The position numbers were made by a program, and so were the translations under genes. The notes under the pieces are model-generated. The model worked only from the letters and a program-made list of their open reading frames with translations, ran no database searches and had not been told where the DNA came from. This document shows, in pieces, positions 1 through 64,000 of a stretch of DNA of 64,000 bases (positions within the stretch are counted from its first letter, which is position 1; every line of letters begins with the position of its first letter). This stretch comes from Fulvivirga sp. M361 (GTDB lineage: Bacteria; Bacteroidota; Bacteroidia; Cytophagales; Cyclobacteriaceae). The stretch spans positions 1 through 64,000 of the forward strand of contig NZ_VKDC01000012.1 of NCBI RefSeq assembly GCF_007097395.1, given 5' to 3'.

Positions 1-90
1 AAAAGGCGGCATAGGCTTAGGACAACTCTTGCCTTTTTGAAAAAGAAGCTTGCTAATCGTTAAATCAAAAACTCAATCCTTGTAAAAGTA

Positions 91-122
91 AAAAGACCGC
101 CTCAATCACTTTTGAGACGGCC
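91..122 (-). terminator. Intrinsic terminator of rplU-rpmA
   Basis: Arms 95-105 and 112-122 pair over 11 bp, with two G-U wobbles in the minus-strand RNA and a 6-nt loop. On the minus strand the stem is followed by a run of T. It lies about 30 bases past the rpmA stop, as expected for the end of this operon. Confidence 0.8.
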
Positions 123-152
123 TCCTTCTTTTCAATACTATCTTCAGATCTT

Positions 153-410
153 TTACGCTGTGGTCTCCACAGAAACGAAAGACCGATTATTTCGTCCCTT
201 TTTAAATATTACGGTCCCGTCAGTAAGCGCAAATAAAGTGTGGTCCTTACCCATTCCCACATTATTACCAGGATGGTGTTTAGTTCCTCTTTGTCTGACA
301 ATAATATTACCAGCGATCGCTTTTTGACCACCATATATTTTTACACCCAAACGTTTACTTTCTGATTCTCTTCCGTTCCTTGAACTACCAGCTCCTTTTT
401 TGTGTGCCAT
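153..410 (-). CDS. rpmA: 50S ribosomal protein L27
   Basis: Ribosomal protein bL27 of the large subunit, located near the peptidyl-transferase centre. The 85-residue product starts [16 protein letters not shown], the highly conserved bL27 N-terminus. It has the usual length and shows the family core around [16 protein letters not shown] and [10 protein letters not shown]. There is no cleavable N-terminal extension of the Firmicutes type. It lies 9 bases after rplU in the same direction, the common L21-L27 operon order, and a terminator follows. Identity is certain. Confidence 0.98.
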
Positions 411-419
411 TTTATCTAC

Positions 420-731
420 TTATTTAGAAATACCTTCAATTAAAACCTTTGTGAATTCCTGGCGATGCCCGTTTTTCACCTTGTAGCCTTTTCTTCGTTT
501 TTTCTTGAAAACGACTACTTTGTCACCTTTTACATGCCCAAGGATCTTCCCTGAAACTTTAGCACCTTTTACCAATGGTGCACCTACTTCAACTTTCCCC
601 TCATTATCTAATAAGAGTACTTTGTCGAACTCTACGGAAGCGCCTTCTTCGCCGTCCATCTTCGGAGCGTATACGAACTGGTCTTGCGTTACTTTGAACT
701 GCTTACCGGATATGTCAACTATTGCGTACAT
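420..731 (-). CDS. rplU: 50S ribosomal protein L21
   Basis: Ribosomal protein bL21 of the large subunit. The 103-residue product starts [14 protein letters not shown], the family N-terminus, and has the basic C-terminal [17 protein letters not shown] segment. Length is normal. It is the first gene of the rplU-rpmA operon. A near-perfect Bacteroidota promoter lies 34-64 bases upstream of the start. Confidence 0.98.
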
Positions 732-764
732 TGATGATTAAATTATTTTTATCAAAATGGAGTG

Positions 765-795
765 CAAATTTAGGTTTTTTGCATGGATTTCCAAA
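765..795 (-). promoter_or_regulatory. rplU promoter (Bacteroidota consensus)
   Basis: Read on the minus strand, TTTG (795-792) is followed by exactly 19 bases and then TAAATTTG (772-765). This is a full match to the Bacteroidota primary sigma consensus TTTG-N19-TAnnTTTG. Transcription should start near position 758, giving a leader of roughly 27 bases before the rplU start at 731. Confidence 0.8.
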
Positions 796-948
796 AGGTA
801 ATTTTAATCACACGTGAGAGCGCTTAAAGGCCAGGCATTATCAAGCAGTTTCAATATCTTGCTTGATTCGCTTGGTTAATACGCTTGACTTGCTTGGTTT
901 TTGAAAAAAAAAGCGCTAACATCGTTTTAAGCCACTTTATCCGATCTT

Positions 949-1452
949 ATGAAAATCAATCTTCCGGAAAAATACGCTGATCTTTACCTCAAAGCGCTTA
1001 CAGAAAAAAAACAAACATTAGAAGCCAAAATAGAGGATTTTAAACAGGAGATCCGTGAAATAGATAATCATATAAGAAGCCTGACGAGTATGCCTATATT
1101 CGAAGAAAATTCGCAAATATCTCCCACCCCTCTGCCGGGTGATAAATATGCTTCTGAATGGTCCTGGACTAAAAAAATCGCGCATTTTGAGTCTTTGAAA
1201 GGAAAATTAATCATTGCAACGGAAGTGGTAGTTTTCATTTTAGATAAAGAACCCGGCCTGGATAAAGGCAAAGTACGAAGTTCCGTATCTGCCGCCCTGT
1301 CTAATTGGGTGAGGAGTAAGCGGTATTTGAAATTTAAAGATCCTTTATCGGGCAATTCTTATTACGGACCTACGGATTGGTTTTTACAAGATGGCAGGCC
1401 GCAAATTGATTTCATACCGGAAGAGTTAAAAAACAGACTATTGAAAAGGTAA
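949..1452 (+). CDS. Hypothetical protein with N-terminal coiled coil
   Basis: The family is not recognised. The 167-residue protein has no signal peptide or membrane segment. Residues about 12-46 are rich in K, E, Q and I with heptad-like spacing, so a short coiled coil is likely. Residues about 75-150 contain alternating helix-like stretches and a basic segment (NWVRSKRYLKFKD), which could be a winged-helix-like fold, but this is only an impression. The gene stands alone between divergent rplU and the nrdBA operon. It may be a DNA-binding or scaffold protein; no function is claimed. Confidence 0.6.
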   Translation: MKINLPEKYADLYLKALTEKKQTLEAKIEDFKQEIREIDNHIRSLTSMPIFEENSQISPTPLPGDKYASEWSWTKKIAHFESLKGKLIIATEVVVFILDKEPGLDKGKVRSSVSAALSNWVRSKRYLKFKDPLSGNSYYGPTDWFLQDGRPQIDFIPEELKNRLLKR

Positions 1453-1837
1453 AGCAGATGTAAGAATTTCTTCCTTTTTTATCAACACATATGCTGTGAA
1501 TAGCGCTTGCTTTTGTGGAAAACTTTTTGATTTTTTTTCACCCCTCAAAACACGTAATAACGGCATAAGTAATCATTGTGAAATAATATTTAAATAACTG
1601 AAAATCAATTATTTAAATACGATTCCATCTACTACTGAGTCCGATCATATATGACTTTGATTTTTATCATGTATTAGCAATCTTTGTGTGACCTATAGGC
1701 CTCAATGAAAGGTTACATAGCCGCTCTTAGTACATCCGTAATATTCTAGAGCAATTTTTAAACTTTTTACAGCCTTGTACTTTTTATAAAGGTTAAGTGC
1801 TGTGGTATTAGTGAGTAAATTTTAAAAAGAAGAGAAG
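1453..1837. other. Intergenic region with twin AT palindromes, upstream of nrdB
   Basis: No gene is visible in these 385 bases. The 10-bp palindrome TATTTAAATA occurs twice, at 1587-1596 and 1610-1619, with centres 23 bp apart, about two helical turns. Together with flanking bases they form an 11-bp inverted repeat with an 11-bp spacer. A weak promoter-like pair (TTTT at 1755, TACTTTTT at 1778) lies closer to nrdB. The twin site could be an operator for nrdBA, but no consensus for the usual regulator NrdR is evident. Confidence 0.45.
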
Positions 1838-2824
1838 ATGAGTGAAACAGCCACCGAAACAGAATTGATCTTACAAGAAAATAACAAACGGTTTGTATTA
1901 TTTCCTATTCAGCATAACGACATATGGGAGTTTTATAAAAAAGCTGAAGCCAGCTTCTGGACTGCCGAAGAGATTGATTTAAGCCAGGACCTGAGGGATT
2001 GGTCAGCCTTAAATGATGGTGAAAGGCACTTCATTACTCACGTTCTTGCTTTTTTTGCTGCCAGCGATGGCATCGTGAATGAAAATTTAGCAGAGCATTT
2101 TGTAGCTGAAGTACAATATACTGAGGCCAAGTTCTTTTATGGTTTTCAAATAGCCATAGAGAACATCCATTCCGAAACTTATTCTTTATTAATCGATACG
2201 TACGTTAAAGACCCTGTAGAAAAAGATAAGTTATTCAATGCTATTGAAACCATGGAGTGCGTTAAGAGAAAAGCGGACTGGGCATTGCGTTGGATTGATC
2301 ATGGTTCATTTCAGGAAAGGTTGATCGCCTTCGCTGCTGTGGAAGGTATATTTTTTTCCGGTAGTTTTTGTTCTATTTTCTGGTTAAAGAAAAGAGGGCT
2401 AATGCCCGGACTCACCTTTTCGAATGAATTGATCTCAAGGGATGAAGGATTACATTGTGATTTTGCGTGTTTACTATACGAGAATCATGTAGTGAATAAA
2501 CTTCCTGAAGATACTGTTATCGATATTATTAAAGATGCAGTGGAAATTGAGAAAGATTTCGTTACAGATGCTCTCCCGGTAAGTTTGATCGGAATGAATG
2601 CTGAATTAATGTGTCAGTACATTGAGTTTGTGGCAGATCGTTTACTAAATGAGCTAGTGGGTAAGAAAATTTACAATACCGCTAATCCCTTTGATTTCAT
2701 GGAGATGATCTCTTTACAGGGTAAAACAAATTTCTTCGAAAAGAGGGTAGGTGACTATCAGAAAGCCGGAGTGATGAAAGGAAATGATGATACACCTCGA
2801 TTTTCACTGGACGAAGATTTTTAA
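1838..2824 (+). CDS. nrdB: Class Ia ribonucleotide reductase beta subunit
   Basis: Small subunit of ribonucleoside-diphosphate reductase. It carries the di-iron centre and tyrosyl radical that start reduction of NDPs to dNDPs, in complex with NrdA in the cytoplasm. The 328 residues contain the expected metal ligands: D77, E108, H111, E169, E203 and H206. The radical tyrosine is Y115 in the ExxHxxxY arrangement (IENIHSETY). The C-terminal FSLDEDF is the acidic tail expected to dock on the alpha subunit. It is followed 44 bases later by nrdA, so the two are probably co-transcribed. Presence of the radical Tyr argues for an ordinary class Ia enzyme rather than the Tyr-less class Ic. Confidence 0.97.
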
Positions 2825-2868
2825 TTTTTTAGACTTTTTTTCATAACCCCAAAACCACCATATAAGTA

Positions 2869-5265
2869 ATGCTAGTAGTTAAAAGAGACGGAAGACGGGA
2901 GTCTGTTAAATTTGATAAAGTAACAGCCCGCATTGAAAAGCTATGTTATGGGTTGGACCGGAATTACATCGAGCCAGTAGACATAGCCAAAAAAGTAATT
3001 AATGGGATTTATGATGGCGTAACAACGGTAGAACTGGATAACCTTGCAGCTGAAACGGCTGCTTCCATGACCGTTAAACACCCGGATTTTGCCAAATTGG
3101 CTGCCAGGGTAGCTATATCCAACCTGCATAAAGTAACCAGTAAGTCTTTTTCCAATACTATGAAAAGACTTTACACTTATGTAGATCCAAAAACCGGGGA
3201 AAACGCACCGCTTATTTCAAAAGAAGCATATGGGGTTATAAAGAAAAGCGCGGCGCTCCTGGACTCTTCGATCATTTATGATCGCGATTTCGGTTATGAC
3301 TACTTTGGCTTTAAAACATTAGAAAAATCATACCTGATGAAGATAGACGGTATGATCGTTGAACGTCCTCAACATATGCTCATGCGGGTGGCTGTGGGTA
3401 TACATATGGAAGACATGGATGCAGTTATCGAAACGTATAACTTACTTTCTGAAAAGTGGTTTACGCACGCTACTCCTACCCTTTTTAACGCAGGTACGCC
3501 TAAACCTCAACTTTCGTCTTGCTTTCTGCTTACAATGAAAGATGACAGTATCGATGGGATCTATGATACACTGAAGCAATGTGCCAAAATCTCACAATCT
3601 GCCGGTGGAATAGGATTAAGTATCCATAATGTACGCGCTACCGGATCCTATATAAAAGGGACCGGAGGAGTATCTAACGGGATTGTTCCTATGTTAAGGA
3701 ATTTCGATATGACAGCACGCTACGTAGACCAGGGAGGTGGTAAGCGTAAAGGTAGTTTCGCCATATACCTGGAGCCATGGCATGCGGATATCTTCGAATT
3801 CCTGGACCTTAAAAAGAACCATGGTAAAGAAGAACTTCGTGCCCGGGATTTATTCTACGCACTTTGGATCTCTGACCTGTTCATGAAAAGGGTGGAGAAC
3901 AATGACACTTGGTCGTTATTTTGCCCTAACGAAGCGCCCGGGTTAGCCGATAGCTATGGAGAGGATTTTGAAAGACTCTATTTAAAATACGAGAAGGAAG
4001 GACGTTACAGAAAGCAGGTAAAAGCACAAGATCTATGGTTTGAGGTATTAGAAGCACAAATAGAAACAGGTACTCCTTATATGTTGTATAAAGATGCCGC
4101 TAATAAGAAATCAAATCAGAAAAACCTGGGCACCATCAAATCCAGTAACCTTTGTACAGAAATCCTGGAATATACGGCACCTGATGAAGTAGCCGTATGT
4201 AACCTGGCGTCTATTGCATTACCCAAATTTGTTACTGAAGACGGTAAATTTGACCATCAAAAACTTTTTGAAATTACTAAGGTCATCACTAAAAACCTTA
4301 ATAAGGTTATTGATATCAATTACTACCCGGTGGAAGAGGCACGTAACTCTAACATGCGTCATCGTCCTATTGGAATAGGGGTACAAGGCCTTGCCGATAC
4401 TTTTATAAGCCTTAAAATGCCGTTTGAATCAGATGAGGCACATGGCTTAAATAAAGATATCCATGAAACCATCTATTTTGCAGCAATGAGTGCTTCTATG
4501 GAACTGGCCAAAAAAGATGGCTCTTATGAGACCTTTAAAGGCTCTCCTGTTTCTAAAGGTATCTTTCAATTTGACATGTGGGGTGTTACTCCTGACTCCG
4601 GTCGATGGGACTGGGACAGCCTGAAAAAAGAAGTGAAGAAAAATGGTGTACGTAACTCCCTTTTATTAGCACCAATGCCTACAGCTTCTACTTCACAGAT
4701 ATTAGGCAATAACGAGTGTTTTGAGCCTTATACTTCTAACATTTATACGAGAAGAACATTATCCGGTGAGTTTATTGTAGTAAATAAACACTTGATGAAA
4801 GATCTCATAGCACTGGGAATGTGGGATGAATCCATGAAAAACCGATTGATAGAAGCCAATGGTTCTATTCAAAACATCCCTGAAATACCTCAGCACATTA
4901 AAGACATCTATAAAACTGTTTGGGAGATCTCACAGAAAGCCATCATTGACATGGCTGCTGACCGTGGCGCATACATTTGCCAAAGTCAGAGTATGAACAT
5001 TCACATACAAGATCCGAACTTCGGTAAACTAACGTCTATGCATTTTTATGCATGGAAAAAGGGCCTGAAAACGGGCATGTACTACCTGAGATCAAAAGCA
5101 GCTACCAGTGCTATTCAGTTTACTGTGGAAAAAACAGCAGCACAGGAACAGCCAAAAGTCAAAGGCACTATAGCAGAAAGAGAAGAAGCTGCATTGGCCC
5201 AAAAGCAAGCTGATATGGTTTGTTCATTGGATAACCCTGATGAATGTGAAGCTTGTGGAAGCTGA
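2869..5265 (+). CDS. nrdA: Class Ia ribonucleotide reductase alpha subunit
   Basis: Catalytic large subunit of ribonucleoside-diphosphate reductase. The 798 residues start with an ATP-cone-like regulatory domain (residues about 1-95, beginning [11 protein letters not shown]). The catalytic barrel follows, with the SSCFLL and NLCTEI motifs carrying active-site cysteines and the N-x-C-x-E radical triad, and [10 protein letters not shown] carrying the partner cysteine. The C-terminus ends in a CEAC pair, the mobile dithiol that re-reduces the active site through thioredoxin or glutaredoxin. Length fits the family. It lies downstream of nrdB, the reverse of the enterobacterial nrdA-nrdB order, and a strong terminator follows. 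Confidence 0.97.
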
Positions 5266-5290
5266 TACTAAGTGAATAAAATAATTGTGA

Positions 5291-5320
5291 AAGTCCCGGA
5301 TATTGTTCGGGACTTTTTTA
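5291..5320 (+). terminator. Intrinsic terminator of nrdBA
   Basis: AAGTCCCG (5291-5298) pairs perfectly with CGGGACTT (5308-5315) across a 9-base loop and is followed directly by more T. It lies 26 bases past the nrdA stop. Confidence 0.85.
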
Positions 5321-5460
5321 TTGTATACTGTTTATATATCAACCTTTTCACAAAAAATTTTAGCAGCCGTCTGCCTATCTAATGACCAGAACCTTATCCT
5401 TTCAATCTCACCAAAAGACCTCACCATATCCGGATATAATTAAATTAAAAAACGTTACTC

Positions 5461-5491
5461 TTTGACATTTTAATATTATCGTTTAGCTTCG
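5461..5491 (+). promoter_or_regulatory. thr operon promoter (Bacteroidota consensus)
   Basis: TTTG at 5461-5464, then exactly 19 bases, then TAGCTTCG at 5484-5491. This matches TTTG-N19-TAnnTTTG with one mismatch. Transcription would start near 5497, about 60 bases before the leader peptide and about 200 bases before thrA, so a long leader RNA is made. Confidence 0.65.
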
Positions 5492-5555
5492 CCTTATCAA
5501 AAGAAATAATGTTCTGCAAGTGAAGAATATAGCAAAATATCCTATCTCACATCAG

Positions 5556-5621
5556 ATGATCAGCCGATCTGCTTGCACTACTATTATTACAACTACTATT
5601 ATCACCCCTTTACGGGGTTAA
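5556..5621 (+). CDS. thrL: thr operon leader peptide (Thr/Ile-rich)
   Basis: A 21-codon ORF between the thr promoter and thrA encodes MISRSACTTIITTTIITPLRG and then a TAA stop. Ten consecutive codons (8-17) are all Thr or Ile: six Thr and four Ile. The composition parallels the enterobacterial ThrL leader, where ribosome stalling at Thr and Ile codons prevents transcription termination. Thr and Ile are the end products that should control this pathway. A small hairpin overlaps its last codons. The ORF, its composition and position are seen directly; the attenuation role is inferred by analogy. Confidence 0.8.
   Translation: MISRSACTTIITTTIITPLRG
5604..5618 (+). promoter_or_regulatory. Hairpin at the end of the thr leader ORF
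   Basis: ACCCC (5604-5608) pairs with GGGGT (5614-5618) over a 5-base loop, inside the last five codons of the leader peptide. A ribosome finishing the leader would melt it, while one stalled on the Thr/Ile codons would not cover it fully. No strong T-run follows, so whether this is terminator, anti-terminator or pause hairpin is open. ACAACT (5589-5594) can also pair with AGTTGT (5655-5660), a possible competing fold. Confidence 0.4.
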
Positions 5622-5698
5622 TTACTACATATCGCCAAAGGCATAAGCCGACTCAGTTGTTCTCATAACACGTATTATTCACCACCAAGATCTTAATT

Positions 5699-8140
5699 AT
5701 GTTGGTCATTAAATTTGGAGGGACTTCAGTAGCCTCCGCTAAAAATATTGCTTTAGTAAAAGACATTATCCAGGAAAAAGACACGCCACTCATCGTAGTA
5801 GTTTCTGCACTGGGAGGTATTACCAATAAGCTGGTAGAATGTAGCACACTGGCTTCCAACGGAGACGAAGAATATCTCAAACTATTCAGCCAGATTGATC
5901 AGAAGCATCTGGAAACTATCAAGGAGCTAATATCAGTCAAAAATCAGGGCAAAACACTCAGTAAAATAAAGATCATATTAAATGAACTGGAAGATATCTG
6001 CCGCGGTGTATTCCTGATCCATGAGCTAAGCGCAAAGACAAAAGATAAGGTGCTTAGTTTTGGAGAACGGTTATCTGCCACCATTATTAGTGATTATTTT
6101 GCTGATCAGGGTATAAAAACTGAATTGGCGTCACCTGAAACCTTCATTAAAACAGACAGTAATCACGGGCGTGCCAATGTAGATTTCTCTGATACACGCA
6201 AAGAAATAGCCGCCTACTTCCGGGGAAGCACAGGCTTATGGATATGTCCTGGCTTTATAGCCTCCGATAAAAATGGAGAAACAACTACCTTGGGAAGGGG
6301 GGGCTCTGATTATACAGCAGCAATACTGGCAGCCAGTTTAAAAAGTGAAAAGCTAGAGGTCTGGACGGATGTAAGTGGTATGATGACTGCCGACCCGCGT
6401 TGGGTACGTGCGGCATATGCCATAGAACACATTTCCTACGAAGAGGCCATGGAGTTGTCACATTTTGGAGCAAAAGTGATCTATCCCCCAACCATACAGC
6501 CGGTACTGGAAGCTAATATTCCGATTTACATCAAAAACACATTCCAAAAAGAAGATAAAGGCACTGTTATCTCAAGTCGCATCCACGAAAATGGTCCGTT
6601 GATCAAAGGGCTTTCCTGTGTTCATAATGTAGCTCTGTTCAACTTTGCAGGTAGTGGAATGGTGGGTATTCCTAATTTCTCACATCGCTTATTCCGTGCG
6701 CTATCATCTGCAAAGGTCAGTGTAATTCTGATTACACAGGCATCTTCCGAACACTCTATTTGCATAGCTATCGACGCGGGCAACAGCGAAGTGGCCGGAA
6801 AGTCTATAGAACAGGAGTTTGAATACGAACTAAGCACACATAAGATCAATCCACTGGAAATTGAAAAAGACCTGTCTATCATTGCTCTGGTGGGTTCAAA
6901 AATGAAAGAGCAAGTAGGCGTAAGTGGACGTATGTTTAGTGTATTAGGTCAAAATGGGGTCAATATCAAAGCCATTGCACAAGGCTCTTCCGAAAAGAAC
7001 ATCTCCGTGGTGGTTAACGCAAATGAAACTAAAAAAGCGCTTAACAGCCTCCATGAAAGCTTCTTTCTCTCTGAGCAAAAAACCCTTAACCTGTTCATGA
7101 TAGGAGTAGGAAATGTCGGTGGTACGTTGATCGATCAATTGAACCAACAAAAAGCTTACCTGTCAGAACATCACCGCGTGAATTTGCGAGTCGTAGCGCT
7201 TGCCAATAGTAAGAAAGCCTACTTTGAACCTACCGGCATAGACCTGGACCGTTGGAAAGATGATCTGGACAGCGAGGGCACCAAAATGTCAACCGATGAA
7301 TTTGTGAAAACCATGGCTGAGTTGAATATGCGTAACAGCATTTTTGTAGACAATACTGCTCATGAAGAAATTGCCAATGTCTATGAACAAGTACTAGGAG
7401 AAAGTATTTCGGTAGTTACTCCAAACAAAATAGCCTGTACACAAAACATTGAAAGATATCGTTCACTAAAACAAACAGCCCGACGTTATGGGGCAAAGTT
7501 CCTGTTCGAAACTAATGTGGGTGCCGGCCTGCCTGTCATCAACACCTTGAATGATCTTATCAAAAGTGGTGATGAAGTACTAAAGATAGAAGCTGTACTT
7601 TCCGGTAGCCTCAATTTCATATTCAACAATTTCAATGATAATGTCAAATTTGTTGACATCGTTAAACAAGCCCAGGTAGAAGGGTACACAGAGCCCGATC
7701 CAAGAATAGACTTAAGTGGTGTGGATGTTATGAGAAAGATCCTGATCCTGATCCGCGAAAGTGGACATGAAATGGAACTGCATAATATAAAAAGTGAGCA
7801 ATTTATTCCTGAGGTATGTATGGATGCTCCAAGTATAGATGATTTTTTCACTGAGCTGGCCGGCCAGGAAGAAGTATTCCGGAAGATGTTGGAAAAGGCA
7901 CGTACTGAGAACAAACAGATCAAGTATGTCGCCACATTTAACCAGGGTAAGGCAGAAACCGGCGTGAAGTTCATTAGCCCCGACCACCCTTTCTATAACC
8001 TGGAAGGCAAAGACAATATTGTATTGTTTACCACGAAACGCTATGAAGACCAGCCATTGGTCATCAAAGGTGCCGGTGCCGGAGCTGCTGTTACAGCGAT
8101 GGGGATTTTTGGTGACATAATGCGTATCGCTCATGAGTAG
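5699..8140 (+). CDS. thrA: Bifunctional aspartate kinase / homoserine dehydrogenase I
   Basis: Catalyses the first and third steps from aspartate towards threonine: phosphorylation of aspartate and NAD(P)H reduction of aspartate semialdehyde to homoserine. The 813-residue protein has the N-terminal kinase motif KFGGTSVAS at residue 5 and the LGRGGSDYTAA loop near 200. Regulatory ACT domains lie at about 310-455. The dehydrogenase Rossmann motif IGVGNVGG starts near 460, and the homoserine dehydrogenase signature (ETNVGAGLPVINTL) near 600. Length equals the ThrA/MetL class. It overlaps thrB by 8 bases. Position behind a Thr/Ile leader supports ThrA rather than MetL. Confidence 0.96.
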   Translation: MLVIKFGGTSVASAKNIALVKDIIQEKDTPLIVVVSALGGITNKLVECSTLASNGDEEYLKLFSQIDQKHLETIKELISVKNQGKTLSKIKIILNELEDICRGVFLIHELSAKTKDKVLSFGERLSATIISDYFADQGIKTELASPETFIKTDSNHGRANVDFSDTRKEIAAYFRGSTGLWICPGFIASDKNGETTTLGRGGSDYTAAILAASLKSEKLEVWTDVSGMMTADPRWVRAAYAIEHISYEEAMELSHFGAKVIYPPTIQPVLEANIPIYIKNTFQKEDKGTVISSRIHENGPLIKGLSCVHNVALFNFAGSGMVGIPNFSHRLFRALSSAKVSVILITQASSEHSICIAIDAGNSEVAGKSIEQEFEYELSTHKINPLEIEKDLSIIALVGSKMKEQVGVSGRMFSVLGQNGVNIKAIAQGSSEKNISVVVNANETKKALNSLHESFFLSEQKTLNLFMIGVGNVGGTLIDQLNQQKAYLSEHHRVNLRVVALANSKKAYFEPTGIDLDRWKDDLDSEGTKMSTDEFVKTMAELNMRNSIFVDNTAHEEIANVYEQVLGESISVVTPNKIACTQNIERYRSLKQTARRYGAKFLFETNVGAGLPVINTLNDLIKSGDEVLKIEAVLSGSLNFIFNNFNDNVKFVDIVKQAQVEGYTEPDPRIDLSGVDVMRKILILIRESGHEMELHNIKSEQFIPEVCMDAPSIDDFFTELAGQEEVFRKMLEKARTENKQIKYVATFNQGKAETGVKFISPDHPFYNLEGKDNIVLFTTKRYEDQPLVIKGAGAGAAVTAMGIFGDIMRIAHE

Positions 8141-9062
8141 TAGATCAATCAGGATATTTGCCCCTGCTACAGTGGCCAATGTGGGCCCTGGATTTGATGT
8201 ATTGGGGCTGGCATTAGAAGGAATTGGTGACGAAATAGCCATGTCACTTACTTCTGAACAAGGTATAAAAATAGCCATACCTGAATCGGACTTGCCTACT
8301 GATCCAAAGGTGAATGTAGCCGGTGTTGCAATACAAGCGCTGTTAGATGACCTGAATTCATCACAGGGGGTGGATATGACCATCTATAAAAAAGTACTCC
8401 CTGGCAGTGGGCTAGGTTCCAGCGCCTCCAGTTCTGCAGGCGCTGTCTTTGCCGTTAATGAGTTACTAGGCAGGCCTTTTTCGAAACAAGAACTTGTTAA
8501 ATTTGCCATGGCTGGTGAGGCTGCCTCCTCTGGAAAAGCACATGCTGATAATGTAGCTCCTTCCCTTTTAGGGGGTTTTACACTGGTAAGAAGTTATGAC
8601 CCGCTGGATGTAATCAGTCTTGCCTATCCGGATGACCTTATTGTGGTAGTAGTACACCCCCAGATCGAAGTAAAAACATCTGACTCCAAAAAAATATTAA
8701 GAAAAGATGTACCGCTGGAAACGGCTATTGCACAATGGGGAAACCTTGCCGGATTGGTTTCCGGGCTTGCCTCATCAGATCACTCATTGATCAGCAGGTC
8801 ATTACAAGACCTTATCGTAGAACCTGTACGATCCATGTTAATTCCGGCGTTTGACCAACTCAAAATAGCCGCCAAAGCGGGTGAAGCACTTGGGTGTAGT
8901 ATTTCAGGTTCCGGCCCTTCTGTATTCGCACTTTGTAATACTATGGAACAGGCTAGTCAAATTGGCAACGACTTTCAACAGATTTATGACGACCTTGCCA
9001 TTGAGCAACAGGTCCATATTTCAAAAATCAATACGGAGGGCGCCCAGATTATAAAAGGCTAA
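8133..9062 (+). CDS. thrB: Homoserine kinase
   Basis: GHMP-family kinase that phosphorylates homoserine to O-phosphohomoserine, the substrate of ThrC. The 309-residue protein begins with the typical FAPATVANVGPGFDVLG segment. The GHMP ATP-binding motif PGSGLGSSASSSAGA lies near residue 90, and the third motif GCSISGSGPSVFAL near 255. The start overlaps the thrA end by 8 bases, suggesting translational coupling. Length is normal for the family. Confidence 0.97.
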   Translation: MSSRSIRIFAPATVANVGPGFDVLGLALEGIGDEIAMSLTSEQGIKIAIPESDLPTDPKVNVAGVAIQALLDDLNSSQGVDMTIYKKVLPGSGLGSSASSSAGAVFAVNELLGRPFSKQELVKFAMAGEAASSGKAHADNVAPSLLGGFTLVRSYDPLDVISLAYPDDLIVVVVHPQIEVKTSDSKKILRKDVPLETAIAQWGNLAGLVSGLASSDHSLISRSLQDLIVEPVRSMLIPAFDQLKIAAKAGEALGCSISGSGPSVFALCNTMEQASQIGNDFQQIYDDLAIEQQVHISKINTEGAQIIKG

Positions 9063-9111
9063 GCACACATGCCAGGTTCCTGTCAAAACTAAAAAAAACA
9101 ACTCATTAAAA

Positions 9112-10395
9112 ATGAAATTTTATAGTACTCATAGAGCAGTTGAAATGACTTCTTTTCGTGAAGCAGTCATCAAAGGTCTACCAGCGGATAACGGTCTTTT
9201 TATGCCGGAATCCATTCCTGCGCTTGATCAAGCGTTCTTGAATAACCTGGCGAATCTAAGTTTACCGGAAATTGCCCATACGGTGGCGCTACCCTTTGTA
9301 GATGGTGAGATACCCAGTGGGGTATTACAAACCATTGTAGAAGAAACACTGGCTTTTGCGCTACCTGTGGTAAACGTTCATGACAACATCTTTAGTCTCG
9401 AACTTTTTCACGGCCCTACCTGTGCTTTTAAAGATGTCGGCGCTCGTTTTTTAGCCCGGTGTCTGAGTCATTTTTCAGATGAAAAGGTGACCGTACTTGT
9501 AGCTACTTCAGGGGATACCGGCAGTGCAGTAGCAAATGGCTTTCTCGGAGTAGAAAATGTGGATGTCATCATACTGTATCCAAAAGGTAAGGTAAGTCAC
9601 TTACAGGAACAGCAATTGACTACGTTGGGGCAAAACATTACGGCACTGGAAGTCGAAGGCACATTCGATGATTGCCAAAGCATGGTCAAACATGCCTTCC
9701 TCGATAAAGAATTGAACAAAGCCATCAAACTTACTTCCGCCAATTCCATTAATATAGCCCGCCTGTTGCCACAATCGTTTTACTACTTCTGGGCCATGGC
9801 ACAGATGAAAGACCACGAAAAAGTGACATTTTCCGTACCTAGCGGGAACTACGGGAACCTGACCGCGGGACTACTGGCCAAATCAATGGGACTCAACATT
9901 CATGGTTTTGTGGCTTCATCAAATATCAACGATATCGTACCTAAATACATCAAGACAGGTTCTTTCGAATCAAAACCTTCCAAACAAACCATTTCCAATG
10001 CTATGGATGTTGGTAACCCAAGTAACTTCGGAAGGATGACAGAACTCTATGGACAGTCCTGGGAGAAGCTGACGGATAACATTACAGGTTTCAGCTATAA
10101 TGATCATGAAACCAAAACAGCCATGAAAGAGGTCTATGAACAATACAATTATGTATTGGATCCGCATGGAGCCGTAGGTTACCTCGGATTGACAGAGTAC
10201 CTCAAAAATAACAATGGTACTGGTGTCTTCCTGGAAACCGCTCATCCGGCTAAATTCATTGATACAGTCACCGAAGTAATTGGAGAAATAGAAATACCCG
10301 AGCGGCTAAGCGTTTACCTGGAAAAGGAAAAAAAGAGTACGCTTATAAGTAATTCTTATGGGGCGCTTAGAGCCTGTCTACTAGGGCAACATTAG
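9112..10395 (+). CDS. thrC: Threonine synthase
   Basis: PLP enzyme that converts O-phosphohomoserine to threonine. The 427-residue product has the PLP-lysine motif HGPTCAFKDVGARF with K107, and the phosphate-binding SGDTGSAVA loop near residue 135. It also has the family N-terminus FYSTHRAVEMTSFREAV. Spacing to thrB is 49 bases, so it completes a thrA-thrB-thrC operon under the same leader. The 427-residue length fits the E. coli-type enzymes. Confidence 0.97.
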   Translation: MKFYSTHRAVEMTSFREAVIKGLPADNGLFMPESIPALDQAFLNNLANLSLPEIAHTVALPFVDGEIPSGVLQTIVEETLAFALPVVNVHDNIFSLELFHGPTCAFKDVGARFLARCLSHFSDEKVTVLVATSGDTGSAVANGFLGVENVDVIILYPKGKVSHLQEQQLTTLGQNITALEVEGTFDDCQSMVKHAFLDKELNKAIKLTSANSINIARLLPQSFYYFWAMAQMKDHEKVTFSVPSGNYGNLTAGLLAKSMGLNIHGFVASSNINDIVPKYIKTGSFESKPSKQTISNAMDVGNPSNFGRMTELYGQSWEKLTDNITGFSYNDHETKTAMKEVYEQYNYVLDPHGAVGYLGLTEYLKNNNGTGVFLETAHPAKFIDTVTEVIGEIEIPERLSVYLEKEKKSTLISNSYGALRACLLGQH

Positions 10396-10489
10396 TTCTG
10401 CTGATCATTGGTGTTTGATCTATCAGCTGAGATAGATGACCCGAAGAAAGGGCACCAAAAATTTGTGGCACCCCATCGGTTCTTCTTAA

Positions 10490-10543
10490 AGAGCACAAAG
10501 TAACAATTGCAACCAACCCAAGACCCCGTTTACTTTGTGCTCT
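10490..10543. repeat. 14-bp perfect inverted repeat between convergent genes
   Basis: AGAGCACAAAGTAA (10490-10503) and its exact reverse complement (10530-10543) flank a 26-base spacer. It lies between thrC and the convergent BspA-like gene. A second small palindrome, ATCTATC/GATAGAT (10418-10424 and 10431-10437), lies just upstream. Neither is followed by a T-run, so these are not textbook terminators; they may still end or stabilise both transcripts. Confidence 0.6.
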
Positions 10544-10558
10544 GTTGCCAACATTCAC

Positions 10559-12346
10559 TTATTTTATGAAGATCATCTTTTTAGCATCGACGACCTCTCC
10601 ACTTGCTCTCAATTGATAGAAATACATTCCCGGAATCAACGCTTTGGTTATGATGACGTTGCTTTTAGTCCCTTTCTCTAAGCCCCCTTTTAATACTTCC
10701 TTGCCTGTTTTATCCATTAGAGACCAATCCATCTGTTTGGACAAAGCCTCTCTAAATTTTATAGTGAACTTACCTGTGGCGGGATTAGGGTAAACCGCTA
10801 TAAATGGATGGATATCCTCTTCTGATAGTGTTAAGGTTTTGGCGTTCTTCGATGCTTCTTCAATACGCGCTAATGATGGATTACAGTTTTTTTCATCTCC
10901 TACTATTCTCCAACCGTTCGTGTTGACCAAGCGGTTCCTGCCGGTTTCACCATGGCAATATTGAAGACCATGAGCCCCCAGTTCCATCTTGTCATTTAAA
11001 GAAGGTAACGCGGCCCACCCTGTCAATGTAGCTTCATAGTTATCTACAGAAAGGCCTGATGAGGATAGCATCTCCTTCATCTCCGAAACCTCATCGATAT
11101 CCCAGGAACCGATGTCCTGATCAAATGATGTGGCCTCTGCGAACATAAAGCTCATATTGGTAACACGCGACACATCCCAGTTCTCTATATTCTGGTTGAA
11201 CGAAAAAGCCGAATGAAACATATCACCCATACTCGTTACATTGCTTACCTCCCACGAGCTGATGTCCTGGTCAAAAGCAGAAGCTTCAAAAAACATTCCC
11301 CACATATCCGTGACGTTGCTTACATCCCAATTTCCTATGTCCTGGTTAAAAGAAGAGGCCTTAAAGAACATGCCAAGCATATCTGTTACATTACTTACCT
11401 CCCAACTCCCAATGGGCTGATCGAAAGCAGAAGCTAAACTGAACATATTACTCATATCCGTTACGTTACTTACCTCCCAATCCCCAATAGGCTGATTGAA
11501 TGCGGTTGCATTTATGAACATACCGGTCATATTGGTAACCTTACCTACATCCCAGTTCCCAATGCTCTGATTGAAAGAGGAAGCTACCCAAAACATATAA
11601 CTCATATCGGTGACGTTACCAACATCCCATGCACTGATATCCTGATCAAAGGTAGTGGCATCATCAAATAAAAAGCTCATATCCGTTACCCTGCTCACAT
11701 CCCAATTTCCGATGGCCTGGTTAAATGAAGTTGCCCTGCGAAACATATAGCTCATGTCGGTGACGTTACTGACGTTCCATGAACTGATATCCTGATTAAA
11801 GGCAGAGGCATCATCGAACAAAGAACCCATGTCCGTTACAGTACTCACATCCCAATGTCCAATGTACTGGTTAAGTGCCGTGGCCCAACGAAACATAGCA
11901 TTCATACTGCTTACATTTGAGAGGTCCGGAGCATCAGAAGCCAGTATTGTAAGGTTTGTACAGCCTGAAAACGCAGCTTCCATAGATTGCCAGGGATTGG
12001 TCCCCCATTGATCCACGCTCAGGAGTTTTTCCTTGTCATTTTCATTGTTAAAGTAGAGGCGTGGAAAATTACCCTGAATACTTACCCGGTAAGTACCGGC
12101 AACAGGAAAGGTGAGCACTGCATCCCCCCTAAAAGGACCAACCTTTCCCGTCAGGGAAGCATCATGTATATTGACCCAACTTACTGAATAATTATACCCC
12201 ATTCCCTCAGTCGGTATTCTGATCTGATTGTTCAAAGTCTTACCTGGATGATCTGTTTTCCAGGTAGTAATGAACGGAGTGCCCTGTTGAGCAAAAAGTC
12301 CGGGGCCTAAAAGACAGAATAAAATAGGATAAATGATCTGTTTCAT
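10559..12346 (-). CDS. BspA-like (DUF285) surface protein with T9SS sorting domain
   Basis: A predicted secreted surface protein of 595 residues. It has a signal peptide at about 1-20 (cut before QQGTPF). A beta-rich N-terminal domain at about 25-115 is shared with the protein at 49343-51628. Residues 157-431 hold eleven 25-residue repeats of the form FNQ-x-I-x-x-W-x-V-x-x-V-T-x-M-x-x-MF-x-x-A, the DUF285/BspA-like leucine-rich type. The C-terminal 80 residues begin YPNPATGKF and end MIFIK, a type A T9SS sorting domain that should export and attach the protein at the outer surface. Adhesion or ligand binding is a plausible role; nothing more specific can be read. Confidence 0.88.
11054..11878 (-). 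repeat. Eleven 75-bp tandem coding repeats (DUF285)
   Basis: Region encoding residues 157-431 of the BspA-like protein. The unit is 25 codons without indels, and copies differ at many silent and coding positions, so the array is diverged rather than freshly amplified. Confidence 0.8.
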
Positions 12347-12885
12347 TTCTAATGAAGCTTAACTATGGTTTAAAAAATAATCTATTTACTTATTGAACTT
12401 TTGGGTGTCAGAGATCTCTACATGACGAAATGACATTGCTAGTCAGGGAGTTAAACAAAAAATACATGTACCTTCTCTCTACTATAAGGAAACAACAGGA
12501 TGAACATTGAAATCCATAAATCAATCTTTTGCATAGTTACAGGCAACTTTAACTATCGCAATTCTGCCAATTTTAAGAGAATTTATGGAGTTATCATAGT
12601 ACCTGTGGTAGGCAAATGGTAGACATGTCAACAGACAATTTCTTGACTATGCAGTTAACTAATTGTCGTTCAGAGCCATAACTCCATGTAAGGTTTTGTA
12701 AAAAAACACATGTTTTTTTGACTTTAGTGGTCATGCACTTATACTTCTATGCCATGTAAAACAAGTAAATAGGTCAACCCAACAAATACATACATCGCGT
12801 TTAAAGCCTGTTATTGAAATGATACGCTCAGAAACACCCGAACCCGGATAAACTATATCTATAGAAGATCGTAATTTAAAGGAAT
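12347..12885. other. Divergent intergenic region, no gene seen
   Basis: 539 AT-rich bases between the BspA-like gene (minus) and the AraC-type regulator (plus). A 9-bp palindrome of A and T runs sits at 12700-12719. Immediately after it is TTTG-N19-TATACTTC, a weak Bacteroidota promoter candidate for the regulator. ATGGAGTTAT (12585-12594) and its reverse complement (12678-12687) form a 10-bp inverted pair of unknown meaning. Confidence 0.35.
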
Positions 12886-13848
12886 ATGCGTCTTACACAG
12901 TTTCCGGATATCGAATGGTTAAGACCTACGGCTGAAAATAACTTCAGCCATCAACACGATGTGCATAACCGACCATTGCCCCGTCAGGGGTGGCCTAACG
13001 TCATATTAAATACCCGGGCAGATGCTATAGAACGTAATGGGATCAAAGGGCCCTTCAGTTTATTTTACAACTTAAACGGGACCAGCCTGGTAAAGGCAGG
13101 CGGAAATAAGATTACCATAGGACAGGATACTTTTGGCATTACCAACCCCGGTCAGTATTATGATCTGATCATACCTGAGGGAGAAAAGACTACCACGTTT
13201 AATATTCATTTCGGAGAACAGCTTTACCTTGATGTGTCCGGATCGTGTATTCAATCTCACCAAACACACCTTGATAATGGGAAATACGTCAGGAATATTG
13301 AATATCATACAACGGTTAGAACTTATTTTCAAGTCCCTTCTATCAGAACCAGTATCCTAAGCCTGTATCATACGTATCAACAACCAGGTGAATACGCTGA
13401 CCTGGTAGAAGAAACATTATTGGCCGAGCTACTTGTACATTTAAAACTACTTACACAAAAACACCTTGATGGTCTGAATCAAATTTCTTCCTTACGAAAA
13501 ACAACACGTGAAGAGCTGCTTAAAAGGCTTCTACTATCCATTGAATACATCCATGACAACTATTCCCGTCCTATTACCATTGATATGCTCAGCGCCGTGA
13601 GTTGTCTTTCTAAATTCCACTACCTCCGGACATTCAAAGAAGCTTTTGGCTGCACTCCTGCTCAATATTGGCAATGGGTGAGGTTACAAAAGGCTATCAA
13701 TATGTTAGAAAACAGCACCGCTTCAATTGCTGAGGTTGCCATAGCCGTAGGTTTCACAGAAGTTAATTCTTTTATAAAATTTTTCAGCAAAAATAAGGGC
13801 AACTCCCCAGGCGCATTCCGTAAAACCAGAATTAGCAATATTGGATAG
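12886..13848 (+). CDS. AraC family transcriptional regulator
   Basis: A 320-residue cytoplasmic regulator. The N-terminal about 180 residues are a cupin-like sensor domain. The C-terminal about 100 residues hold the double helix-turn-helix of AraC/XylS proteins: the first is seen in ITIDMLSAVSCLSKFHYLRTF and the conserved second in IAEVAIAVGFTEVNSFIKFF, ending SPGAFRK. The inducer cannot be read. The next gene on the same strand encodes a membrane protein 51 bases away and is a possible partner or target. Confidence 0.88.
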   Translation: MRLTQFPDIEWLRPTAENNFSHQHDVHNRPLPRQGWPNVILNTRADAIERNGIKGPFSLFYNLNGTSLVKAGGNKITIGQDTFGITNPGQYYDLIIPEGEKTTTFNIHFGEQLYLDVSGSCIQSHQTHLDNGKYVRNIEYHTTVRTYFQVPSIRTSILSLYHTYQQPGEYADLVEETLLAELLVHLKLLTQKHLDGLNQISSLRKTTREELLKRLLLSIEYIHDNYSRPITIDMLSAVSCLSKFHYLRTFKEAFGCTPAQYWQWVRLQKAINMLENSTASIAEVAIAVGFTEVNSFIKFFSKNKGNSPGAFRKTRISNIG

Positions 13849-13899
13849 TTACATCGTATATTCATCTTTTAACTTTACCTGAAATTTCATCCAAAAGAT

Positions 13900-14583
13900 A
13901 TGGTAAAGATTGGATTCTACTTACTCTCCGCGCTTATGACCGGTAGTGTGGTCCTGATGTTTTCAAAGGTTTCAAAGGCTACTGGACAAGAACGACAACG
14001 GAGTATAAGAAACTTCCTGACAGGAATATCGATATGGTCCGTGTACATTGTTGCTCTTTCTACCACGGGAGTATTGAACGATTTTGGCCTACCACCACGA
14101 ATGCCATTACTGGTAGTGATACCGGCCTTTGTGATTATCTTTTTTTCCACATCCCGTGCTCAAATGAAAAAAATGATTCATTCCACTCCGAAATCATTTC
14201 CGGTATACATTCAATCTTTCCGTGTGATAGTGGAGCTATTGATCTATGGTGCTTTTATGGAAGGTGTTTTTCCGAAAGCTGTTACTTTTGAAGGAACCAA
14301 TTTTGATATTTTGGCAGGTATATCTGCCCCTGTTATTGCTTTTTTGCATCACAAAAACCGGCTATCCGATAGAGGTGTGTTTTTCTGGAATATTCTATCT
14401 CTTTGTATACTTACCGTTACTGTGGTAACATTCATCACCGCTTTCTACTTCAGCACGCATACCCCTGACATCGCATTTTGTAAATTTTTTGAGTTACCCT
14501 ATATCCTCCTTCCAGCTATGCTACTACCTTATGCTGTTTTTTATCATGTTGTCTCTATCAGACAATTGAAAAGGAAAAAATGA
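13900..14583 (+). CDS. Hypothetical integral membrane protein
   Basis: Not recognised as a named family. The 227-residue protein has about seven hydrophobic segments (for example residues 4-22, 38-58, 66-84, 105-122, 165-185 and 195-213), separated by short basic loops, and ends in RQLKRKK. The basic inner loops agree with the positive-inside rule. It follows the AraC regulator by 51 bases and may be co-transcribed with it. A role in sensing or transport is possible but not shown. Confidence 0.7.
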   Translation: MVKIGFYLLSALMTGSVVLMFSKVSKATGQERQRSIRNFLTGISIWSVYIVALSTTGVLNDFGLPPRMPLLVVIPAFVIIFFSTSRAQMKKMIHSTPKSFPVYIQSFRVIVELLIYGAFMEGVFPKAVTFEGTNFDILAGISAPVIAFLHHKNRLSDRGVFFWNILSLCILTVTVVTFITAFYFSTHTPDIAFCKFFELPYILLPAMLLPYAVFYHVVSIRQLKRKK

Positions 14584-14679
14584 TGACTTGAAATTATATA
14601 GGCTCTGCCTAAAAACTACACAAATAAAAAAAAGGCTTCACACTGACCTCAATAATTGGCCCTATGGCCTCCATATAAA

Positions 14680-14711
14680 AACAGTCGTTTGATTTAATTC
14701 AAACGACTGTT
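14680..14711. terminator. Strong 13-bp hairpin, likely terminator
   Basis: AACAGTCGTTTGA (14680-14692) pairs perfectly with 14699-14711 across a 6-base loop. The A-run just before it on the plus strand gives a T-run on the minus strand, favouring termination of the leftward MBOAT/SGNH operon. It may also stop the rightward AraC/membrane-protein transcript. Confidence 0.7.
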
Positions 14712-14853
14712 AAGCATGTTTTTCGCCCTGTTGAAATTTGAAAGTGGAGCCTTACTATTCCAATGGTTATTGAAGCTACACTCGCATCAATGCGACACTG
14801 TTTTCAGATAATACCCTCATAGCCGATAGTTTAGAGGTAAATTAGACATCAAT

Positions 14854-15753
14854 CTACAATTGTACCTTGTCATTGATTTTTTCATTCAATACATTCGAAA
14901 ACTCTTTGGCCCCTATCGCATTTAAGTGATCTCCGTCGCCGTAACATTCTTTTTCGAATTTCATTGAATGCAGATCAATGAAATCTATTTGTTCTTCGAA
15001 TTGTTGAATCGTCGAATAATAATTCGAAATGAATTTTTGAGGAATTTTTCTATAATATCTGTCATGCACAGGTGTGTTTAAAATAAACAGTTTAATATTT
15101 CTTTTCTGACATAATTCGGCTATCTTTTTTAAGTATTTAATTTGGTAAGTTGAAAAATCTTGTTCGCCTCCGGATTCGGCATAATAGTGTCTTTGTATAG
15201 CCGCATTAACGGTACTATCGTTTAAACTGCTTTTTTTACTATTATAAAAATATCCAACAAATGAATATCCGTAGATGGTTGAACTACTAAATACAGATTC
15301 AACCATGCCTTTAAAAATATCAAATCCTTGTTTTATTGGAATTCTGTTGATATCAATGATCGATTCAATTTCAAGAATTGAAAAGTATCTCAGAAACATA
15401 AACTCTGTCTTATCTTCCGAATGAAGGTATTTATCATACGATTTGCTTAAAGAGTGAAAAGATACTCCCAGAATTATTTTTTCTATTTGTGGATTGTTTT
15501 TTAATAGAAGTCTCAGCACGTTATATGAATAGAGGAAATGTTCAGATGACTGGGATATATTTAAGGTATGATTAATAAGGCTATCATTTATACCAGCCTG
15601 TGTGTGAGAATCACCCAGAACCAGGGTATTAACCGAATCATCAATAGTGAGGCTATTAATATTATGCTTATAAACAAGGCTAACTATTGATATAAATAAA
15701 ACTATACCAACATTAAAAATGATAAATTTTAAACCAAATTCCTTCATAGTCAA
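14854..15753 (-). CDS. SGNH-hydrolase-like protein, partner of MBOAT
   Basis: A 299-residue membrane-anchored protein with one N-terminal transmembrane segment (about residues 8-25) and an extracytoplasmic domain. VLGDSHTQAG near residue 46 and DGDHLNAIG near 277 look like the GDSH block and the D-x-x-H block of SGNH/AlgX-type acyl esterases or transferases. Its ATG overlaps the stop of the MBOAT gene by 4 bases, so the two are translationally coupled. By analogy with AlgI-AlgX/AlgJ and DltB-DltD systems it may receive acyl groups moved across the membrane and pass them to a polymer. The substrate is unknown. Confidence 0.75.
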   Translation of the reverse strand: MTMKEFGLKFIIFNVGIVLFISIVSLVYKHNINSLTIDDSVNTLVLGDSHTQAGINDSLINHTLNISQSSEHFLYSYNVLRLLLKNNPQIEKIILGVSFHSLSKSYDKYLHSEDKTEFMFLRYFSILEIESIIDINRIPIKQGFDIFKGMVESVFSSSTIYGYSFVGYFYNSKKSSLNDSTVNAAIQRHYYAESGGEQDFSTYQIKYLKKIAELCQKRNIKLFILNTPVHDRYYRKIPQKFISNYYSTIQQFEEQIDFIDLHSMKFEKECYGDGDHLNAIGAKEFSNVLNEKINDKVQL

Positions 15754-17186
15754 AATTGAAAATAAATAAACTGCTGTTCTTTACCTCCAAACCAAAAAAT
15801 CGCAAAGATAAATGCGTAGTACATAGCGTATCTGAGCGGTCTTTTCCACTTCAAACCCAAATGAGCAATGGCATATTCTCCTTCTCTACCTAACCATTCA
15901 ATGATTAAAAAAAGCGTCACCAATAAAATGGTTGTTTTAGGAATAATTTCAGGAATGGTAAAAAGAGAACTTGAAAAGATTTTCAAAATATAGTTCCAGG
16001 CATGCCCGATACTTTCTGCTCTAAAAAATATCCAGGCAAAAACGGTCAGGCTAAAGGTTAAAAGTATTGAAAAAGTATCTTTTAAGGTAGGAATCTCCTT
16101 TCCTTGTGCAGCAATATCTAAATTATTCCTGTTACTATTGGTCAATAACAATGGTAAAAAGTAAACAGCATTTAGTCCTCCCCACACAATGTAAGTCCAA
16201 TTCGCACCATGCCAAAACCCGCTGACAACAAAAATGATAAATGTATTCCTGATTTTAATCCAAGTTCCTCCATGACTACCTCCCAATGGAATGTAAAGAT
16301 AATCCCTGAACCATGTTGAAAGTGAAATATGCCAGCGCCTCCAAAACTCAGCAATATCTCTTGAAAAGTAGGGAAAAGCGAAATTCCGTGTTAAGTTAAA
16401 ACCAAACAATCTTGAAGTGCCAATCGCTATATCAGAGTATCCGGAGAAGTCACCATAAATCTGAAATGTAAAAAATAATGCACCTAAAACTAAGGTACTA
16501 CCATTCATATCCTCTGAATTATTGAAGATTTTATTAGCAAATTCTGCACAATTATCCGCGATTACAACTTTTTTGAATAGTCCCCACAAAATCTGCCTCA
16601 AACCGTCAGCAGCTTTTAAAGGATCAAACAATCTTTTTTTGCTGAATTGAGGAAGTAGATTAGTTGCTCTTTCAATCGGTCCTGCAACCAATTGAGGGAA
16701 GAAACTCACGAATGCTAAGAACTCAATGAAATTTTTAGTGGGTTGCAGTTTTCGTTTATAAATATCAATGGTGTAGCTCAAGGTCTGAAAAGTATAGAAG
16801 CTTATTCCAACAGGCAATATAATATCCAGGGAATTTGCCTTTATATCTCGTCCAAAGAATGAAAATGCAGTGATAAAATTGTCAAGGAAAAAGTTGTAAT
16901 ATTTAAAAACCCCCAAAAATCCGAGGTTGATCAAAATACTTATCCAAAGGAGTATTTTTCGGTTGGCCTGGCTTTCCTCTTTTGCAAGTTTAAGGCCTAC
17001 TGAATAGTCAACTATAGTGCTAAATAATATCAAAGATAAAAATCTCCAATCCCACCAACCATAAAACACATAACTTGAAGTAACAATTAAAAGGTTCTGA
17101 AATGTTAAGTCTTTATACACCACAAACCAATGGAGTAAAAACACAATTGGTAGGAATATCATAAAATCAATCGAATTAAAGAGCAT
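15750..17186 (-). CDS. MBOAT family O-acyltransferase (AlgI/DltB-like)
   Basis: A 478-residue polytopic membrane protein of the MBOAT family, which moves acyl groups from cytoplasmic donors to extracytoplasmic acceptors. The family core is clear: FFPQLVAGPIERA, the FAFPYFSRDIAEFWRRWHIS region with SLSTWFRDYLYIPLGG, and the catalytic-histidine region VSGFWHGANWTYIVWGGLNA. Length matches AlgI. It is first in a two-gene operon with the SGNH-like gene. The pair looks more AT-rich than its neighbours. Alginate acetylation is unlikely without other alg genes; acetylation of another exopolysaccharide or cell-wall polymer is the inference. Confidence 0.93.
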   Translation of the reverse strand: MLFNSIDFMIFLPIVFLLHWFVVYKDLTFQNLLIVTSSYVFYGWWDWRFLSLILFSTIVDYSVGLKLAKEESQANRKILLWISILINLGFLGVFKYYNFFLDNFITAFSFFGRDIKANSLDIILPVGISFYTFQTLSYTIDIYKRKLQPTKNFIEFLAFVSFFPQLVAGPIERATNLLPQFSKKRLFDPLKAADGLRQILWGLFKKVVIADNCAEFANKIFNNSEDMNGSTLVLGALFFTFQIYGDFSGYSDIAIGTSRLFGFNLTRNFAFPYFSRDIAEFWRRWHISLSTWFRDYLYIPLGGSHGGTWIKIRNTFIIFVVSGFWHGANWTYIVWGGLNAVYFLPLLLTNSNRNNLDIAAQGKEIPTLKDTFSILLTFSLTVFAWIFFRAESIGHAWNYILKIFSSSLFTIPEIIPKTTILLVTLFLIIEWLGREGEYAIAHLGLKWKRPLRYAMYYAFIFAIFWFGGKEQQFIYFQF

Positions 17187-17718
17187 ATTGCCTGTGTTGA
17201 TTTTTACATTTTATAAGTTATGTAGTGACATTTTAACAAGGTGTGTAATTCAGTCCTTTATAATTACCCGTATTTCAAACTTTCTGGCATGGGACTAATA
17301 TTTTTCATTTCAAACTGTATGTCTCTTTATAGGGCTATCAAGTAGGTTTTAATGTTAAACTCTCTTAATCAAGCTAGTAAAGTCAGTTCTATCCATTCTT
17401 GACACCATAGGGATATTCCATAATATGAGCATATTCCACGAAGTTGCATAAAGTCTTAATTCTTTTCTAATTCATCAAATCTCAATTTATAATCTTCAAC
17501 AATGAAATTGTAATTCATCATTGCCCCTTTTCCAAAACAACGGACACGTATAAAGTAGAGGTTCCTCTCAAATCAACAATACAAAGTTAAATGCAACCTG
17601 TTCCCATATAAAGAGCAGAAAAACATAATTTGATTTAGGTGATTTTGCTGAGAGTCATTTACCAGATAATACCGGAAGCCGATAAATTTCACGGTTTGAG
17701 GTTAATCCAAGGCCATTA
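17187..17718. other. AT-rich intergenic region, nothing recognised
   Basis: About 530 bases upstream of the leftward MBOAT gene. No coding ORF, RNA gene or strong repeat is visible. The promoter of the MBOAT operon should lie at the left end. Confidence 0.4.
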
Positions 17719-17751
17719 AAAAAGTCGTCTGACTGGAGCCAGACGACTTTA
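17719..17751 (-). terminator. Intrinsic terminator of the DJ-1/GlxA operon
   Basis: AAAGTCGTCTG (17721-17731) pairs perfectly with CAGACGACTTT (17740-17750) around an 8-base loop. Read leftward the stem is followed by TTTTT. It lies 33 bases past the stop of the gene at 17784. Confidence 0.85.
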
Positions 17752-17783
17752 ATAAGAGGAGTACAGCCTGAATATAGCGCAGG

Positions 17784-18896
17784 CTAAAAACCAATGTTTA
17801 TGATCCGGTTCCGGGCATTTTTAATCTGATCGTTCAATTTTTTAAACCTCTTTTCATCATCCCGTGTGTAAGCAGCCACCTTATTGCCTTCCCATAGAAA
17901 TACTAACTCATCCCCTCGTTCATTTAAATAGTGATCTTTCGAAATGTAGAATAATGGGGAAACCCTGTTTTCTATTATGGCATAAAGCGTGTTCCCTTCT
18001 TCACCGGCTACTACTATGGCTTTTTTACCACCTTCCACTTCGTAAGTACCTTCGTACATGGTCAATGTTTCCCGGCTCAGGATTGGGATATCGTAGGGAT
18101 TATCTTCCGACAGGATAAGGCCTTCGCCGGGCTTCCATTTGTCGTATTCCATATTATAGGCTACTAATCTTGCTACTGCCAGTCCTTTTAATTTGGCTAC
18201 CAGGTGCAACGCTCCATCAATTCCTGCTGAAATACCAGCAGTGGTGATCACCTTACCATTATCCACAAAGCGTACATTGTCTCGAACGTTGATTTCCGGA
18301 TAGTCATCCCTTAACCTGCTCAATGCGCTGTGAAAGGTAGTTGCCGTTTTACCAGTGAGTTGGCCGGATTCTGCCAGTACAAAAGCACCTGTACATACTG
18401 AAAAGTGATAGTCTACCTCCGTACGAGACCTGATCCATTTAATTACTTCGGGATCACCGGAAGCTGCTCCCGAGTTTCCTCCAAAAAACGCAAGTATTTC
18501 GGCATGAGGAGCATCTTCAATACTGTAGTCCGGTATTACCGTCAATATTCCTTGCGAACGTATAGGATCTTTGGTTTTTGATACGGTAAATATCTCAAAC
18601 CCGGAATAGGACAATACTTCCAGTGGACCGGCAAAGTCCAGTATTTCCACCCTGTCCTGAAGGTAAAAAGCGATCGTCATTTGTTCTTTCATTTGTTTTA
18701 CCCGTTGATCAGGGGTCATTTCGGTAAGCTTCATGCCACAAACATCACAAGTTCCGGCTGCATTGAATATTTTATCGTCACATTCTAAATTGCAAGGAGG
18801 GCAGTAAAAATGAGCAGTGGTTGAAGTTTCGATCCTTGGCTGGGAAAATAGGAAGTTGTATCCTAAAAGCAATAACAGAATAATATTCGTTTTCAT
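17784..18896 (-). CDS. Secreted DJ-1/PfpI protein with N-terminal metal-binding motif
   Basis: A 370-residue exported protein. A signal peptide covers about residues 1-18. Residues about 30-65 hold YCPPCNLECDD and GTCDVCGMKLTEM, resembling the heavy-metal-binding CPMHP/CPICGM domain of copper proteins. A DJ-1/PfpI (class I glutamine amidotransferase-like) domain spans about 73-250, with the nucleophile cysteine in FSVCTGAFVLAESG. The last 110 residues are unassigned. The gene follows a GlxA-type regulator with the same DJ-1 fold by 64 bases. It may bind a metal or repair or sense reactive compounds in the periplasm; the enzyme activity cannot be read. Confidence 0.8.
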   Translation of the reverse strand: MKTNIILLLLLGYNFLFSQPRIETSTTAHFYCPPCNLECDDKIFNAAGTCDVCGMKLTEMTPDQRVKQMKEQMTIAFYLQDRVEILDFAGPLEVLSYSGFEIFTVSKTKDPIRSQGILTVIPDYSIEDAPHAEILAFFGGNSGAASGDPEVIKWIRSRTEVDYHFSVCTGAFVLAESGQLTGKTATTFHSALSRLRDDYPEINVRDNVRFVDNGKVITTAGISAGIDGALHLVAKLKGLAVARLVAYNMEYDKWKPGEGLILSEDNPYDIPILSRETLTMYEGTYEVEGGKKAIVVAGEEGNTLYAIIENRVSPLFYISKDHYLNERGDELVFLWEGNKVAAYTRDDEKRFKKLNDQIKNARNRIINIGF

Positions 18897-18960
18897 TTTC
18901 TGGTGAAGTTAGGTGAAATGTATCTCACCCACGAGGACAATGTACCGCAGGATAAGGACA

Positions 18961-19917
18961 TTATTGAAAGGCCCGGGGAAGCTTACCGGTATGTCTTTTC
19001 AATATCTCCCGAAGACGGTTGGCGCTTTTCAGCCCTGTCTCACGGGCCACCGCCTCTACTTTATTTCCTTCACTCAATAAGTGTATGGCCGTTTCTATTC
19101 TCAGGTTCTCAATGTACTCACCCACGGTGATCCCGGTTACTTTTTTAAATAGTCGTGTTAGGTTCCTGGGACTGGTGCACACTTTATCCGCCAGCTCATC
19201 TATTTTAGGCACATTTGCCAGGTGCTGCGACAACCAGTTTTGTACTTCATGGACCCGGCTCTCCTGGTGGTTGCGATATTTAAGAAATACGCTCAGTTGC
19301 GGGTCATCTTCTCCCCGTCGTAAGTACACCACCACTTCACGTGCAATATCTGAAGCAAAGCGACTACCATACCGCAGCTCCAACAAGTACAAGGCCAGGT
19401 CAATGCCTGAAGAAACTCCTGCACTGGTGTATATTCCTTTGTCCTCAACAAAAAGGCGGTTATCCAGCAGTTGCACCCTGGGAAACTTTGCCCGAAACCG
19501 ATCTACGTACCTCCAGTGCGTAGTACACTGTGCTTCGTCCAGCAAACCGGACCCTGCCACTAAAAACGCTCCCGTACATACCGAACATATCGTTACTCCT
19601 TTAGCATGCTGAGTGATCATCCATTGAAAAAACGGCTGAAGTCCGTCCTGAAAATCATTCCTGGAAAGCAACTCCCACTGAAGCCCGGGAATAAAAAGAA
19701 TGTCGTCTTTGGACAGCGCCAGATCCTGATAGGGGGTTAGACCGGTAAAGGCTAACCCTCCACTGCTGTTAAGATTGGTATGATGGTCTGTAGCGATGTA
19801 ATGTAAAGTGAGGTCGGCACCGTATTCCCTGGCTTCATAGAAGATATGGGCCGGGCCGCATATGTCCAGCAGGTGGACTTCAGGAGGCGTATAGAATATT
19901 ACTTTAGTGGTTGGCAT
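18961..19917 (-). CDS. GlxA family transcriptional regulator (DJ-1 + AraC HTH)
   Basis: A 318-residue cytoplasmic regulator. The N-terminal about 200 residues are a DJ-1/PfpI-like sensor with the cysteine motif SVCTGAFLVAGSG near residue 110. The C-terminal about 90 residues are an AraC-type double helix-turn-helix (IDELADKVCTSPRNLTRLFK, then VEAVARETGLKSANRLREIL). It is first in a leftward pair with the secreted DJ-1 protein, which is the most likely regulated gene besides itself. Confidence 0.9.
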   Translation of the reverse strand: MPTTKVIFYTPPEVHLLDICGPAHIFYEAREYGADLTLHYIATDHHTNLNSSGGLAFTGLTPYQDLALSKDDILFIPGLQWELLSRNDFQDGLQPFFQWMITQHAKGVTICSVCTGAFLVAGSGLLDEAQCTTHWRYVDRFRAKFPRVQLLDNRLFVEDKGIYTSAGVSSGIDLALYLLELRYGSRFASDIAREVVVYLRRGEDDPQLSVFLKYRNHQESRVHEVQNWLSQHLANVPKIDELADKVCTSPRNLTRLFKKVTGITVGEYIENLRIETAIHLLSEGNKVEAVARETGLKSANRLREILKRHTGKLPRAFQ

Positions 19918-20032
19918 TTTTGATGGGTTTATGCGCTTATTATTCCCATAAATATAACTGTATTACATTTTTCAAATGCCGGAGTAAAGCGGCTGACTGA
20001 CAAGAGACTAATGAGATAAAGCTAAAATACAT

Positions 20033-21178
20033 TTATAAATGAAGCTTTAAAATGTCGACAAATAGCTTTTCAAAATCCTGAATAGAGGATTGATCACTGT
20101 CTATCCGGCCTTTAGTAGCCATAAGTACAATCATCAGCTCTTTTTCAGGAAAATGCCACATTTCACTTGAATACCCGATGGCTTCTCCATCGTGGCCAAT
20201 GCCCTTAACCCCTTCAAAGGTCTCATGAAGTACTCCGTAACGGTTGTGGATCATACTGTCAACCATAAAGGAAGAAGTTAAGTGGCCTGACATTAACGCA
20301 TTAAAAAAAGTATAAATATCCATTCCGTTAGCAATGGCACTTGCTTCTCCGGACCAGCGACGCGCATCAAAAAGATTGACTTCTCTTAACTTACCGTTGT
20401 CGTATAGATCGCAATACCCTGAGCACAACCCATCTGGAAATGCCTTGATCGTACTAAAAGTGGTACTGGTTAATCCCAGTGGCTGAATAATATTTTCCTT
20501 TAAATAGCTTTCATATGGAACTCCGATCACTTTTTCCAGGATCAACTCTAACAGCACATAATTGGTATTTGAATAAGCTTGTCCATATTTTTCTATTACC
20601 CGGTCAGGAGTACCTTCCAGTTTTTTTGCGAAATCAAGCCGATCTTCCACCGTCAGTGTTTTGCCTGGCTCATTGAGCACACTTGCTACAAAACGGCCGT
20701 TGTCATCATAGTTAGGTATTCCACTGGTGTGGTTAAGCAACTCTGAAATAGTGGTTTCATTGGCTTTCTCCAACCCATCCAGTATTCCTGCACTCAATAC
20801 AGTAGAAATCTGAGCTTCCAGGTTGATCTTTCCTGATTCGGCCAATTGCATGAAAGCGGTTGCCATAAACGTCTTAGTCAAACTCGCCACTCTAAAGGTA
20901 TGGCAAGAGGAAAGAGGGGTATAGGAAGCCAGGTCCGCCACTCCTGAAGTGCCAAAGAAAAAGCCATCTGCAGTGGAATGGACCACCGCAGTAACGCCGG
21001 GTATTCCATGGGCAACATATTGGTCCAGCAAATTTTGTAGTTCCATCTGTTGTGAATGGTTGGTAACCATTACCCCTACGGGCTCACAGGTATTGACATT
21101 GGTTAACGCTTCCGGTTCTTTTTTACAGGCTATGGCCAGGCAGATTATGCTCATCGGGATAAGGATGTTATTTTTCAT
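20033..21178 (-). CDS. Serine hydrolase lipoprotein (class C beta-lactamase family)
   Basis: A 381-residue lipoprotein with lipobox LAIAC (C18). The beta-lactamase/D-alanyl-D-alanine carboxypeptidase fold is shown by the S-x-x-K motif SLTK (S99, K102), the YSN motif in QAYSNTNYVLLE, and a late HDG in place of KTG. Such proteins are usually peptidases or esterases rather than true beta-lactamases. It overlaps the upstream small gene by 4 bases, so the two form a coupled pair. The substrate is not readable. Confidence 0.88.
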   Translation of the reverse strand: MKNNILIPMSIICLAIACKKEPEALTNVNTCEPVGVMVTNHSQQMELQNLLDQYVAHGIPGVTAVVHSTADGFFFGTSGVADLASYTPLSSCHTFRVASLTKTFMATAFMQLAESGKINLEAQISTVLSAGILDGLEKANETTISELLNHTSGIPNYDDNGRFVASVLNEPGKTLTVEDRLDFAKKLEGTPDRVIEKYGQAYSNTNYVLLELILEKVIGVPYESYLKENIIQPLGLTSTTFSTIKAFPDGLCSGYCDLYDNGKLREVNLFDARRWSGEASAIANGMDIYTFFNALMSGHLTSSFMVDSMIHNRYGVLHETFEGVKGIGHDGEAIGYSSEMWHFPEKELMIVLMATKGRIDSDQSSIQDFEKLFVDILKLHL

Positions 21179-21783
21179 AGTCTATGAAGATTTACCCTGG
21201 CCCCTAAAGCTATTCGGGTGTGAGATATAAAAAGAACACCCGCCTTCCTGGCAAAAGGCTGTTGAAGAACGGAGTTGTAATTCGTAAACAGGCCCAAACG
21301 ATCAGAAACCGGTACCAAAAACCCCATGAATACATTTACGGTGCATTGTGCCCTTCCCCAATCTCTGTGTTGCTGATACTGCCCATTTTCAGTTTTATAC
21401 AATGCAGCATCTTCAAACGTGTGTAAATAACCTAACCCTAGTCCTCCTTCTAAATAGATTTTTGAAAATAATCGATACTGAGCTAACAATGAATTGCTTA
21501 ATTCATACCCATAATGAAGCTCTTTTTGATGATAGGCTGAAAAAGAGACCAGGTATTTAGTGCATAGCCTTTTCCGTTGTTTCCAAATATTTATACCTGC
21601 CCCGATCCGGAGCCCAGGCAACCTGTTTAGCCCAACCAACTGATTACTTGCTTTAAAAGGCAGACTAACAGAATGAATGAACACCCCTCCCTGAATAAAG
21701 TCGATGCGTTTTTTTGTTTCAATACCCTGCCCGTATAGTGCAGATACGACGAGGCTAAAAAAGATGAGCAAGACGGCTTTCAT
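21175..21783 (-). CDS. Secreted hypothetical protein, beta-barrel-like
   Basis: A 202-residue protein with a signal peptide (residues 1-18, cleavage after LYG). Alternating hydrophobic residues, Gly-rich turns (EGGLGLGYLHTF, LRIGAGINIW) and a likely terminal beta strand (TRIALGARVNLHRL) suggest a small outer-membrane beta barrel. No named family is recognised. Its stop overlaps the start of the serine hydrolase gene (ATGA), so the products may work together. Confidence 0.6.
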   Translation of the reverse strand: MKAVLLIFFSLVVSALYGQGIETKKRIDFIQGGVFIHSVSLPFKASNQLVGLNRLPGLRIGAGINIWKQRKRLCTKYLVSFSAYHQKELHYGYELSNSLLAQYRLFSKIYLEGGLGLGYLHTFEDAALYKTENGQYQQHRDWGRAQCTVNVFMGFLVPVSDRLGLFTNYNSVLQQPFARKAGVLFISHTRIALGARVNLHRL

Positions 21784-22149
21784 GTGCTTATGGACAAGAG
21801 CGCTGAGACAAGGTTGCTATTGCTGCAGGTTATACCCAGAGCAGTACCTTCTATTAATTACTTAGCTCAGCTCATAGTAAGACAGGCAAAGTATTTGGTT
21901 TACTATATATTATTACAAAAAACCAAAGCTGAAAAGGAATTAAAAGACGTACCTTTTACTATATAAAAGTGGATGCTCGAACCTAGGAATGCCATGTTTA
22001 ACCAACTGCCCATTCAGGTGAATTATTCTCTCCTTTCACACAGTTAAGTGATGAAGGTGGTCCAAAAGAAATAGTGTTAAAATATCATCTAATGGAATGA
22101 ATCTAAAGAAATAGTTAAATCGTTATCTTTACAAAAGGAGAGAATTATT
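21784..22149. other. Intergenic region upstream of hicBA, nothing recognised
   Basis: 366 AT-rich bases between divergent transcription units. It must hold the hicBA promoter at its right end, where a purine-rich AAAGGAGAG lies about 10 bases before the hicB start and could act as a ribosome binding site. No convincing gene is present. Confidence 0.35.
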
Positions 22150-22374
22150 ATGAAACATCAATTTACGGCTAGAATAGAGCGGGATAAGGAGACTGGAGAT
22201 TATCTAGGTTTTATTCCCAACTTGCCTGGCGCACATACCCAAGCATCAACATTAGATGAGCTATATGTTAACCTTCGAGAAGTGGCAGAGCTATGTTTAG
22301 AAGAATGCACAAAGGAAGAACTTGATAACCTACCGGAATTCATAGGCTTCCAACAGGTATTAGTGGGAGTATGA
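22150..22374 (+). CDS. hicB: HicB family antitoxin
   Basis: A 74-residue protein with the partial RNase H-like fold of HicB: FTARIERDKETGDYLGFIPNLPGAHTQ followed, after a short gap, by DELYVNLREVAELCLEE. HicB binds and neutralises the HicA mRNA interferase and usually represses the operon. It lacks an evident C-terminal DNA-binding domain, so autoregulation may rely on the complex or be weak. It overlaps hicA by 4 bases (ATGA), and the antitoxin comes first, opposite to the enterobacterial hicA-hicB order. Confidence 0.88.
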   Translation: MKHQFTARIERDKETGDYLGFIPNLPGAHTQASTLDELYVNLREVAELCLEECTKEELDNLPEFIGFQQVLVGV

Positions 22375-22604
22375 GTAAACTTCCTTTAATAGAAGCAAAA
22401 ACTTTCGAAAAGATACTTTTGCTATTAGGTTTTGAAATAAAACGTCAAAAAGGGAGTCATGTCTTTTATCGTCACTCTGATGGTAGATATACAACTTTAC
22501 CTCACCATAAAGGAAAAGATCTTGGTCGCTCGTTGATCAGAGAGATACTAAGACAAATCAATATTACTCCTGAAGAGTTCATAGAATTATTGAAACAGGT
22601 TTAA
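22371..22604 (+). CDS. hicA: HicA family mRNA interferase toxin
   Basis: A 77-residue dsRBD-fold toxin that cleaves mRNA when free of HicB. The family signature is complete: FEKILLLLGFEIKRQKGSHV with the catalytic histidine H30 in GSH, then TTLPHHKGKDLGRSLIREIL. Length is typical. It is translationally coupled to hicB. No damaging change is visible, so the module is probably active. Confidence 0.9.
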   Translation: MSKLPLIEAKTFEKILLLLGFEIKRQKGSHVFYRHSDGRYTTLPHHKGKDLGRSLIREILRQINITPEEFIELLKQV

Positions 22605-22962
22605 TACATAGATCTAGAAAATATTACATTGATTTATAACGCTGCTATCCCGATAATGCCATCCTATTACTTCCTATTACTGCTAAAAGCATTCACTCTA
22701 TCTGCAGTAACATGCTAACTTTGAAGGTAATCCTTTGATGGCCACCATGAGGATCTCATTGAAAATTGATAGATATCCTGTTATAATTTAATGCATGCAC
22801 AACATATTGGTCTACACCCGAACAGTCACAACGTGTTAGTAAACCCAAGAATCTGATTAGGTGTGATTGTGGAAGCAGAACGACATCCCATTACTTAGCC
22901 CTTACCATATTAAACAGATCCAAAACAACGTTAACCGATGCTTTCTTCCTCATACAATCACA
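22605..22962. other. Intergenic region, nothing recognised
   Basis: 358 bases between convergent hicA and a leftward small ORF. Short local repeats of CTATTACT occur near 22664-22682. No gene, RNA or strong hairpin is visible. Confidence 0.35.
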
Positions 22963-23331
22963 CTAAATCTTAGACGTCAATAATTGGTTTGTAAAAAAAC
23001 ATTGTATTTCTAAATACTGTTTCCCGTACCATTCAAGGCTTATCTCACCTTCCTTAAGCCGAAGACTGACCGTTAATGCACCAAATTCAAACTCTGTTGT
23101 TGATCCCCATGTAAGCCATCTTACTGTCCTTGGACTTGCAACAAGTTTAGTGAAAAACCAAAATGGGGTGAATGCTATTGGGCTTACCTTATCGGCTTTT
23201 TTGTTAATCGTTATGGAAATAATTTCATCCATGCTGATGGCTAGTGCATTGATCTTTCTGCCTCCTATAAATCGAAAGATTAACCCTTTAGTCAATTGAT
23301 CAAGGTGTGGCTGAATTACATTATTACTCAC
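22963..23331 (-). CDS. Hypothetical protein, possibly 3' part of a frameshifted gene
   Basis: A 122-codon ORF beginning with GTG. The product is not recognised; it mixes beta-like segments (FEFGALTVSLRLKEGEISLEW) and aromatic residues, with no signal peptide. Its GTG overlaps the stop of the preceding small ORF in GTGA. This frame stays open for about 24 more codons upstream without an ATG. It is therefore either a translationally coupled second gene or the downstream half of a single roughly 180-residue gene split by a frameshift. Confidence 0.5.
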   Translation of the reverse strand: MSNNVIQPHLDQLTKGLIFRFIGGRKINALAISMDEIISITINKKADKVSPIAFTPFWFFTKLVASPRTVRWLTWGSTTEFEFGALTVSLRLKEGEISLEWYGKQYLEIQCFFTNQLLTSKI

Positions 23332-23492
23332 GTCAAACCACTTACTAAATGCGTTGACAGGTTCAGCCGTTGGTTTAAAAACCCAATTCCATAGGCAGTG
23401 TTAGCTATACACTCATTGATGGTCAATTCCCTTCCGTACTTTTCCTTTAATTGCCTTGGTAATTCTCCCGATTGTAGTGCAAATGATTCCAT
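23328..23492 (-). CDS. Small ORF upstream of and overlapping 22963-23331
   Basis: A 54-residue ORF from ATG (MESFALQSGELPRQ...). It has a polar helix-like segment and ends ...SGLT. It lies 32 bases past the pentapeptide lipoprotein gene on the same strand and ends in a GTGA overlap with the next ORF. It may be a genuine small gene or the 5' part of a frameshifted gene; the family is unknown. Confidence 0.4.
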   Translation of the reverse strand: MESFALQSGELPRQLKEKYGRELTINECIANTAYGIGFLNQRLNLSTHLVSGLT

Positions 23493-23524
23493 ATAAGAAC
23501 TAAGTTGTGACTGGAAACAGCCAC

Positions 23525-24178
23525 TTACCCCCCCAATGGTTCTTCACCATCATTTTTTTGCCAATCAATTTGTCTTATTTGTTCAGCAGATAGGTTAAGC
23601 CCCTCAGCGATATCATGGGTTAATTTTGTTCCTGACATATTGGCCAGGGTGAAATCGCACTCTTCAAAAGAAGACCTCCTCAGGTCTGCCCCGGCCAGAT
23701 TAGTGCCTGTGAAATAAACACTGTCGTAAATTGAGGCACGTAAGTCGGCATTGGAAAGATCAGCTCCTGAAAAATCCACTTTAATAAAATCATTCCAGCA
23801 AAGATTGGATCCACTGAGGTATGTATACTTAAAACTACAATCTTTAATCTCAGAGCGGAGGAAAAAAGTCCGCTGCATATCAAGGTTACTCATATCTTTA
23901 TTTTCCAGCCCTGTCCGAAAGATACTGATGCCCGTTGGGTTTTCATCGTCGTATTGTGGCATGGTATCAGGCTTTTCAGGGTGTTCACTTTTACTAATAA
24001 CTCCCAGTTCTTTTAACACCTTCACGGTTTCATTAAAGCTCTTTTTCGTTTCGGATCCCTCTTTACCAGGAACTGCGGTCTGTTGATCAGAATTTGGCTG
24101 ATCATTAGAGGCAGGGTTACTACATCCAAACAGCAAAGCAATGCCGATCAAGGTCAGAATTCTACCGATTATTTTCAT
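23525..24178 (-). CDS. Pentapeptide-repeat lipoprotein
   Basis: A 217-residue lipoprotein with lipobox LLFGC (C19) and a low-complexity Asn/Gln/Ser linker. Residues about 100-190 carry pentapeptide-type A(D/N)LxX units (SGSNLCWNDF, SGADLSNADLRAS, TGTNLAGADLRRSSF), which fold as a right-handed quadrilateral beta helix. It is likely held in the outer or inner membrane facing the periplasm. Partner and function are not readable. The two small downstream ORFs may belong to its operon. Confidence 0.82.
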   Translation of the reverse strand: MKIIGRILTLIGIALLFGCSNPASNDQPNSDQQTAVPGKEGSETKKSFNETVKVLKELGVISKSEHPEKPDTMPQYDDENPTGISIFRTGLENKDMSNLDMQRTFFLRSEIKDCSFKYTYLSGSNLCWNDFIKVDFSGADLSNADLRASIYDSVYFTGTNLAGADLRRSSFEECDFTLANMSGTKLTHDIAEGLNLSAEQIRQIDWQKNDGEEPLGG

Positions 24179-24414
24179 TCTTTTATGTGTATGGACATTG
24201 GTCAGCGCATTTCAACAGGCATTTGATACGCCAGATTTTTATCTCTGTAACTCATTTTTCATCAACGCTTCCATCGTTCTCTAAGATAGGAAAGTAATCA
24301 GGGTAAGCCAAACCCGCGTTATTTCTCGACTGCCTTAAGGTTTTCAAGTGAATCTCTAACTTTAAACAGCAGGGTTGAGAAGCGGATAAATAGACTAGCA
24401 TCAATGACAATGAT

Positions 24415-25008
24415 ATGAATATACATGATAAACTTATACTTCATTTCGAAGAACGTGTTCAACTCACCGATCAGGAGCATAATAAGGTCAGGGAATCTTT
24501 TAAAGCGGTTACGTTGAAAAAGAAAGAAATGCTGCTGTTCAAAGGTGAGGTATCTTCACATATGCGTTTTATTGCCGAAGGATGCCTCAGAAGCTATTTC
24601 ATAGATGACGAAGCGAAGGAACATATTGTTCAGTTTGGCATAGAAGGCTGGTGGGTAAACGATCTGTACAGCTATCTCACCCGGACTCCGGCGCAACAGT
24701 TCATTCAAGCGATTGAAAACACCACTGTCCTGCAAATTCAGCGGGACACCTTGAACAAACTATACGATCAGGCACCTCCTATAGAACGTTTCTTCAGGCT
24801 CAAATTTGAAAAAGCCTATGTGGCTCTACAGGATCGAACGATGAATACCATGAGTAAAACAGCAGAAAACCGGTATATGGAATTTCGATCAAAATACAGG
24901 GATATCGAACAGCGTGTACCACAATATATGATTGCCTCATATTTGGGTATAACTCCGGAATTTTTAAGCGCTATGAGAAAAAATGCGTTGACGTCAGGTC
25001 GTTCTTAA
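24415..25008 (+). CDS. Crp/Fnr-like cyclic-nucleotide-binding regulator
   Basis: A 197-residue cytoplasmic protein. Residues about 25-125 form a cNMP-binding cupin (KKKEMLLFKGEVSSHMRFIAEGCLRSYF). The C-terminal about 60 residues include a helix-turn-helix-like VPQYMIASYLGITPEFLSAMRK, as in the Bacteroidota Crp-like regulators. The ligand-binding arginine loop of true CRP is not obvious. It precedes a drug-exporter-type MFS gene on the same strand and may control it. Confidence 0.85.
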   Translation: MNIHDKLILHFEERVQLTDQEHNKVRESFKAVTLKKKEMLLFKGEVSSHMRFIAEGCLRSYFIDDEAKEHIVQFGIEGWWVNDLYSYLTRTPAQQFIQAIENTTVLQIQRDTLNKLYDQAPPIERFFRLKFEKAYVALQDRTMNTMSKTAENRYMEFRSKYRDIEQRVPQYMIASYLGITPEFLSAMRKNALTSGRS

Positions 25009-25075
25009 GGTAGCTTAAGTTTTTTGTTTCCGCATAGGTTTTAGTTTGTACTGCCAATCGAAAAAGGCAGTATAC

Positions 25076-25309
25076 ATGAGAAAGAAAACCGTATTCCCTA
25101 GGAACAACACCTCTAATCCGATCCATCAGCAGCTGTCTGTCCCGGTCATCCATAATATCGCAAATGAAGAAACTGATCTGTTACAACCAACAGATTATGC
25201 AGTGCTATATAACCCTTACATTACAGGAAAGGGCATTCGGAAGCCCATAAAAAGCCTGTTCCAGCTGTCCGCAGAAGCAGGTAGACACTTATCAGTTTCT
25301 GAAGTTTGA
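25076..25309 (+). CDS. Small hypothetical protein
   Basis: A 77-codon ORF starting MRKKTVFPRNN, between the Crp-like regulator and the MFS gene, 12 bases before the latter. No family, signal peptide or membrane segment is recognised. An in-frame ATG ten codons earlier (25046) is possible. It could be a small co-transcribed gene or a chance ORF in the leader of the transporter. Confidence 0.35.
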   Translation: MRKKTVFPRNNTSNPIHQQLSVPVIHNIANEETDLLQPTDYAVLYNPYITGKGIRKPIKSLFQLSAEAGRHLSVSEV

Positions 25310-25321
25310 ATTTGTAAGAAT

Positions 25322-26557
25322 ATGAAAGTCCAAACTCCGGTTATAAATAAATCAACAACTCAAAAATCCATACCTACTGCTGAGTTTATATCCATTATAG
25401 CCATGCTGATGGCTTTGGTAGGCTTTTCAATCAATATGATCCTCCCCGCCTTTAAAGACATTACAGAAGAACTAGCGCTTTCAAACGAGAACCGCGTTCA
25501 ATTAATGGTGTCTCTTTTATACCTTGGGCTGGCTTTGGGACAGATAATCTATGGGCCTGCTTCGGACTCAATGGGTCGAAAGTCATCGCTCTACCTTGGT
25601 CTTATCGTATTTATAGCAGGCTGTATGATCTCCTTTTTTGCACCAACATTATCTGTGTTGATCACAGGGCAAATCATCCAGGGAATTGGTTTAGGCGCCC
25701 CGCGCATTGTTACCCTGGCGATAGTCCGTGATAATTTTGAAGGGGACCATATGGGGAAGGTAATGTCTTTTGTGATGCTCGTTTTTATAGTGGTCCCAAC
25801 TATCTCACCAGCTTTAGGACAAGGCGTTCTTTTTGTAGCAGGCTGGCGTTTCATTTTTATTGTATTTATCATACTGACAAGTGTTATGCTGCTGTGGGTA
25901 TACCTGAGGTTACCGGAAACATTGGAAAAGAACAAACGAAAACCTATTTCTTTTATTCAACTTAAAAACCGGTTTCTGGAAGTCATTAAGAATAAATATG
26001 CGCTGGGATACACCATCGTATTAGGCTTATCTTCAACCGCTTTTATCAGCTACTTAAATTTATCACAACAAATATTCCAGCTACAATATGGCCTGGGACC
26101 ATTGTATCCAATGTATTTCGCCATTTTATCGCTTTCGTTAGGCTGTGCATTATTAGTCAATAGTCAACTTGTGATGCGGTTTGGGATGAATTATCTATCG
26201 AAATCAGCCTTATGGGCAACCAGTATCAGCGCTTCGGTTTTTGCTATTGTGACCATTGTGACCAACGGGTCTCCACCATTTTGGGCATTGATGGTCTTCA
26301 TGATGCTGGTTTTATTCTGCTTTGGCATCCTGGTGGGCAACTTAAATGCTATGGCACTGAAACCATTGGGACATATCGCCGGAATAGGAGCTGCTATCAT
26401 AGGATCCATATCCACTATGATCTCAGTGCCTTTTTCTATTGTTGTCGGAAATAGTTATTCCGGATCCGTTCTTCCCCTGGTATTAGGGTTTGCCCTATTC
26501 GGGTCATTGGCGCTTGGCGTTTATTATTGGGTCACCAAAGACAAACAAACTGTGTAA
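25322..26557 (+). CDS. MFS drug exporter, Bcr/CflA type
   Basis: A 411-residue inner-membrane transporter with about 12 transmembrane segments. The DHA1 motif A is seen in YGPASDSMGRKSSLYLG after the second segment, and IRGxG-like motif B as IIQGIGLGAPRIVTLAIVRD. These fit the Bcr/CflA proton-coupled exporters of bicyclomycin, chloramphenicol or similar compounds. The actual substrate is unknown. It lies downstream of the Crp-like regulator. Confidence 0.9.
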   Translation: MKVQTPVINKSTTQKSIPTAEFISIIAMLMALVGFSINMILPAFKDITEELALSNENRVQLMVSLLYLGLALGQIIYGPASDSMGRKSSLYLGLIVFIAGCMISFFAPTLSVLITGQIIQGIGLGAPRIVTLAIVRDNFEGDHMGKVMSFVMLVFIVVPTISPALGQGVLFVAGWRFIFIVFIILTSVMLLWVYLRLPETLEKNKRKPISFIQLKNRFLEVIKNKYALGYTIVLGLSSTAFISYLNLSQQIFQLQYGLGPLYPMYFAILSLSLGCALLVNSQLVMRFGMNYLSKSALWATSISASVFAIVTIVTNGSPPFWALMVFMMLVLFCFGILVGNLNAMALKPLGHIAGIGAAIIGSISTMISVPFSIVVGNSYSGSVLPLVLGFALFGSLALGVYYWVTKDKQTV

Positions 26558-26620
26558 AATGAACATCTTTGAAACAGACATTAGTTATGGGTAGATGGCA
26601 GCAATCCGTTTTTTAATTGT

Positions 26621-27100
26621 ATGGATAAACAATTGATGTTCGTTGATGGAAGTGTGAATACAATACGCAACATTGGATATGGAGCCTATTTATCGGTTTC
26701 TGAACATGAACTTTCCATAGATTCCCTAAAGTCAAGAGTTCAGGTAAAGCGCTTCGAAGATACCTCATCTACAAAGCTTGAGTTGCAGACCTTGTTATGG
26801 GCCCTGACAGAGGTTTGCGAAACGAATAAAAAGCTGGTGGTTTACACGGATTCGCAAAATATTATTGGATTACCTGGAAGGAGAAGTGACTTAGAACGAA
26901 CCGGCTATCGCTCCGGGAAAAATAAGTTACTGAATAACCATGAACTCTACCGCCAGTTTTATGATATAGTGGATATGCTGGATCCCCATTTGATGAAAGT
27001 GCCGGGACACCAGCCTTCAGGGCAACGGGATGTCATGGGTCAATTATTTAGTTTGGTGGACAGAGCTTCCAGGCAGGCGCTTAGGGCAGCATATGTATGA
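26621..27100 (+). CDS. RNase H-like protein
   Basis: A 159-residue protein with the RNase HI active-site pattern: D9 in MFVDGS, E54 in TKLELQ, D77 in VYTDSQN, and D147 in FSLVDRASR as fourth carboxylate. H130 in VPGHQPSG matches the flexible-loop histidine. It should cleave RNA in RNA/DNA hybrids. Similarity to E. coli RnhA outside the motifs is low, and the segment GLPGRRSDLERTGYRSG is unusual. It may be a divergent accessory RNase H rather than the main housekeeping copy. Confidence 0.78.
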   Translation: MDKQLMFVDGSVNTIRNIGYGAYLSVSEHELSIDSLKSRVQVKRFEDTSSTKLELQTLLWALTEVCETNKKLVVYTDSQNIIGLPGRRSDLERTGYRSGKNKLLNNHELYRQFYDIVDMLDPHLMKVPGHQPSGQRDVMGQLFSLVDRASRQALRAAYV

Positions 27101-27219
27101 GTTATTGATAAAAAATTTCAATTTGCATGATCAACCGGCAAGAGACCTCCGGAATATTAATAGTTTGGCTAAGAGGGACTATTGAGAGCAGATAAGGAAT
27201 CACGCGACACATAGAAAAT

Positions 27220-27984
27220 ATGTATTCAGATTATTTAAACAGGATTGGGTTCAAAAAGAAGATCCAGGTTAACGAGGAGACCTTACAGGAGCTGCACAGG
27301 CAACATGTATTGAATATCCCTTTCGAGGACCTGGATATCCATTATGGCATTCCAATCCAACTAGAGCCAGAGGCCATCTATGACAAAGTGATCAGGAAAA
27401 TGAGAGGTGGGTTTTGTTACGAATTGAATTACCTGTTCTGGCAATTACTGAATGAATTAGGTTTCAAGGCATCGATGATATCGTCGAGAATTTACGATCA
27501 AGATCAAATACTAGGCCCCGAATTCGATCACATGTCGATCGTAGTTGATCTCAAAGACAAATGGTTGGTGGATGTGGGCTTTGGAGACTTGTTCATTTCA
27601 CCCATCAAAATGGAGGAAAATGTCATTTCCAGGGATTGGTTCAAAAGCTACAAAATCAATAAGTTAAATGAGCATGATTATACATTGTCCGAGTCAATCG
27701 ATGAAAGTGTTTTTACCAGGAGATACCAATTTAATATCCAACCAAGAAGTATAGCAGACTTTCAGCCACAGTGTAAATTCAAGCAATATTCCAGTGAATC
27801 ACATTTTGTAAAAAACATGATCTGTACATTGCCCAATGACAAGGGTAGGATTACCATTATTAATAACAGGTTCATAGAGAAAAGGGAGGGAGTAAAAAAA
27901 GAGTCCATCATTGATGGTGAAGAAGAATTATTTGGAATACTTCATGAAAGGTTCAAAATCAATATTAATAGTAAACTGTCTTAA
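27220..27984 (+). CDS. nat: Arylamine N-acetyltransferase
   Basis: Cytoplasmic enzyme that moves an acetyl group from acetyl-CoA to arylamines or hydrazines. The 254-residue protein has the complete Cys-His-Asp triad: C66 in MRGGFCYELN, H104 in EFDHMSIVV, and D118 in LVDVGFGD. The N-terminal LNIPFEDLDIHYG motif is also typical. Length is slightly below the usual 270-280, mostly at the C-terminus. It appears to be a single-gene unit. Confidence 0.95.
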   Translation: MYSDYLNRIGFKKKIQVNEETLQELHRQHVLNIPFEDLDIHYGIPIQLEPEAIYDKVIRKMRGGFCYELNYLFWQLLNELGFKASMISSRIYDQDQILGPEFDHMSIVVDLKDKWLVDVGFGDLFISPIKMEENVISRDWFKSYKINKLNEHDYTLSESIDESVFTRRYQFNIQPRSIADFQPQCKFKQYSSESHFVKNMICTLPNDKGRITIINNRFIEKREGVKKESIIDGEEELFGILHERFKININSKLS

Positions 27985-28104
27985 ATGCATATAAATGAGT
28001 ATTCATTGAATATCCCATGGCTTCATACACAGTCCAGGTATCATGGCATAAAAAAGAACGTGGTTTGTTTCTGTCAAAACAATAAATCGATTTCGTGTAA
28101 ATAG

Positions 28105-28138
28105 AACCCCAAAAAGGCTTTAATGCCAATTTGGGGTT
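28105..28138. terminator. Hairpin between convergent genes, putative terminator
   Basis: AACCCCAAA (28105-28113) pairs with TTTGGGGTT (28130-28138), with an inner GGC/GCC stem. It lies between the convergent nat and adhesin genes. No strong T-run follows on either side, so termination is likely but not certain. Confidence 0.5.
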
Positions 28139-28263
28139 ACTACACGTCCTACTAGCTAAAATCTTATTCTACTATGACTATCTTATAGGCTCAATAAGCT
28201 GTAAGTAATCATTAGAAATATCGGATGAGATGAAAAAGTCGTCCATGCAACTCATCTTTCTCA

Positions 28264-31200
28264 TTATTGCTTTATTATTTTTTGTTCATAATTGGTCCTT
28301 TTCGTGACCAAACGTAAAACATACATCCCTTTTTTCAGACTTGAAGTATCCAGGTTTATCCCGGTTGCCTCATAGGCCACAATTTGCTTCAATTGTAGCA
28401 CGCCGCTAACTGTTGTAATGGTCACCTCCACTGTTTCACTGTCATTAGAGGGTAGATAGATGTGGAGTCTGTCCTGCATAGGGTTCGGATGCACGTGCAG
28501 CTCATTGTTGCTTGACCGACCTACACCTGTTATGATATTCATAGTGATCTCAAAGTCATCCGATGCGGTAAATTCATTTTCATCCGTCACTAATACCTTT
28601 ATCGTTACGGGTCCGGCCTCACGGGTAGGAGTACCGGAGAAACTACGCGTGGCAGCTTCAAAGTTCAGCCAGGACGGTAACACATTACCATCACTGAGTG
28701 TGACGCTGTAGGTTAAGGGACTTCCTGTATTTCCAAGTGCAAAAGCATTTTCAGGTATAACAAATGAAAACTCCTGCAGTTGAAAAGCTACCTGATCGCC
28801 TATTCCATTATTCACCTTGGGGCCATTCGTAACGCCAATTTCAAAATCATCTGATACAAAAAATCCACGCTGGTCTGTAACGGTTACTTTTACCGTAACC
28901 GGCTGATCATCAACAGCAGGCGTCCCTGAAAACTCACGTGAAGTCTCATTGAAAGTAAGCCATACAGGCAGTTGATTATCATTACTGAGTGTTGCACTAT
29001 ACGTTATCTCATCCCCGGCATTCCCCGGACTAAAGGTATTTTCGGGTACTGTAAACGTAAACGGACGGAGCTCGAATGCTTCCTGGTCTTCTAAGGGATT
29101 GGCCACGGCCGGAGCATCAACCAGGGTGATCATGAATTCATCCGGCACACTCTGTCCATGCAGGTCCGTAGCCGTCACTTTCACCATTATGGAAACATCA
29201 TCACTTAATGGAGTTCCTGTAAACCGACGACCATCAAACGTAAGCCATTCGGGAAGCATGGTATCATCTGCCAGCTTTGCTGCGAAACTAAAAATATCTC
29301 CCAGTTCATCTCCGGTATCAAAAGCAGTTTCCGGTATGTCAAAAGAGAAGGTACGCTGTCGTGCCATGACTACATCTGGAATACCCTCCTTCCTGAAGGG
29401 AGGTACATTAAATTCATAAGCTCCCATATCAGGGATACCAATACGCCAAAACCCCCTTTGGTCAAACGCCTGTGTTAAAAAAAAGCCGGCGTTCAAGGCA
29501 GGACTATCACTCTTCAAGGCATGCGTAGGAGTGTTGCCGCCATTATCTGCTAAGTCTTCCAATAAAGGATCTACCGGACCTTCAGTAACTCGTGTCGCCC
29601 CGTCATTCGCTTCACTTCTTTCTTGCGTATCGCCATATAGGTCCCCTTCTGTGTTGGTATTAAATGACTGGGAACCTATGTTACCAATAAGGTTATGGCC
29701 AAGACTGGTGATGCCACCTCTTATATCATCAAAACCATCATCCGCCCGGTTACCTGCGATGATCGTGTTCTGGATCTGTACTCGTTCACTCGGAAGACTT
29801 GCATCAAAATACAACCCTCCACCAGTTACCGACTCATTATTGAAAATGGTAACATGGTCTAGTTTTACAGCTAAACTGTTACGATTCAATAATATTCCAC
29901 CAGCTGAGCTAGTCGAACGATTTCCGGATATGGTAGTGTTATTTATATCAATAGGAGCACTGCTTAAAATATGTAAACCTCCCCCTGATCCGGATGACCC
30001 CAGAGCATTGTTATTAACAATAGCCGTATTGGACATGTGCATCTCAGTATCCCTACCAACAAACAGACCTCCACCAAGGCCATCTGCGGTATTATCAGAA
30101 ATATTCACATCATTGATATACAGTGTATCGAGTGCAAGACGGGCATTGTCTGAATTCACAAATATGGCACCTCCCCAACTATCTGATGAGTTATTGTAAA
30201 ACCCGGACCTGGTAATTGACCAACGTCTCCTATTGTTTGCTCCGAGAAAAAGGGCCCCGCCTGATTGTGTGGCGATATTATTTCGAAACGTACAACGAAA
30301 TAGTATAACATCGTGGGTACTATAAAGCCCGCCACCCAGTTGCGCCTGATTGTCTTCAAATACTATTTCTATCAATCTCACTTTTCCAATACAACTGAGC
30401 CCTCCGCCTCTGGCATTGCTTGAATGTGCGCCTCTGATGGTCATATTATACAGTTGCAGATCATTATCATTAAATCTATTCGTATACTGAACAATGACGT
30501 CTACATTATCTGACGGGTCATCAATGACGCCTATGTCCCCACTTAAAATAGTGGTGTGCAGACTTACATCCCGGTCCTCCAACGAGGTTTCCGTTCCATC
30601 AAAACCACCGTAAATACGTAACCCGGGCCTGAATACACTGAATTTTGAGCTTTCTGAAGGAGTCTCTCCTCCCGGCTTATAAATGCCTTCTGCGATCCAA
30701 ATATCAGATCCATCTTCGGCTGCTGTTAAGGCATCGGTCAAATCGTTAAAAGCATTGGCCCATGAACTTCCATCATTTGTTCCTTCAGCATCGGCATCTA
30801 CAAAATACAATGTTGATCTGGCCGGAGTAGCGGCAAAAACCACATTGGATGCAGCAGATATACCCTGATCATTTTCTGCCGAAATGCGATAATAATACGT
30901 AGTTTCAGGTTTAAGTGAGTTATCAATATATCTTACTGTACCTCTACGAATGTGATGTATTATTTCGAAACCATCATCAGCGTTTAAAGATCGCTCAATG
31001 ATGTAGCCCGTCCTTGTATTAGAATTTTCCGTCCAGGTAAGTTCAATGCCTACAGCGCTATTGGGAGTAGCTGCTAAATCAGCCGGTGTATTAGGAAGTG
31101 TTCCCGATGTCAGATCAATTTGGCTGTCACCACCTGAAAACCTTGTGATGAGTCGATAATAGTATTTGGTATCCGGGTCCACGGCGGAATCTTTGTATGA

Positions 31201-31947
31201 CCTGGCATCATCAGAAAGTGTAGCAATATCTGTATAATCTGTCCCATTATCAGACCTCTGAAGCGTGAAACCTGTTTCATTACTGACCTCTAACCATGAC
31301 AGTGATATGCTGTTAGCACTGGCTATATCATTTATAAAAGGTTCAAAAATAACGGCATCATCAGAGAGCCCAATATTCGTATTATTTCTTTCCTGAAAAG
31401 TGATCCCTTCTGTACCGGAAGTATTTTCAAGGCCTTGTGTCCATGCCGGTCCTTTACAATCTTTACATTGAATCTCTACCGTATTCAAACGTTCGGAAAG
31501 TTTTATTTGAAAGCTGACAGACTCACTAAACGAATTAAAAAAGCGGACGCGGTCGAATTGAACTACAAATTTTCGAAAAGGAGCAATACCTATGGTTTGA
31601 TAGGAGATTGTTCCTCCCCTTTCGGGGTCCAGGTTTTGCCAACTTCCTGCAATAACAGCATTGGGAGTCCTGCTATCGGGGATTTCCTGTCCCCCACAAC
31701 AAAAACGCCCGGGCCTTAAAAAGGAAATATAACCGTTGGAGCCTATATATACACTGGTATAGGCTTGTCCAAAAAACTTGAAGGGAAAACCAATATCTGC
31801 TGATCTAGATTCTTGACTTTTCAAACGGACAAATTCAGGAAATGCCAGATCCTCGTAAGAAAACCCCGAAGTATTTGCAACGTAGCTTTCTTGTGACCAA
31901 CTTATTAAAGGTGAAACAAATAGAACTATCCATAAAAAATGTCGCAT
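28264..31947 (-). CDS. Large multidomain T9SS-secreted adhesin-like protein
   Basis: A 1227-residue secreted protein. Order: signal peptide (1-19); a nidogen-like beta domain (about 25-205, GFPFKFFGQAYTSVYIGSNGY); two fibronectin type III domains (about 207-375); a right-handed parallel beta helix (about 380-840) with LYFVDADAEGTNDGSSWANA at its start and many GGGL turns. Three cadherin-like/He_PIG repeats (about 850-1140) follow, each ending in PxWLxF...FSGTP and VKVTVTD. A T9SS sorting domain (about 1150-1227) contains VHPNPMQDRLHI and ends EQKIIKQ. The architecture suggests a surface adhesin or carbohydrate-binding protein; no catalytic residues are identified. Confidence 0.88.
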   Translation of the reverse strand: MRHFLWIVLFVSPLISWSQESYVANTSGFSYEDLAFPEFVRLKSQESRSADIGFPFKFFGQAYTSVYIGSNGYISFLRPGRFCCGGQEIPDSRTPNAVIAGSWQNLDPERGGTISYQTIGIAPFRKFVVQFDRVRFFNSFSESVSFQIKLSERLNTVEIQCKDCKGPAWTQGLENTSGTEGITFQERNNTNIGLSDDAVIFEPFINDIASANSISLSWLEVSNETGFTLQRSDNGTDYTDIATLSDDARSYKDSAVDPDTKYYYRLITRFSGGDSQIDLTSGTLPNTPADLAATPNSAVGIELTWTENSNTRTGYIIERSLNADDGFEIIHHIRRGTVRYIDNSLKPETTYYYRISAENDQGISAASNVVFAATPARSTLYFVDADAEGTNDGSSWANAFNDLTDALTAAEDGSDIWIAEGIYKPGGETPSESSKFSVFRPGLRIYGGFDGTETSLEDRDVSLHTTILSGDIGVIDDPSDNVDVIVQYTNRFNDNDLQLYNMTIRGAHSSNARGGGLSCIGKVRLIEIVFEDNQAQLGGGLYSTHDVILFRCTFRNNIATQSGGALFLGANNRRRWSITRSGFYNNSSDSWGGAIFVNSDNARLALDTLYINDVNISDNTADGLGGGLFVGRDTEMHMSNTAIVNNNALGSSGSGGGLHILSSAPIDINNTTISGNRSTSSAGGILLNRNSLAVKLDHVTIFNNESVTGGGLYFDASLPSERVQIQNTIIAGNRADDGFDDIRGGITSLGHNLIGNIGSQSFNTNTEGDLYGDTQERSEANDGATRVTEGPVDPLLEDLADNGGNTPTHALKSDSPALNAGFFLTQAFDQRGFWRIGIPDMGAYEFNVPPFRKEGIPDVVMARQRTFSFDIPETAFDTGDELGDIFSFAAKLADDTMLPEWLTFDGRRFTGTPLSDDVSIMVKVTATDLHGQSVPDEFMITLVDAPAVANPLEDQEAFELRPFTFTVPENTFSPGNAGDEITYSATLSNDNQLPVWLTFNETSREFSGTPAVDDQPVTVKVTVTDQRGFFVSDDFEIGVTNGPKVNNGIGDQVAFQLQEFSFVIPENAFALGNTGSPLTYSVTLSDGNVLPSWLNFEAATRSFSGTPTREAGPVTIKVLVTDENEFTASDDFEITMNIITGVGRSSNNELHVHPNPMQDRLHIYLPSNDSETVEVTITTVSGVLQLKQIVAYEATGINLDTSSLKKGMYVLRLVTKRTNYEQKIIKQ

Positions 31948-32396
31948 AGACGATTACTTTTTGTACTTCTGAAAAATGATCCTGGTGAACCTGATCTTAG
32001 TGTGGTTGTGAATAACCCACTTCCAGCTATTATTATCAATGACCAAGGTTGGTCATTTTTCATTCTTCTGATGTCAGGAAATCAGGCCCTGGTAGCTTGG
32101 TACAGATCATCTCAAGGCTATCGGATAATAGAAAAAGAAAGGGATCTCAGAACAAATAATTGTTATACCCAAGAAAGCAGACCAATCTATATATAATAAA
32201 CCCGCCGTTTTAAGAAAATAAGCGATGAGTTGGACCACACAGTAATAAGGATGCTGGAACACCTCTTTTCGGAATACCAACACGATCCTAACAAGGTGTT
32301 CGTGTATAGATCGGCTTTAGAAAGTGGTTTGCTTTAGAGTTTAATCACCGTGACGCAGGCATAGGGTGATCTTTAAAATGGTATATTCGCCGCTCC
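31948..32396. other. Intergenic region with a possible gene remnant
   Basis: 449 bases between two leftward genes. On the plus strand 32200-32337 is an open stretch of 45 codons with protein-like composition (DELDHTVIRMLEHLFSEY followed by a short tail), ending in TAG but with no good start. It may be the tail of a decayed gene or chance. A second plus-strand ORF near 31939-32196 looks non-coding. The promoter of the adhesin gene should lie at the left edge. Confidence 0.3.
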
Positions 32397-33581
32397 TCAC
32401 TGATAAGGTTCCGGTGTCTCAGTCCGTGCCCCTGCCCTTACACGGCAATCCCCACATGGCCGGGGGTCTCGCTGTTTGAATTTTAGCAGTGATTCAGGAA
32501 TAAAAATACTGTTTTTCTGAACAGAATAGGCTCCGAAAAAACCTATGACGGGTTCACCTTCATCTGCTACATTGAAAATATTTCCTCGAATACTGATGGG
32601 AGGAGGATCGAAAAGCTCTCCATCTATTTCATCCAGAACTTTCAACCTGCTGTTGAAATCGAAAGCTTCTTCCGGTACGGCATATTGTTCCACCTCTACA
32701 TGATACAACTTCTCTGAAGGCACCCCCTCACCGGTAAATCGCAGCCCGTTGTCTTCAATAAAACCGACGGGTAATGATATCCGCTGGCCATCATTCAAAT
32801 TAGTTGAAAATGCTGTCTCAATTTCGGCCCGGTTATCTTCCAATATCCAGCAATCGCGTGCGCCGTTATCTGTCGGGTCAAAAGGACAACATGTTTGTGA
32901 CGAAAGATTATCTTCTGCGGTAGAGATACGGTATATTCCATTGATCCGCCAAAAATAGTAATTGTCTTCACCGGGAGGGTCTTGCCAGGAAGCGATTACT
33001 TCCACTCCTGAGGGCTTAATAACAGGGTCCAGGCTGGGTAATTCCTTGAACAAAAGGTGTAAAGAATCTAATGGAGGTGTGGGCCTTATCGTCTGTGGTA
33101 AGGAGCGGTATACTTTGTTATCATCCGTACAGATCTCAAGAATGTAGGTATTGCCTATCTCTCCCTTAAAAGTGGCGGGTGTCCAGTAATTGGTCAATAC
33201 CTCTACGAAGTTCAGACCTATTCCACATCCGGGGGGGATGATGAACACATCTTTTCGCCTCACCGATTCCCTTCTTACAGGCGTCACCTGACCGTTTTGA
33301 TCAATTATCCGTACCTCGGCATCAATATTAGGGGTAGCTCCATCATCTCGTATACCGGAAAATTTCGCCAACCTGGAAACACGAAAAACATGCGGGCCAA
33401 AATCATCATCAATAAACCCTTCGACTACCAGCGTATTTTCAAAAGCCGAAGGTTTTACATCTAGTGGAGTAACACAGGCCGATAGTAATACCAAGCTGGC
33501 AACAGCCATCGCTGAAATAGCTGTAGTGACAGGACAGATCGTTTTAAAATTCCTTCCCGGAAGCTTCGAAGCTGTTTTCAT
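32397..33581 (-). CDS. DUF4249 lipoprotein (second copy)
   Basis: A 394-residue lipoprotein with lipobox LLSAC. The DUF4249 family is recognised by the N-terminal LVVEGFIDDDFGPHVFRVSR, the central SGVEVIASWQDPP and the FFGAYSVQKNSIFIP segment. DUF4249 proteins are typically encoded next to TonB-dependent receptors, presumably as surface lipoprotein partners. It is clearly a duplicate of the gene at 33618-34775, with collinear similarity over the full length, including paired cysteines near TCCPFDPTDN and the C-terminal CGDC. It is last in a three-gene operon with the receptor. Confidence 0.9.
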   Translation of the reverse strand: MKTASKLPGRNFKTICPVTTAISAMAVASLVLLSACVTPLDVKPSAFENTLVVEGFIDDDFGPHVFRVSRLAKFSGIRDDGATPNIDAEVRIIDQNGQVTPVRRESVRRKDVFIIPPGCGIGLNFVEVLTNYWTPATFKGEIGNTYILEICTDDNKVYRSLPQTIRPTPPLDSLHLLFKELPSLDPVIKPSGVEVIASWQDPPGEDNYYFWRINGIYRISTAEDNLSSQTCCPFDPTDNGARDCWILEDNRAEIETAFSTNLNDGQRISLPVGFIEDNGLRFTGEGVPSEKLYHVEVEQYAVPEEAFDFNSRLKVLDEIDGELFDPPPISIRGNIFNVADEGEPVIGFFGAYSVQKNSIFIPESLLKFKQRDPRPCGDCRVRAGARTETPEPYQ

Positions 33582-33617
33582 AAGACTGAACGTGCTACAT
33601 TATCTGGATCTGTTTTA

Positions 33618-34775
33618 CTATTGATAAGGCTCAGGCACTTCTACTTGTGCACCTGCACGTATACGGCAGTCACCACATGGGTTTGTAAACCGCTGCCGGA
33701 ACTTCAGTAATTCTTTCGAAATAAAAATATCTTTTTTCTGAACTGAATAGGCCCCGAAAAAACCAATCACCGGCTCTCTGACATCATTTATATTGAATAT
33801 GTTACCTCGTATACTTAACGGAGGAGGGTCGAATATTTCTCCATCGATCTCATCCAGTATGTTAAGGTTTTGATAGAAATTAAACGCACCTTCAGGGACC
33901 TGATAGTGTTCCACTTCCACATGATACAGCTTTTCTTCCGGCAGCGTCAGGCTGGCAAACCTAAGGCCGTTATCTTCAATAAAGGCTACCTTGGTGGATA
34001 TCCGCTCTCCATTCACCCGGTCATCAGAAAAGGCGATTTCATTTCCCTCCAAGTCCCGTTCTATGATCCAACAGTTCCGTTCTTTATTATCGGTAGGATC
34101 AAAAAAGCAACATGTACCACCGGGAAGTCCTTCCTCAGAAGTAGAGATCCGGTAGGTCCCGTTGATCCGCCAGAAGTAATAGTTAGCTTCTTCAGGCGGG
34201 TCCTGCCATATGGCCAGCACCTCCACTCCTGATGGCTTTACGATATCGTCCAGGCTGGGAAGTTCTTTAAAAGCCAGGTCCAGGGCCTCTAATGGAGGGG
34301 TGGGTTGCATAGTCTGGGGTTCCGAACGATAAACTTTACCATCTAGTGTCCTGATCTCAAGCGTGTAGGTATTACCCACCTCCCCTTTAAAACTTCCAGG
34401 GGTTCTATACGATGTCTGAACATCAACAAAGTTTATCATGATATTACACCCTGGAGGTTCATTGAAAAGGTCTTTTCTCCTCACCGTTTCTCGCCTTAAT
34501 ACAGTCACCTGACCGTTCTGATCTTCTATACTTACGTCAGCATCAATAAGTGGTGTGGCACCTCCGTCACGTATACCGGCAAACCGGCTCACTCTTGAAA
34601 CACGAAAAGAATGTGGTCCAAAATCATCATTAATGAACCCTTCCACTACCAGGTAATCTTCAAAATCTGAAGGTTCCTGATCTAAAGAAGTGATACAGGC
34701 GGCTAAGGATAACAGTAGCGCTATGGCCACTGATAAGATCATCACTTTATTTTTTAGAGGTATTCTTTTCATCAC
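33618..34775 (-). CDS. DUF4249 lipoprotein (first copy)
   Basis: A 385-residue lipoprotein with lipobox LLSLAAC. It shares the full DUF4249 layout with its downstream duplicate: LVVEGFINDDFGPHSFRVSR, SGVEVLAIWQDPP, TCCFFDPTDN, FFGAYSVQKKDIFI and a final CGDCRIRAGA. Its start is one base after the receptor stop, so the two are tightly coupled. It probably forms an outer-membrane complex with the receptor, in a manner comparable to SusD-like lids, although DUF4249 is not SusD. The ligand is unknown. Confidence 0.9.
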   Translation of the reverse strand: MMKRIPLKNKVMILSVAIALLLSLAACITSLDQEPSDFEDYLVVEGFINDDFGPHSFRVSRVSRFAGIRDGGATPLIDADVSIEDQNGQVTVLRRETVRRKDLFNEPPGCNIMINFVDVQTSYRTPGSFKGEVGNTYTLEIRTLDGKVYRSEPQTMQPTPPLEALDLAFKELPSLDDIVKPSGVEVLAIWQDPPEEANYYFWRINGTYRISTSEEGLPGGTCCFFDPTDNKERNCWIIERDLEGNEIAFSDDRVNGERISTKVAFIEDNGLRFASLTLPEEKLYHVEVEHYQVPEGAFNFYQNLNILDEIDGEIFDPPPLSIRGNIFNINDVREPVIGFFGAYSVQKKDIFISKELLKFRQRFTNPCGDCRIRAGAQVEVPEPYQ

Positions 34776-34776
34776 A

Positions 34777-37158
34777 TCAAAACTCTACTTCATAACTGAT
34801 AGAAGGAAACGGTGCCCCTACTACTGAAAGCTTAAATGCACCTGGTTGCTGTCCGGGAAAGTCCTGGAAGAATACAGAAAAGGGGTTTTTTCTACCATAC
34901 AGGTTATACACTGCCAGCGTCCATTTACCTCCAAAGACTTTCCGTTTGCTGGGAAAGTTAAATTGCAAAGACACATCCAGGCGATGGTTGGCAGGTCCTC
35001 TGAGATTATTCCTTTCGCCATAGAAAGCCAGTTCTCTTCTGCGGTACTGAAATTTACCTTCCGGAATGGTGAAAGGACGGCCTGTGCTATAGTTAAATAC
35101 ACTGGAAAAAGTAACATTCTTTCCCAGCCGGTAATTGGCAATCAGATTAAGCACATGGGGAGTATCAAAATTGGATGAAAACGTTTCTCCATCATTTATC
35201 TTTTCTTCGTCAAATGGCCCGTTAACTTCTCTCAGACTCCTTGAGTAGGTATAACTGACCCACCCATTTAATCTGCCATAATTTTTATTGATAAAAAGTT
35301 CTACACCATATGCTTGACCTGTTCCGGAGATCAACTCCGTTTCCAAATTAGGGTTAACAAAGAGGTCTGCTCCATCCTTAAAATCCACAAGGTTTTCCAG
35401 GTCCTTATAAAAGCCCTGGATAGAGGTTTCTATTCGATTATTCTTAAAGTTTTTAAACAAGCCCAGCGAATACTGAGATACAATCTGTGGCTCCAGGAAA
35501 GGGTCACTTAGCTTCCATACATCGGTAGGGGATACACTTGTGGTGTTGGTGATCAGGTGAATATATTGATACACCCGACTGTATCCACCTTTAATGGAAG
35601 TACTTTTATTTAGTTGGTATTTCAAAGCCGCACGTGGTTCAAAGCCATTATAACTTTGTATATCTTCCCCATCAAACTCCCTGGTAGAGATGATGGTATT
35701 TACACTTTTGGTTCGGTTAGGGTCATATTCATTGACCGTACCAGGTCCCCGGTTTTTAAAATCGGAATACCTGAGACCATAAGAAAGTCCAAGCGGACCT
35801 ATCAAGTCAATATCATGTTGAAAATAAACACCCGATTCTATAGCATTCTCGGCATCAATAGTAGCAGGTAATACACTTGATCCGGGTGCAGGCATGAGCT
35901 TACCCAGTTTGTTTTCGAGAAACTTGGTCTGTACACCTACTTTGATGGTCTGCTTCTGTGAAGGGCTGAAATTAAAATTCAGGTTTAACTCATTATGTAT
36001 GATCTGAGTTTCCAGGTCAAAATCATTCAACGGGGTATCATCGATAAGATTGGAAGTATAGGTGCTTCTGACTCCACTGACATCAAACGATAATTGCTCA
36101 TTTATAGTAGAATTCCAACGAAATACCTGGGCTGTATTCTGCCACCGGTTCTCTACATTGTCGGCAAATTGAAATTGATCACCACTGATATAAAATGAAT
36201 ATTCCAGGTTGTTTTTCTTATTAATAATATAATTCACCACAGCATTGGCATCAAAAAACGACGCTGTACTGTTAGCAATATTAGCATCTTTGGTTTGCCT
36301 TAAAAGCCAGTTTGGGTAGGCGATCCTGCCAGCCACCATCACGGAAAGCTTTTCATTCACTACAGGCCCGCGTATTGAAAATTTGGAAGCCGTAGTACCT
36401 GCCGTAACATCCCCGCCCCACTGTCGGAAATTACCTTTTTTATACGTTACATCTACTACCGATGAAGCCCTGCCGCCATAGTTAGCAGGAATGGCTCCTT
36501 TGTGAAGGGTCACGTCACGTACCACACTTGCATTAAAACCGGAAAAGAAGCCAAACAAATGATAGGGGTTGTACAAAGTGGCGCCTCCCAACATTACCAA
36601 ATTCTGATCTATTCCACCGCCACGCACATTGAAACCACTGGAAGCCTCTCCCTGAGTGGAGACTCCGGGTAGTAATGTCAGACTTCTCAGGACGTTCACT
36701 TCACCTCCGAGCGGTGGCAAAGTTTTAATGGATTCAATCTTAAGAACTTCTTTACCGATAGTTTTACTGGCTACATTTTTATCCGCTCCTTCTGATTGAA
36801 AAACCACCTCATCCAACTCCAGGATATTTTCCTTCATACGAAAATTGACATTACCTGGTCCTTTGAGGTCTATTTTTTTTACCTGGGTCTCGTAACCTAT
36901 GATACTGACCTGTATGATGTACAACCCTTCATAAAGGCTAAAGTTAAACTTGCCTTCCTCATCGCTACTCATCCCTATGTTTTGACGCTCAATAAAAACA
37001 TTGGCCCCACTGATCCTTTCGCCGGTAGCACTGTTAAAAACAGTTCCGGTAACGTTATATGGGGGATCCGCCTTTTTACCATAACCAATAAGAATACTGC
37101 GCTGCGCAATGAGGGGAGAACAATACAAGAGAAGCATGCCAAAAACTATGTTTCGCAT
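34777..37158 (-). CDS. TonB-dependent receptor with CarboxypepD-like N-domain
   Basis: A 793-residue outer-membrane receptor. Signal peptide at 1-18; a carboxypeptidase-D regulatory-like beta domain at about 36-112 (VTGTVFNSATGERISGANVFI); plug domain at about 140-245 (VLRSLTLLPGVSTQGEASSGFNVRGGGIDQNLVML); then a 22-strand-type barrel ending in PSISYEVEF with the terminal aromatic residue. It is first in an operon with two DUF4249 lipoproteins. It takes up an unknown large substrate with energy from TonB. No adjacent catabolic enzymes, so the substrate cannot be inferred. Confidence 0.95.
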   Translation of the reverse strand: MRNIVFGMLLLYCSPLIAQRSILIGYGKKADPPYNVTGTVFNSATGERISGANVFIERQNIGMSSDEEGKFNFSLYEGLYIIQVSIIGYETQVKKIDLKGPGNVNFRMKENILELDEVVFQSEGADKNVASKTIGKEVLKIESIKTLPPLGGEVNVLRSLTLLPGVSTQGEASSGFNVRGGGIDQNLVMLGGATLYNPYHLFGFFSGFNASVVRDVTLHKGAIPANYGGRASSVVDVTYKKGNFRQWGGDVTAGTTASKFSIRGPVVNEKLSVMVAGRIAYPNWLLRQTKDANIANSTASFFDANAVVNYIINKKNNLEYSFYISGDQFQFADNVENRWQNTAQVFRWNSTINEQLSFDVSGVRSTYTSNLIDDTPLNDFDLETQIIHNELNLNFNFSPSQKQTIKVGVQTKFLENKLGKLMPAPGSSVLPATIDAENAIESGVYFQHDIDLIGPLGLSYGLRYSDFKNRGPGTVNEYDPNRTKSVNTIISTREFDGEDIQSYNGFEPRAALKYQLNKSTSIKGGYSRVYQYIHLITNTTSVSPTDVWKLSDPFLEPQIVSQYSLGLFKNFKNNRIETSIQGFYKDLENLVDFKDGADLFVNPNLETELISGTGQAYGVELFINKNYGRLNGWVSYTYSRSLREVNGPFDEEKINDGETFSSNFDTPHVLNLIANYRLGKNVTFSSVFNYSTGRPFTIPEGKFQYRRRELAFYGERNNLRGPANHRLDVSLQFNFPSKRKVFGGKWTLAVYNLYGRKNPFSVFFQDFPGQQPGAFKLSVVGAPFPSISYEVEF

Positions 37159-37473
37159 TTTAGTCGGGTTCGGTTCAGGTTAAACAAGTATGATGCTATT
37201 CACAATTATGACTAGCCACTCATACCAATAAAAGAGTAATTAGGATTTGGCCTGTCAGGGAAGATACAAAAAAAGAGTATTTTCTACAGATGTAGGGATT
37301 AAAAAATCAAATTATATCCCTAAATACGAGGGGTATTTTATACGAACGGCGATACAACCGTCTGAAATTTCCAATCATAAAATCAGAGGTGCATCAGATT
37401 AGCATTAAATGGTAAAGGGCCATATTATTATGAGTGCTACGGCCCTTTCAAAATCGCAGGTGGCTTTAAAAAA
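37159..37473. other. Intergenic region with a weak hairpin
   Basis: 315 bases. AAAGGGCC (37414-37421) pairs with GGCCCTTT (37441-37448) over a 19-base loop, just past the stop of the leftward coiled-coil lipoprotein gene. It may be its terminator, but no T-run follows. The receptor operon promoter should lie at the left end; no clear consensus was found. Confidence 0.4.
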
Positions 37474-38226
37474 CTAGATCTTTTTGGTAAGAGCGTCTAT
37501 TTTATCCTGGGCATCAATACGGCCAAGTACCAATGATTCCTGGTAAAGTGTAAGCGCTTCCTTATACGATTCTTTCTTCTTTTTTGGTGCCAGTTTTGTA
37601 CGGTTGGCTACTTCCTCCATTGCTTCGGCCCGGGCATAATAGGCATCCGCTTCCGTAGTTTTGGAAGTCTTTCTTAGCTCTTCTATCCGTGCTTCGATCA
37701 AAGCTAATTCTTCCTTTCTAAGCGCTATTTCCTGTTCTTTTTTCTCCAATTCATCCGACTTCAGGTTAAGCGTGGTGATCAGGTCTTGGTTTTCACTCTT
37801 GTATCCAACCACCTGGTCCTGAAGGGATTGAACTTCTTTATTTCTAGCAGCCAGGTCTCTTCTCAGTTTTTTAACCGTACCGGTATAAGCGTTACGATTA
37901 GCATCAGATTTTTCCAGTTCTCCCTGTAAAGCATCCAGCTTCTGTTCAGTCTGACGGATGTAAGATTGGATGTTTTCCATCCTGGTTTTGTAATCTTCAT
38001 AATTGGTGCCCACTTCCATATCCATGGACAGGTCGTTACGGGCAGCATCTACAGAATCCATCAGTGCTCCTACTTCCTGTAAAACAGTCACCGCCTTCCG
38101 GGCCGTTTCCAGTTCATATTGAAGGGAATCTACTTTAGATTGTAATTGAGCACTTTCTTGTTTAGGTACACAGCCTACTAAAGTGGCAAAAGCCGAAACA
38201 AATAGCATTAAAAGATAGTGTTTCAT
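37474..38226 (-). CDS. Coiled-coil lipoprotein
   Basis: A 250-residue lipoprotein. The start at 38226 (MKHYLLMLFVSAFATLVGC) is chosen because it gives a clean lipoprotein signal with C19; the same frame is open further upstream but would bury the signal and run into the next gene. After the lipobox, residues about 25-215 are almost wholly coiled coil (many L/K/E/Q heptads), and the tail is basic and helical. No catalytic motif. It could be a structural envelope or divisome-associated protein; family not recognised. Confidence 0.75.
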   Translation of the reverse strand: MKHYLLMLFVSAFATLVGCVPKQESAQLQSKVDSLQYELETARKAVTVLQEVGALMDSVDAARNDLSMDMEVGTNYEDYKTRMENIQSYIRQTEQKLDALQGELEKSDANRNAYTGTVKKLRRDLAARNKEVQSLQDQVVGYKSENQDLITTLNLKSDELEKKEQEIALRKEELALIEARIEELRKTSKTTEADAYYARAEAMEEVANRTKLAPKKKKESYKEALTLYQESLVLGRIDAQDKIDALTKKI

Positions 38227-38339
38227 GATTTCACGGGTTGATTTCAATAAAATTATAAATCTCACAAGGCAGTCAGAAAGGGGATTCTTTAAAAGCAGAC
38301 TTTTATAAGTCAAAATGCTTAAAAAGACTTTTAAGCCTT

Positions 38340-38948
38340 TCAATCGGATATTCCGATTTGTTTTCCGAGTTGATTCAGTAATCGGACCTTTGCTTTCATC
38401 GCAGGTAATAACGTGACCCCTATTTCGGCTTCTGTCTTACAGTTTTCCAGAAATTCCTGGCGAATGATCTTCAGGTCAAAATCATTAATCAAACGCATCA
38501 CGTCGTTAGTATCCTGGTATGTGTAGATAAGTTGTATGGGTATGGTAATTTTTCTTTCCACGATCTCCGCACCTGACAGCGCTTCATCTGCCGCTGTCTT
38601 ATAGGCCTGGATCAGTCCACTTACACCCAGTTTGGTTCCTCCAAAATAGCGTACTACTACCACCAGTACATTAGTAAGCTGTCGCGACACAATCTGCCCT
38701 AAAATAGGGTCTCCTGCAGAATGGTTAGGTTCTCCATCATCATTAGCACGATGTTGTTTTCCATCAGTACCCAATACGTAGGCGTAGCAATGATGTCTCG
38801 CATCGTGATACGCTTTTTTCAGAGCTTCCAGTCTTTCTTTGACCTCTCCCTCACCATTTACAGGATAAGCAAAGCCTATGAACTTGCTCCCCTTTTCTTT
38901 ATAAATGCTTTCGGCAGAAGTGGTTATCGTCTTATAATGACTTTGCAT
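38340..38948 (-). CDS. yigZ: YigZ/IMPACT family protein
   Basis: A 202-residue cytoplasmic protein of the UPF0029/IMPACT family. The signature is clear: KGSKFIGFAYPVNGEGE at the N-terminus, DARHHCYAYVLG, NDDGEPNHSAGDPILGQI, and VVVVRYFGGTKLGVSGLIQAY. A C-terminal ferredoxin-like DUF1949 domain follows (about 135-200). Members bind nucleic acid or nucleotides and are linked to translation control in eukaryotes; the bacterial role is poorly defined. It appears to be a stand-alone gene. Confidence 0.93.
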   Translation of the reverse strand: MQSHYKTITTSAESIYKEKGSKFIGFAYPVNGEGEVKERLEALKKAYHDARHHCYAYVLGTDGKQHRANDDGEPNHSAGDPILGQIVSRQLTNVLVVVVRYFGGTKLGVSGLIQAYKTAADEALSGAEIVERKITIPIQLIYTYQDTNDVMRLINDFDLKIIRQEFLENCKTEAEIGVTLLPAMKAKVRLLNQLGKQIGISD

Positions 38949-39110
38949 GTATTCAGTCTAACTGGATAGATCAACTATACCATAATAGGTAAGATCACTT
39001 CCTCACTTTATGGAACAATATCTATGAATTAAATGTAACTTTTTTTGATAAAATCAGTCTAATTGGTGCAACTTTCAATGCTATGTATCAGTCTTTAAAA
39101 CAAAAAAATC

Positions 39111-39803
39111 ATGATGAAGTCAGTCTTTACCCTCCTATCCTTTGTTATTGTCAGCTCCTTGGCAATAGCTCAATCTTCTGAAGTACGTGATGTAGCCAAA
39201 TTTGAGAAGATCTCTTTTGGCACTTCGGGCAAATTATATATCCGGCAGGGGGATGTTCAGAAACTGGAACTCAAAGGTGACAGAGACAACATTGAAGAAA
39301 TACTAACAGAAGTACGCAGCGGAAAGCTTGTCATCAGGAATAAATCTAACAGCTGGTTTGGCGGGTCAAGTACCCGGGGATTAGAAATTTACGTTACGGT
39401 CAGGGAGTTGGAAAGTCTTAATCTTTCAGGGTCCGGTAAAGCATATGGAGAGAATAAATTCACTACGGACTACCTGGAGCTAAAAGTAAGCGGATCCGGA
39501 AGTATGGATCTGAAGGCCGATGCAAAAGAAACTGATATCACGATTTCAGGATCAGGAAAAGTCTACCTGAGCGGTGAAGGTGACAGGTCTCATGTGGCCA
39601 TCAGTGGATCGGGAAGTGTAAGAGCAGAGAATTTTAAAGCTAATTCATTTAAAATCAGAATATCGGGTTCAGGAAGCTGTGAAATCCATGCTGTGGAATC
39701 TATTGATTCAAGGATTAGCGGAAGTGGAAGCGTTCGTTACAAAGGCGATCCACGTAATGTCAATGCCAGTTCTTCTGGAAGTGGTAAAGTGAGGAAGATG
39801 TAA
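39111..39803 (+). CDS. DUF2807 (head GIN domain) secreted protein
   Basis: A 230-residue exported protein with a signal peptide (cut near AIAQSS). The DUF2807 'auto-transporter adhesin head GIN' domain forms a beta helix. Here seven S-G-S-G turns recur about every 17-25 residues (LSGSGKAYG, VSGSGSMDL, ISGSGKVYL, ISGSGSVRA, ISGSGSCEI, ISGSGSVRY, SSGSGKVRK). The N-terminal FEKISFGTSGKLYIRQG is typical. No T9SS domain or membrane anchor follows, so it is probably periplasmic or released. Function unknown in the family. Confidence 0.88.
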   Translation: MMKSVFTLLSFVIVSSLAIAQSSEVRDVAKFEKISFGTSGKLYIRQGDVQKLELKGDRDNIEEILTEVRSGKLVIRNKSNSWFGGSSTRGLEIYVTVRELESLNLSGSGKAYGENKFTTDYLELKVSGSGSMDLKADAKETDITISGSGKVYLSGEGDRSHVAISGSGSVRAENFKANSFKIRISGSGSCEIHAVESIDSRISGSGSVRYKGDPRNVNASSSGSGKVRKM

Positions 39804-39833
39804 TGTCAGGTTAAAAACTCAATCACAAAGAAG

Positions 39834-39862
39834 CAGAGGTTGTCTTGAAAGGACAGCCTCTG
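39834..39862 (+). terminator. Terminator of the DUF2807 gene
   Basis: CAGAGGTTGTC (39834-39844) pairs with GACAGCCTCTG (39852-39862), one G-U wobble and a 7-base loop, followed by TTGTTTGT. It is 31 bases past the stop. Confidence 0.7.
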
Positions 39863-39912
39863 TTGTTTGTAAAGCTATTGGACAAATACAGACTATCTTT
39901 CTCTTTGTAGAA

Positions 39913-41334
39913 TCAAAACTTAACAAACCTGAGCATATCATCTTTTTTATGATAGTAACAGTAGTAGTAGTGTCCTTTAAATTTAAAAACTGTAGAGATC
40001 ATAGGTTTTGGTGTGACTTCTGATTCAAAAGCTTTGATTTTTTCGAAATGACCCGTTTTTACCGGCTCATTTTCCAAATAATCTAGTGTCTCAGCTTCTA
40101 ATATAGTGTTAAAGTAAACGTACTTGTTACCCCATGAATTGAGTGAATAAGCTGTGAAAACTGGTGAAGAAACAAAGGCTCCTGCTCCTCCTGGTACAAA
40201 ACCACCATAACCTGTTGTTATTTCCTTAAAACCTCCTATTGAAAGTTTGTATTTATCATCTATCTCCTCTATGGCCAATGCCACTGAAAGTCTGGACATT
40301 TTTCTTAGGAATGTTTTTGTTTCATTAATTTGCATTTCTCTAACACCGCCGCCGCCCTCTTGAAAAATGGGAGAGTTTTTAAAATTTATCTGCTGATATT
40401 TGCTTACCGAGAAAGACTGTATTTCTCTTTTTGTATTAATATCGCGCAACGTTAAATACAATTGTGCGTCACACGTTGAAAGACTGTATATAACATTTTG
40501 AAATATGAGCGAATTGGTTCTGTTATATTCACGTTTTGATACAATATGTTCTACCCTCTCCATTCGAGCGAACTCATTTTTAATATCCAGCTTAATGAGC
40601 AATGTATAATGCTCATAGTTGTCCATGGTCAGCCAAACAACGTCGTCTTTCATGTATATTTTATGGTCTTTGGAAGTAGCCAAAAAACTGCTCGGAGCAT
40701 TTTCAGATATAAAAACAGGACTTTCATTAAAGGCCCTGTAAAATGGCACTTTCCTTCCGCTACGCACAACCGGCCCTAACGTGAACTTCATTTTCCTGGG
40801 GTAATCACCTGGTTTCAGGGGGTAGATACATACATCTGAGCTATTCCTAATTCTAGTTAAAATGTAGCATTTATTATTGTCAGATATGGAAGTAAAGAAT
40901 TTTTCATCTTTTCCTAAACGAACTTTGTATTGTTTGTGCACTTTATTTCCAAAAACGATCTCTTGGATAATAATCGTCTGATCAAATTGAGTTGATTGAG
41001 CTAAATAGAACAAAGAAACCATATTATGGTGTCTGGTCCCACCTAACAAACGACTTAATTCCGGTACCTGAGCCTCTACACTATTTGATATCGAAAAGTC
41101 AGGAGTCATTTCTTTAACAACAATCCTTTTTTTGTCTTTTATGGCTAACAAGCCGTTATCAAAACCATTATAATAAAAAGGTATAATTTCTACACCTTTA
41201 AGACTAGCGCCCAAGAAAAAGCCTGAGCCATTGGTAGCCTGCCCAATGGGTATTTCCTTCACCAAAGACTGACCATAAAGTGAACCAAATAACAGCCAAA
41301 AAACAACTAAAAAGATAACAGAGCTTCTCATCAC
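39913..41334 (-). CDS. Secreted hypothetical protein
   Basis: A 473-residue protein with a signal peptide (residues 1-21, cut after LYG). The body is mostly beta-type with repeated aromatic-hydrophobic strands, which could form a propeller, but no repeat motif is secure. There is a Gly-rich stretch (GGYGGFVPGGAGAF) near residue 380. No T9SS domain or lipobox. It stands alone with no functional hint from neighbours. Family not recognised. Confidence 0.7.
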   Translation of the reverse strand: MMRSSVIFLVVFWLLFGSLYGQSLVKEIPIGQATNGSGFFLGASLKGVEIIPFYYNGFDNGLLAIKDKKRIVVKEMTPDFSISNSVEAQVPELSRLLGGTRHHNMVSLFYLAQSTQFDQTIIIQEIVFGNKVHKQYKVRLGKDEKFFTSISDNNKCYILTRIRNSSDVCIYPLKPGDYPRKMKFTLGPVVRSGRKVPFYRAFNESPVFISENAPSSFLATSKDHKIYMKDDVVWLTMDNYEHYTLLIKLDIKNEFARMERVEHIVSKREYNRTNSLIFQNVIYSLSTCDAQLYLTLRDINTKREIQSFSVSKYQQINFKNSPIFQEGGGGVREMQINETKTFLRKMSRLSVALAIEEIDDKYKLSIGGFKEITTGYGGFVPGGAGAFVSSPVFTAYSLNSWGNKYVYFNTILEAETLDYLENEPVKTGHFEKIKAFESEVTPKPMISTVFKFKGHYYYCYYHKKDDMLRFVKF

Positions 41335-41491
41335 GAAAGTATTTTCATTTGATTTCCGAAAAATTAAACCATAATGTTCTTAATGTTTCAAACCTATAAA
41401 ACTTAAAAATCTTCTTCTCAAAAGATTAGATCAAAAATGCACTAAAAGCACAAGTATTAAGATACCTGAAAAGCAACAAGATGATCTCATT

Positions 41492-42667
41492 TTACTTGGC
41501 CATCATCAAGCGTTTCTTTCTTATCCTACCTACAAGGTAAATGATCGCAACGATGGTAAGGAAAGCACCTGAAACAAATGTAACAGGAAAATTCTCTGCA
41601 TTATTATCGTATATCCATCCTGAAAACAATGCACCAGCCATAATCCCCAGCTCCAGTGCAATAAAAACGGTGGCAAAGGCCCTTCCTCGTGTTTTCTCAT
41701 CGCTCAGATCAGTAGTCCAGGCAAACAATGTAGGGGAGTTCATACCAACACCGGCACCGTAAAAAACACTGCCAACTACCAGCATGGCGACGGACGTAGA
41801 AAACCCAATGATCAACATAGAGGTGGCATTCAATACAGCCGCTGCCAGAAGTATCTTTTCCCTGCCATATCTATCTGAAGCTCTCCCCGCAAAGACCCGC
41901 ATGCACAAGGAGGTAAGCGTAAACACGGTAAATATAATGCCCTTATTCTCCAAACCCATGTATTCACTATAATCAGGCATAACTGTGAGTATAACGCCAA
42001 AAGGAAACAAGGTAAGTAACATAACTATGGAGGGTGGTATGGCGGAGGGATCGAATATCTCATTTCGCTTGATCTTCACATGTTCAAGGCTAAATCTTTC
42101 CGGTTTTGGTAGCGTTTCTTTCATTCCAATGAGGATAAGAACCGAAAGTATAGCAAATGCTGACGACGTGTAGAACATGGCATCCAGCGAATAGGATATG
42201 GCAATTTGTCCACCCAAAGCGGGCCCGCTCGCCATACCAATGGTACCAAATACACCGGAATATCCCATCGCCTCTCCTCGCCGGTTTGCAGGTACAATGT
42301 CTGCAATATAAGCTACCGTTCCAGTGGGCTTGAACCCTGTTGAAAAACCATGAAATAAGCGAAGCAGAAAAAAACCGGTAATAGAAGATATCATAGGATA
42401 TAGAAAACCTATGATGAAGCAAACTCCGGAACCGAACACCATGACCGGTATTCTGCCGACCTTATCCGTTAGTTTGCCGCTGAACGGACGGGACAAGCCT
42501 GCCGTCAATGTGAAAAGAGAGATAATAAGACCTTTGTATTCCTCCCCTCCCAGACGGGTAAGATACCCGGGCAACTCAGGAATGATCATATTAAAGCTGG
42601 CAAAAAACAGGTATGAACTAAAGCATAGCAACCAAAACTGAAGGGTGTAGGTTTTTTGTTTTTCCAC
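41492..42667 (-). CDS. MFS transporter
   Basis: A 391-residue inner-membrane protein with about 12 hydrophobic segments. Motif A appears as SGKLTDKVGRIPVMV after the second segment and again, weaker, as AGRASDRYGREKILLA after the eighth. It belongs to the DHA1-like group of exporters; the substrate cannot be read. Between it and the upstream prfB lies a hairpin, so it probably has its own promoter. Confidence 0.9.
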   Translation of the reverse strand: MEKQKTYTLQFWLLCFSSYLFFASFNMIIPELPGYLTRLGGEEYKGLIISLFTLTAGLSRPFSGKLTDKVGRIPVMVFGSGVCFIIGFLYPMISSITGFFLLRLFHGFSTGFKPTGTVAYIADIVPANRRGEAMGYSGVFGTIGMASGPALGGQIAISYSLDAMFYTSSAFAILSVLILIGMKETLPKPERFSLEHVKIKRNEIFDPSAIPPSIVMLLTLFPFGVILTVMPDYSEYMGLENKGIIFTVFTLTSLCMRVFAGRASDRYGREKILLAAAVLNATSMLIIGFSTSVAMLVVGSVFYGAGVGMNSPTLFAWTTDLSDEKTRGRAFATVFIALELGIMAGALFSGWIYDNNAENFPVTFVSGAFLTIVAIIYLVGRIRKKRLMMAK

Positions 42668-42675
42668 CGTTATAA

Positions 42676-42711
42676 AAAAGTTTACCCAACAACCATGTAA
42701 AGTTGTTGGGT
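42676..42711 (-). terminator. Intrinsic terminator of prfB
   Basis: ACCCAACAAC (42684-42693) pairs perfectly with GTTGTTGGGT (42702-42711) over an 8-base loop. Read leftward it is followed by AAAC and then six T. It lies 52 bases past the prfB stop and before the MFS gene. Confidence 0.75.
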
Positions 42712-42762
42712 TAATGTTATTATACTCCTACTATTACTGTGCCTGCCTTTGGTACCGTCCAA

Positions 42763-43858
42763 CTACTCTTCGGATTCGTTCTGGTATCCCAGTAAAAATG
42801 CCTTAATATAATCGTCAAGATCACCGTCCAGCACGTTCTGAACATCTGTACGCTCCACACCTGTCCGGGCATCTTTAATGAGTTTATAAGGGTGTAGCAC
42901 ATAATTTCTTATCTGAGAGCCAAAGTCGATCCTCATTTTGCCCGCTTCTACTTTGTCACGTTCGGCATTTCTCTTTTCCAGCTCTAACTGGTATAAACGT
43001 GACTTCAACATTTTCATGGCCCTTTCCCTGTTCGCCAGCTGCGACCTTTCCACCTGGCATACCACTACTATACCGCTGGGTTTATGTGTAAGCTGGACTT
43101 TCGTCTCCACTTTATTCACATTCTGTCCCCCTGCACCTCCGGAACGTGAGGTCTGCAATTCCACATCGGCAGGATTAATGTCGATCTCTATGTCGTCATC
43201 TACTATGGGGGATACATAAACAGAGGAAAAGGAAGTATGTCTCCTGCCGCCAGAGTCAAAAGGAGAGATCCTTACCAGGCGATGCACTCCTATCTCCGAT
43301 TTCAAATTACCATAGGCGAATGGCCCGTCAATTTCCAGTGTTGCAGACTTGATACCCGCCGTTTCTCCAGCCTGGTAATTTATTTGCTTTACTGAGTATC
43401 CATGGCTTTCAGCCCACATGATGTACATGCGATTAAGCATGTCAGACCAGTCCTGGCTTTCCGTACCTCCTGCACCAGGGTTGATCTCCAGGATAGCGCC
43501 ATACTGATCTTCTTCTCCACTGAGCATCTTTTTGAACTCAAGGTCTTCTACGCTTTTGATCGTTTTGGCATACTCCGAATCCATCTCTTCTGCCTCCACG
43601 TCTCCCGCTTCATAAAACTCCTGTAGTGTTTCCAGGTCTTCTAATAAGGCTTTCACCGTACTAAAGCTATCCGTCCACACTTTTTTAATTCGTATTGCTT
43701 TCAGCACCTTCTCTGCCTCTTTAGGGTCATCCCAAAAACCAGGTTGTGCCGTTACCAGTTCTTCTTCTTTTACCTCTTCTACTTTTTTATCGTAGTCAAA
43801 GATACCTCCTCAAAGCCTCTACACGGGCTTTCAAGTCTTTCAACTCGTCTGTTGTCAT
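42763..43858 (-). CDS. prfB: Peptide chain release factor 2, with programmed +1 frameshift
   Basis: Release factor RF2, which reads UAA and UGA and triggers peptide release. The main frame alone would miss the N-terminus. The true start is the ATG at 43858; frame one reads 20 codons ([20 protein letters not shown]) to an in-frame TGA at 43798-43796. A +1 shift on CTT-T then continues with DYDKKVEE into the long frame, giving about 364 residues, the normal RF2 length. The specificity motif SPF (ISPFDSGG) marks RF2, and GGQ ([12 protein letters not shown]) is the catalytic loop. The frameshift lets RF2 set its own level: abundant RF2 terminates at the UGA. Confidence 0.96.
43795..43810 (-). promoter_or_regulatory. 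RF2 programmed frameshift site
   Basis: Read on the minus strand: AGGAGG-TAT-CTT-TGA-C. The AGGAGG element (43810-43805) is the internal Shine-Dalgarno-like stimulator, followed by TAT and then the slippery CTT before TGAC, the same arrangement as in E. coli prfB. The shift site is seen directly; activity is inferred from conservation. Confidence 0.93.
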
Positions 43859-43934
43859 ATCAATTAAAATTTTCGCTAAGGTAAGTAACCACCCGATCCC
43901 ATTCAATGGAATTGAGCTTTTACTAAAATTATAA

Positions 43935-45971
43935 TTACTCCTGTTTTGGAAGGGTAAAATAGAAGTAAGATCCCTGGCCTAATTTGGATTCGGCCCAGAT
44001 ATTTCCACCATGTTGTTCAATAATCCTTTTAACAATGGATAGCCCTACACCTGTACCTTCATTACCATTGGACATGGAAGTCTTAAAGATCACGAATATT
44101 CGCTCAATTTCTCGCGGATGAATGCCACAGCCATTATCTTTTACAAAAAATTTCCAATGGTCTTCTTCATCCATATACCCCACTTCTATTTTGCCATTTG
44201 CCTTATCAACAAACTTGACGGCATTGCCAATGAGGTTCTGGAATACCTGGTACATTTTAGTTGGATAACCATAAACGCCAGGCAGGTTTCTTTCAATAGC
44301 AATTTGAATGCCCTCCGGGCGATCAATCACTTCATCCACCGTGCGGAGCAATGTATTCAAGTTAATGTAAGATTTAACCTGTTCAGTAGTGGTAGATTTA
44401 GAATATTCCAATATGCCATTAAAAAGGGTTTCCATTTTTTTGACACGTGCCTGCAAAATAGTGAGATATTCTTTGGCCTTGGGGGCCATGTCATTGCCAA
44501 AATCCTGATCGATGAACGTGGCCATGGATGAAATACCTCTCAATGGTGTTTTCAAATCATGTGAAATAGAATAGGCAAATGCTTTCAGGTCTGAATTAGC
44601 CGATTGCAGATCAGCAACCAATTGTTCCAACTCTTCATTTTTATGCTCTAGCTCCAGATCTTTAGTGTCTATGGCCTTTCCTAATTGCGCATTTATTTTC
44701 TTTTGAAGAATGTCATTTTTGCGTAATTCCTCAATAAGTCGCTGATCTGCAATCCTTTTATCTCTTTGCAACAGCCCTACCCTGTAGCCTAAACCCAGGG
44801 AGAAACATAATAGCTCTAATATATTCCCAACCTGAATAAAATAGATGGCTTGTTCAAAATCAAAATACTGGAACAAAACCACTCCCAACAAAGAGAAAAA
44901 CACAAATAATGCGGACCCGTAGATAAAAAAAATGGCCAGCCGGTTCTTCGTTTTGTATAGATAAAACAGGAATACCAGGCCAATGAGAATGTTTAATAAA
45001 GCAAAATTATTCGTTATAGCGGATACCAGGGGCCGATTGTGAGTAACTATAAAAAGAATTACTTCGAACACAAAAAAACCATACCCCAGCCTTACCATCC
45101 ATTTAAACAGCTTATCCCACTTTGGTGTCAAGTGCCAGGTTTCCAGAAAGTGCCGGGCAAACTGTATATAGAATACCTGTACCAGCCCCTCAGACAACCA
45201 TAGATAAATATTTATGCCAGGATATTCAGGAAGTATAAATTCATGTAAAATTCCTTTAAACCATAAAAAATAGAGTGCTATAGTAGCGGCATATAACGCA
45301 AAATAAACATAGATCCTGTGCGGATACATGAAGAAGAATATGATGCTATAAATGATGAGCAGGCCTAGTATACCATGAAAAATTGCCTGGAGCATTGTTT
45401 CCAATCTTCTTCCCTGCCACCATTGCTGAGGGGCACAGATCATTGGGTCTAAAACCGGTGAAAAATGAAGAGAATTAGACACACGAACATAAAAAGTGAC
45501 CGTTTCTCCTGTATAAGTCTTAATAGGAAAAGTGCTCATTTTCCTACCGTTCGGCAGTTGTTTCTTCGACCCTGCTACCAATTCACCGGTTTCATAATGA
45601 GCCAGCAGGCTATCTTTGAAAATATACAGTTCGGCAAAATTATTCTCCCCCAGATCCAACAAGAGGTCCTGATCAGCTCCTGCATTACTTTTGATCCGGA
45701 ATACTCCCCAGTAAGTGACATTCTCCTTTAGATCCCCCACTTCATTAAGAGGATAGCCTTTTATGGTTTTTGAAAGGATACTTTCCAGGCTAAGCTCACC
45801 AGTCGAATCAGGATAAACAAGGCAATGATCATTCAATGATACGGGATCAACGACATCAACATTCAGAACATATGGAGTCTGTGCGGATGATATCGTACAT
45901 CCCAGGATAAAAAAAATCCATAAAATAATAAGTCGTTTTGCCGGCATCCGTATTCTATCTCTGACTTGCAA
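43935..45971 (-). CDS. 7TMR-DISM sensor histidine kinase
   Basis: A 678-residue membrane sensor kinase. Signal peptide to about 30; periplasmic 7TMR-DISM extracellular domain (about 40-175); seven-helix 7TMR-DISM membrane domain (about 190-395); coiled coil (about 405-460). HisKA follows with phospho-acceptor H471 (SISHDLKTPLRG), then HATPase_c (about 565-678) with N box QNLIGNAVKF, G1 DNGCGI and G2 GTGVGLSIVKR. All kinase motifs are intact. No receiver domain or response-regulator gene is adjacent, so it is an orphan kinase. The ligand is unknown; the DISM module often binds carbohydrate-like ligands. Confidence 0.93.
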   Translation of the reverse strand: MQVRDRIRMPAKRLIILWIFFILGCTISSAQTPYVLNVDVVDPVSLNDHCLVYPDSTGELSLESILSKTIKGYPLNEVGDLKENVTYWGVFRIKSNAGADQDLLLDLGENNFAELYIFKDSLLAHYETGELVAGSKKQLPNGRKMSTFPIKTYTGETVTFYVRVSNSLHFSPVLDPMICAPQQWWQGRRLETMLQAIFHGILGLLIIYSIIFFFMYPHRIYVYFALYAATIALYFLWFKGILHEFILPEYPGINIYLWLSEGLVQVFYIQFARHFLETWHLTPKWDKLFKWMVRLGYGFFVFEVILFIVTHNRPLVSAITNNFALLNILIGLVFLFYLYKTKNRLAIFFIYGSALFVFFSLLGVVLFQYFDFEQAIYFIQVGNILELLCFSLGLGYRVGLLQRDKRIADQRLIEELRKNDILQKKINAQLGKAIDTKDLELEHKNEELEQLVADLQSANSDLKAFAYSISHDLKTPLRGISSMATFIDQDFGNDMAPKAKEYLTILQARVKKMETLFNGILEYSKSTTTEQVKSYINLNTLLRTVDEVIDRPEGIQIAIERNLPGVYGYPTKMYQVFQNLIGNAVKFVDKANGKIEVGYMDEEDHWKFFVKDNGCGIHPREIERIFVIFKTSMSNGNEGTGVGLSIVKRIIEQHGGNIWAESKLGQGSYFYFTLPKQE

Positions 45972-46049
45972 AAGTACTTTTCAACTACATCTTATAAATG
46001 CTTTAATACCTACAACAGGTAATGGTTAATGTCATATTATCTAAATGAT

Positions 46050-46568
46050 CTACTTAACCCTAAAATCTAAAATTTGCATCCGATGCTTCTTTTTATTACA
46101 CTTCCATCTTTTTTTACCTATCACTCTAAGCAATAGCCCAGTCGCAACGAATGCACCGCTTATTGTTGCCGTTTCACTACTCACCCTAAAGGATTCATTC
46201 ATGATCGCGGTCTGATTGAACTGGTCTATTACTAAGAATAATGGCCCTGCTACCAGGAAGATCCCCGACCAGTTTTTAAAATTAAATATGGTGAAATTTT
46301 TATTACGAATATCAATTTCTTCTATTTCATCTAACTTTATCCTGTAATAATGGAATCTTATTTCATCATTACCCAATCCGAGGATAGATGCTGAGGTAAA
46401 AAAGCGTTCTCCTTTCAACCTAAAGCGTATGGTTTCTCCTTCATTAAAGATGATCTGCTTTCGGGGTTTATTTACTTTACTCAGTACTAAGTAGCGCTGC
46501 GCTTGTGTTGGGTGGTAAAAAGCAAAAAAAAGAAGAAGAGGTATCAATCGTAAAAACACGTACGGCAA
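46050..46568 (-). CDS. Hypothetical membrane protein
   Basis: A 172-residue protein with a signal-like N-terminus (to about residue 23, QAQ). A beta-rich middle part (IRFRLKGERFFTSASILGLG, then KLDEIEEIDIRN) is followed by two transmembrane segments (about 104-118 and 135-150) and a basic tail. The middle resembles small domains seen in other Bacteroidota membrane proteins, but no named family is recognised. Confidence 0.6.
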   Translation of the reverse strand: MPYVFLRLIPLLLFFAFYHPTQAQRYLVLSKVNKPRKQIIFNEGETIRFRLKGERFFTSASILGLGNDEIRFHYYRIKLDEIEEIDIRNKNFTIFNFKNWSGIFLVAGPLFLVIDQFNQTAIMNESFRVSSETATISGAFVATGLLLRVIGKKRWKCNKKKHRMQILDFRVK

Positions 46569-46673
46569 GTTTGGTTTCTATGAAAATAAAAAATGCAACC
46601 GGTGTGATTGCATTTATAAAGTTGTAAATAGCTTATCACGTAAAATGACACGATAAACGATACCATTCAACGA

Positions 46674-47738
46674 CTAAATTTTATGGATCCAATCGAATTT
46701 ATCTTCGATCCGACCATATTTTATATCATCCAGTGTTTTTAGCACTTTATTAGAGAATTCACGCCCTTCCACCGGTGGTAGAGAGTAGTCAGTACCTTCA
46801 TGGCCTATCGATTCTATCTGGGCTATGGTGGCTGCTGTTCCGGCTCCAAAGACCTCTTGAAGTCTGCCCTCCCTGGCAGCGGCTATTATCTCATCTACGG
46901 CTACTCTTCGTTCTTCTACTTCCATGCCCCAGTCACGGGCCAGTGTAAGCACACTATCCCGTGTGATACCATTAAGAATGCTGTCTCCTAACGAGGGGGT
47001 TACCAGCTTACCGTCCATGATAAACATGACATTCATGGTGCCGGATTCTTCTACATACTTATGTTCTTTACCGTCAGTCCAAAGTAGTTGGTCATAGCCA
47101 TCTTTCTGGGCTAGTTTGGCCGGATATATCGCCGGGCCATAGTTACAGCCTGTTTTACAATAACCACTACCGCCTTCTGCTGCCCGCGTGTAATGTGTCT
47201 CTATCTTAACTTTTACGGGCTTAGAATAATAGGCACCTACAGGACAGGTGATAATCAAAAAACGAAAATCTTCAGAGGGTTTTATGCCTATGAAGTCATC
47301 ATCTGAAATAAGAAAAGGACGTATGTAAAGTGAGGTACCGGGAGTAGAAGGTACCCAGTCTCTATCCAGGTCCAGAAGCGTATTAAGGCCTTCAAAATAA
47401 AGCTGCTCTGAAATGAGAGGCATACACATTCTTTCGGCAGAAATATTAAGGCGTTCCAGGTTTTTGTCAGGCCTGAAGACTAAAATCTCACCTTTATCAT
47501 TTTTATAGGCTTTTAGTCCTTCGAAAATGGATATACCATAATGCAATGCCGGACTCGCAGGGCTAATACGTAAGTCTTCATAAGGCTCGATAAGTACGTC
47601 TTTCCAGGTCCCGCCCTCATACTTTGCCACGAAAAGATGGTCTGAGTATTGTTTCCCAAACTGAATATTATTAAAATCTAACTTACCAATGTTGGAATGG
47701 CTGGTCTTGTTCACCTGGATGTTCAACGTATCTATCAT
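46674..47738 (-). CDS. ilvE: Branched-chain amino acid aminotransferase
   Basis: PLP fold-type IV transaminase for the last step of Leu, Ile and Val synthesis or first step of their breakdown. The 354-residue product from ATG at 47738 belongs to the longer BCAT class. The PLP lysine lies in SGYCKTGCNYGPAIYPA, and EESGTMNVMF plus the GITRDSVLTLARDWG loop are family marks. A GTG start 24 bases upstream is possible but adds no conserved sequence. It stands apart from the other ilv genes. Confidence 0.94.
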   Translation of the reverse strand: MIDTLNIQVNKTSHSNIGKLDFNNIQFGKQYSDHLFVAKYEGGTWKDVLIEPYEDLRISPASPALHYGISIFEGLKAYKNDKGEILVFRPDKNLERLNISAERMCMPLISEQLYFEGLNTLLDLDRDWVPSTPGTSLYIRPFLISDDDFIGIKPSEDFRFLIITCPVGAYYSKPVKVKIETHYTRAAEGGSGYCKTGCNYGPAIYPAKLAQKDGYDQLLWTDGKEHKYVEESGTMNVMFIMDGKLVTPSLGDSILNGITRDSVLTLARDWGMEVEERRVAVDEIIAAAREGRLQEVFGAGTAATIAQIESIGHEGTDYSLPPVEGREFSNKVLKTLDDIKYGRIEDKFDWIHKI

Positions 47739-47809
47739 ACTATTAAAATTTATGTCCTCCACCTCACAGCGGCTGTTTTAACAGGTCAAAAATACGTAAA
47801 AGGAAAGTA

Positions 47810-48358
47810 TTATTTGTTAGGGTGCCAGGGTGTTTCTGTAATATCCAGCTCCAGGGCCACTTTCCTTGCCAATACGAAAAAATAGTCTGATAACCGGTTT
47901 AAGTATTGGATGACCACGGGATCCACCGGCTCTGTTTCATTCAAGGCAATGGTCAACCGCTCTGCACGACGGCAAATACAACGTGTGATATGACAATAAG
48001 AAACCGACTGATGTCCTCCCGGAAGTACAAAGTTTTTCATTGCAGGCAGACTTTCATCCATTTTATCCATAGCTTCTTCCAGTGAACTAACGTGTTCCAT
48101 AGATAACGTAGGCACTTTCACTTTGCTATTACCAGGTTCAGTAGCCAATATAGCCCCGATGGTAAACATTTTATCCTGGATGTTTTCAAGCAGGTCTTTT
48201 CGATCCTGGTTAACCGGCTGGTCTTTGAGCAGACCAATGTAGGAGTTTAGCTCGTCCACTGTCCCGTACGATTCTATTCGGATATGGGACTTCGACACTC
48301 TGGCCCCTCCAAATAAAGAAGTTGTTCCTTTATCTCCTGTCTTTGTATATACCTTCAT
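47810..48358 (-). CDS. PduO-type cob(I)alamin adenosyltransferase
   Basis: Transfers the adenosyl group from ATP to cob(I)alamin to make coenzyme B12. The 182-residue protein starts MKVYTKTGDKGTTSLFGG, the conserved ATP-binding N-terminus, and has the helical signature ICRRAERLTIAL and NRLSDYFFVLAR. The ATG at 48358 fits the family N-terminus; an in-frame ATG at 48373 would overlap the upstream gene by 8 bases. It is probably co-transcribed with the upstream ATPase gene, though their functions are not obviously linked. Confidence 0.94.
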   Translation of the reverse strand: MKVYTKTGDKGTTSLFGGARVSKSHIRIESYGTVDELNSYIGLLKDQPVNQDRKDLLENIQDKMFTIGAILATEPGNSKVKVPTLSMEHVSSLEEAMDKMDESLPAMKNFVLPGGHQSVSYCHITRCICRRAERLTIALNETEPVDPVVIQYLNRLSDYFFVLARKVALELDITETPWHPNK

Positions 48359-48365
48359 AATCTCA

Positions 48366-49088
48366 TCATCCAATAGTTGCCTGTATTTCGCGGCGTGTCA
48401 CATTATCATTCAAAACATCCGTTTCAACCAGCCCATCCCGAAGCCGGATAATCCGGTGTGCATAGTGGGCTATATCATCTTCATGGGTCACCATAATGAT
48501 CGTATTGCCCTTGTCATGCAACTGTTGAAAAAGCTCCATGATGTCGTATGATGTTTTGCTGTCCAGGTTACCGGTAGGTTCATCTGCCAGGATGATAGAA
48601 GGATCATTTACCAAAGCCCTGGCAATCGCCACCCGTTGACGCTGACCTCCTGATAATTCATTAGGCCTGTGATCAGCGCGATCTCCCAATCCTACATTTG
48701 TAAGCGACTTAAGGGCTATTTCTTCTCTTTCAGACTTGCCATAGCCGGCATAGATTAGCGGAAGTGCCACATTTTCCAGCGATGTAGCACGTGGAAGCAG
48801 GTTAAAGGTCTGGAATACGAAGCCAATTTCTTTATTCCTGATCTCAGCCAATTCATTTTCCGTCAGATCGCTTACATCATTGTTATTCAAAATATACGTT
48901 CCTGCAGTGGGTGTATCGAGACAGCCTATGATGTTCATCAAAGTAGATTTGCCGGAACCTGACGGCCCCATAAAAGCAACGTATTCGCCCTGGTTAATTT
49001 CCATGGTGATCGACTTAAGCGCCTCCACGGTTTGGTTACCCATTTTGTAGATTTTCGAGATATCGGTTGTTTCGATTATTTTGGTCAT
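48366..49088 (-). CDS. ABC transporter ATPase, LolD/MacB type
   Basis: A 240-residue ATPase subunit with Walker [10 protein letters not shown] (about 41-49), signature [15 protein letters not shown], Walker [13 protein letters not shown] and the switch histidine in IIMVTHEDD. The MacB/LolD/FtsE class ([15 protein letters not shown] at the N-terminus) energises lipoprotein release or macrolide/peptide export. No permease gene is adjacent, so the partner must be encoded elsewhere. Confidence 0.93.
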
Positions 49089-49274
49089 GGCCGATGTGTT
49101 AAGCGGATCAAAAATAGTAAATGCCAGGTTGCATCACTAATTACGTGATTGAATAATAAAGCGGTGGCAATTATTCCTTAAACGGTCAAAAGAAGGATTA
49201 AGTGCCTAATAGTTATTGCAGTAATTTGATGGTCCAACCAGGCCCGATGTCCTACTTGTTAAGGTTACGTCACA

Positions 49275-49304
49275 AAAAAGGCTGTCTCAAAAATTGAGAC
49301 AGCC
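49275..49304 (-). terminator. Intrinsic terminator of the BspA-like lipoprotein gene
   Basis: GGCTGTCTCAA (49280-49290) and TTGAGACAGCC (49294-49304) pair perfectly over a 3-base loop. Read leftward, a run of six T follows. It lies 38 bases past the stop of the gene at 49343. Confidence 0.9.
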
Positions 49305-49342
49305 TCCTATGTTCATCAAAAAATAAACATCATTCTTTTGTG

Positions 49343-51628
49343 CTATTCACCACAATCTATTGCGGACCCTCTTGTATCGCCTGTTATGGTCCATCCTTTA
49401 GTTCCCTCCAATACGTTTCTTGCTGTCTCACCTAAAGCACAGTAGGTCAACTCAGCAGCACCCAGTGTAACATTAGAAGGTACTGTAGTCAGTTTCGACC
49501 AGCCATCTAAGGTAGCATCGTAGTTCGATTGGGACAGGCCGGAGGAACCTAACATATCTGTTGCATCAGTCAAAGATGATATATTCCAACCACCCAGATT
49601 CTGGTCAAAGGAGTCAGCATTTTCGAACATAATTTTCATGTCCTTCACCTCACTAACATTCCAACCTGAAATATCCTGGTTGAATGTAACAGCACCGGAA
49701 AACATAAGCCCCATATCTGTCACTGAACTCACATTCCAACCTCCTATATCCTGATTAAACGCAAAGGCAGCGGCAAACATTCCATTCATATCGGTCACCT
49801 TACTCACGGTCCAATTTCCTATGGGCTGATCAAAAAACTGCGCTCCTGAAAACATGCCACGCATATCCGTCACTTCATCTATCGTCCAAGTACCAATGCT
49901 TTGATTAAAGACGCTGGCCTCGGAAAACATAAAACTCATATTAATCACGCTACTCACATTCCAAGTTCCAATGGGTTGATTAAATGCACTAGCACCGGAA
50001 AACATACTGCTCATGTTGGTCACGGCACTCGTATTCCAACCTCCAATAGGCTGATTAAATGTACCAGCATCGAAAAACATAAAACTCATATTGGTCACTT
50101 TACCAACATCCCAACTTCCTATGGCCTGATTGAATGAGGTAGCATTGGCGAACATCACTGACATATCTGTCACAGCACTCACATTCCAAGTGCCAATGGG
50201 CTGATTAAATACACTAGCACCTGAAAACATAAAACTCATCCCAGTGACTGAACTTACATTCCAAGTGCCGATAGGCTGATTAAATGATGTCGCCACCTCA
50301 AACATAGAATCCATAAATAGGACTGAGCTTGTGTTCCAACCCCCGATAGGCTGATTAAAGGAAGTAGCTCCTGAAAACATATTACCCATATCTGTTACCG
50401 AGATAGTATTCCAACTTCCTATATTCTGGTTAAAGGAAATGGTTTCCGTAAACATAAAACGCATACTGGTCACCTTACTCACATCCCAACTACTGATGTT
50501 CCCATTAAATACGGCTGTACGAGCAAACATACTAGACATATTTGTCACATTACTTACATTCCAATTGTTAAGATCTCCATCAAATGAAGCTGCACCTGAA
50601 AACATTCCTGACATATCGGTGACATCAGATAAGTCAGGGGCATTGGTAGCATTATAGGTCAGATTTTGACAATTGGTGAAAGCACCACGCATAGATTGCC
50701 ATTTCATATCCCCCCATTGTTCAATACTTTGTATCTGATTTCTGTCTACTTCACTATCGGAAAAGCGTATCGCAGGAAACTCTCCGGTTATCTTTACTGT
50801 ATAAGTATTAGCCGTTGTATAGGTATGCGCTGCATTCCCTTTTACATTAACATCAGTACTACCATCGCCCCAATCTACCGTATAGTTATAGGTATAATCT
50901 TCCGTGTTGACCGGAATGGTAATCGACTCATTCGCCGAGGTGGTCTGCCAGGTAGTAGTAAAGGGGGAAGTGGCTACAGGCCCTTCCGCTACATCCGTTA
51001 GTGTAACGGTAGCTGTAACAGTCATCGCTTCTGTTCCCGCGGCCAGTTGAATTGTCGCGGTCAACTCGTTGTTAGTTTCAAAATCGAATAGTAATGCATT
51101 GGCTACGGTCAGTTCTCCTGTATTGGCATCAATGGCCATGGCTCCCTCCGGGTTTTGCTGGGAAATGATAAAGGTCACATTGCCGGAAGAAGCGCTTGCC
51201 TGCACTTGCCCCAGTACCTGATCAGAAGTAGGGTTTTCAGGAATGGTAACATTAAAATCTTGTGCGGTAATGCCTCCACCACCGGCCACACCTGTAACGG
51301 TAAAATCAGTCGCGCTGGTAACCTGCTGTGCTCCTACAGTCACAGAGATCTTTCCTGTGGTAGCCGCTACAGGCACTTGTACCGTCAATGATGTTGTAGA
51401 AGCGGTACTTACCGTAGCCGCTACGTTATTAAATAAAACGATATTTTCCGTTGGAGTAGCACTAAAATTGGTCCCGTTAATAGTCACATCCGTACCTACA
51501 GAACCTGAAGCAGGAGTGAAATTGGTGATCGTCGGGGGGGATTCGGGTTCAGAAGAATCATCATCACCACATGCCTGGAGGCCATAAAGAAAGGCCCCAA
51601 AAAGAGTTAAAGCTAGTATACGTTTCAT
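49343..51628 (-). CDS. BspA-like (DUF285) surface lipoprotein with IPT/TIG domain
   Basis: A 761-residue lipoprotein. Lipobox GLQAC (C20) is followed by GDDDSSEPE, an acidic stretch like the lipoprotein export signals that send Bacteroidota lipoproteins to the cell surface. An IPT/TIG domain covers about 32-112 (PTITNFTPASGSVGTDVTI), a cadherin-like domain about 120-215, and a PKD-like shared domain about 222-310 (VDWGDGSTDVNV). Residues 348-697 hold fourteen 25-residue DUF285 repeats. A short cysteine-containing tail follows and there is no T9SS domain. It is a paralogue of the protein at 10559-12346 with a different anchor. Confidence 0.88.
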   Translation of the reverse strand: MKRILALTLFGAFLYGLQACGDDDSSEPESPPTITNFTPASGSVGTDVTINGTNFSATPTENIVLFNNVAATVSTASTTSLTVQVPVAATTGKISVTVGAQQVTSATDFTVTGVAGGGGITAQDFNVTIPENPTSDQVLGQVQASASSGNVTFIISQQNPEGAMAIDANTGELTVANALLFDFETNNELTATIQLAAGTEAMTVTATVTLTDVAEGPVATSPFTTTWQTTSANESITIPVNTEDYTYNYTVDWGDGSTDVNVKGNAAHTYTTANTYTVKITGEFPAIRFSDSEVDRNQIQSIEQWGDMKWQSMRGAFTNCQNLTYNATNAPDLSDVTDMSGMFSGAASFDGDLNNWNVSNVTNMSSMFARTAVFNGNISSWDVSKVTSMRFMFTETISFNQNIGSWNTISVTDMGNMFSGATSFNQPIGGWNTSSVLFMDSMFEVATSFNQPIGTWNVSSVTGMSFMFSGASVFNQPIGTWNVSAVTDMSVMFANATSFNQAIGSWDVGKVTNMSFMFFDAGTFNQPIGGWNTSAVTNMSSMFSGASAFNQPIGTWNVSSVINMSFMFSEASVFNQSIGTWTIDEVTDMRGMFSGAQFFDQPIGNWTVSKVTDMNGMFAAAFAFNQDIGGWNVSSVTDMGLMFSGAVTFNQDISGWNVSEVKDMKIMFENADSFDQNLGGWNISSLTDATDMLGSSGLSQSNYDATLDGWSKLTTVPSNVTLGAAELTYCALGETARNVLEGTKGWTITGDTRGSAIDCGE
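49538..50587 (-). repeat. Fourteen 75-bp tandem coding repeats (DUF285)
   Basis: Encodes residues 348-697 of the lipoprotein. The unit is exactly 25 codons, for example SFNQPIGTWNVSSV then TGMSFMF. Several neighbouring copies are close at the DNA level, pointing to recent unit duplication or exchange. Confidence 0.8.
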
Positions 51629-51837
51629 ATTTACCCATTAATGTTGTTTAAGTAAATATAGTCTTCGAAGCTTAATAGCCAGGTTGAAAATTAAAGGTAA
51701 TTTTTATCGTCTCATGAACAAACACGGGCATTCTCGCAAAACTTGCTGATTTACAGAATATTACGATCAATGGTTATCAAACTACCAATGGAAAGATTTA
51801 TGATGCTTTCTCTAACGACACACCCAAATCAGCCGTA

Positions 51838-52200
51838 TTATTCCCTGGCTTTCCCCAAAGTAGTTGCAATAATAAAGTCAGACGAGCTGGTAGCAGATTG
51901 CTCTCCCACTTTAACCATGATCCTGCCTCTGGTAGCACTCTCAGGAACTTTAACCGTCAGCAAAGTAGATGAAGCCGTACTGACAATAGCCAATTTACCA
52001 CTAAAGCAAACCGTATTTTCAGAAACGATTGTACTAAAATTGGTCCCTATGAGTTTAACTTCCGTGCCGGCGGCCCCTGACCTGGGGCTGAACGTTGAAA
52101 TAGTCGGAATTAAAACGGAATGAGACACATCACTATCCGTACAAACCTTGATGACGAAAAGACCCGCCACTAAAAAAATGGATGCCAGCACTTTTTCCAT
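51838..52200 (-). pseudogene. Truncated paralogue of the BspA-like lipoprotein (IPT/TIG part only)
   Basis: A 120-codon ORF from ATG at 52200 with a hydrophobic signal (VLASIFLVAGLFVIKVC, lipobox-like C). It then has an IPT/TIG domain (PTISTFSPRSGAAGTEVKLI) closely similar to the N-terminus of the 761-residue protein. Similarity runs to about SSSDFII and then the frame ends after ten unrelated codons. No cadherin or DUF285 part follows; instead a plus-strand coding fragment (about 51718-51855) abuts it. It is most likely the remnant of a second BspA-like gene cut by a rearrangement, although a small TIG-only lipoprotein could still be made. Confidence 0.65.
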
Positions 52201-52403
52201 CGCAAATTGTTGTAAATAAAAATTTGTAATGGAAACTACAGACAATTATGATTGGGCCAATACCACTTCATGGATCCGGCCAGGTTCATTTGATATTGGG
52301 ATAGCCTTAGTTGATATTCGTTCCTGATCAAACTACCTTGACATGAGAACAACGCATTTATTTAATGGCTCAGTAAGTCTGTGGGTTAAGGTTTTGTAAT
52401 ACT

Positions 52404-53273
52404 TTAATCTGCTATTTGTGCTTTATTGGATGCCTTCAGAAAGCTCAGCACGCTTTGGATCACCTCATTTTCTTTTAAAATTCGTGTATGTCCAAGGCCT
52501 TGCGTTGTGATCAGCCGGGTTTCGGGGTACTTTGACTTAAGTAGTTGAGCGCTATTAATACCCACCTCTTTGTCATTTTCATCATATATAAGCTGAAGCT
52601 GAACGTCCCTGGTGTCAGCAATAATATAACCGGCCGAATACTCATTAAAGTCCTTTCCATAGGTACGTTTGATATAGTGGTAGAAGTAAGGTTCACATTT
52701 CACACTTGCGCCTATCTTTTTTCGAAATTCAGTAACTATTTCTTCTGAAATGGCCGGGCTGGCAATCATGGTGAGTTTATTGGTGACTTTGTGATCATTG
52801 ACCGCATGTAAAGAGGCCACACCACCTAATGAATGCCCAACGACCATTTCAAATTTTCCGTATTTTTCTTTAAGCATGGAAACAATATTGGCAAATTCCA
52901 TGAGGTGGGACCTTTTCCCATCAGACAGCCCATGACCGGTAGCATCAAAGCTGATGACTTTGAAGCCCGCCTCAACAAATACTGGTATGAATTTTCTGAA
53001 TTGCGCCGCTCTCCCCATCCAACCATGAACAAACAAGACGGGTTTACCTTCTCCCCATTCATAAACCTGGATCCGTTTACCTTCAAAGTTGATCTGTTGT
53101 TGGGAAGCCTGGCTGATCATCTCTTTTTCGGGAGGAGGAAGTTCATACCGGGCAGTAGAGAAAAAGATCTGCACAAACCAACGATAAGCCAGCCAGGGTA
53201 AGATCCGCTCCACGACAGGAAAAAGACTGGCGGTCAAAACAAGTACAAAGGGTATTTTACTTTTCTTTTTCAT
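52404..53273 (-). CDS. Alpha/beta hydrolase
   Basis: An approximately 289-residue hydrolase with a hydrophobic N-terminal segment (about 5-30) that may anchor it in the inner membrane. The alpha/beta core shows the oxyanion HGWMG (LFVHGWMGRA), nucleophile GHSLGG (VVGHSLGGVAS), an acid in IYDENDKEVG and the histidine in GLGHTRILK. ATG at 53273 is preferred; an ATG at 53288 is also possible and would leave no gap to the upstream thioesterase gene. The two form an operon under a TetR-type operator. The substrate is unknown, perhaps a lipid ester or acyl compound. Confidence 0.88.
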   Translation of the reverse strand: MKKKSKIPFVLVLTASLFPVVERILPWLAYRWFVQIFFSTARYELPPPEKEMISQASQQQINFEGKRIQVYEWGEGKPVLFVHGWMGRAAQFRKFIPVFVEAGFKVISFDATGHGLSDGKRSHLMEFANIVSMLKEKYGKFEMVVGHSLGGVASLHAVNDHKVTNKLTMIASPAISEEIVTEFRKKIGASVKCEPYFYHYIKRTYGKDFNEYSAGYIIADTRDVQLQLIYDENDKEVGINSAQLLKSKYPETRLITTQGLGHTRILKENEVIQSVLSFLKASNKAQIAD

Positions 53274-53288
53274 GAAGATTAAGGTCAT

Positions 53289-53711
53289 CTATTGTTCAAC
53301 AGGTGTCATTAGGTTCATTACATTTCTGACTTCTTCCGGTGGTACCGTCAGTTTCCTGGCCTTTAAATCGAACCACGCACCTTTATAAGTAAGTTCAGCG
53401 GCCAGTTGGCCATCTGATTTGTACACGTTATGTTTTATTACCCATTTTCTGCCGTCTGATGAAAGTTCCAATAACCGGCAGTCGTAGGTTACTTCTTCGC
53501 TCAGCAGCACTTCCTTCAGGAAATTGGATTGCGTTCCAAAAATGATGGGGCCAACATTCAATTCAAGTAGTCTGTTGAAAGACAAACCTTGTTGCTCAAA
53601 AAAACGGATACGTGTCTGGTCTGCATAGTCCAGGTACACGGTATGGCGTAAATGCATATTGGGATCTACATCTGACCATCTTACTTCAAAACTTGTTCTA
53701 AATTCATTCAT
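53289..53711 (-). CDS. Acyl-CoA thioesterase (4HBT/YbgC-like)
   Basis: A 140-residue hot-dog-fold thioesterase. The N-terminal EVRWSDVDPNMHLRHTVYLDY holds the D-x-N-x-H active-site pattern of 4HBT proteins, and FFEQQGLSFNRL is typical. It should cleave acyl-CoA or a related thioester in the cytoplasm. It is first in an operon with the alpha/beta hydrolase. A perfect TetR-type palindrome lies 7-20 bases upstream of its start, so it is probably repressed by the adjacent TetR. Confidence 0.88.
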   Translation of the reverse strand: MNEFRTSFEVRWSDVDPNMHLRHTVYLDYADQTRIRFFEQQGLSFNRLLELNVGPIIFGTQSNFLKEVLLSEEVTYDCRLLELSSDGRKWVIKHNVYKSDGQLAAELTYKGAWFDLKARKLTVPPEEVRNVMNLMTPVEQ

Positions 53712-53717
53712 ATTTAA

Positions 53718-53731
53718 AGACCGTTCGGTCT
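53718..53731. promoter_or_regulatory. TetR-type operator before the thioesterase operon
   Basis: AGACCGTTCGGTCT: two perfect 6-bp inverted arms around TT. It sits just upstream of the start at 53711 and just downstream of a T-rich -7-like element (TATTTTTTTG, 53750-53741 on the minus strand), so a bound repressor would block initiation. It matches 11 of 14 positions of the site at 54432-54445. Confidence 0.72.
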
Positions 53732-53820
53732 GTTTTGAGGCAAAAAAATAAGTCCTTAAAGGATATTGTTAACTTCTATCAGTAACCCGTATATCTTTTG
53801 CCCTATACAACATCTATTTT

Positions 53821-54426
53821 TTAATAATCCTTTTCTATCAAATTAGTTTCAATATATCCTCTCAAAAACCTTGAAGCCGTGTCGAGGCATTCATAATTAT
53901 CCTTAACCTGGGCCATTATCAATGCACCTTCCAACGTCATAATAATAAGACCTGCCATCTCTTCCACTTTAATATCAGACTTGAACACACCGGCCTTTAC
54001 TCCTTCGTTCAATTTGATCTGCACATAAGTTTGTAATCCTTCAATTCCCATTCGTGCCTTTCTCTTCAATTCGGGATGACTATTGGTGGCATCCATCGCC
54101 GCATTAAATATGGGACAACCTCCGCCTTTCACAATAGGGTCTTTGGCAAAGGATACGTAGGCGTCAATTATTTTATGAAGCTTTTCCAGCGGGGTCTTTG
54201 CCTCTTTCAAACTTTCCCGGAAGCGCTTGAAAACGCGATTATAATTATAATCAAATGCTTCTGCCGCTATTTCATCTTTATTTTTAAAATGATTGTAAAT
54301 GCCCCCTTTCTGTAAATTGGTGGCTTTCATAATATCATTTAAGGAACACCCACGGTAGCCATAAGCATTGAACAGCTCTGACGATTTTACAATGATCTTT
54401 TCTCTTGTTGTTAATCCTTTAGACAT
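53821..54426 (-). CDS. TetR family transcriptional regulator
   Basis: A 201-residue repressor. The N-terminal HTH (REKIIVKSSELFNAYGYRG, then MKATNLQKGGIYNHFKNKDEI) is a clear TetR_N; the C-terminal helical domain (about 75-195) resembles the AcrR/YxaF-like ligand domain. The start at 54426 is preferred over an upstream ATG at 54450, because the extra eight codons consist of the operator-like DNA. It lies behind the thioesterase/hydrolase operon in the opposite relative order and should control that operon and itself. The inducer is probably an acyl compound or hydrophobic ligand, but this is inference. Confidence 0.92.
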   Translation of the reverse strand: MSKGLTTREKIIVKSSELFNAYGYRGCSLNDIMKATNLQKGGIYNHFKNKDEIAAEAFDYNYNRVFKRFRESLKEAKTPLEKLHKIIDAYVSFAKDPIVKGGGCPIFNAAMDATNSHPELKRKARMGIEGLQTYVQIKLNEGVKAGVFKSDIKVEEMAGLIIMTLEGALIMAQVKDNYECLDTASRFLRGYIETNLIEKDY

Positions 54427-54431
54427 AGTAC

Positions 54432-54477
54432 CGACCGGTTGGTCTCTCAAGATAAGACATAATATTTACAAGTCAAA
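54432..54477 (-). promoter_or_regulatory. tetR promoter with overlapping operator
   Basis: On the minus strand TTTG (54477-54474), 19 bases, then TATCTTGA (54454-54447) form a moderate Bacteroidota promoter. Directly downstream, 54432-54445 (CGACCGGTTGGTCT on the plus strand) resembles the perfect site at 53718-53731. The site overlaps the expected +1 region, which fits autorepression. Confidence 0.65.
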
Positions 54478-54488
54478 ACCCGTCCTCC

Positions 54489-55250
54489 TTAAAATCTGAA
54501 TTCAAATTGTTTTTCTGTAAATGTAAAGTCCTTCAGATCATAGGTCCGTTCAGCAAAACGGACGTGATTATTCTTGTCCACCGCTATTACTGTAGAGCAT
54601 CTTGATCCATATCGCGGACTTTTAATAAATATGGAAGACAGCACTTTCTCTTTATCCAGACCTATCCCTGTATCGGGCAATTCATTTTCAGGCGCCATTT
54701 GGTTGTCATATAATAGATCAAACAACACTTCCATATCCAGACGGTTCGCATTAAGGGCTGTTTCAAGTTTGACTTTACCCTTGTCTACTTTCGGCCACTG
54801 AGTATCTAATAACGCATTACTCAACCCATGGATACCGGCCGGCACAGGATGTACTCCTTGCTGATAATTGCCGTAATAATATAGTTGGTCCGGATTGCCA
54901 CAGATGAGGTTAAAACCATTGTATTTCATTCCTTCATCAGCTATAGCTTGTAGATAAGCTTCCGTTTTGAGATCTTTTTTCAAAAAGTCACTCACTAGTT
55001 TTCCCCTGGAAGGAGCGTCCGTTTTAATATTATATGGGTCACGAAAATTGGTGAGCATTGCTATTTTTCCATGGTGGTTCATCCCCATCCAGGTACCACC
55101 GGCTTCTATATCTCTTCCTGCAAGTATATTGGGTTCATCTTCCCAGTAACCTGCCTCTTCTGTAGGTCTATCGTAAAATTCGTCGCGATTGGCAGCTATT
55201 ACAAGTTTGTAATCAGGATGTTGTTGATAAGAAAATAGGATGAGGCACAT
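54489..55250 (-). CDS. NRDE family protein (TANGO2-like)
   Basis: A 253-residue protein with the defining N-terminus CLILFSYQQHPDYKLVIAANRDE, including the NRDE motif, and AGGTWMGMNHHGKIAMLTN. The leading cysteine may be the N-terminal nucleophile after Met removal, as proposed for the family. Human TANGO2 is linked to haem and lipid handling; the bacterial role is unclear. It lies upstream of the TetR gene on the same strand but is separated by the tetR promoter. Confidence 0.92.
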   Translation of the reverse strand: MCLILFSYQQHPDYKLVIAANRDEFYDRPTEEAGYWEDEPNILAGRDIEAGGTWMGMNHHGKIAMLTNFRDPYNIKTDAPSRGKLVSDFLKKDLKTEAYLQAIADEGMKYNGFNLICGNPDQLYYYGNYQQGVHPVPAGIHGLSNALLDTQWPKVDKGKVKLETALNANRLDMEVLFDLLYDNQMAPENELPDTGIGLDKEKVLSSIFIKSPRYGSRCSTVIAVDKNNHVRFAERTYDLKDFTFTEKQFEFRF

Positions 55251-55450
55251 AGGGTAACTTACTTTTTCTGTAGCAAGTTTACGAACGTCCCGGCACTTCA
55301 GATGATGTTATGCAAGGTTATTCTGCTTTATGTCAGTGCGGGAACCAGATTTTGATTGCCAGAGGACACTTTATGGACTATTCAGGACAATGAGAAGAAT
55401 GGGATTAACCGCAGAGGCGGAGAGGCGCAAAGGGGTAATAGTAAAAACTA

Positions 55451-55481
55451 AAAGAGCCGCCTTGTCCGAAGGCAGCTCTTT
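55451..55481. terminator. Terminator of ahcY, possibly bidirectional
   Basis: AAAGAGCCGCCTT (55451-55463) pairs with AAGGCAGCTCTTT (55469-55481), one wobble and a 5-base loop, with T-rich sequence on both exits. It is 23 bases past the ahcY stop. Confidence 0.8.
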
Positions 55482-55503
55482 TTCAATTTATTAGATATTT
55501 TTA

Positions 55504-56805
55504 TTAATACCTGTAAGCGTCTGTTTTGAAAGGTCCTTGTATTTCCACTCCGATGTAATCGGCCTGATCTTTCGTGAGGACGTCTAACTCCACACCTATT
55601 TTGCTCAGGTGAAGCGCTGCTACTTTCTCATCAAGGTGCTTAGGTAGTGTATATACCTTGTTTTCGTAGTTTTCAGAATTATTCCAAAGCTCTAACTGGG
55701 CCAGGGTTTGGTTAGTGAATGAATTAGACATTACGAATGAAGGGTGTCCGGTAGCACATCCTAAATTCACTAATCTACCTTCCGCTAACAAAATGATATC
55801 ATTTCCATTAGCCATAGTATATTTATCTACCTGTGGCTTGATCTCATCTCTGGTAGCATTATCATTTAACCATGCTACGTCTATTTCATTGTCGAAGTGA
55901 CCAATGTTACATACAATGGTTTTGTCCTTCATTGCTTCAAAATGACGACCATGTACGATGTCTTTATTGCCTGTAGCCGTTACTACTATGTCAGCTTCTT
56001 TTACTGCGTCATCCATCTTTTTAACTTCAAAGCCATCCATAGCTGCCTGAAGTGCACAAATAGGATCAATTTCTGTTACGATTACACGGGCTCCCGCACC
56101 TCTTAATGAAGCTGCCGAACCTTTACCTACATCACCGTATCCGCCTACAACAGCTACTTTTCCAGCCATCATAACATCAGTAGCACGTCGGATAGCATCT
56201 ACTAAAGATTCTTTACAACCATATTTATTGTCAAATTTTGACTTGGTCACTGAATCGTTAACGTTTATAGCAGGCATTACCAGGGTGCCATTCTTTTCTC
56301 TTTCTATCAATCTCAATACTCCTGTAGTAGTCTCTTCGGAAAGTCCTTTGATACCACTGACATATTGAGGGTACTTATCAAACACCATATTTGTTAAATC
56401 ACCACCATCGTCAAGGATCATATTAAGTGGTTGACCATCTTCAAATACCAAGGTTTGCTCGATACACCAATCAAACTCTTCTTCCGTCATACCTTTCCAG
56501 GCATAAACAGGAATACCTGCAGCGGCTATAGCAGCAGCAGCGTGGTCTTGTGTAGAAAAAATATTACATGACGACCAGGTTACCTGTGCTCCCAGGTCAA
56601 TCAGCGTCTCAATTAAAACCGCTGTTTGGATAGTCATATGAAGACATCCTGCAATACGTGCCCCTTTCAGCGGCTGATCGTTTTTGTACTCTTCACGAAT
56701 GGACATCAGTCCCGGCATTTCGGCTTCAGCCAACTCAATTTCCTTACGTCCCCACTCAGCCAGTGAGATATCTTTCACTTTGTACTTTAACTTTTCTTCG
56801 ATCAT
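55504..56805 (-). CDS. ahcY: Adenosylhomocysteinase
   Basis: Cytoplasmic NAD-dependent enzyme that splits S-adenosylhomocysteine into adenosine and homocysteine, removing the product of methylation reactions. The 433-residue protein has the family blocks [48 protein letters not shown], and the NAD motif [15 protein letters not shown]. It ends in [10 protein letters not shown] with the conserved KxxxYRY tail. Length equals the short bacterial/animal class. It diverges from an Lrp/AsnC regulator that may control it. No SAH riboswitch was seen upstream. Confidence 0.97.
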
Positions 56806-56970
56806 TTTATTGATAGTTTTTAAATTTCAAAAGTTTACACAAAACTAATAAAACCATCCTAAAACTCTTAGCTTTATCTAAATGTTAGTAAATTTTCCTT
56901 TTTTCAACCTTCAAACAGACTTTATTCCTAATTAGACTTCTAACAGAATATTATAATAGGAATTTTTCCC

Positions 56971-57444
56971 ATGGCACATTTGGATAATACGGACCACGAG
57001 ATACTCAGGCTTCTTCAGCAAGATGCTAAATTGAACGTAAATGAGATAGCACAAGAGTTACATCTCACTAAAACCCCAATATACGAACGAATAAAACGAC
57101 TGGAACGCGATGGTGTCATAGACCGTTACGTTGCTTTAATAGACCGGCAAAAGATCGCTACTTCCATTATTGTTTTTTTGACTGGCTCATTGACGGTGAA
57201 CAAATTTGAGCAGACTCAAGAGTTTTACGACGCGGTAATGAACATCCCCCAGGTGCTGGAGTGCTATCTGCTAGGAGGTGATCGTGACTTCCTGCTCAAG
57301 ATCATCGCCAAGGACCTGGACTCTTATCATGAATTTTATTCCAATAAGATCGCCTCCATACCACATGTAGGGGAAATACGAAGCCTTTTTGTACTGAAAG
57401 AGATCAAAAGAACTACCGCTATCCCCAACATGACCCTGTTATAA
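56971..57444 (+). CDS. Lrp/AsnC family transcriptional regulator
   Basis: A 157-residue feast/famine regulator. N-terminal HTH (DNTDHEILRLLQQDAKLNVN, then EIAQELHLTKTPIYERIKRL) and C-terminal RAM/AsnC ligand domain (about 65-145, QVLECYLLGGDRDFLLKI). Such proteins sense amino acids as octamers or dimers. It is divergently transcribed from ahcY over a shared 165-base gap, suggesting control of the methionine/SAM cycle, which is inference. Confidence 0.93.
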   Translation: MAHLDNTDHEILRLLQQDAKLNVNEIAQELHLTKTPIYERIKRLERDGVIDRYVALIDRQKIATSIIVFLTGSLTVNKFEQTQEFYDAVMNIPQVLECYLLGGDRDFLLKIIAKDLDSYHEFYSNKIASIPHVGEIRSLFVLKEIKRTTAIPNMTLL

Positions 57445-57534
57445 CAGGGCTCTGAAGTATCGTGATGCCATAAAACACTGAATAATTAAGAAACTTTAAG
57501 GGGCAATAGGTTCTATCTTTGGCAATTGTTTTAA

Positions 57535-59175
<1,641 letters not shown>

Positions 59176-59182
59176 TTAACCA

Positions 59183-60517
59183 TCATTTTTTCTTCTTCTT
59201 TTTTTTCTTCTTTTTTCCACTGTCTTTTTCTCCAAAAAGCTCCGTGTCTTCTATGATAGAAGCAATGATGGAAGTTTTACCATCATCCATACGTGTCCAG
59301 GTAGCAGCAATTCGCCCTTCATGGGCAACGATGTTTGTATAATCACCAAAAAAGTATTTCTCATCTGGTGTAAATGGTGTTTCGCTGATCTTAACATTCT
59401 CAAAAGAACGGCCTCCATTATTGGAATAGGCAAGGTATACATCCGTTTGATTATCCTCATGGGCTCTCCTGTCATAATAAAGTATATACAGGTAACCTGT
59501 GGTATTATCCAATGCCATCCAGCTCAAAAACTGATGTTTACCGGGTTCATCATCATTTACTCTTAATGCTGGCGTCCAGGAGTCTCCCCCATTGGCAGAA
59601 CGCATAAACCAAATGTCTGTGTCCTCTTCACCATTTCTTTGATCAGACCAGTTCAGGTATAACATTCCCTGATATTGTGTTGGACTGTTATCCGCTATGA
59701 GTACCGGCATACCATTAGAACGATTTACTCCCGGAATAGTAAACGCCCAACCTCCGGGTTGATTCCCAACTTTAATATCATTACGCAACCAGGTTTTACC
59801 TTTATCATAAGACCTGTCCAGGTAAATTTTTTCATCATGACTCCATGCCACGTAATAGTTCCCCTGAGGGCCTATGGCAGGCATAGCACCTTCTGCCGTA
59901 TTGTCGTCATCCACACAATCTCCCGAATATTGGTTGAGTCGAACAGGTTCGGACCATTTTTTGCCATTGGAAGAGGTAGATAGTAATATATTACTTTGAC
60001 AATCGGGGTCTTTACTACCATAATCATCAAATTGGGTCCAGGTAACAAAAATATCATTGGTATTCAGATCCACTACCGCCCACTCTTTATCCTGATCTTT
60101 AGGGTGATTAAAGCCTATCGAAGCGCCATCACTCCATGTTTCACCTCCGTCTTCTGATTTTTGGCATACGATCCTGTCCAGTATTTCTTCACTTTGCCAG
60201 TTAGTACCTTTCGGGTCAGATAGGTGAAAATAGTAAAAGTCTCCTTTTTTATCAGAGATCACTACAGGATCGCCCCAAACCCCCATAGAAGAGGTCAACT
60301 TTTGTTTGGTCCATGTCTTGCCACCATCTTTGGTAACATAAACCTTATCTAAAATAGCAGAACCCACAATATTGTCCTTGTCTTTCAAACTTATAGCAAT
60401 ACTAGGTTCAGCAGGCGCGCGCTCACCTTCCTGCTGTTGATCCAGTACAATATTTTTAAATTGGCCATGGGTTGAAAAAGTGGCAAAAAGTAAAAAAAAT
60501 AGCAGGCAGATTCTCAT
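59183..60517 (-). CDS. Secreted sialidase/BNR-repeat-like protein with poly-lysine tail
   Basis: An approximately 444-residue exported protein; ATG at 60517 gives a clean signal peptide (MRICLLFFLLFATFSTHGQ). The body carries Asp-box/BNR motifs of six-bladed sialidase propellers (SKDGGETWSDG-like SEDGGETWSDG, SYDKGKTWLR, SANGGDSWTPA, SNNGGRSFENV). The catalytic Arg triad of true sialidases is not evident, so enzyme activity is uncertain. The C-terminus ends in ten consecutive lysines after EKDSG, encoded by mixed AAA/AAG codons. No T9SS domain is present. A surface or matrix-binding role through the basic tail is conceivable. Confidence 0.85.
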   Translation of the reverse strand: MRICLLFFLLFATFSTHGQFKNIVLDQQQEGERAPAEPSIAISLKDKDNIVGSAILDKVYVTKDGGKTWTKQKLTSSMGVWGDPVVISDKKGDFYYFHLSDPKGTNWQSEEILDRIVCQKSEDGGETWSDGASIGFNHPKDQDKEWAVVDLNTNDIFVTWTQFDDYGSKDPDCQSNILLSTSSNGKKWSEPVRLNQYSGDCVDDDNTAEGAMPAIGPQGNYYVAWSHDEKIYLDRSYDKGKTWLRNDIKVGNQPGGWAFTIPGVNRSNGMPVLIADNSPTQYQGMLYLNWSDQRNGEEDTDIWFMRSANGGDSWTPALRVNDDEPGKHQFLSWMALDNTTGYLYILYYDRRAHEDNQTDVYLAYSNNGGRSFENVKISETPFTPDEKYFFGDYTNIVAHEGRIAATWTRMDDGKTSIIASIIEDTELFGEKDSGKKKKKKKKKK

Positions 60518-60655
60518 AGTAGGCAGGCGTTTTCCACAAATATAAAAGACCATAGGTGCCTGCCATGGATACTCCTTATAAATATTACTACTATTCTCTC
60601 ACGCTACAGTTATGATTTATGCTCCGGGTACTGTATCCAAGCTATAAAAATCAGT

Positions 60656-61753
60656 CTATTTTGAGATTAGCACACGGTCGAATTCTTCGAAAGAGCCATT
60701 CGTTAATCTCAAAAGGTGCAGGCCTGAAACTACTATACTTTCAAGTCCAATGGTCGATAAAGGTGTTGTTGGCAAAAAATCATCCCACATGATAACCATG
60801 CCTTTACTATCATAGAGTTCCAGCCGCACATTTGTATTAATGAAGCGATCATCGAGAGTTATCTGAAGTTGTTCTGCCGCTGGATTCGGAAAGACGTGTA
60901 TACCAGTCCTGTTAGTATCAAAAAAACTTCTGATAACAGGACTGTATTCGAAAGCACCATCAAAATCATATTGTTTCAGCCGGTAGTAGTTAATACCGTT
61001 TAACGGGGAGGTGTCAATAAACTGATAGCTGATAGTTTCTTGTACTGTCCCGCTTCCTCCCACAAGGCCTATTTCAGAAAAGTCTAAGCCATTATCTGAT
61101 CGTTGTACTTCGAAATAATCGTTATTCCATTCACTTGCAGTCCTCCAGTTCAATATGATTTCCCTGGCTTCACCAGTAGCAGTAAATAATGTCAGTTCTA
61201 CAGGAAGTACCTGACCGGTAACCAAGCTAAACAGATCGGGATTATTGTTCAAAAGGTCGTTTTCAGTTTCCTGTCCATTACTGCCATTAACATTTCCAGA
61301 GATATTGGGAGTCGGGTCAAAAACATAAAAATGTCCATTCCCATTGGTCGTCACAAAGTTGATGTTGGTAACTGCTCCTGCCAACACAAGATCCCCACCA
61401 TTGATATTTATATTGAAGTTCCCGAACCCGTTGGTATCTCCCCCCACAACTGCTACTCCTCCGGATTCTATCGATAAATTTCCATTTTGAATGTTAAGAC
61501 CGCCTGTGATAATGAGTGTATCACCTGATTGAACCGTCAACCCAAAATTACTGGTGCTGGTGATATCGCCTTCTCTACGAATGAATCCATCGATAGTAAT
61601 ATTTTGGAGATTAGCTGCACTGGTGACTGGTGCTGCGCCGCCAACCCAGCTGGAGCCATCTATCCATAAGCCCGATGCCTCGTTGACAGAGCTTTGACCG
61701 TAGACTGCTGCTTCAAACAACATCAGTACCAGGTGAATAGACAAGTACTTCAT
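60656..61753 (-). CDS. Secreted protein with T9SS sorting domain
   Basis: A 365-residue exported protein. ATG at 61753 gives the signal peptide MKYLSIHLVLMLFEAAVYGQ; the frame stays open 17 codons upstream without adding signal-like sequence. The middle (about 30-165) is a low-complexity beta repeat region rich in N, G, I and T, likely a small beta helix. Residues about 190-270 resemble a linker beta domain often preceding sorting domains (ILNWRTASEWNNDYFEVQRS). The C-terminus (VFPNPAAEQLQITL ... DRVLISK) is a type A T9SS domain. Ligand unknown. Confidence 0.82.
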   Translation of the reverse strand: MKYLSIHLVLMLFEAAVYGQSSVNEASGLWIDGSSWVGGAAPVTSAANLQNITIDGFIRREGDITSTSNFGLTVQSGDTLIITGGLNIQNGNLSIESGGVAVVGGDTNGFGNFNININGGDLVLAGAVTNINFVTTNGNGHFYVFDPTPNISGNVNGSNGQETENDLLNNNPDLFSLVTGQVLPVELTLFTATGEAREIILNWRTASEWNNDYFEVQRSDNGLDFSEIGLVGGSGTVQETISYQFIDTSPLNGINYYRLKQYDFDGAFEYSPVIRSFFDTNRTGIHVFPNPAAEQLQITLDDRFINTNVRLELYDSKGMVIMWDDFLPTTPLSTIGLESIVVSGLHLLRLTNGSFEEFDRVLISK

Positions 61754-61849
61754 AACTGCCGAATTAAAGCCAAACGTAAAATTATCTATACATCGAACGG
61801 ACATAAAGGTAAGCGTGACTATCCTTTAACACGGAAAGACACACGTTTG

Positions 61850-62764
61850 TCAGAAGATCGACAAGTTTGTTTTTGTAGTAAAGAGTTCCAGTACTTTCAT
61901 ACCGACAAGTGAGTTTCCTTTTTCATTCAGCCCGGGGCTCCAAACAGCTATACTAAATTTGTTAGGCAGAATAGCTACAATCCCACCACCTACGCCACTT
62001 TTACCCGGCAGACCCACTCTAAAAGCAAATTCCCCGGCCTCATCGTAAAAACCACAAGTCATCATAATAGCCGTAATCCTCTTGAACTGACTTTCACTTA
62101 GGTATTTTTTTTTGTTTATAATACTTTTGCCATGATTTGCGATCGTACAAAACGCTTTTGCCAGCTCCTGGCAGCTCATTTCCAATGAACAGAAGTCGTA
62201 ATAAAGTTCCAATACGTCTTCTACATCATTTTTTATGTTACCAAAAGATTTCATGAGGTTGACAATAGCGGCATTTTTGAATCCACATTGTTTTTCAGAC
62301 TTTGCCACACCAGCATTATACGCCACCCCTTGGCTACCACTGATCGCTCTGGCAAATTCAAGAAAGTACTGTTTGGGATCATCGAAAGCGTCAATGAGCA
62401 TGTCCGTTATCACTAAAGCCCCGGCATTAATAAAAGGGTTCCTGGGAATACCTTGTTCATATTCAAGCTGCACCAATGAGTTAAAAGGGTCACCAGAGGG
62501 TTCGACATCTACTCTTTGATACACACGCTCGCCTAACTTACCCACAGCCATACAAAGCATTAGCACTTTGGAAATACTTTGTATGGAAAACTGTTCCTCA
62601 GCGTCTCCCATAGCAAAGGACTCTCCTTCCAGAAAATGTAAGTAGATACCAAACTTGCCAGGGTCTACCTTAGCCAGTTGCGGAATATAATCTGCTACCT
62701 GCCCTTTGCGGATAAGCGGTAAAACTTCATCATAGATAGTAGAGAGGGTTTGTGCGTAATTCAT
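61850..62764 (-). CDS. glsA: Glutaminase
   Basis: Cytoplasmic enzyme converting glutamine to glutamate and ammonia, of the serine beta-lactamase-like GlsA class. The 304-residue protein has the catalytic S-x-x-K at S63-K66 (IQSISKVLML), the NPFINAGAL block near residue 135, and the GKSGVGGGIVAI block near 265. Length is normal. It appears to be a single gene between two unrelated units. Confidence 0.95.
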   Translation of the reverse strand: MNYAQTLSTIYDEVLPLIRKGQVADYIPQLAKVDPGKFGIYLHFLEGESFAMGDAEEQFSIQSISKVLMLCMAVGKLGERVYQRVDVEPSGDPFNSLVQLEYEQGIPRNPFINAGALVITDMLIDAFDDPKQYFLEFARAISGSQGVAYNAGVAKSEKQCGFKNAAIVNLMKSFGNIKNDVEDVLELYYDFCSLEMSCQELAKAFCTIANHGKSIINKKKYLSESQFKRITAIMMTCGFYDEAGEFAFRVGLPGKSGVGGGIVAILPNKFSIAVWSPGLNEKGNSLVGMKVLELFTTKTNLSIF

Positions 62765-62849
62765 GGATTAGTGATTTGGCTAAAGTTAACTCAATGGATA
62801 AACCCAAGGAATATCCTATTGAAAAGGGTGATATTGATTAAACCTTTGG

Positions 62850-63992
62850 TTATAAAAAAGGCTCAACACTAGCCAGTGCTAACCGAAAGTCATCATAAGC
62901 ACTTTCTACAACCTTTTTTGTGACCTCTTGGTCCAGTGTAAGCTCAAACTTATCCTGCCAGCCGGGAATTAGCACCCAAATACTTCCCGAATGTATGGCA
63001 TACGTTAATGTAGTACGAACAGTGCTATCCAGTAGGCGGTGATCTAAAAGTTGAAAGCTTTTCACTTCAGCAAGTTCCTGAATAGCTGCATGGTCGACAA
63101 ATCCATCACTTAACAAACGTTGAAGTTTCTCATTTTTAGTGATCTGTTGAAAAGTATTGTCTGTATCGCAATATGCCTTATAAGGCTTTTGGCTATCTGC
63201 ATTTAAATCATGTTCATCCATGCCAGCTGCCAGTGCAGACATGGATGGCGACCAGGAAAAATCCATGTTCATACCCTGACTCATTACCTGCATGTTAAAA
63301 GCTTTTTGTTCTGTCAAGCTCATACCCGGATCACGCTTAAACTTCATACCAGCGACACTGCTAATGGATTTATTCATTTTACTTTTAGGAATTACAAAGG
63401 CACTCCCTTGAAATTCTTTTTTCACTTCTACAAGTAATCCATTAAACCCTTGTGTGCTATCATCTTTTGTAAAGCCTTGGTCTTTGCGTACCCGTGAACG
63501 CATGATCAAATTAATGATCATCAACTGATTCCCCTTCCAGAGACCGCTTACGACATCATCTACCTTTACGGTAGTATTACGTTTGATATTCAATAACTGA
63601 GATCGTAATAACTCCTCTTTACTCAGGTTTCCATCGGGGTCATAATTAAGGCTCGGATCAATAAAAAGCAGTACTTTTTTTACTACTTCATTTTTAAAAC
63701 GATTTTGAAGTTCACCCAGTCCGATTTTCTTTAGTCGCAGCTTCACGAGGTGGTCTACCAAAAGATATCCTGATATGACGGTAGAAAAAATGGTAACCAA
63801 AGCAATGCCAAAAGAGTCAGAGAGCTTGTTTAAGACAATACCTGCTACAACAGAAATTAATCCTACCACTATCATCAGTATCCGGACGAGTCTTTTCCTT
63901 TTCTCTCCGTATTTTTTGCGCTGAGCTTCTATGGCAGCAACTTCAGAGGTCAATTCATCCTCGTAAAAGGTATTAAAATCAGGCATTGGCAA
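62850..63992 (-). CDS. DUF3137 membrane protein
   Basis: A 380-residue protein with two adjacent transmembrane segments (about 36-54 and 62-80). A long soluble C-terminal part matches the DUF3137 layout: FIDPSLNYDPDGNLSKEELL, LLNIKRNTTVKVDDVVSGL, FNGLLVEVKKEFQGSAFVIP and a late SGSIWVLIPGWQDKFEL. The family is of unknown function and is often near envelope genes. The start at 63992 is 8 bases from the window edge; an alternative ATG lies two codons inside. Upstream context is outside the window. Confidence 0.8.
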   Translation of the reverse strand: MPMPDFNTFYEDELTSEVAAIEAQRKKYGEKRKRLVRILMIVVGLISVVAGIVLNKLSDSFGIALVTIFSTVISGYLLVDHLVKLRLKKIGLGELQNRFKNEVVKKVLLFIDPSLNYDPDGNLSKEELLRSQLLNIKRNTTVKVDDVVSGLWKGNQLMIINLIMRSRVRKDQGFTKDDSTQGFNGLLVEVKKEFQGSAFVIPKSKMNKSISSVAGMKFKRDPGMSLTEQKAFNMQVMSQGMNMDFSWSPSMSALAAGMDEHDLNADSQKPYKAYCDTDNTFQQITKNEKLQRLLSDGFVDHAAIQELAEVKSFQLLDHRLLDSTVRTTLTYAIHSGSIWVLIPGWQDKFELTLDQEVTKKVVESAYDDFRLALASVEPFL

Positions 63993-64000
63993 TTAAGATG

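Follow-up and report, generated by a model that had tools for sequence, protein, structure and literature searches.

A threonine/isoleucine leader peptide and a conserved RNA element before thrABC in Fulvivirga sp. M361: a candidate attenuator without a U-tract

In Fulvivirga sp. M361 the thrABC operon is preceded by a leader open reading frame (ORF) with ten uninterrupted Thr/Ile codons, whose end runs into an RNA element of set order: a hairpin (P1) on the last codons or the stop codon, about 8 nt, the sequence CAUAUYRCC and a second hairpin (P2). We favour, with a probability of roughly 0.55, the reading that the whole is a ribosome-mediated attenuator of thrABC whose output does not depend on a U-tract. 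The sensor part is near certain on sequence grounds, and the tiny Thr/Ile-rich peptide probably gauges amino-acid supply. For the output step we infer a pause of RNA polymerase or the action of Rho as probable, just as we infer that ribosomes stall and in which direction control runs. A sensor of a well-known kind thus seems to drive a switch that is unfamiliar. In what follows, the window is the whole 64,000-nt stretch of DNA that was analysed.

The first-pass annotation had placed a 21-codon ORF, MISRSACTTIITTTIITPLRG*, at 5556–5621 in front of a thrABC operon. Both the operon, by the Pfam domains of its three products, and the Thr/Ile run were confirmed (Table 1), but the start codon was not. 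In an alignment of 11 sequences of the genus, the ATG at 5556 has no counterpart in any of the 10 relatives and was rejected as a conserved start, while the column of an in-frame GTG at 5520, which lengthens the leader to 33 codons, holds a start codon in 8 of the 11 (seven GTG, one TTG); the remaining three have a GTG shifted by one column. Because the start is conserved at the 5520 column and the ATG is unmatched, 5520–5621 is taken as the leader, with the GTG as its most likely start. Its stop codon lies 77 nt before thrA. Upstream, TTTGACA (5461–5467) and TATCGTTTAG (5477–5486) had been called a matching promoter. A promoter-like stretch is indeed present, but the match is weaker than claimed: a sigma-70-type scan, which does not cover the Bacteroidota promoter type, found nothing at 5461–5486 on the + strand, and the two boxes do no more than resemble the Bacteroidota consensus. 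A strong terminator-like hairpin (5289–5317, +) after the ribonucleotide reductase gene (2869–5265) separates that gene from the thr leader. On the other side of the operon, 10559–12346 (–) encodes, by ORF translation alone, a protein of 595 aa that carries numerous repeats of the WDVSxVTDM type and has a sorting-like stretch at its C-terminus.

Table 1. Features of the thr leader and operon, in window coordinates
Feature	Position	Strand	Basis
Weak promoter-like stretch, TTTGACA ... TATCGTTTAG	5461..5486	+	sequence and genus alignment
Leader ORF, GTG start, 33 codons, MKNIAKYPISHQMISRSACTTIITTTIITPLRG	5520..5621	+	genus alignment
AATATC, degenerate version of the 5′ CAUAUC copy common in relatives	5536..5541	+	sequence
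Hairpin P0, CAGAU...AUCUG, preceding the control codons	5553..5571	+	local fold z; no support from segment permutation
Ten consecutive Thr/Ile control codons	5577..5606	+	sequence
Hairpin P1, ACCCC-UUUAC-GGGGU, on the last codons	5604..5618	+	fold; permutation
CAUAUCGCC, conserved single-stranded motif	5628..5636	+	YATAY-selected and unselected counts
Hairpin P2, GGC-AUAA-GCC	5640..5649	+	model; permutation
thrA, fused aspartokinase-homoserine dehydrogenase	5699..8140	+	Pfam: AA_kinase, ACT, homoserine dehydrogenase
thrB, homoserine kinase (GHMP)	8133..9062	+	Pfam: GHMP kinase
thrC, threonine synthase	9112..10395	+	Pfam: threonine synthase N-terminus, PALP

Conservation of the Thr/Ile run among relatives, the check that had been proposed for it, was examined in 203 distinct thrA upstreams: 80 named relatives, the genus loci, model hits and 100 chosen from a draw across the phylum. 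Eight loci were excluded as duplicates or a paralogue (seven genus copies and L003), as were L044 (a false anchor), L066 and L091 (doubtful) and L181 (no start detected). A short ORF with at least six Thr/Ile per ten residues was found in 124/203 upstreams and in 6/203 after shuffling; at eight or more per ten the counts are 75/203 and, for mononucleotide shuffles, 0.2 per 203. Kinship among the sequences inflates all of these counts, and the named relatives were picked by similarity to the ThrA of Fulvivirga sp. M361, so that leader counts are not phylum frequencies. The control runs hold Thr and Ile codons at 628:264, and ATT makes up 82% of their Ile codons versus 44% in thrA. By these data the Thr/Ile leader is real and conserved, and it passes the refutation that had been set for it, a lack of the run in relatives.

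The 5-bp GC hairpin lacking a U-run that had been noted at the end of the ORF is likewise real; it is P1, one part of a larger element spanning 5602–5650. Of the 83 loci that were named or came from the genus, 69 received a leader-end anchor, one of them false, and, since this anchoring was selected on YATAY, the motif was tested again without that selection. A GC hairpin lies over the leader end in 108 of the 124 leaders, with the stop codon inside it in 93 of the 108. YATAY follows that hairpin by 4–20 nt in 102 of these 108, which were not selected on CAUAU, and occurs in 3, 5, 17, 7, 3 and 7 of them in six control windows. The linker from P1 to the motif is G-poor and measures 7–9 nt in 82 of 107 leaders.

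Permutation of arms within groups indicates that those of P1 pair in cis (z –12.7, 107 leaders), the test being uninformative for P1 within the Fulvivirga/Marivirga group (+1.8). For P2 the corresponding z is –4.7 overall and –4.2 in the Fulvivirga/Marivirga group; in family f7 (+0.4) P2 was not seen and is either absent or different. The local fold z is about –0.95 over 107 leaders at the P0 position, where permutation gives –0.1. Aligning P2 proved difficult: MAFFT alone did so poorly, RNAalifold finding three pairs on its alignment, and a seed of 30 sequences was therefore chosen by geometry. In a pair-count alignment that was itself fitted to the resulting model (64 sequences, 62 distinct), paired cells amount to 86.8% (shuffled 80.2), cells changed on both sides to 32 (shuffled 9.3) and the covariation score to 0.247 (shuffled 0.149); the other two of the five covariation measures, pairs with double changes and pair types, are not above shuffles. 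Complementarity is also in excess between the 5′ UTR and the control run (z –5.7), between the P0 region and the 5′ arm of P2 (z –3.2) and between the 5′ UTR and that arm (z –3.2). Several Chitinophagaceae loci (e.g. L067, L059 and L025) have at the leader start a GTGGTA complementary to TACCAC in some control runs.

The CAUAU motif is unstructured (local fold z +0.36), and CATAT[CT] recurs in a window at the 5′ end of 49 of 107 leaders, where shuffles give a mean of 13.5 and a maximum of 22. A conserved, single-stranded sequence with a second copy upstream would suit a site for a regulatory protein, such as an RRM protein or a NusG-like factor, and the leader would then be a protein-assisted antiterminator. 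We regard this as very doubtful: the 5′ copy is degenerate in the window itself, with A in place of C, and we know of no CAUAU-binding protein of such a kind. The accessible part of a report on RbpB (PMC11697453) names no CAUAU site.

Model R1, built from the 30 seed sequences, gives one match above noise in the genome of Fulvivirga sp. M361, at 44.8 bits; the next best reaches 17.6, and further copies of the element in that genome were rejected on this score. Across 394 genomes, 33 have a match at E≤0.01. Among the 32 that are not the genome's own, 26 matches precede thrA (25 of 29 fetched, and G259 by its coordinates), five do not, and one (G198) could not be placed. All 19 such matches at E≤1.1e-4 precede thrA, although one of the 19 (G296) is apparently identical with seed L043. 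The five matches not before thrA (L123, L125, L126, L128 and G299) are all weaker than this, and in G299 the match and thrA are on separate contigs. At E≤0.001, 2 of 242 genomes of the order are found; this is an undercount, since the element present in G004 (L010, 25.9 bits) escapes R1. In Rfam, the window has no match at the gathering cut-off and 11 CAUAU-class loci have none at E≤1.

What distinguishes the element is the part of an attenuator that was not detected. The leader has control codons cognate to the product and a hairpin 1:2 over the end of the ORF; an antiterminator pairing 2:3 and an intrinsic terminator 3:4 were not found in it. In a scan that allows simple stems only, two of the 68 named leaders reached a terminator-like score of at least 13 (0.7 expected), P1 itself being the scoring hairpin in each, and an overlooked simple terminator was rejected on this count. 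In f7 that score was reached in 2 of 17 leaders (0.2 expected), both times by upstream hairpins inside the leader ORF. The 3′ arm of P1 pairs with downstream sequence less than in shuffles (6.73 versus 7.35; scores of at least 10 in 1 versus 8 of 107), and the best such pairing in the window is 4 bp, so antiterminator pairing by this arm was rejected as well. To this extent the findings bear out the suspicion, raised when the leader was first noticed, of an output unlike that of enterobacteria.

It is scarcely credible, then, that this is an ordinary classical attenuator whose terminator the scan overlooked, there being no downstream partner for region 2 and, in the 68 named leaders, no scored terminator besides P1. 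Classical thr leaders do occur in the phylum, in families f4, f6 (g48), f46 and f2, and a few CAUAU leaders (L049, L059 and L131) have U's after P2, whose hairpins there may be weak terminators below the threshold. In f4, f6 (g48) and f46, Thr-rich leaders are followed by U-run terminators whose 5′ arm pairs over 6–10 bp with the leader end. The seven classical loci compared, from these families, were picked by eye for their terminators, so their terminator score of 7/7 gives no rate. Two f2 genomes, of the same order as Fulvivirga, combine a P1-like hairpin with a downstream pairing of 8 or 7 bp; the terminator is scored in L137 and not in L138, which has the pairing. Seven upstreams were read from family f1 outside the genus: six hold a Thr-rich ORF whose end is ACGGGG instead, and one has no clear leader.

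Read by eye, the trp, his and ilv leaders of the same genome (runs of WWW, HHHHH and IIVLVIINVIV) end in U-run terminators. The his leader, upstream of hisG on contig C66, encodes MTIISSTYHHHHHSIPDQARGSMC before its U-run terminator and also contains CATATCATC; on contig C72, before ilvE (about 756–960 of locus L247), the Ile/Val/Leu-rich leader MRNINIIVLVIINVIVKTAIGDR is accompanied by a U-run terminator; and a Bacteroid-trp-like WWW leader at C61:78690–78813 scores 41 bits, under the Rfam cut-off of 49.

We propose that the 33-codon leader is translated and that, when charged tRNA-Thr or tRNA-Ile is scarce, the ribosome would stall in the ten control codons; with ample supply it would go on as far as the stop codon, where P1 ends. 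Its position would set whether P1 forms, the 5′ arm of P1 containing the last control codon, and also whether the ribosome shields the G-poor control run or leaves it exposed. P1, the A/U-rich linker and CAUAU some 8 nt on could form a pause or release site for RNA polymerase, with P2 just downstream. Bare leader RNA would then lead to termination, probably by Rho, and a stalled ribosome would block it. If P1 formed while a ribosome was stalled on the earliest control codons, its effect would be the opposite, and the sign of control given here is accordingly tentative.

A transcriptional output is preferred because P1 sits where the fate of the ribosome is decided, because the fixed spacing of P1 and CAUAU and the G-poor linker resemble a hairpin pause, and because C outweighs G both in the control run and just before thrA. 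The C/G ratio is 2.9 in the control run, and 1.66 before thrA versus 1.17 in other thrA upstreams; as evidence for Rho, base composition is a weak pointer. Moreover, the ThrA of f2 is nested among those of the CAUAU class and its leader has a P1-like hairpin followed by classical antiterminator pairing, so a transcriptional output suits the CAUAU leader too.

Rho would be unneeded if P1 and the A/U-rich linker were by themselves a non-canonical, factor-independent terminator or long pause, a ribosome that stalls at the final control codons then blocking P1 and letting transcription continue. No local structure is stronger than P1 (z about –2.4, at sites that had been chosen by hairpin), and the G-poor linker, mostly 7–9 nt long, would fit this too. 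We nevertheless think it unlikely, as there is no U-tract, stalls at early control codons would leave P1 uncovered and, to our knowledge, RNA release at hairpins lacking a U-tract has no known case in Bacteroidota. Since the terminator scan found none, control might instead fall on how thrA is translated or how stable its mRNA is; the ribosome on the leader, or P1-CAUAU-P2 itself, would then make the thrA start more or less accessible or change the exposure of the RNA to nucleases. This is distinctly improbable: the unpaired value of the thrA start lies slightly above that obtained when upstreams are shuffled (0.56 versus 0.52), on which sequestration was rejected, and none of the element's landmarks emerges as a pairing partner of the start (z –0.8 for the 3′ arm of P2 with the start).

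CAUAU-type leaders group together on ThrA trees, whose rows and labels were picked by hand and in which Solitalea carries the CAUAU label without an R1 match. On a quick tree of 48 chosen rows that label needs 7 changes versus 16.2 when shuffled (0/500). A careful tree of 31 rows groups the ThrA of Fulvivirga and Marivirga with those of CAUAU-bearing Balneolaceae (support 100/97; the family, f24, is putatively so named), against taxonomy; uniting Fulvivirga ThrA with the other ThrA of its own family, f1, is rejected (p-AU 1.7e-5). Gene and leader seem to have travelled as a unit, through transfer or through an old duplication, and transfer of the thr operon of Fulvivirga/Marivirga is possible. 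The same tree puts the f2 ThrA within Chitinophagaceae (95/91), and f2 seems to have exchanged its output. The most far-reaching reading, which we hold only tentatively, is that P1-CAUAU-P2 is a hitherto undescribed, U-tract-independent polymerase-control module read by the ribosome, serving as the output part of amino-acid leaders. It would have accompanied the thr operon in its passage between lineages, Balneolaceae-like on one side and Cytophagales on the other, and been swapped for a classical terminator at least once, in f2.

In several Bacteroidota families the pathway is fitted with one and the same type of peptide, and related leaders have at least two outputs: a natural comparison in which an attenuator's output is swapped and its sensor retained, and a concrete test case for attenuation that does without a U-tract, in a phylum beyond the standard model bacteria. 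In itself, attenuation by leaders is already known from Bacteroidota, and a 2010 study by Lopatovskaya may report thr attenuators of Bacteroidetes. Bacteroid-trp is a prior case (PMC2864571), and PMC9723704 describes, in F. psychrophilum, clues upstream of amino-acid operons and conserved elements upstream of pheA, hisG and others. The P1-CAUAU-P2 thr element was found neither in Rfam nor in the available parts of the literature searched on Bacteroidetes thr and leader attenuation (including PMC6414381, PMC7366714, PMC4833913 and PMC2965389); that 2010 study or Table S7 of PMC9723704 could list thr leaders. A survey (PMC3766115) suggested that the amino-acid attenuators in Rfam may originate in Gammaproteobacteria, with few transfers.

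The nearest known system by content is the leader of the enterobacterial thr operon, Thr_leader (RF00506), which like ours is a Thr/Ile-rich leader peptide directly before thrABC; unlike it, the CAUAU-class leader has no 2:3/3:4 switch, no U-run and no match to its covariance model. The first-pass annotation had supposed independent or ancient attenuation of the pathway. Kin leaders do occur in several Bacteroidota families, some of them classical, and only the classical ones weakly resemble Thr_leader (two loci at 31.7 and 32.9 bits, under the cut-off of 55). Bacteroid-trp (RF01692) is likewise a control-codon leader peptide in Bacteroidota, but with Trp codons and a U-run terminator, neither of which is in the thr leader. 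The classical Bacteroidota thr attenuators share the Thr-rich leader before thrA and, in f2, the P1-like hairpin on the stop codon; they differ in their antiterminator pairing and in their U-run terminators (L138 excepted). The E. coli tna operon is controlled through TnaC in a Rho-dependent manner, the ribosome stalling at the TnaC stop codon by sensing free Trp. In both systems, on our proposal, a ribosome that has stalled would shield the leader RNA from Rho; the difference is that TnaC responds to a free amino acid at its own stop codon, and that for the thr leader a role of Rho is no more than probable.
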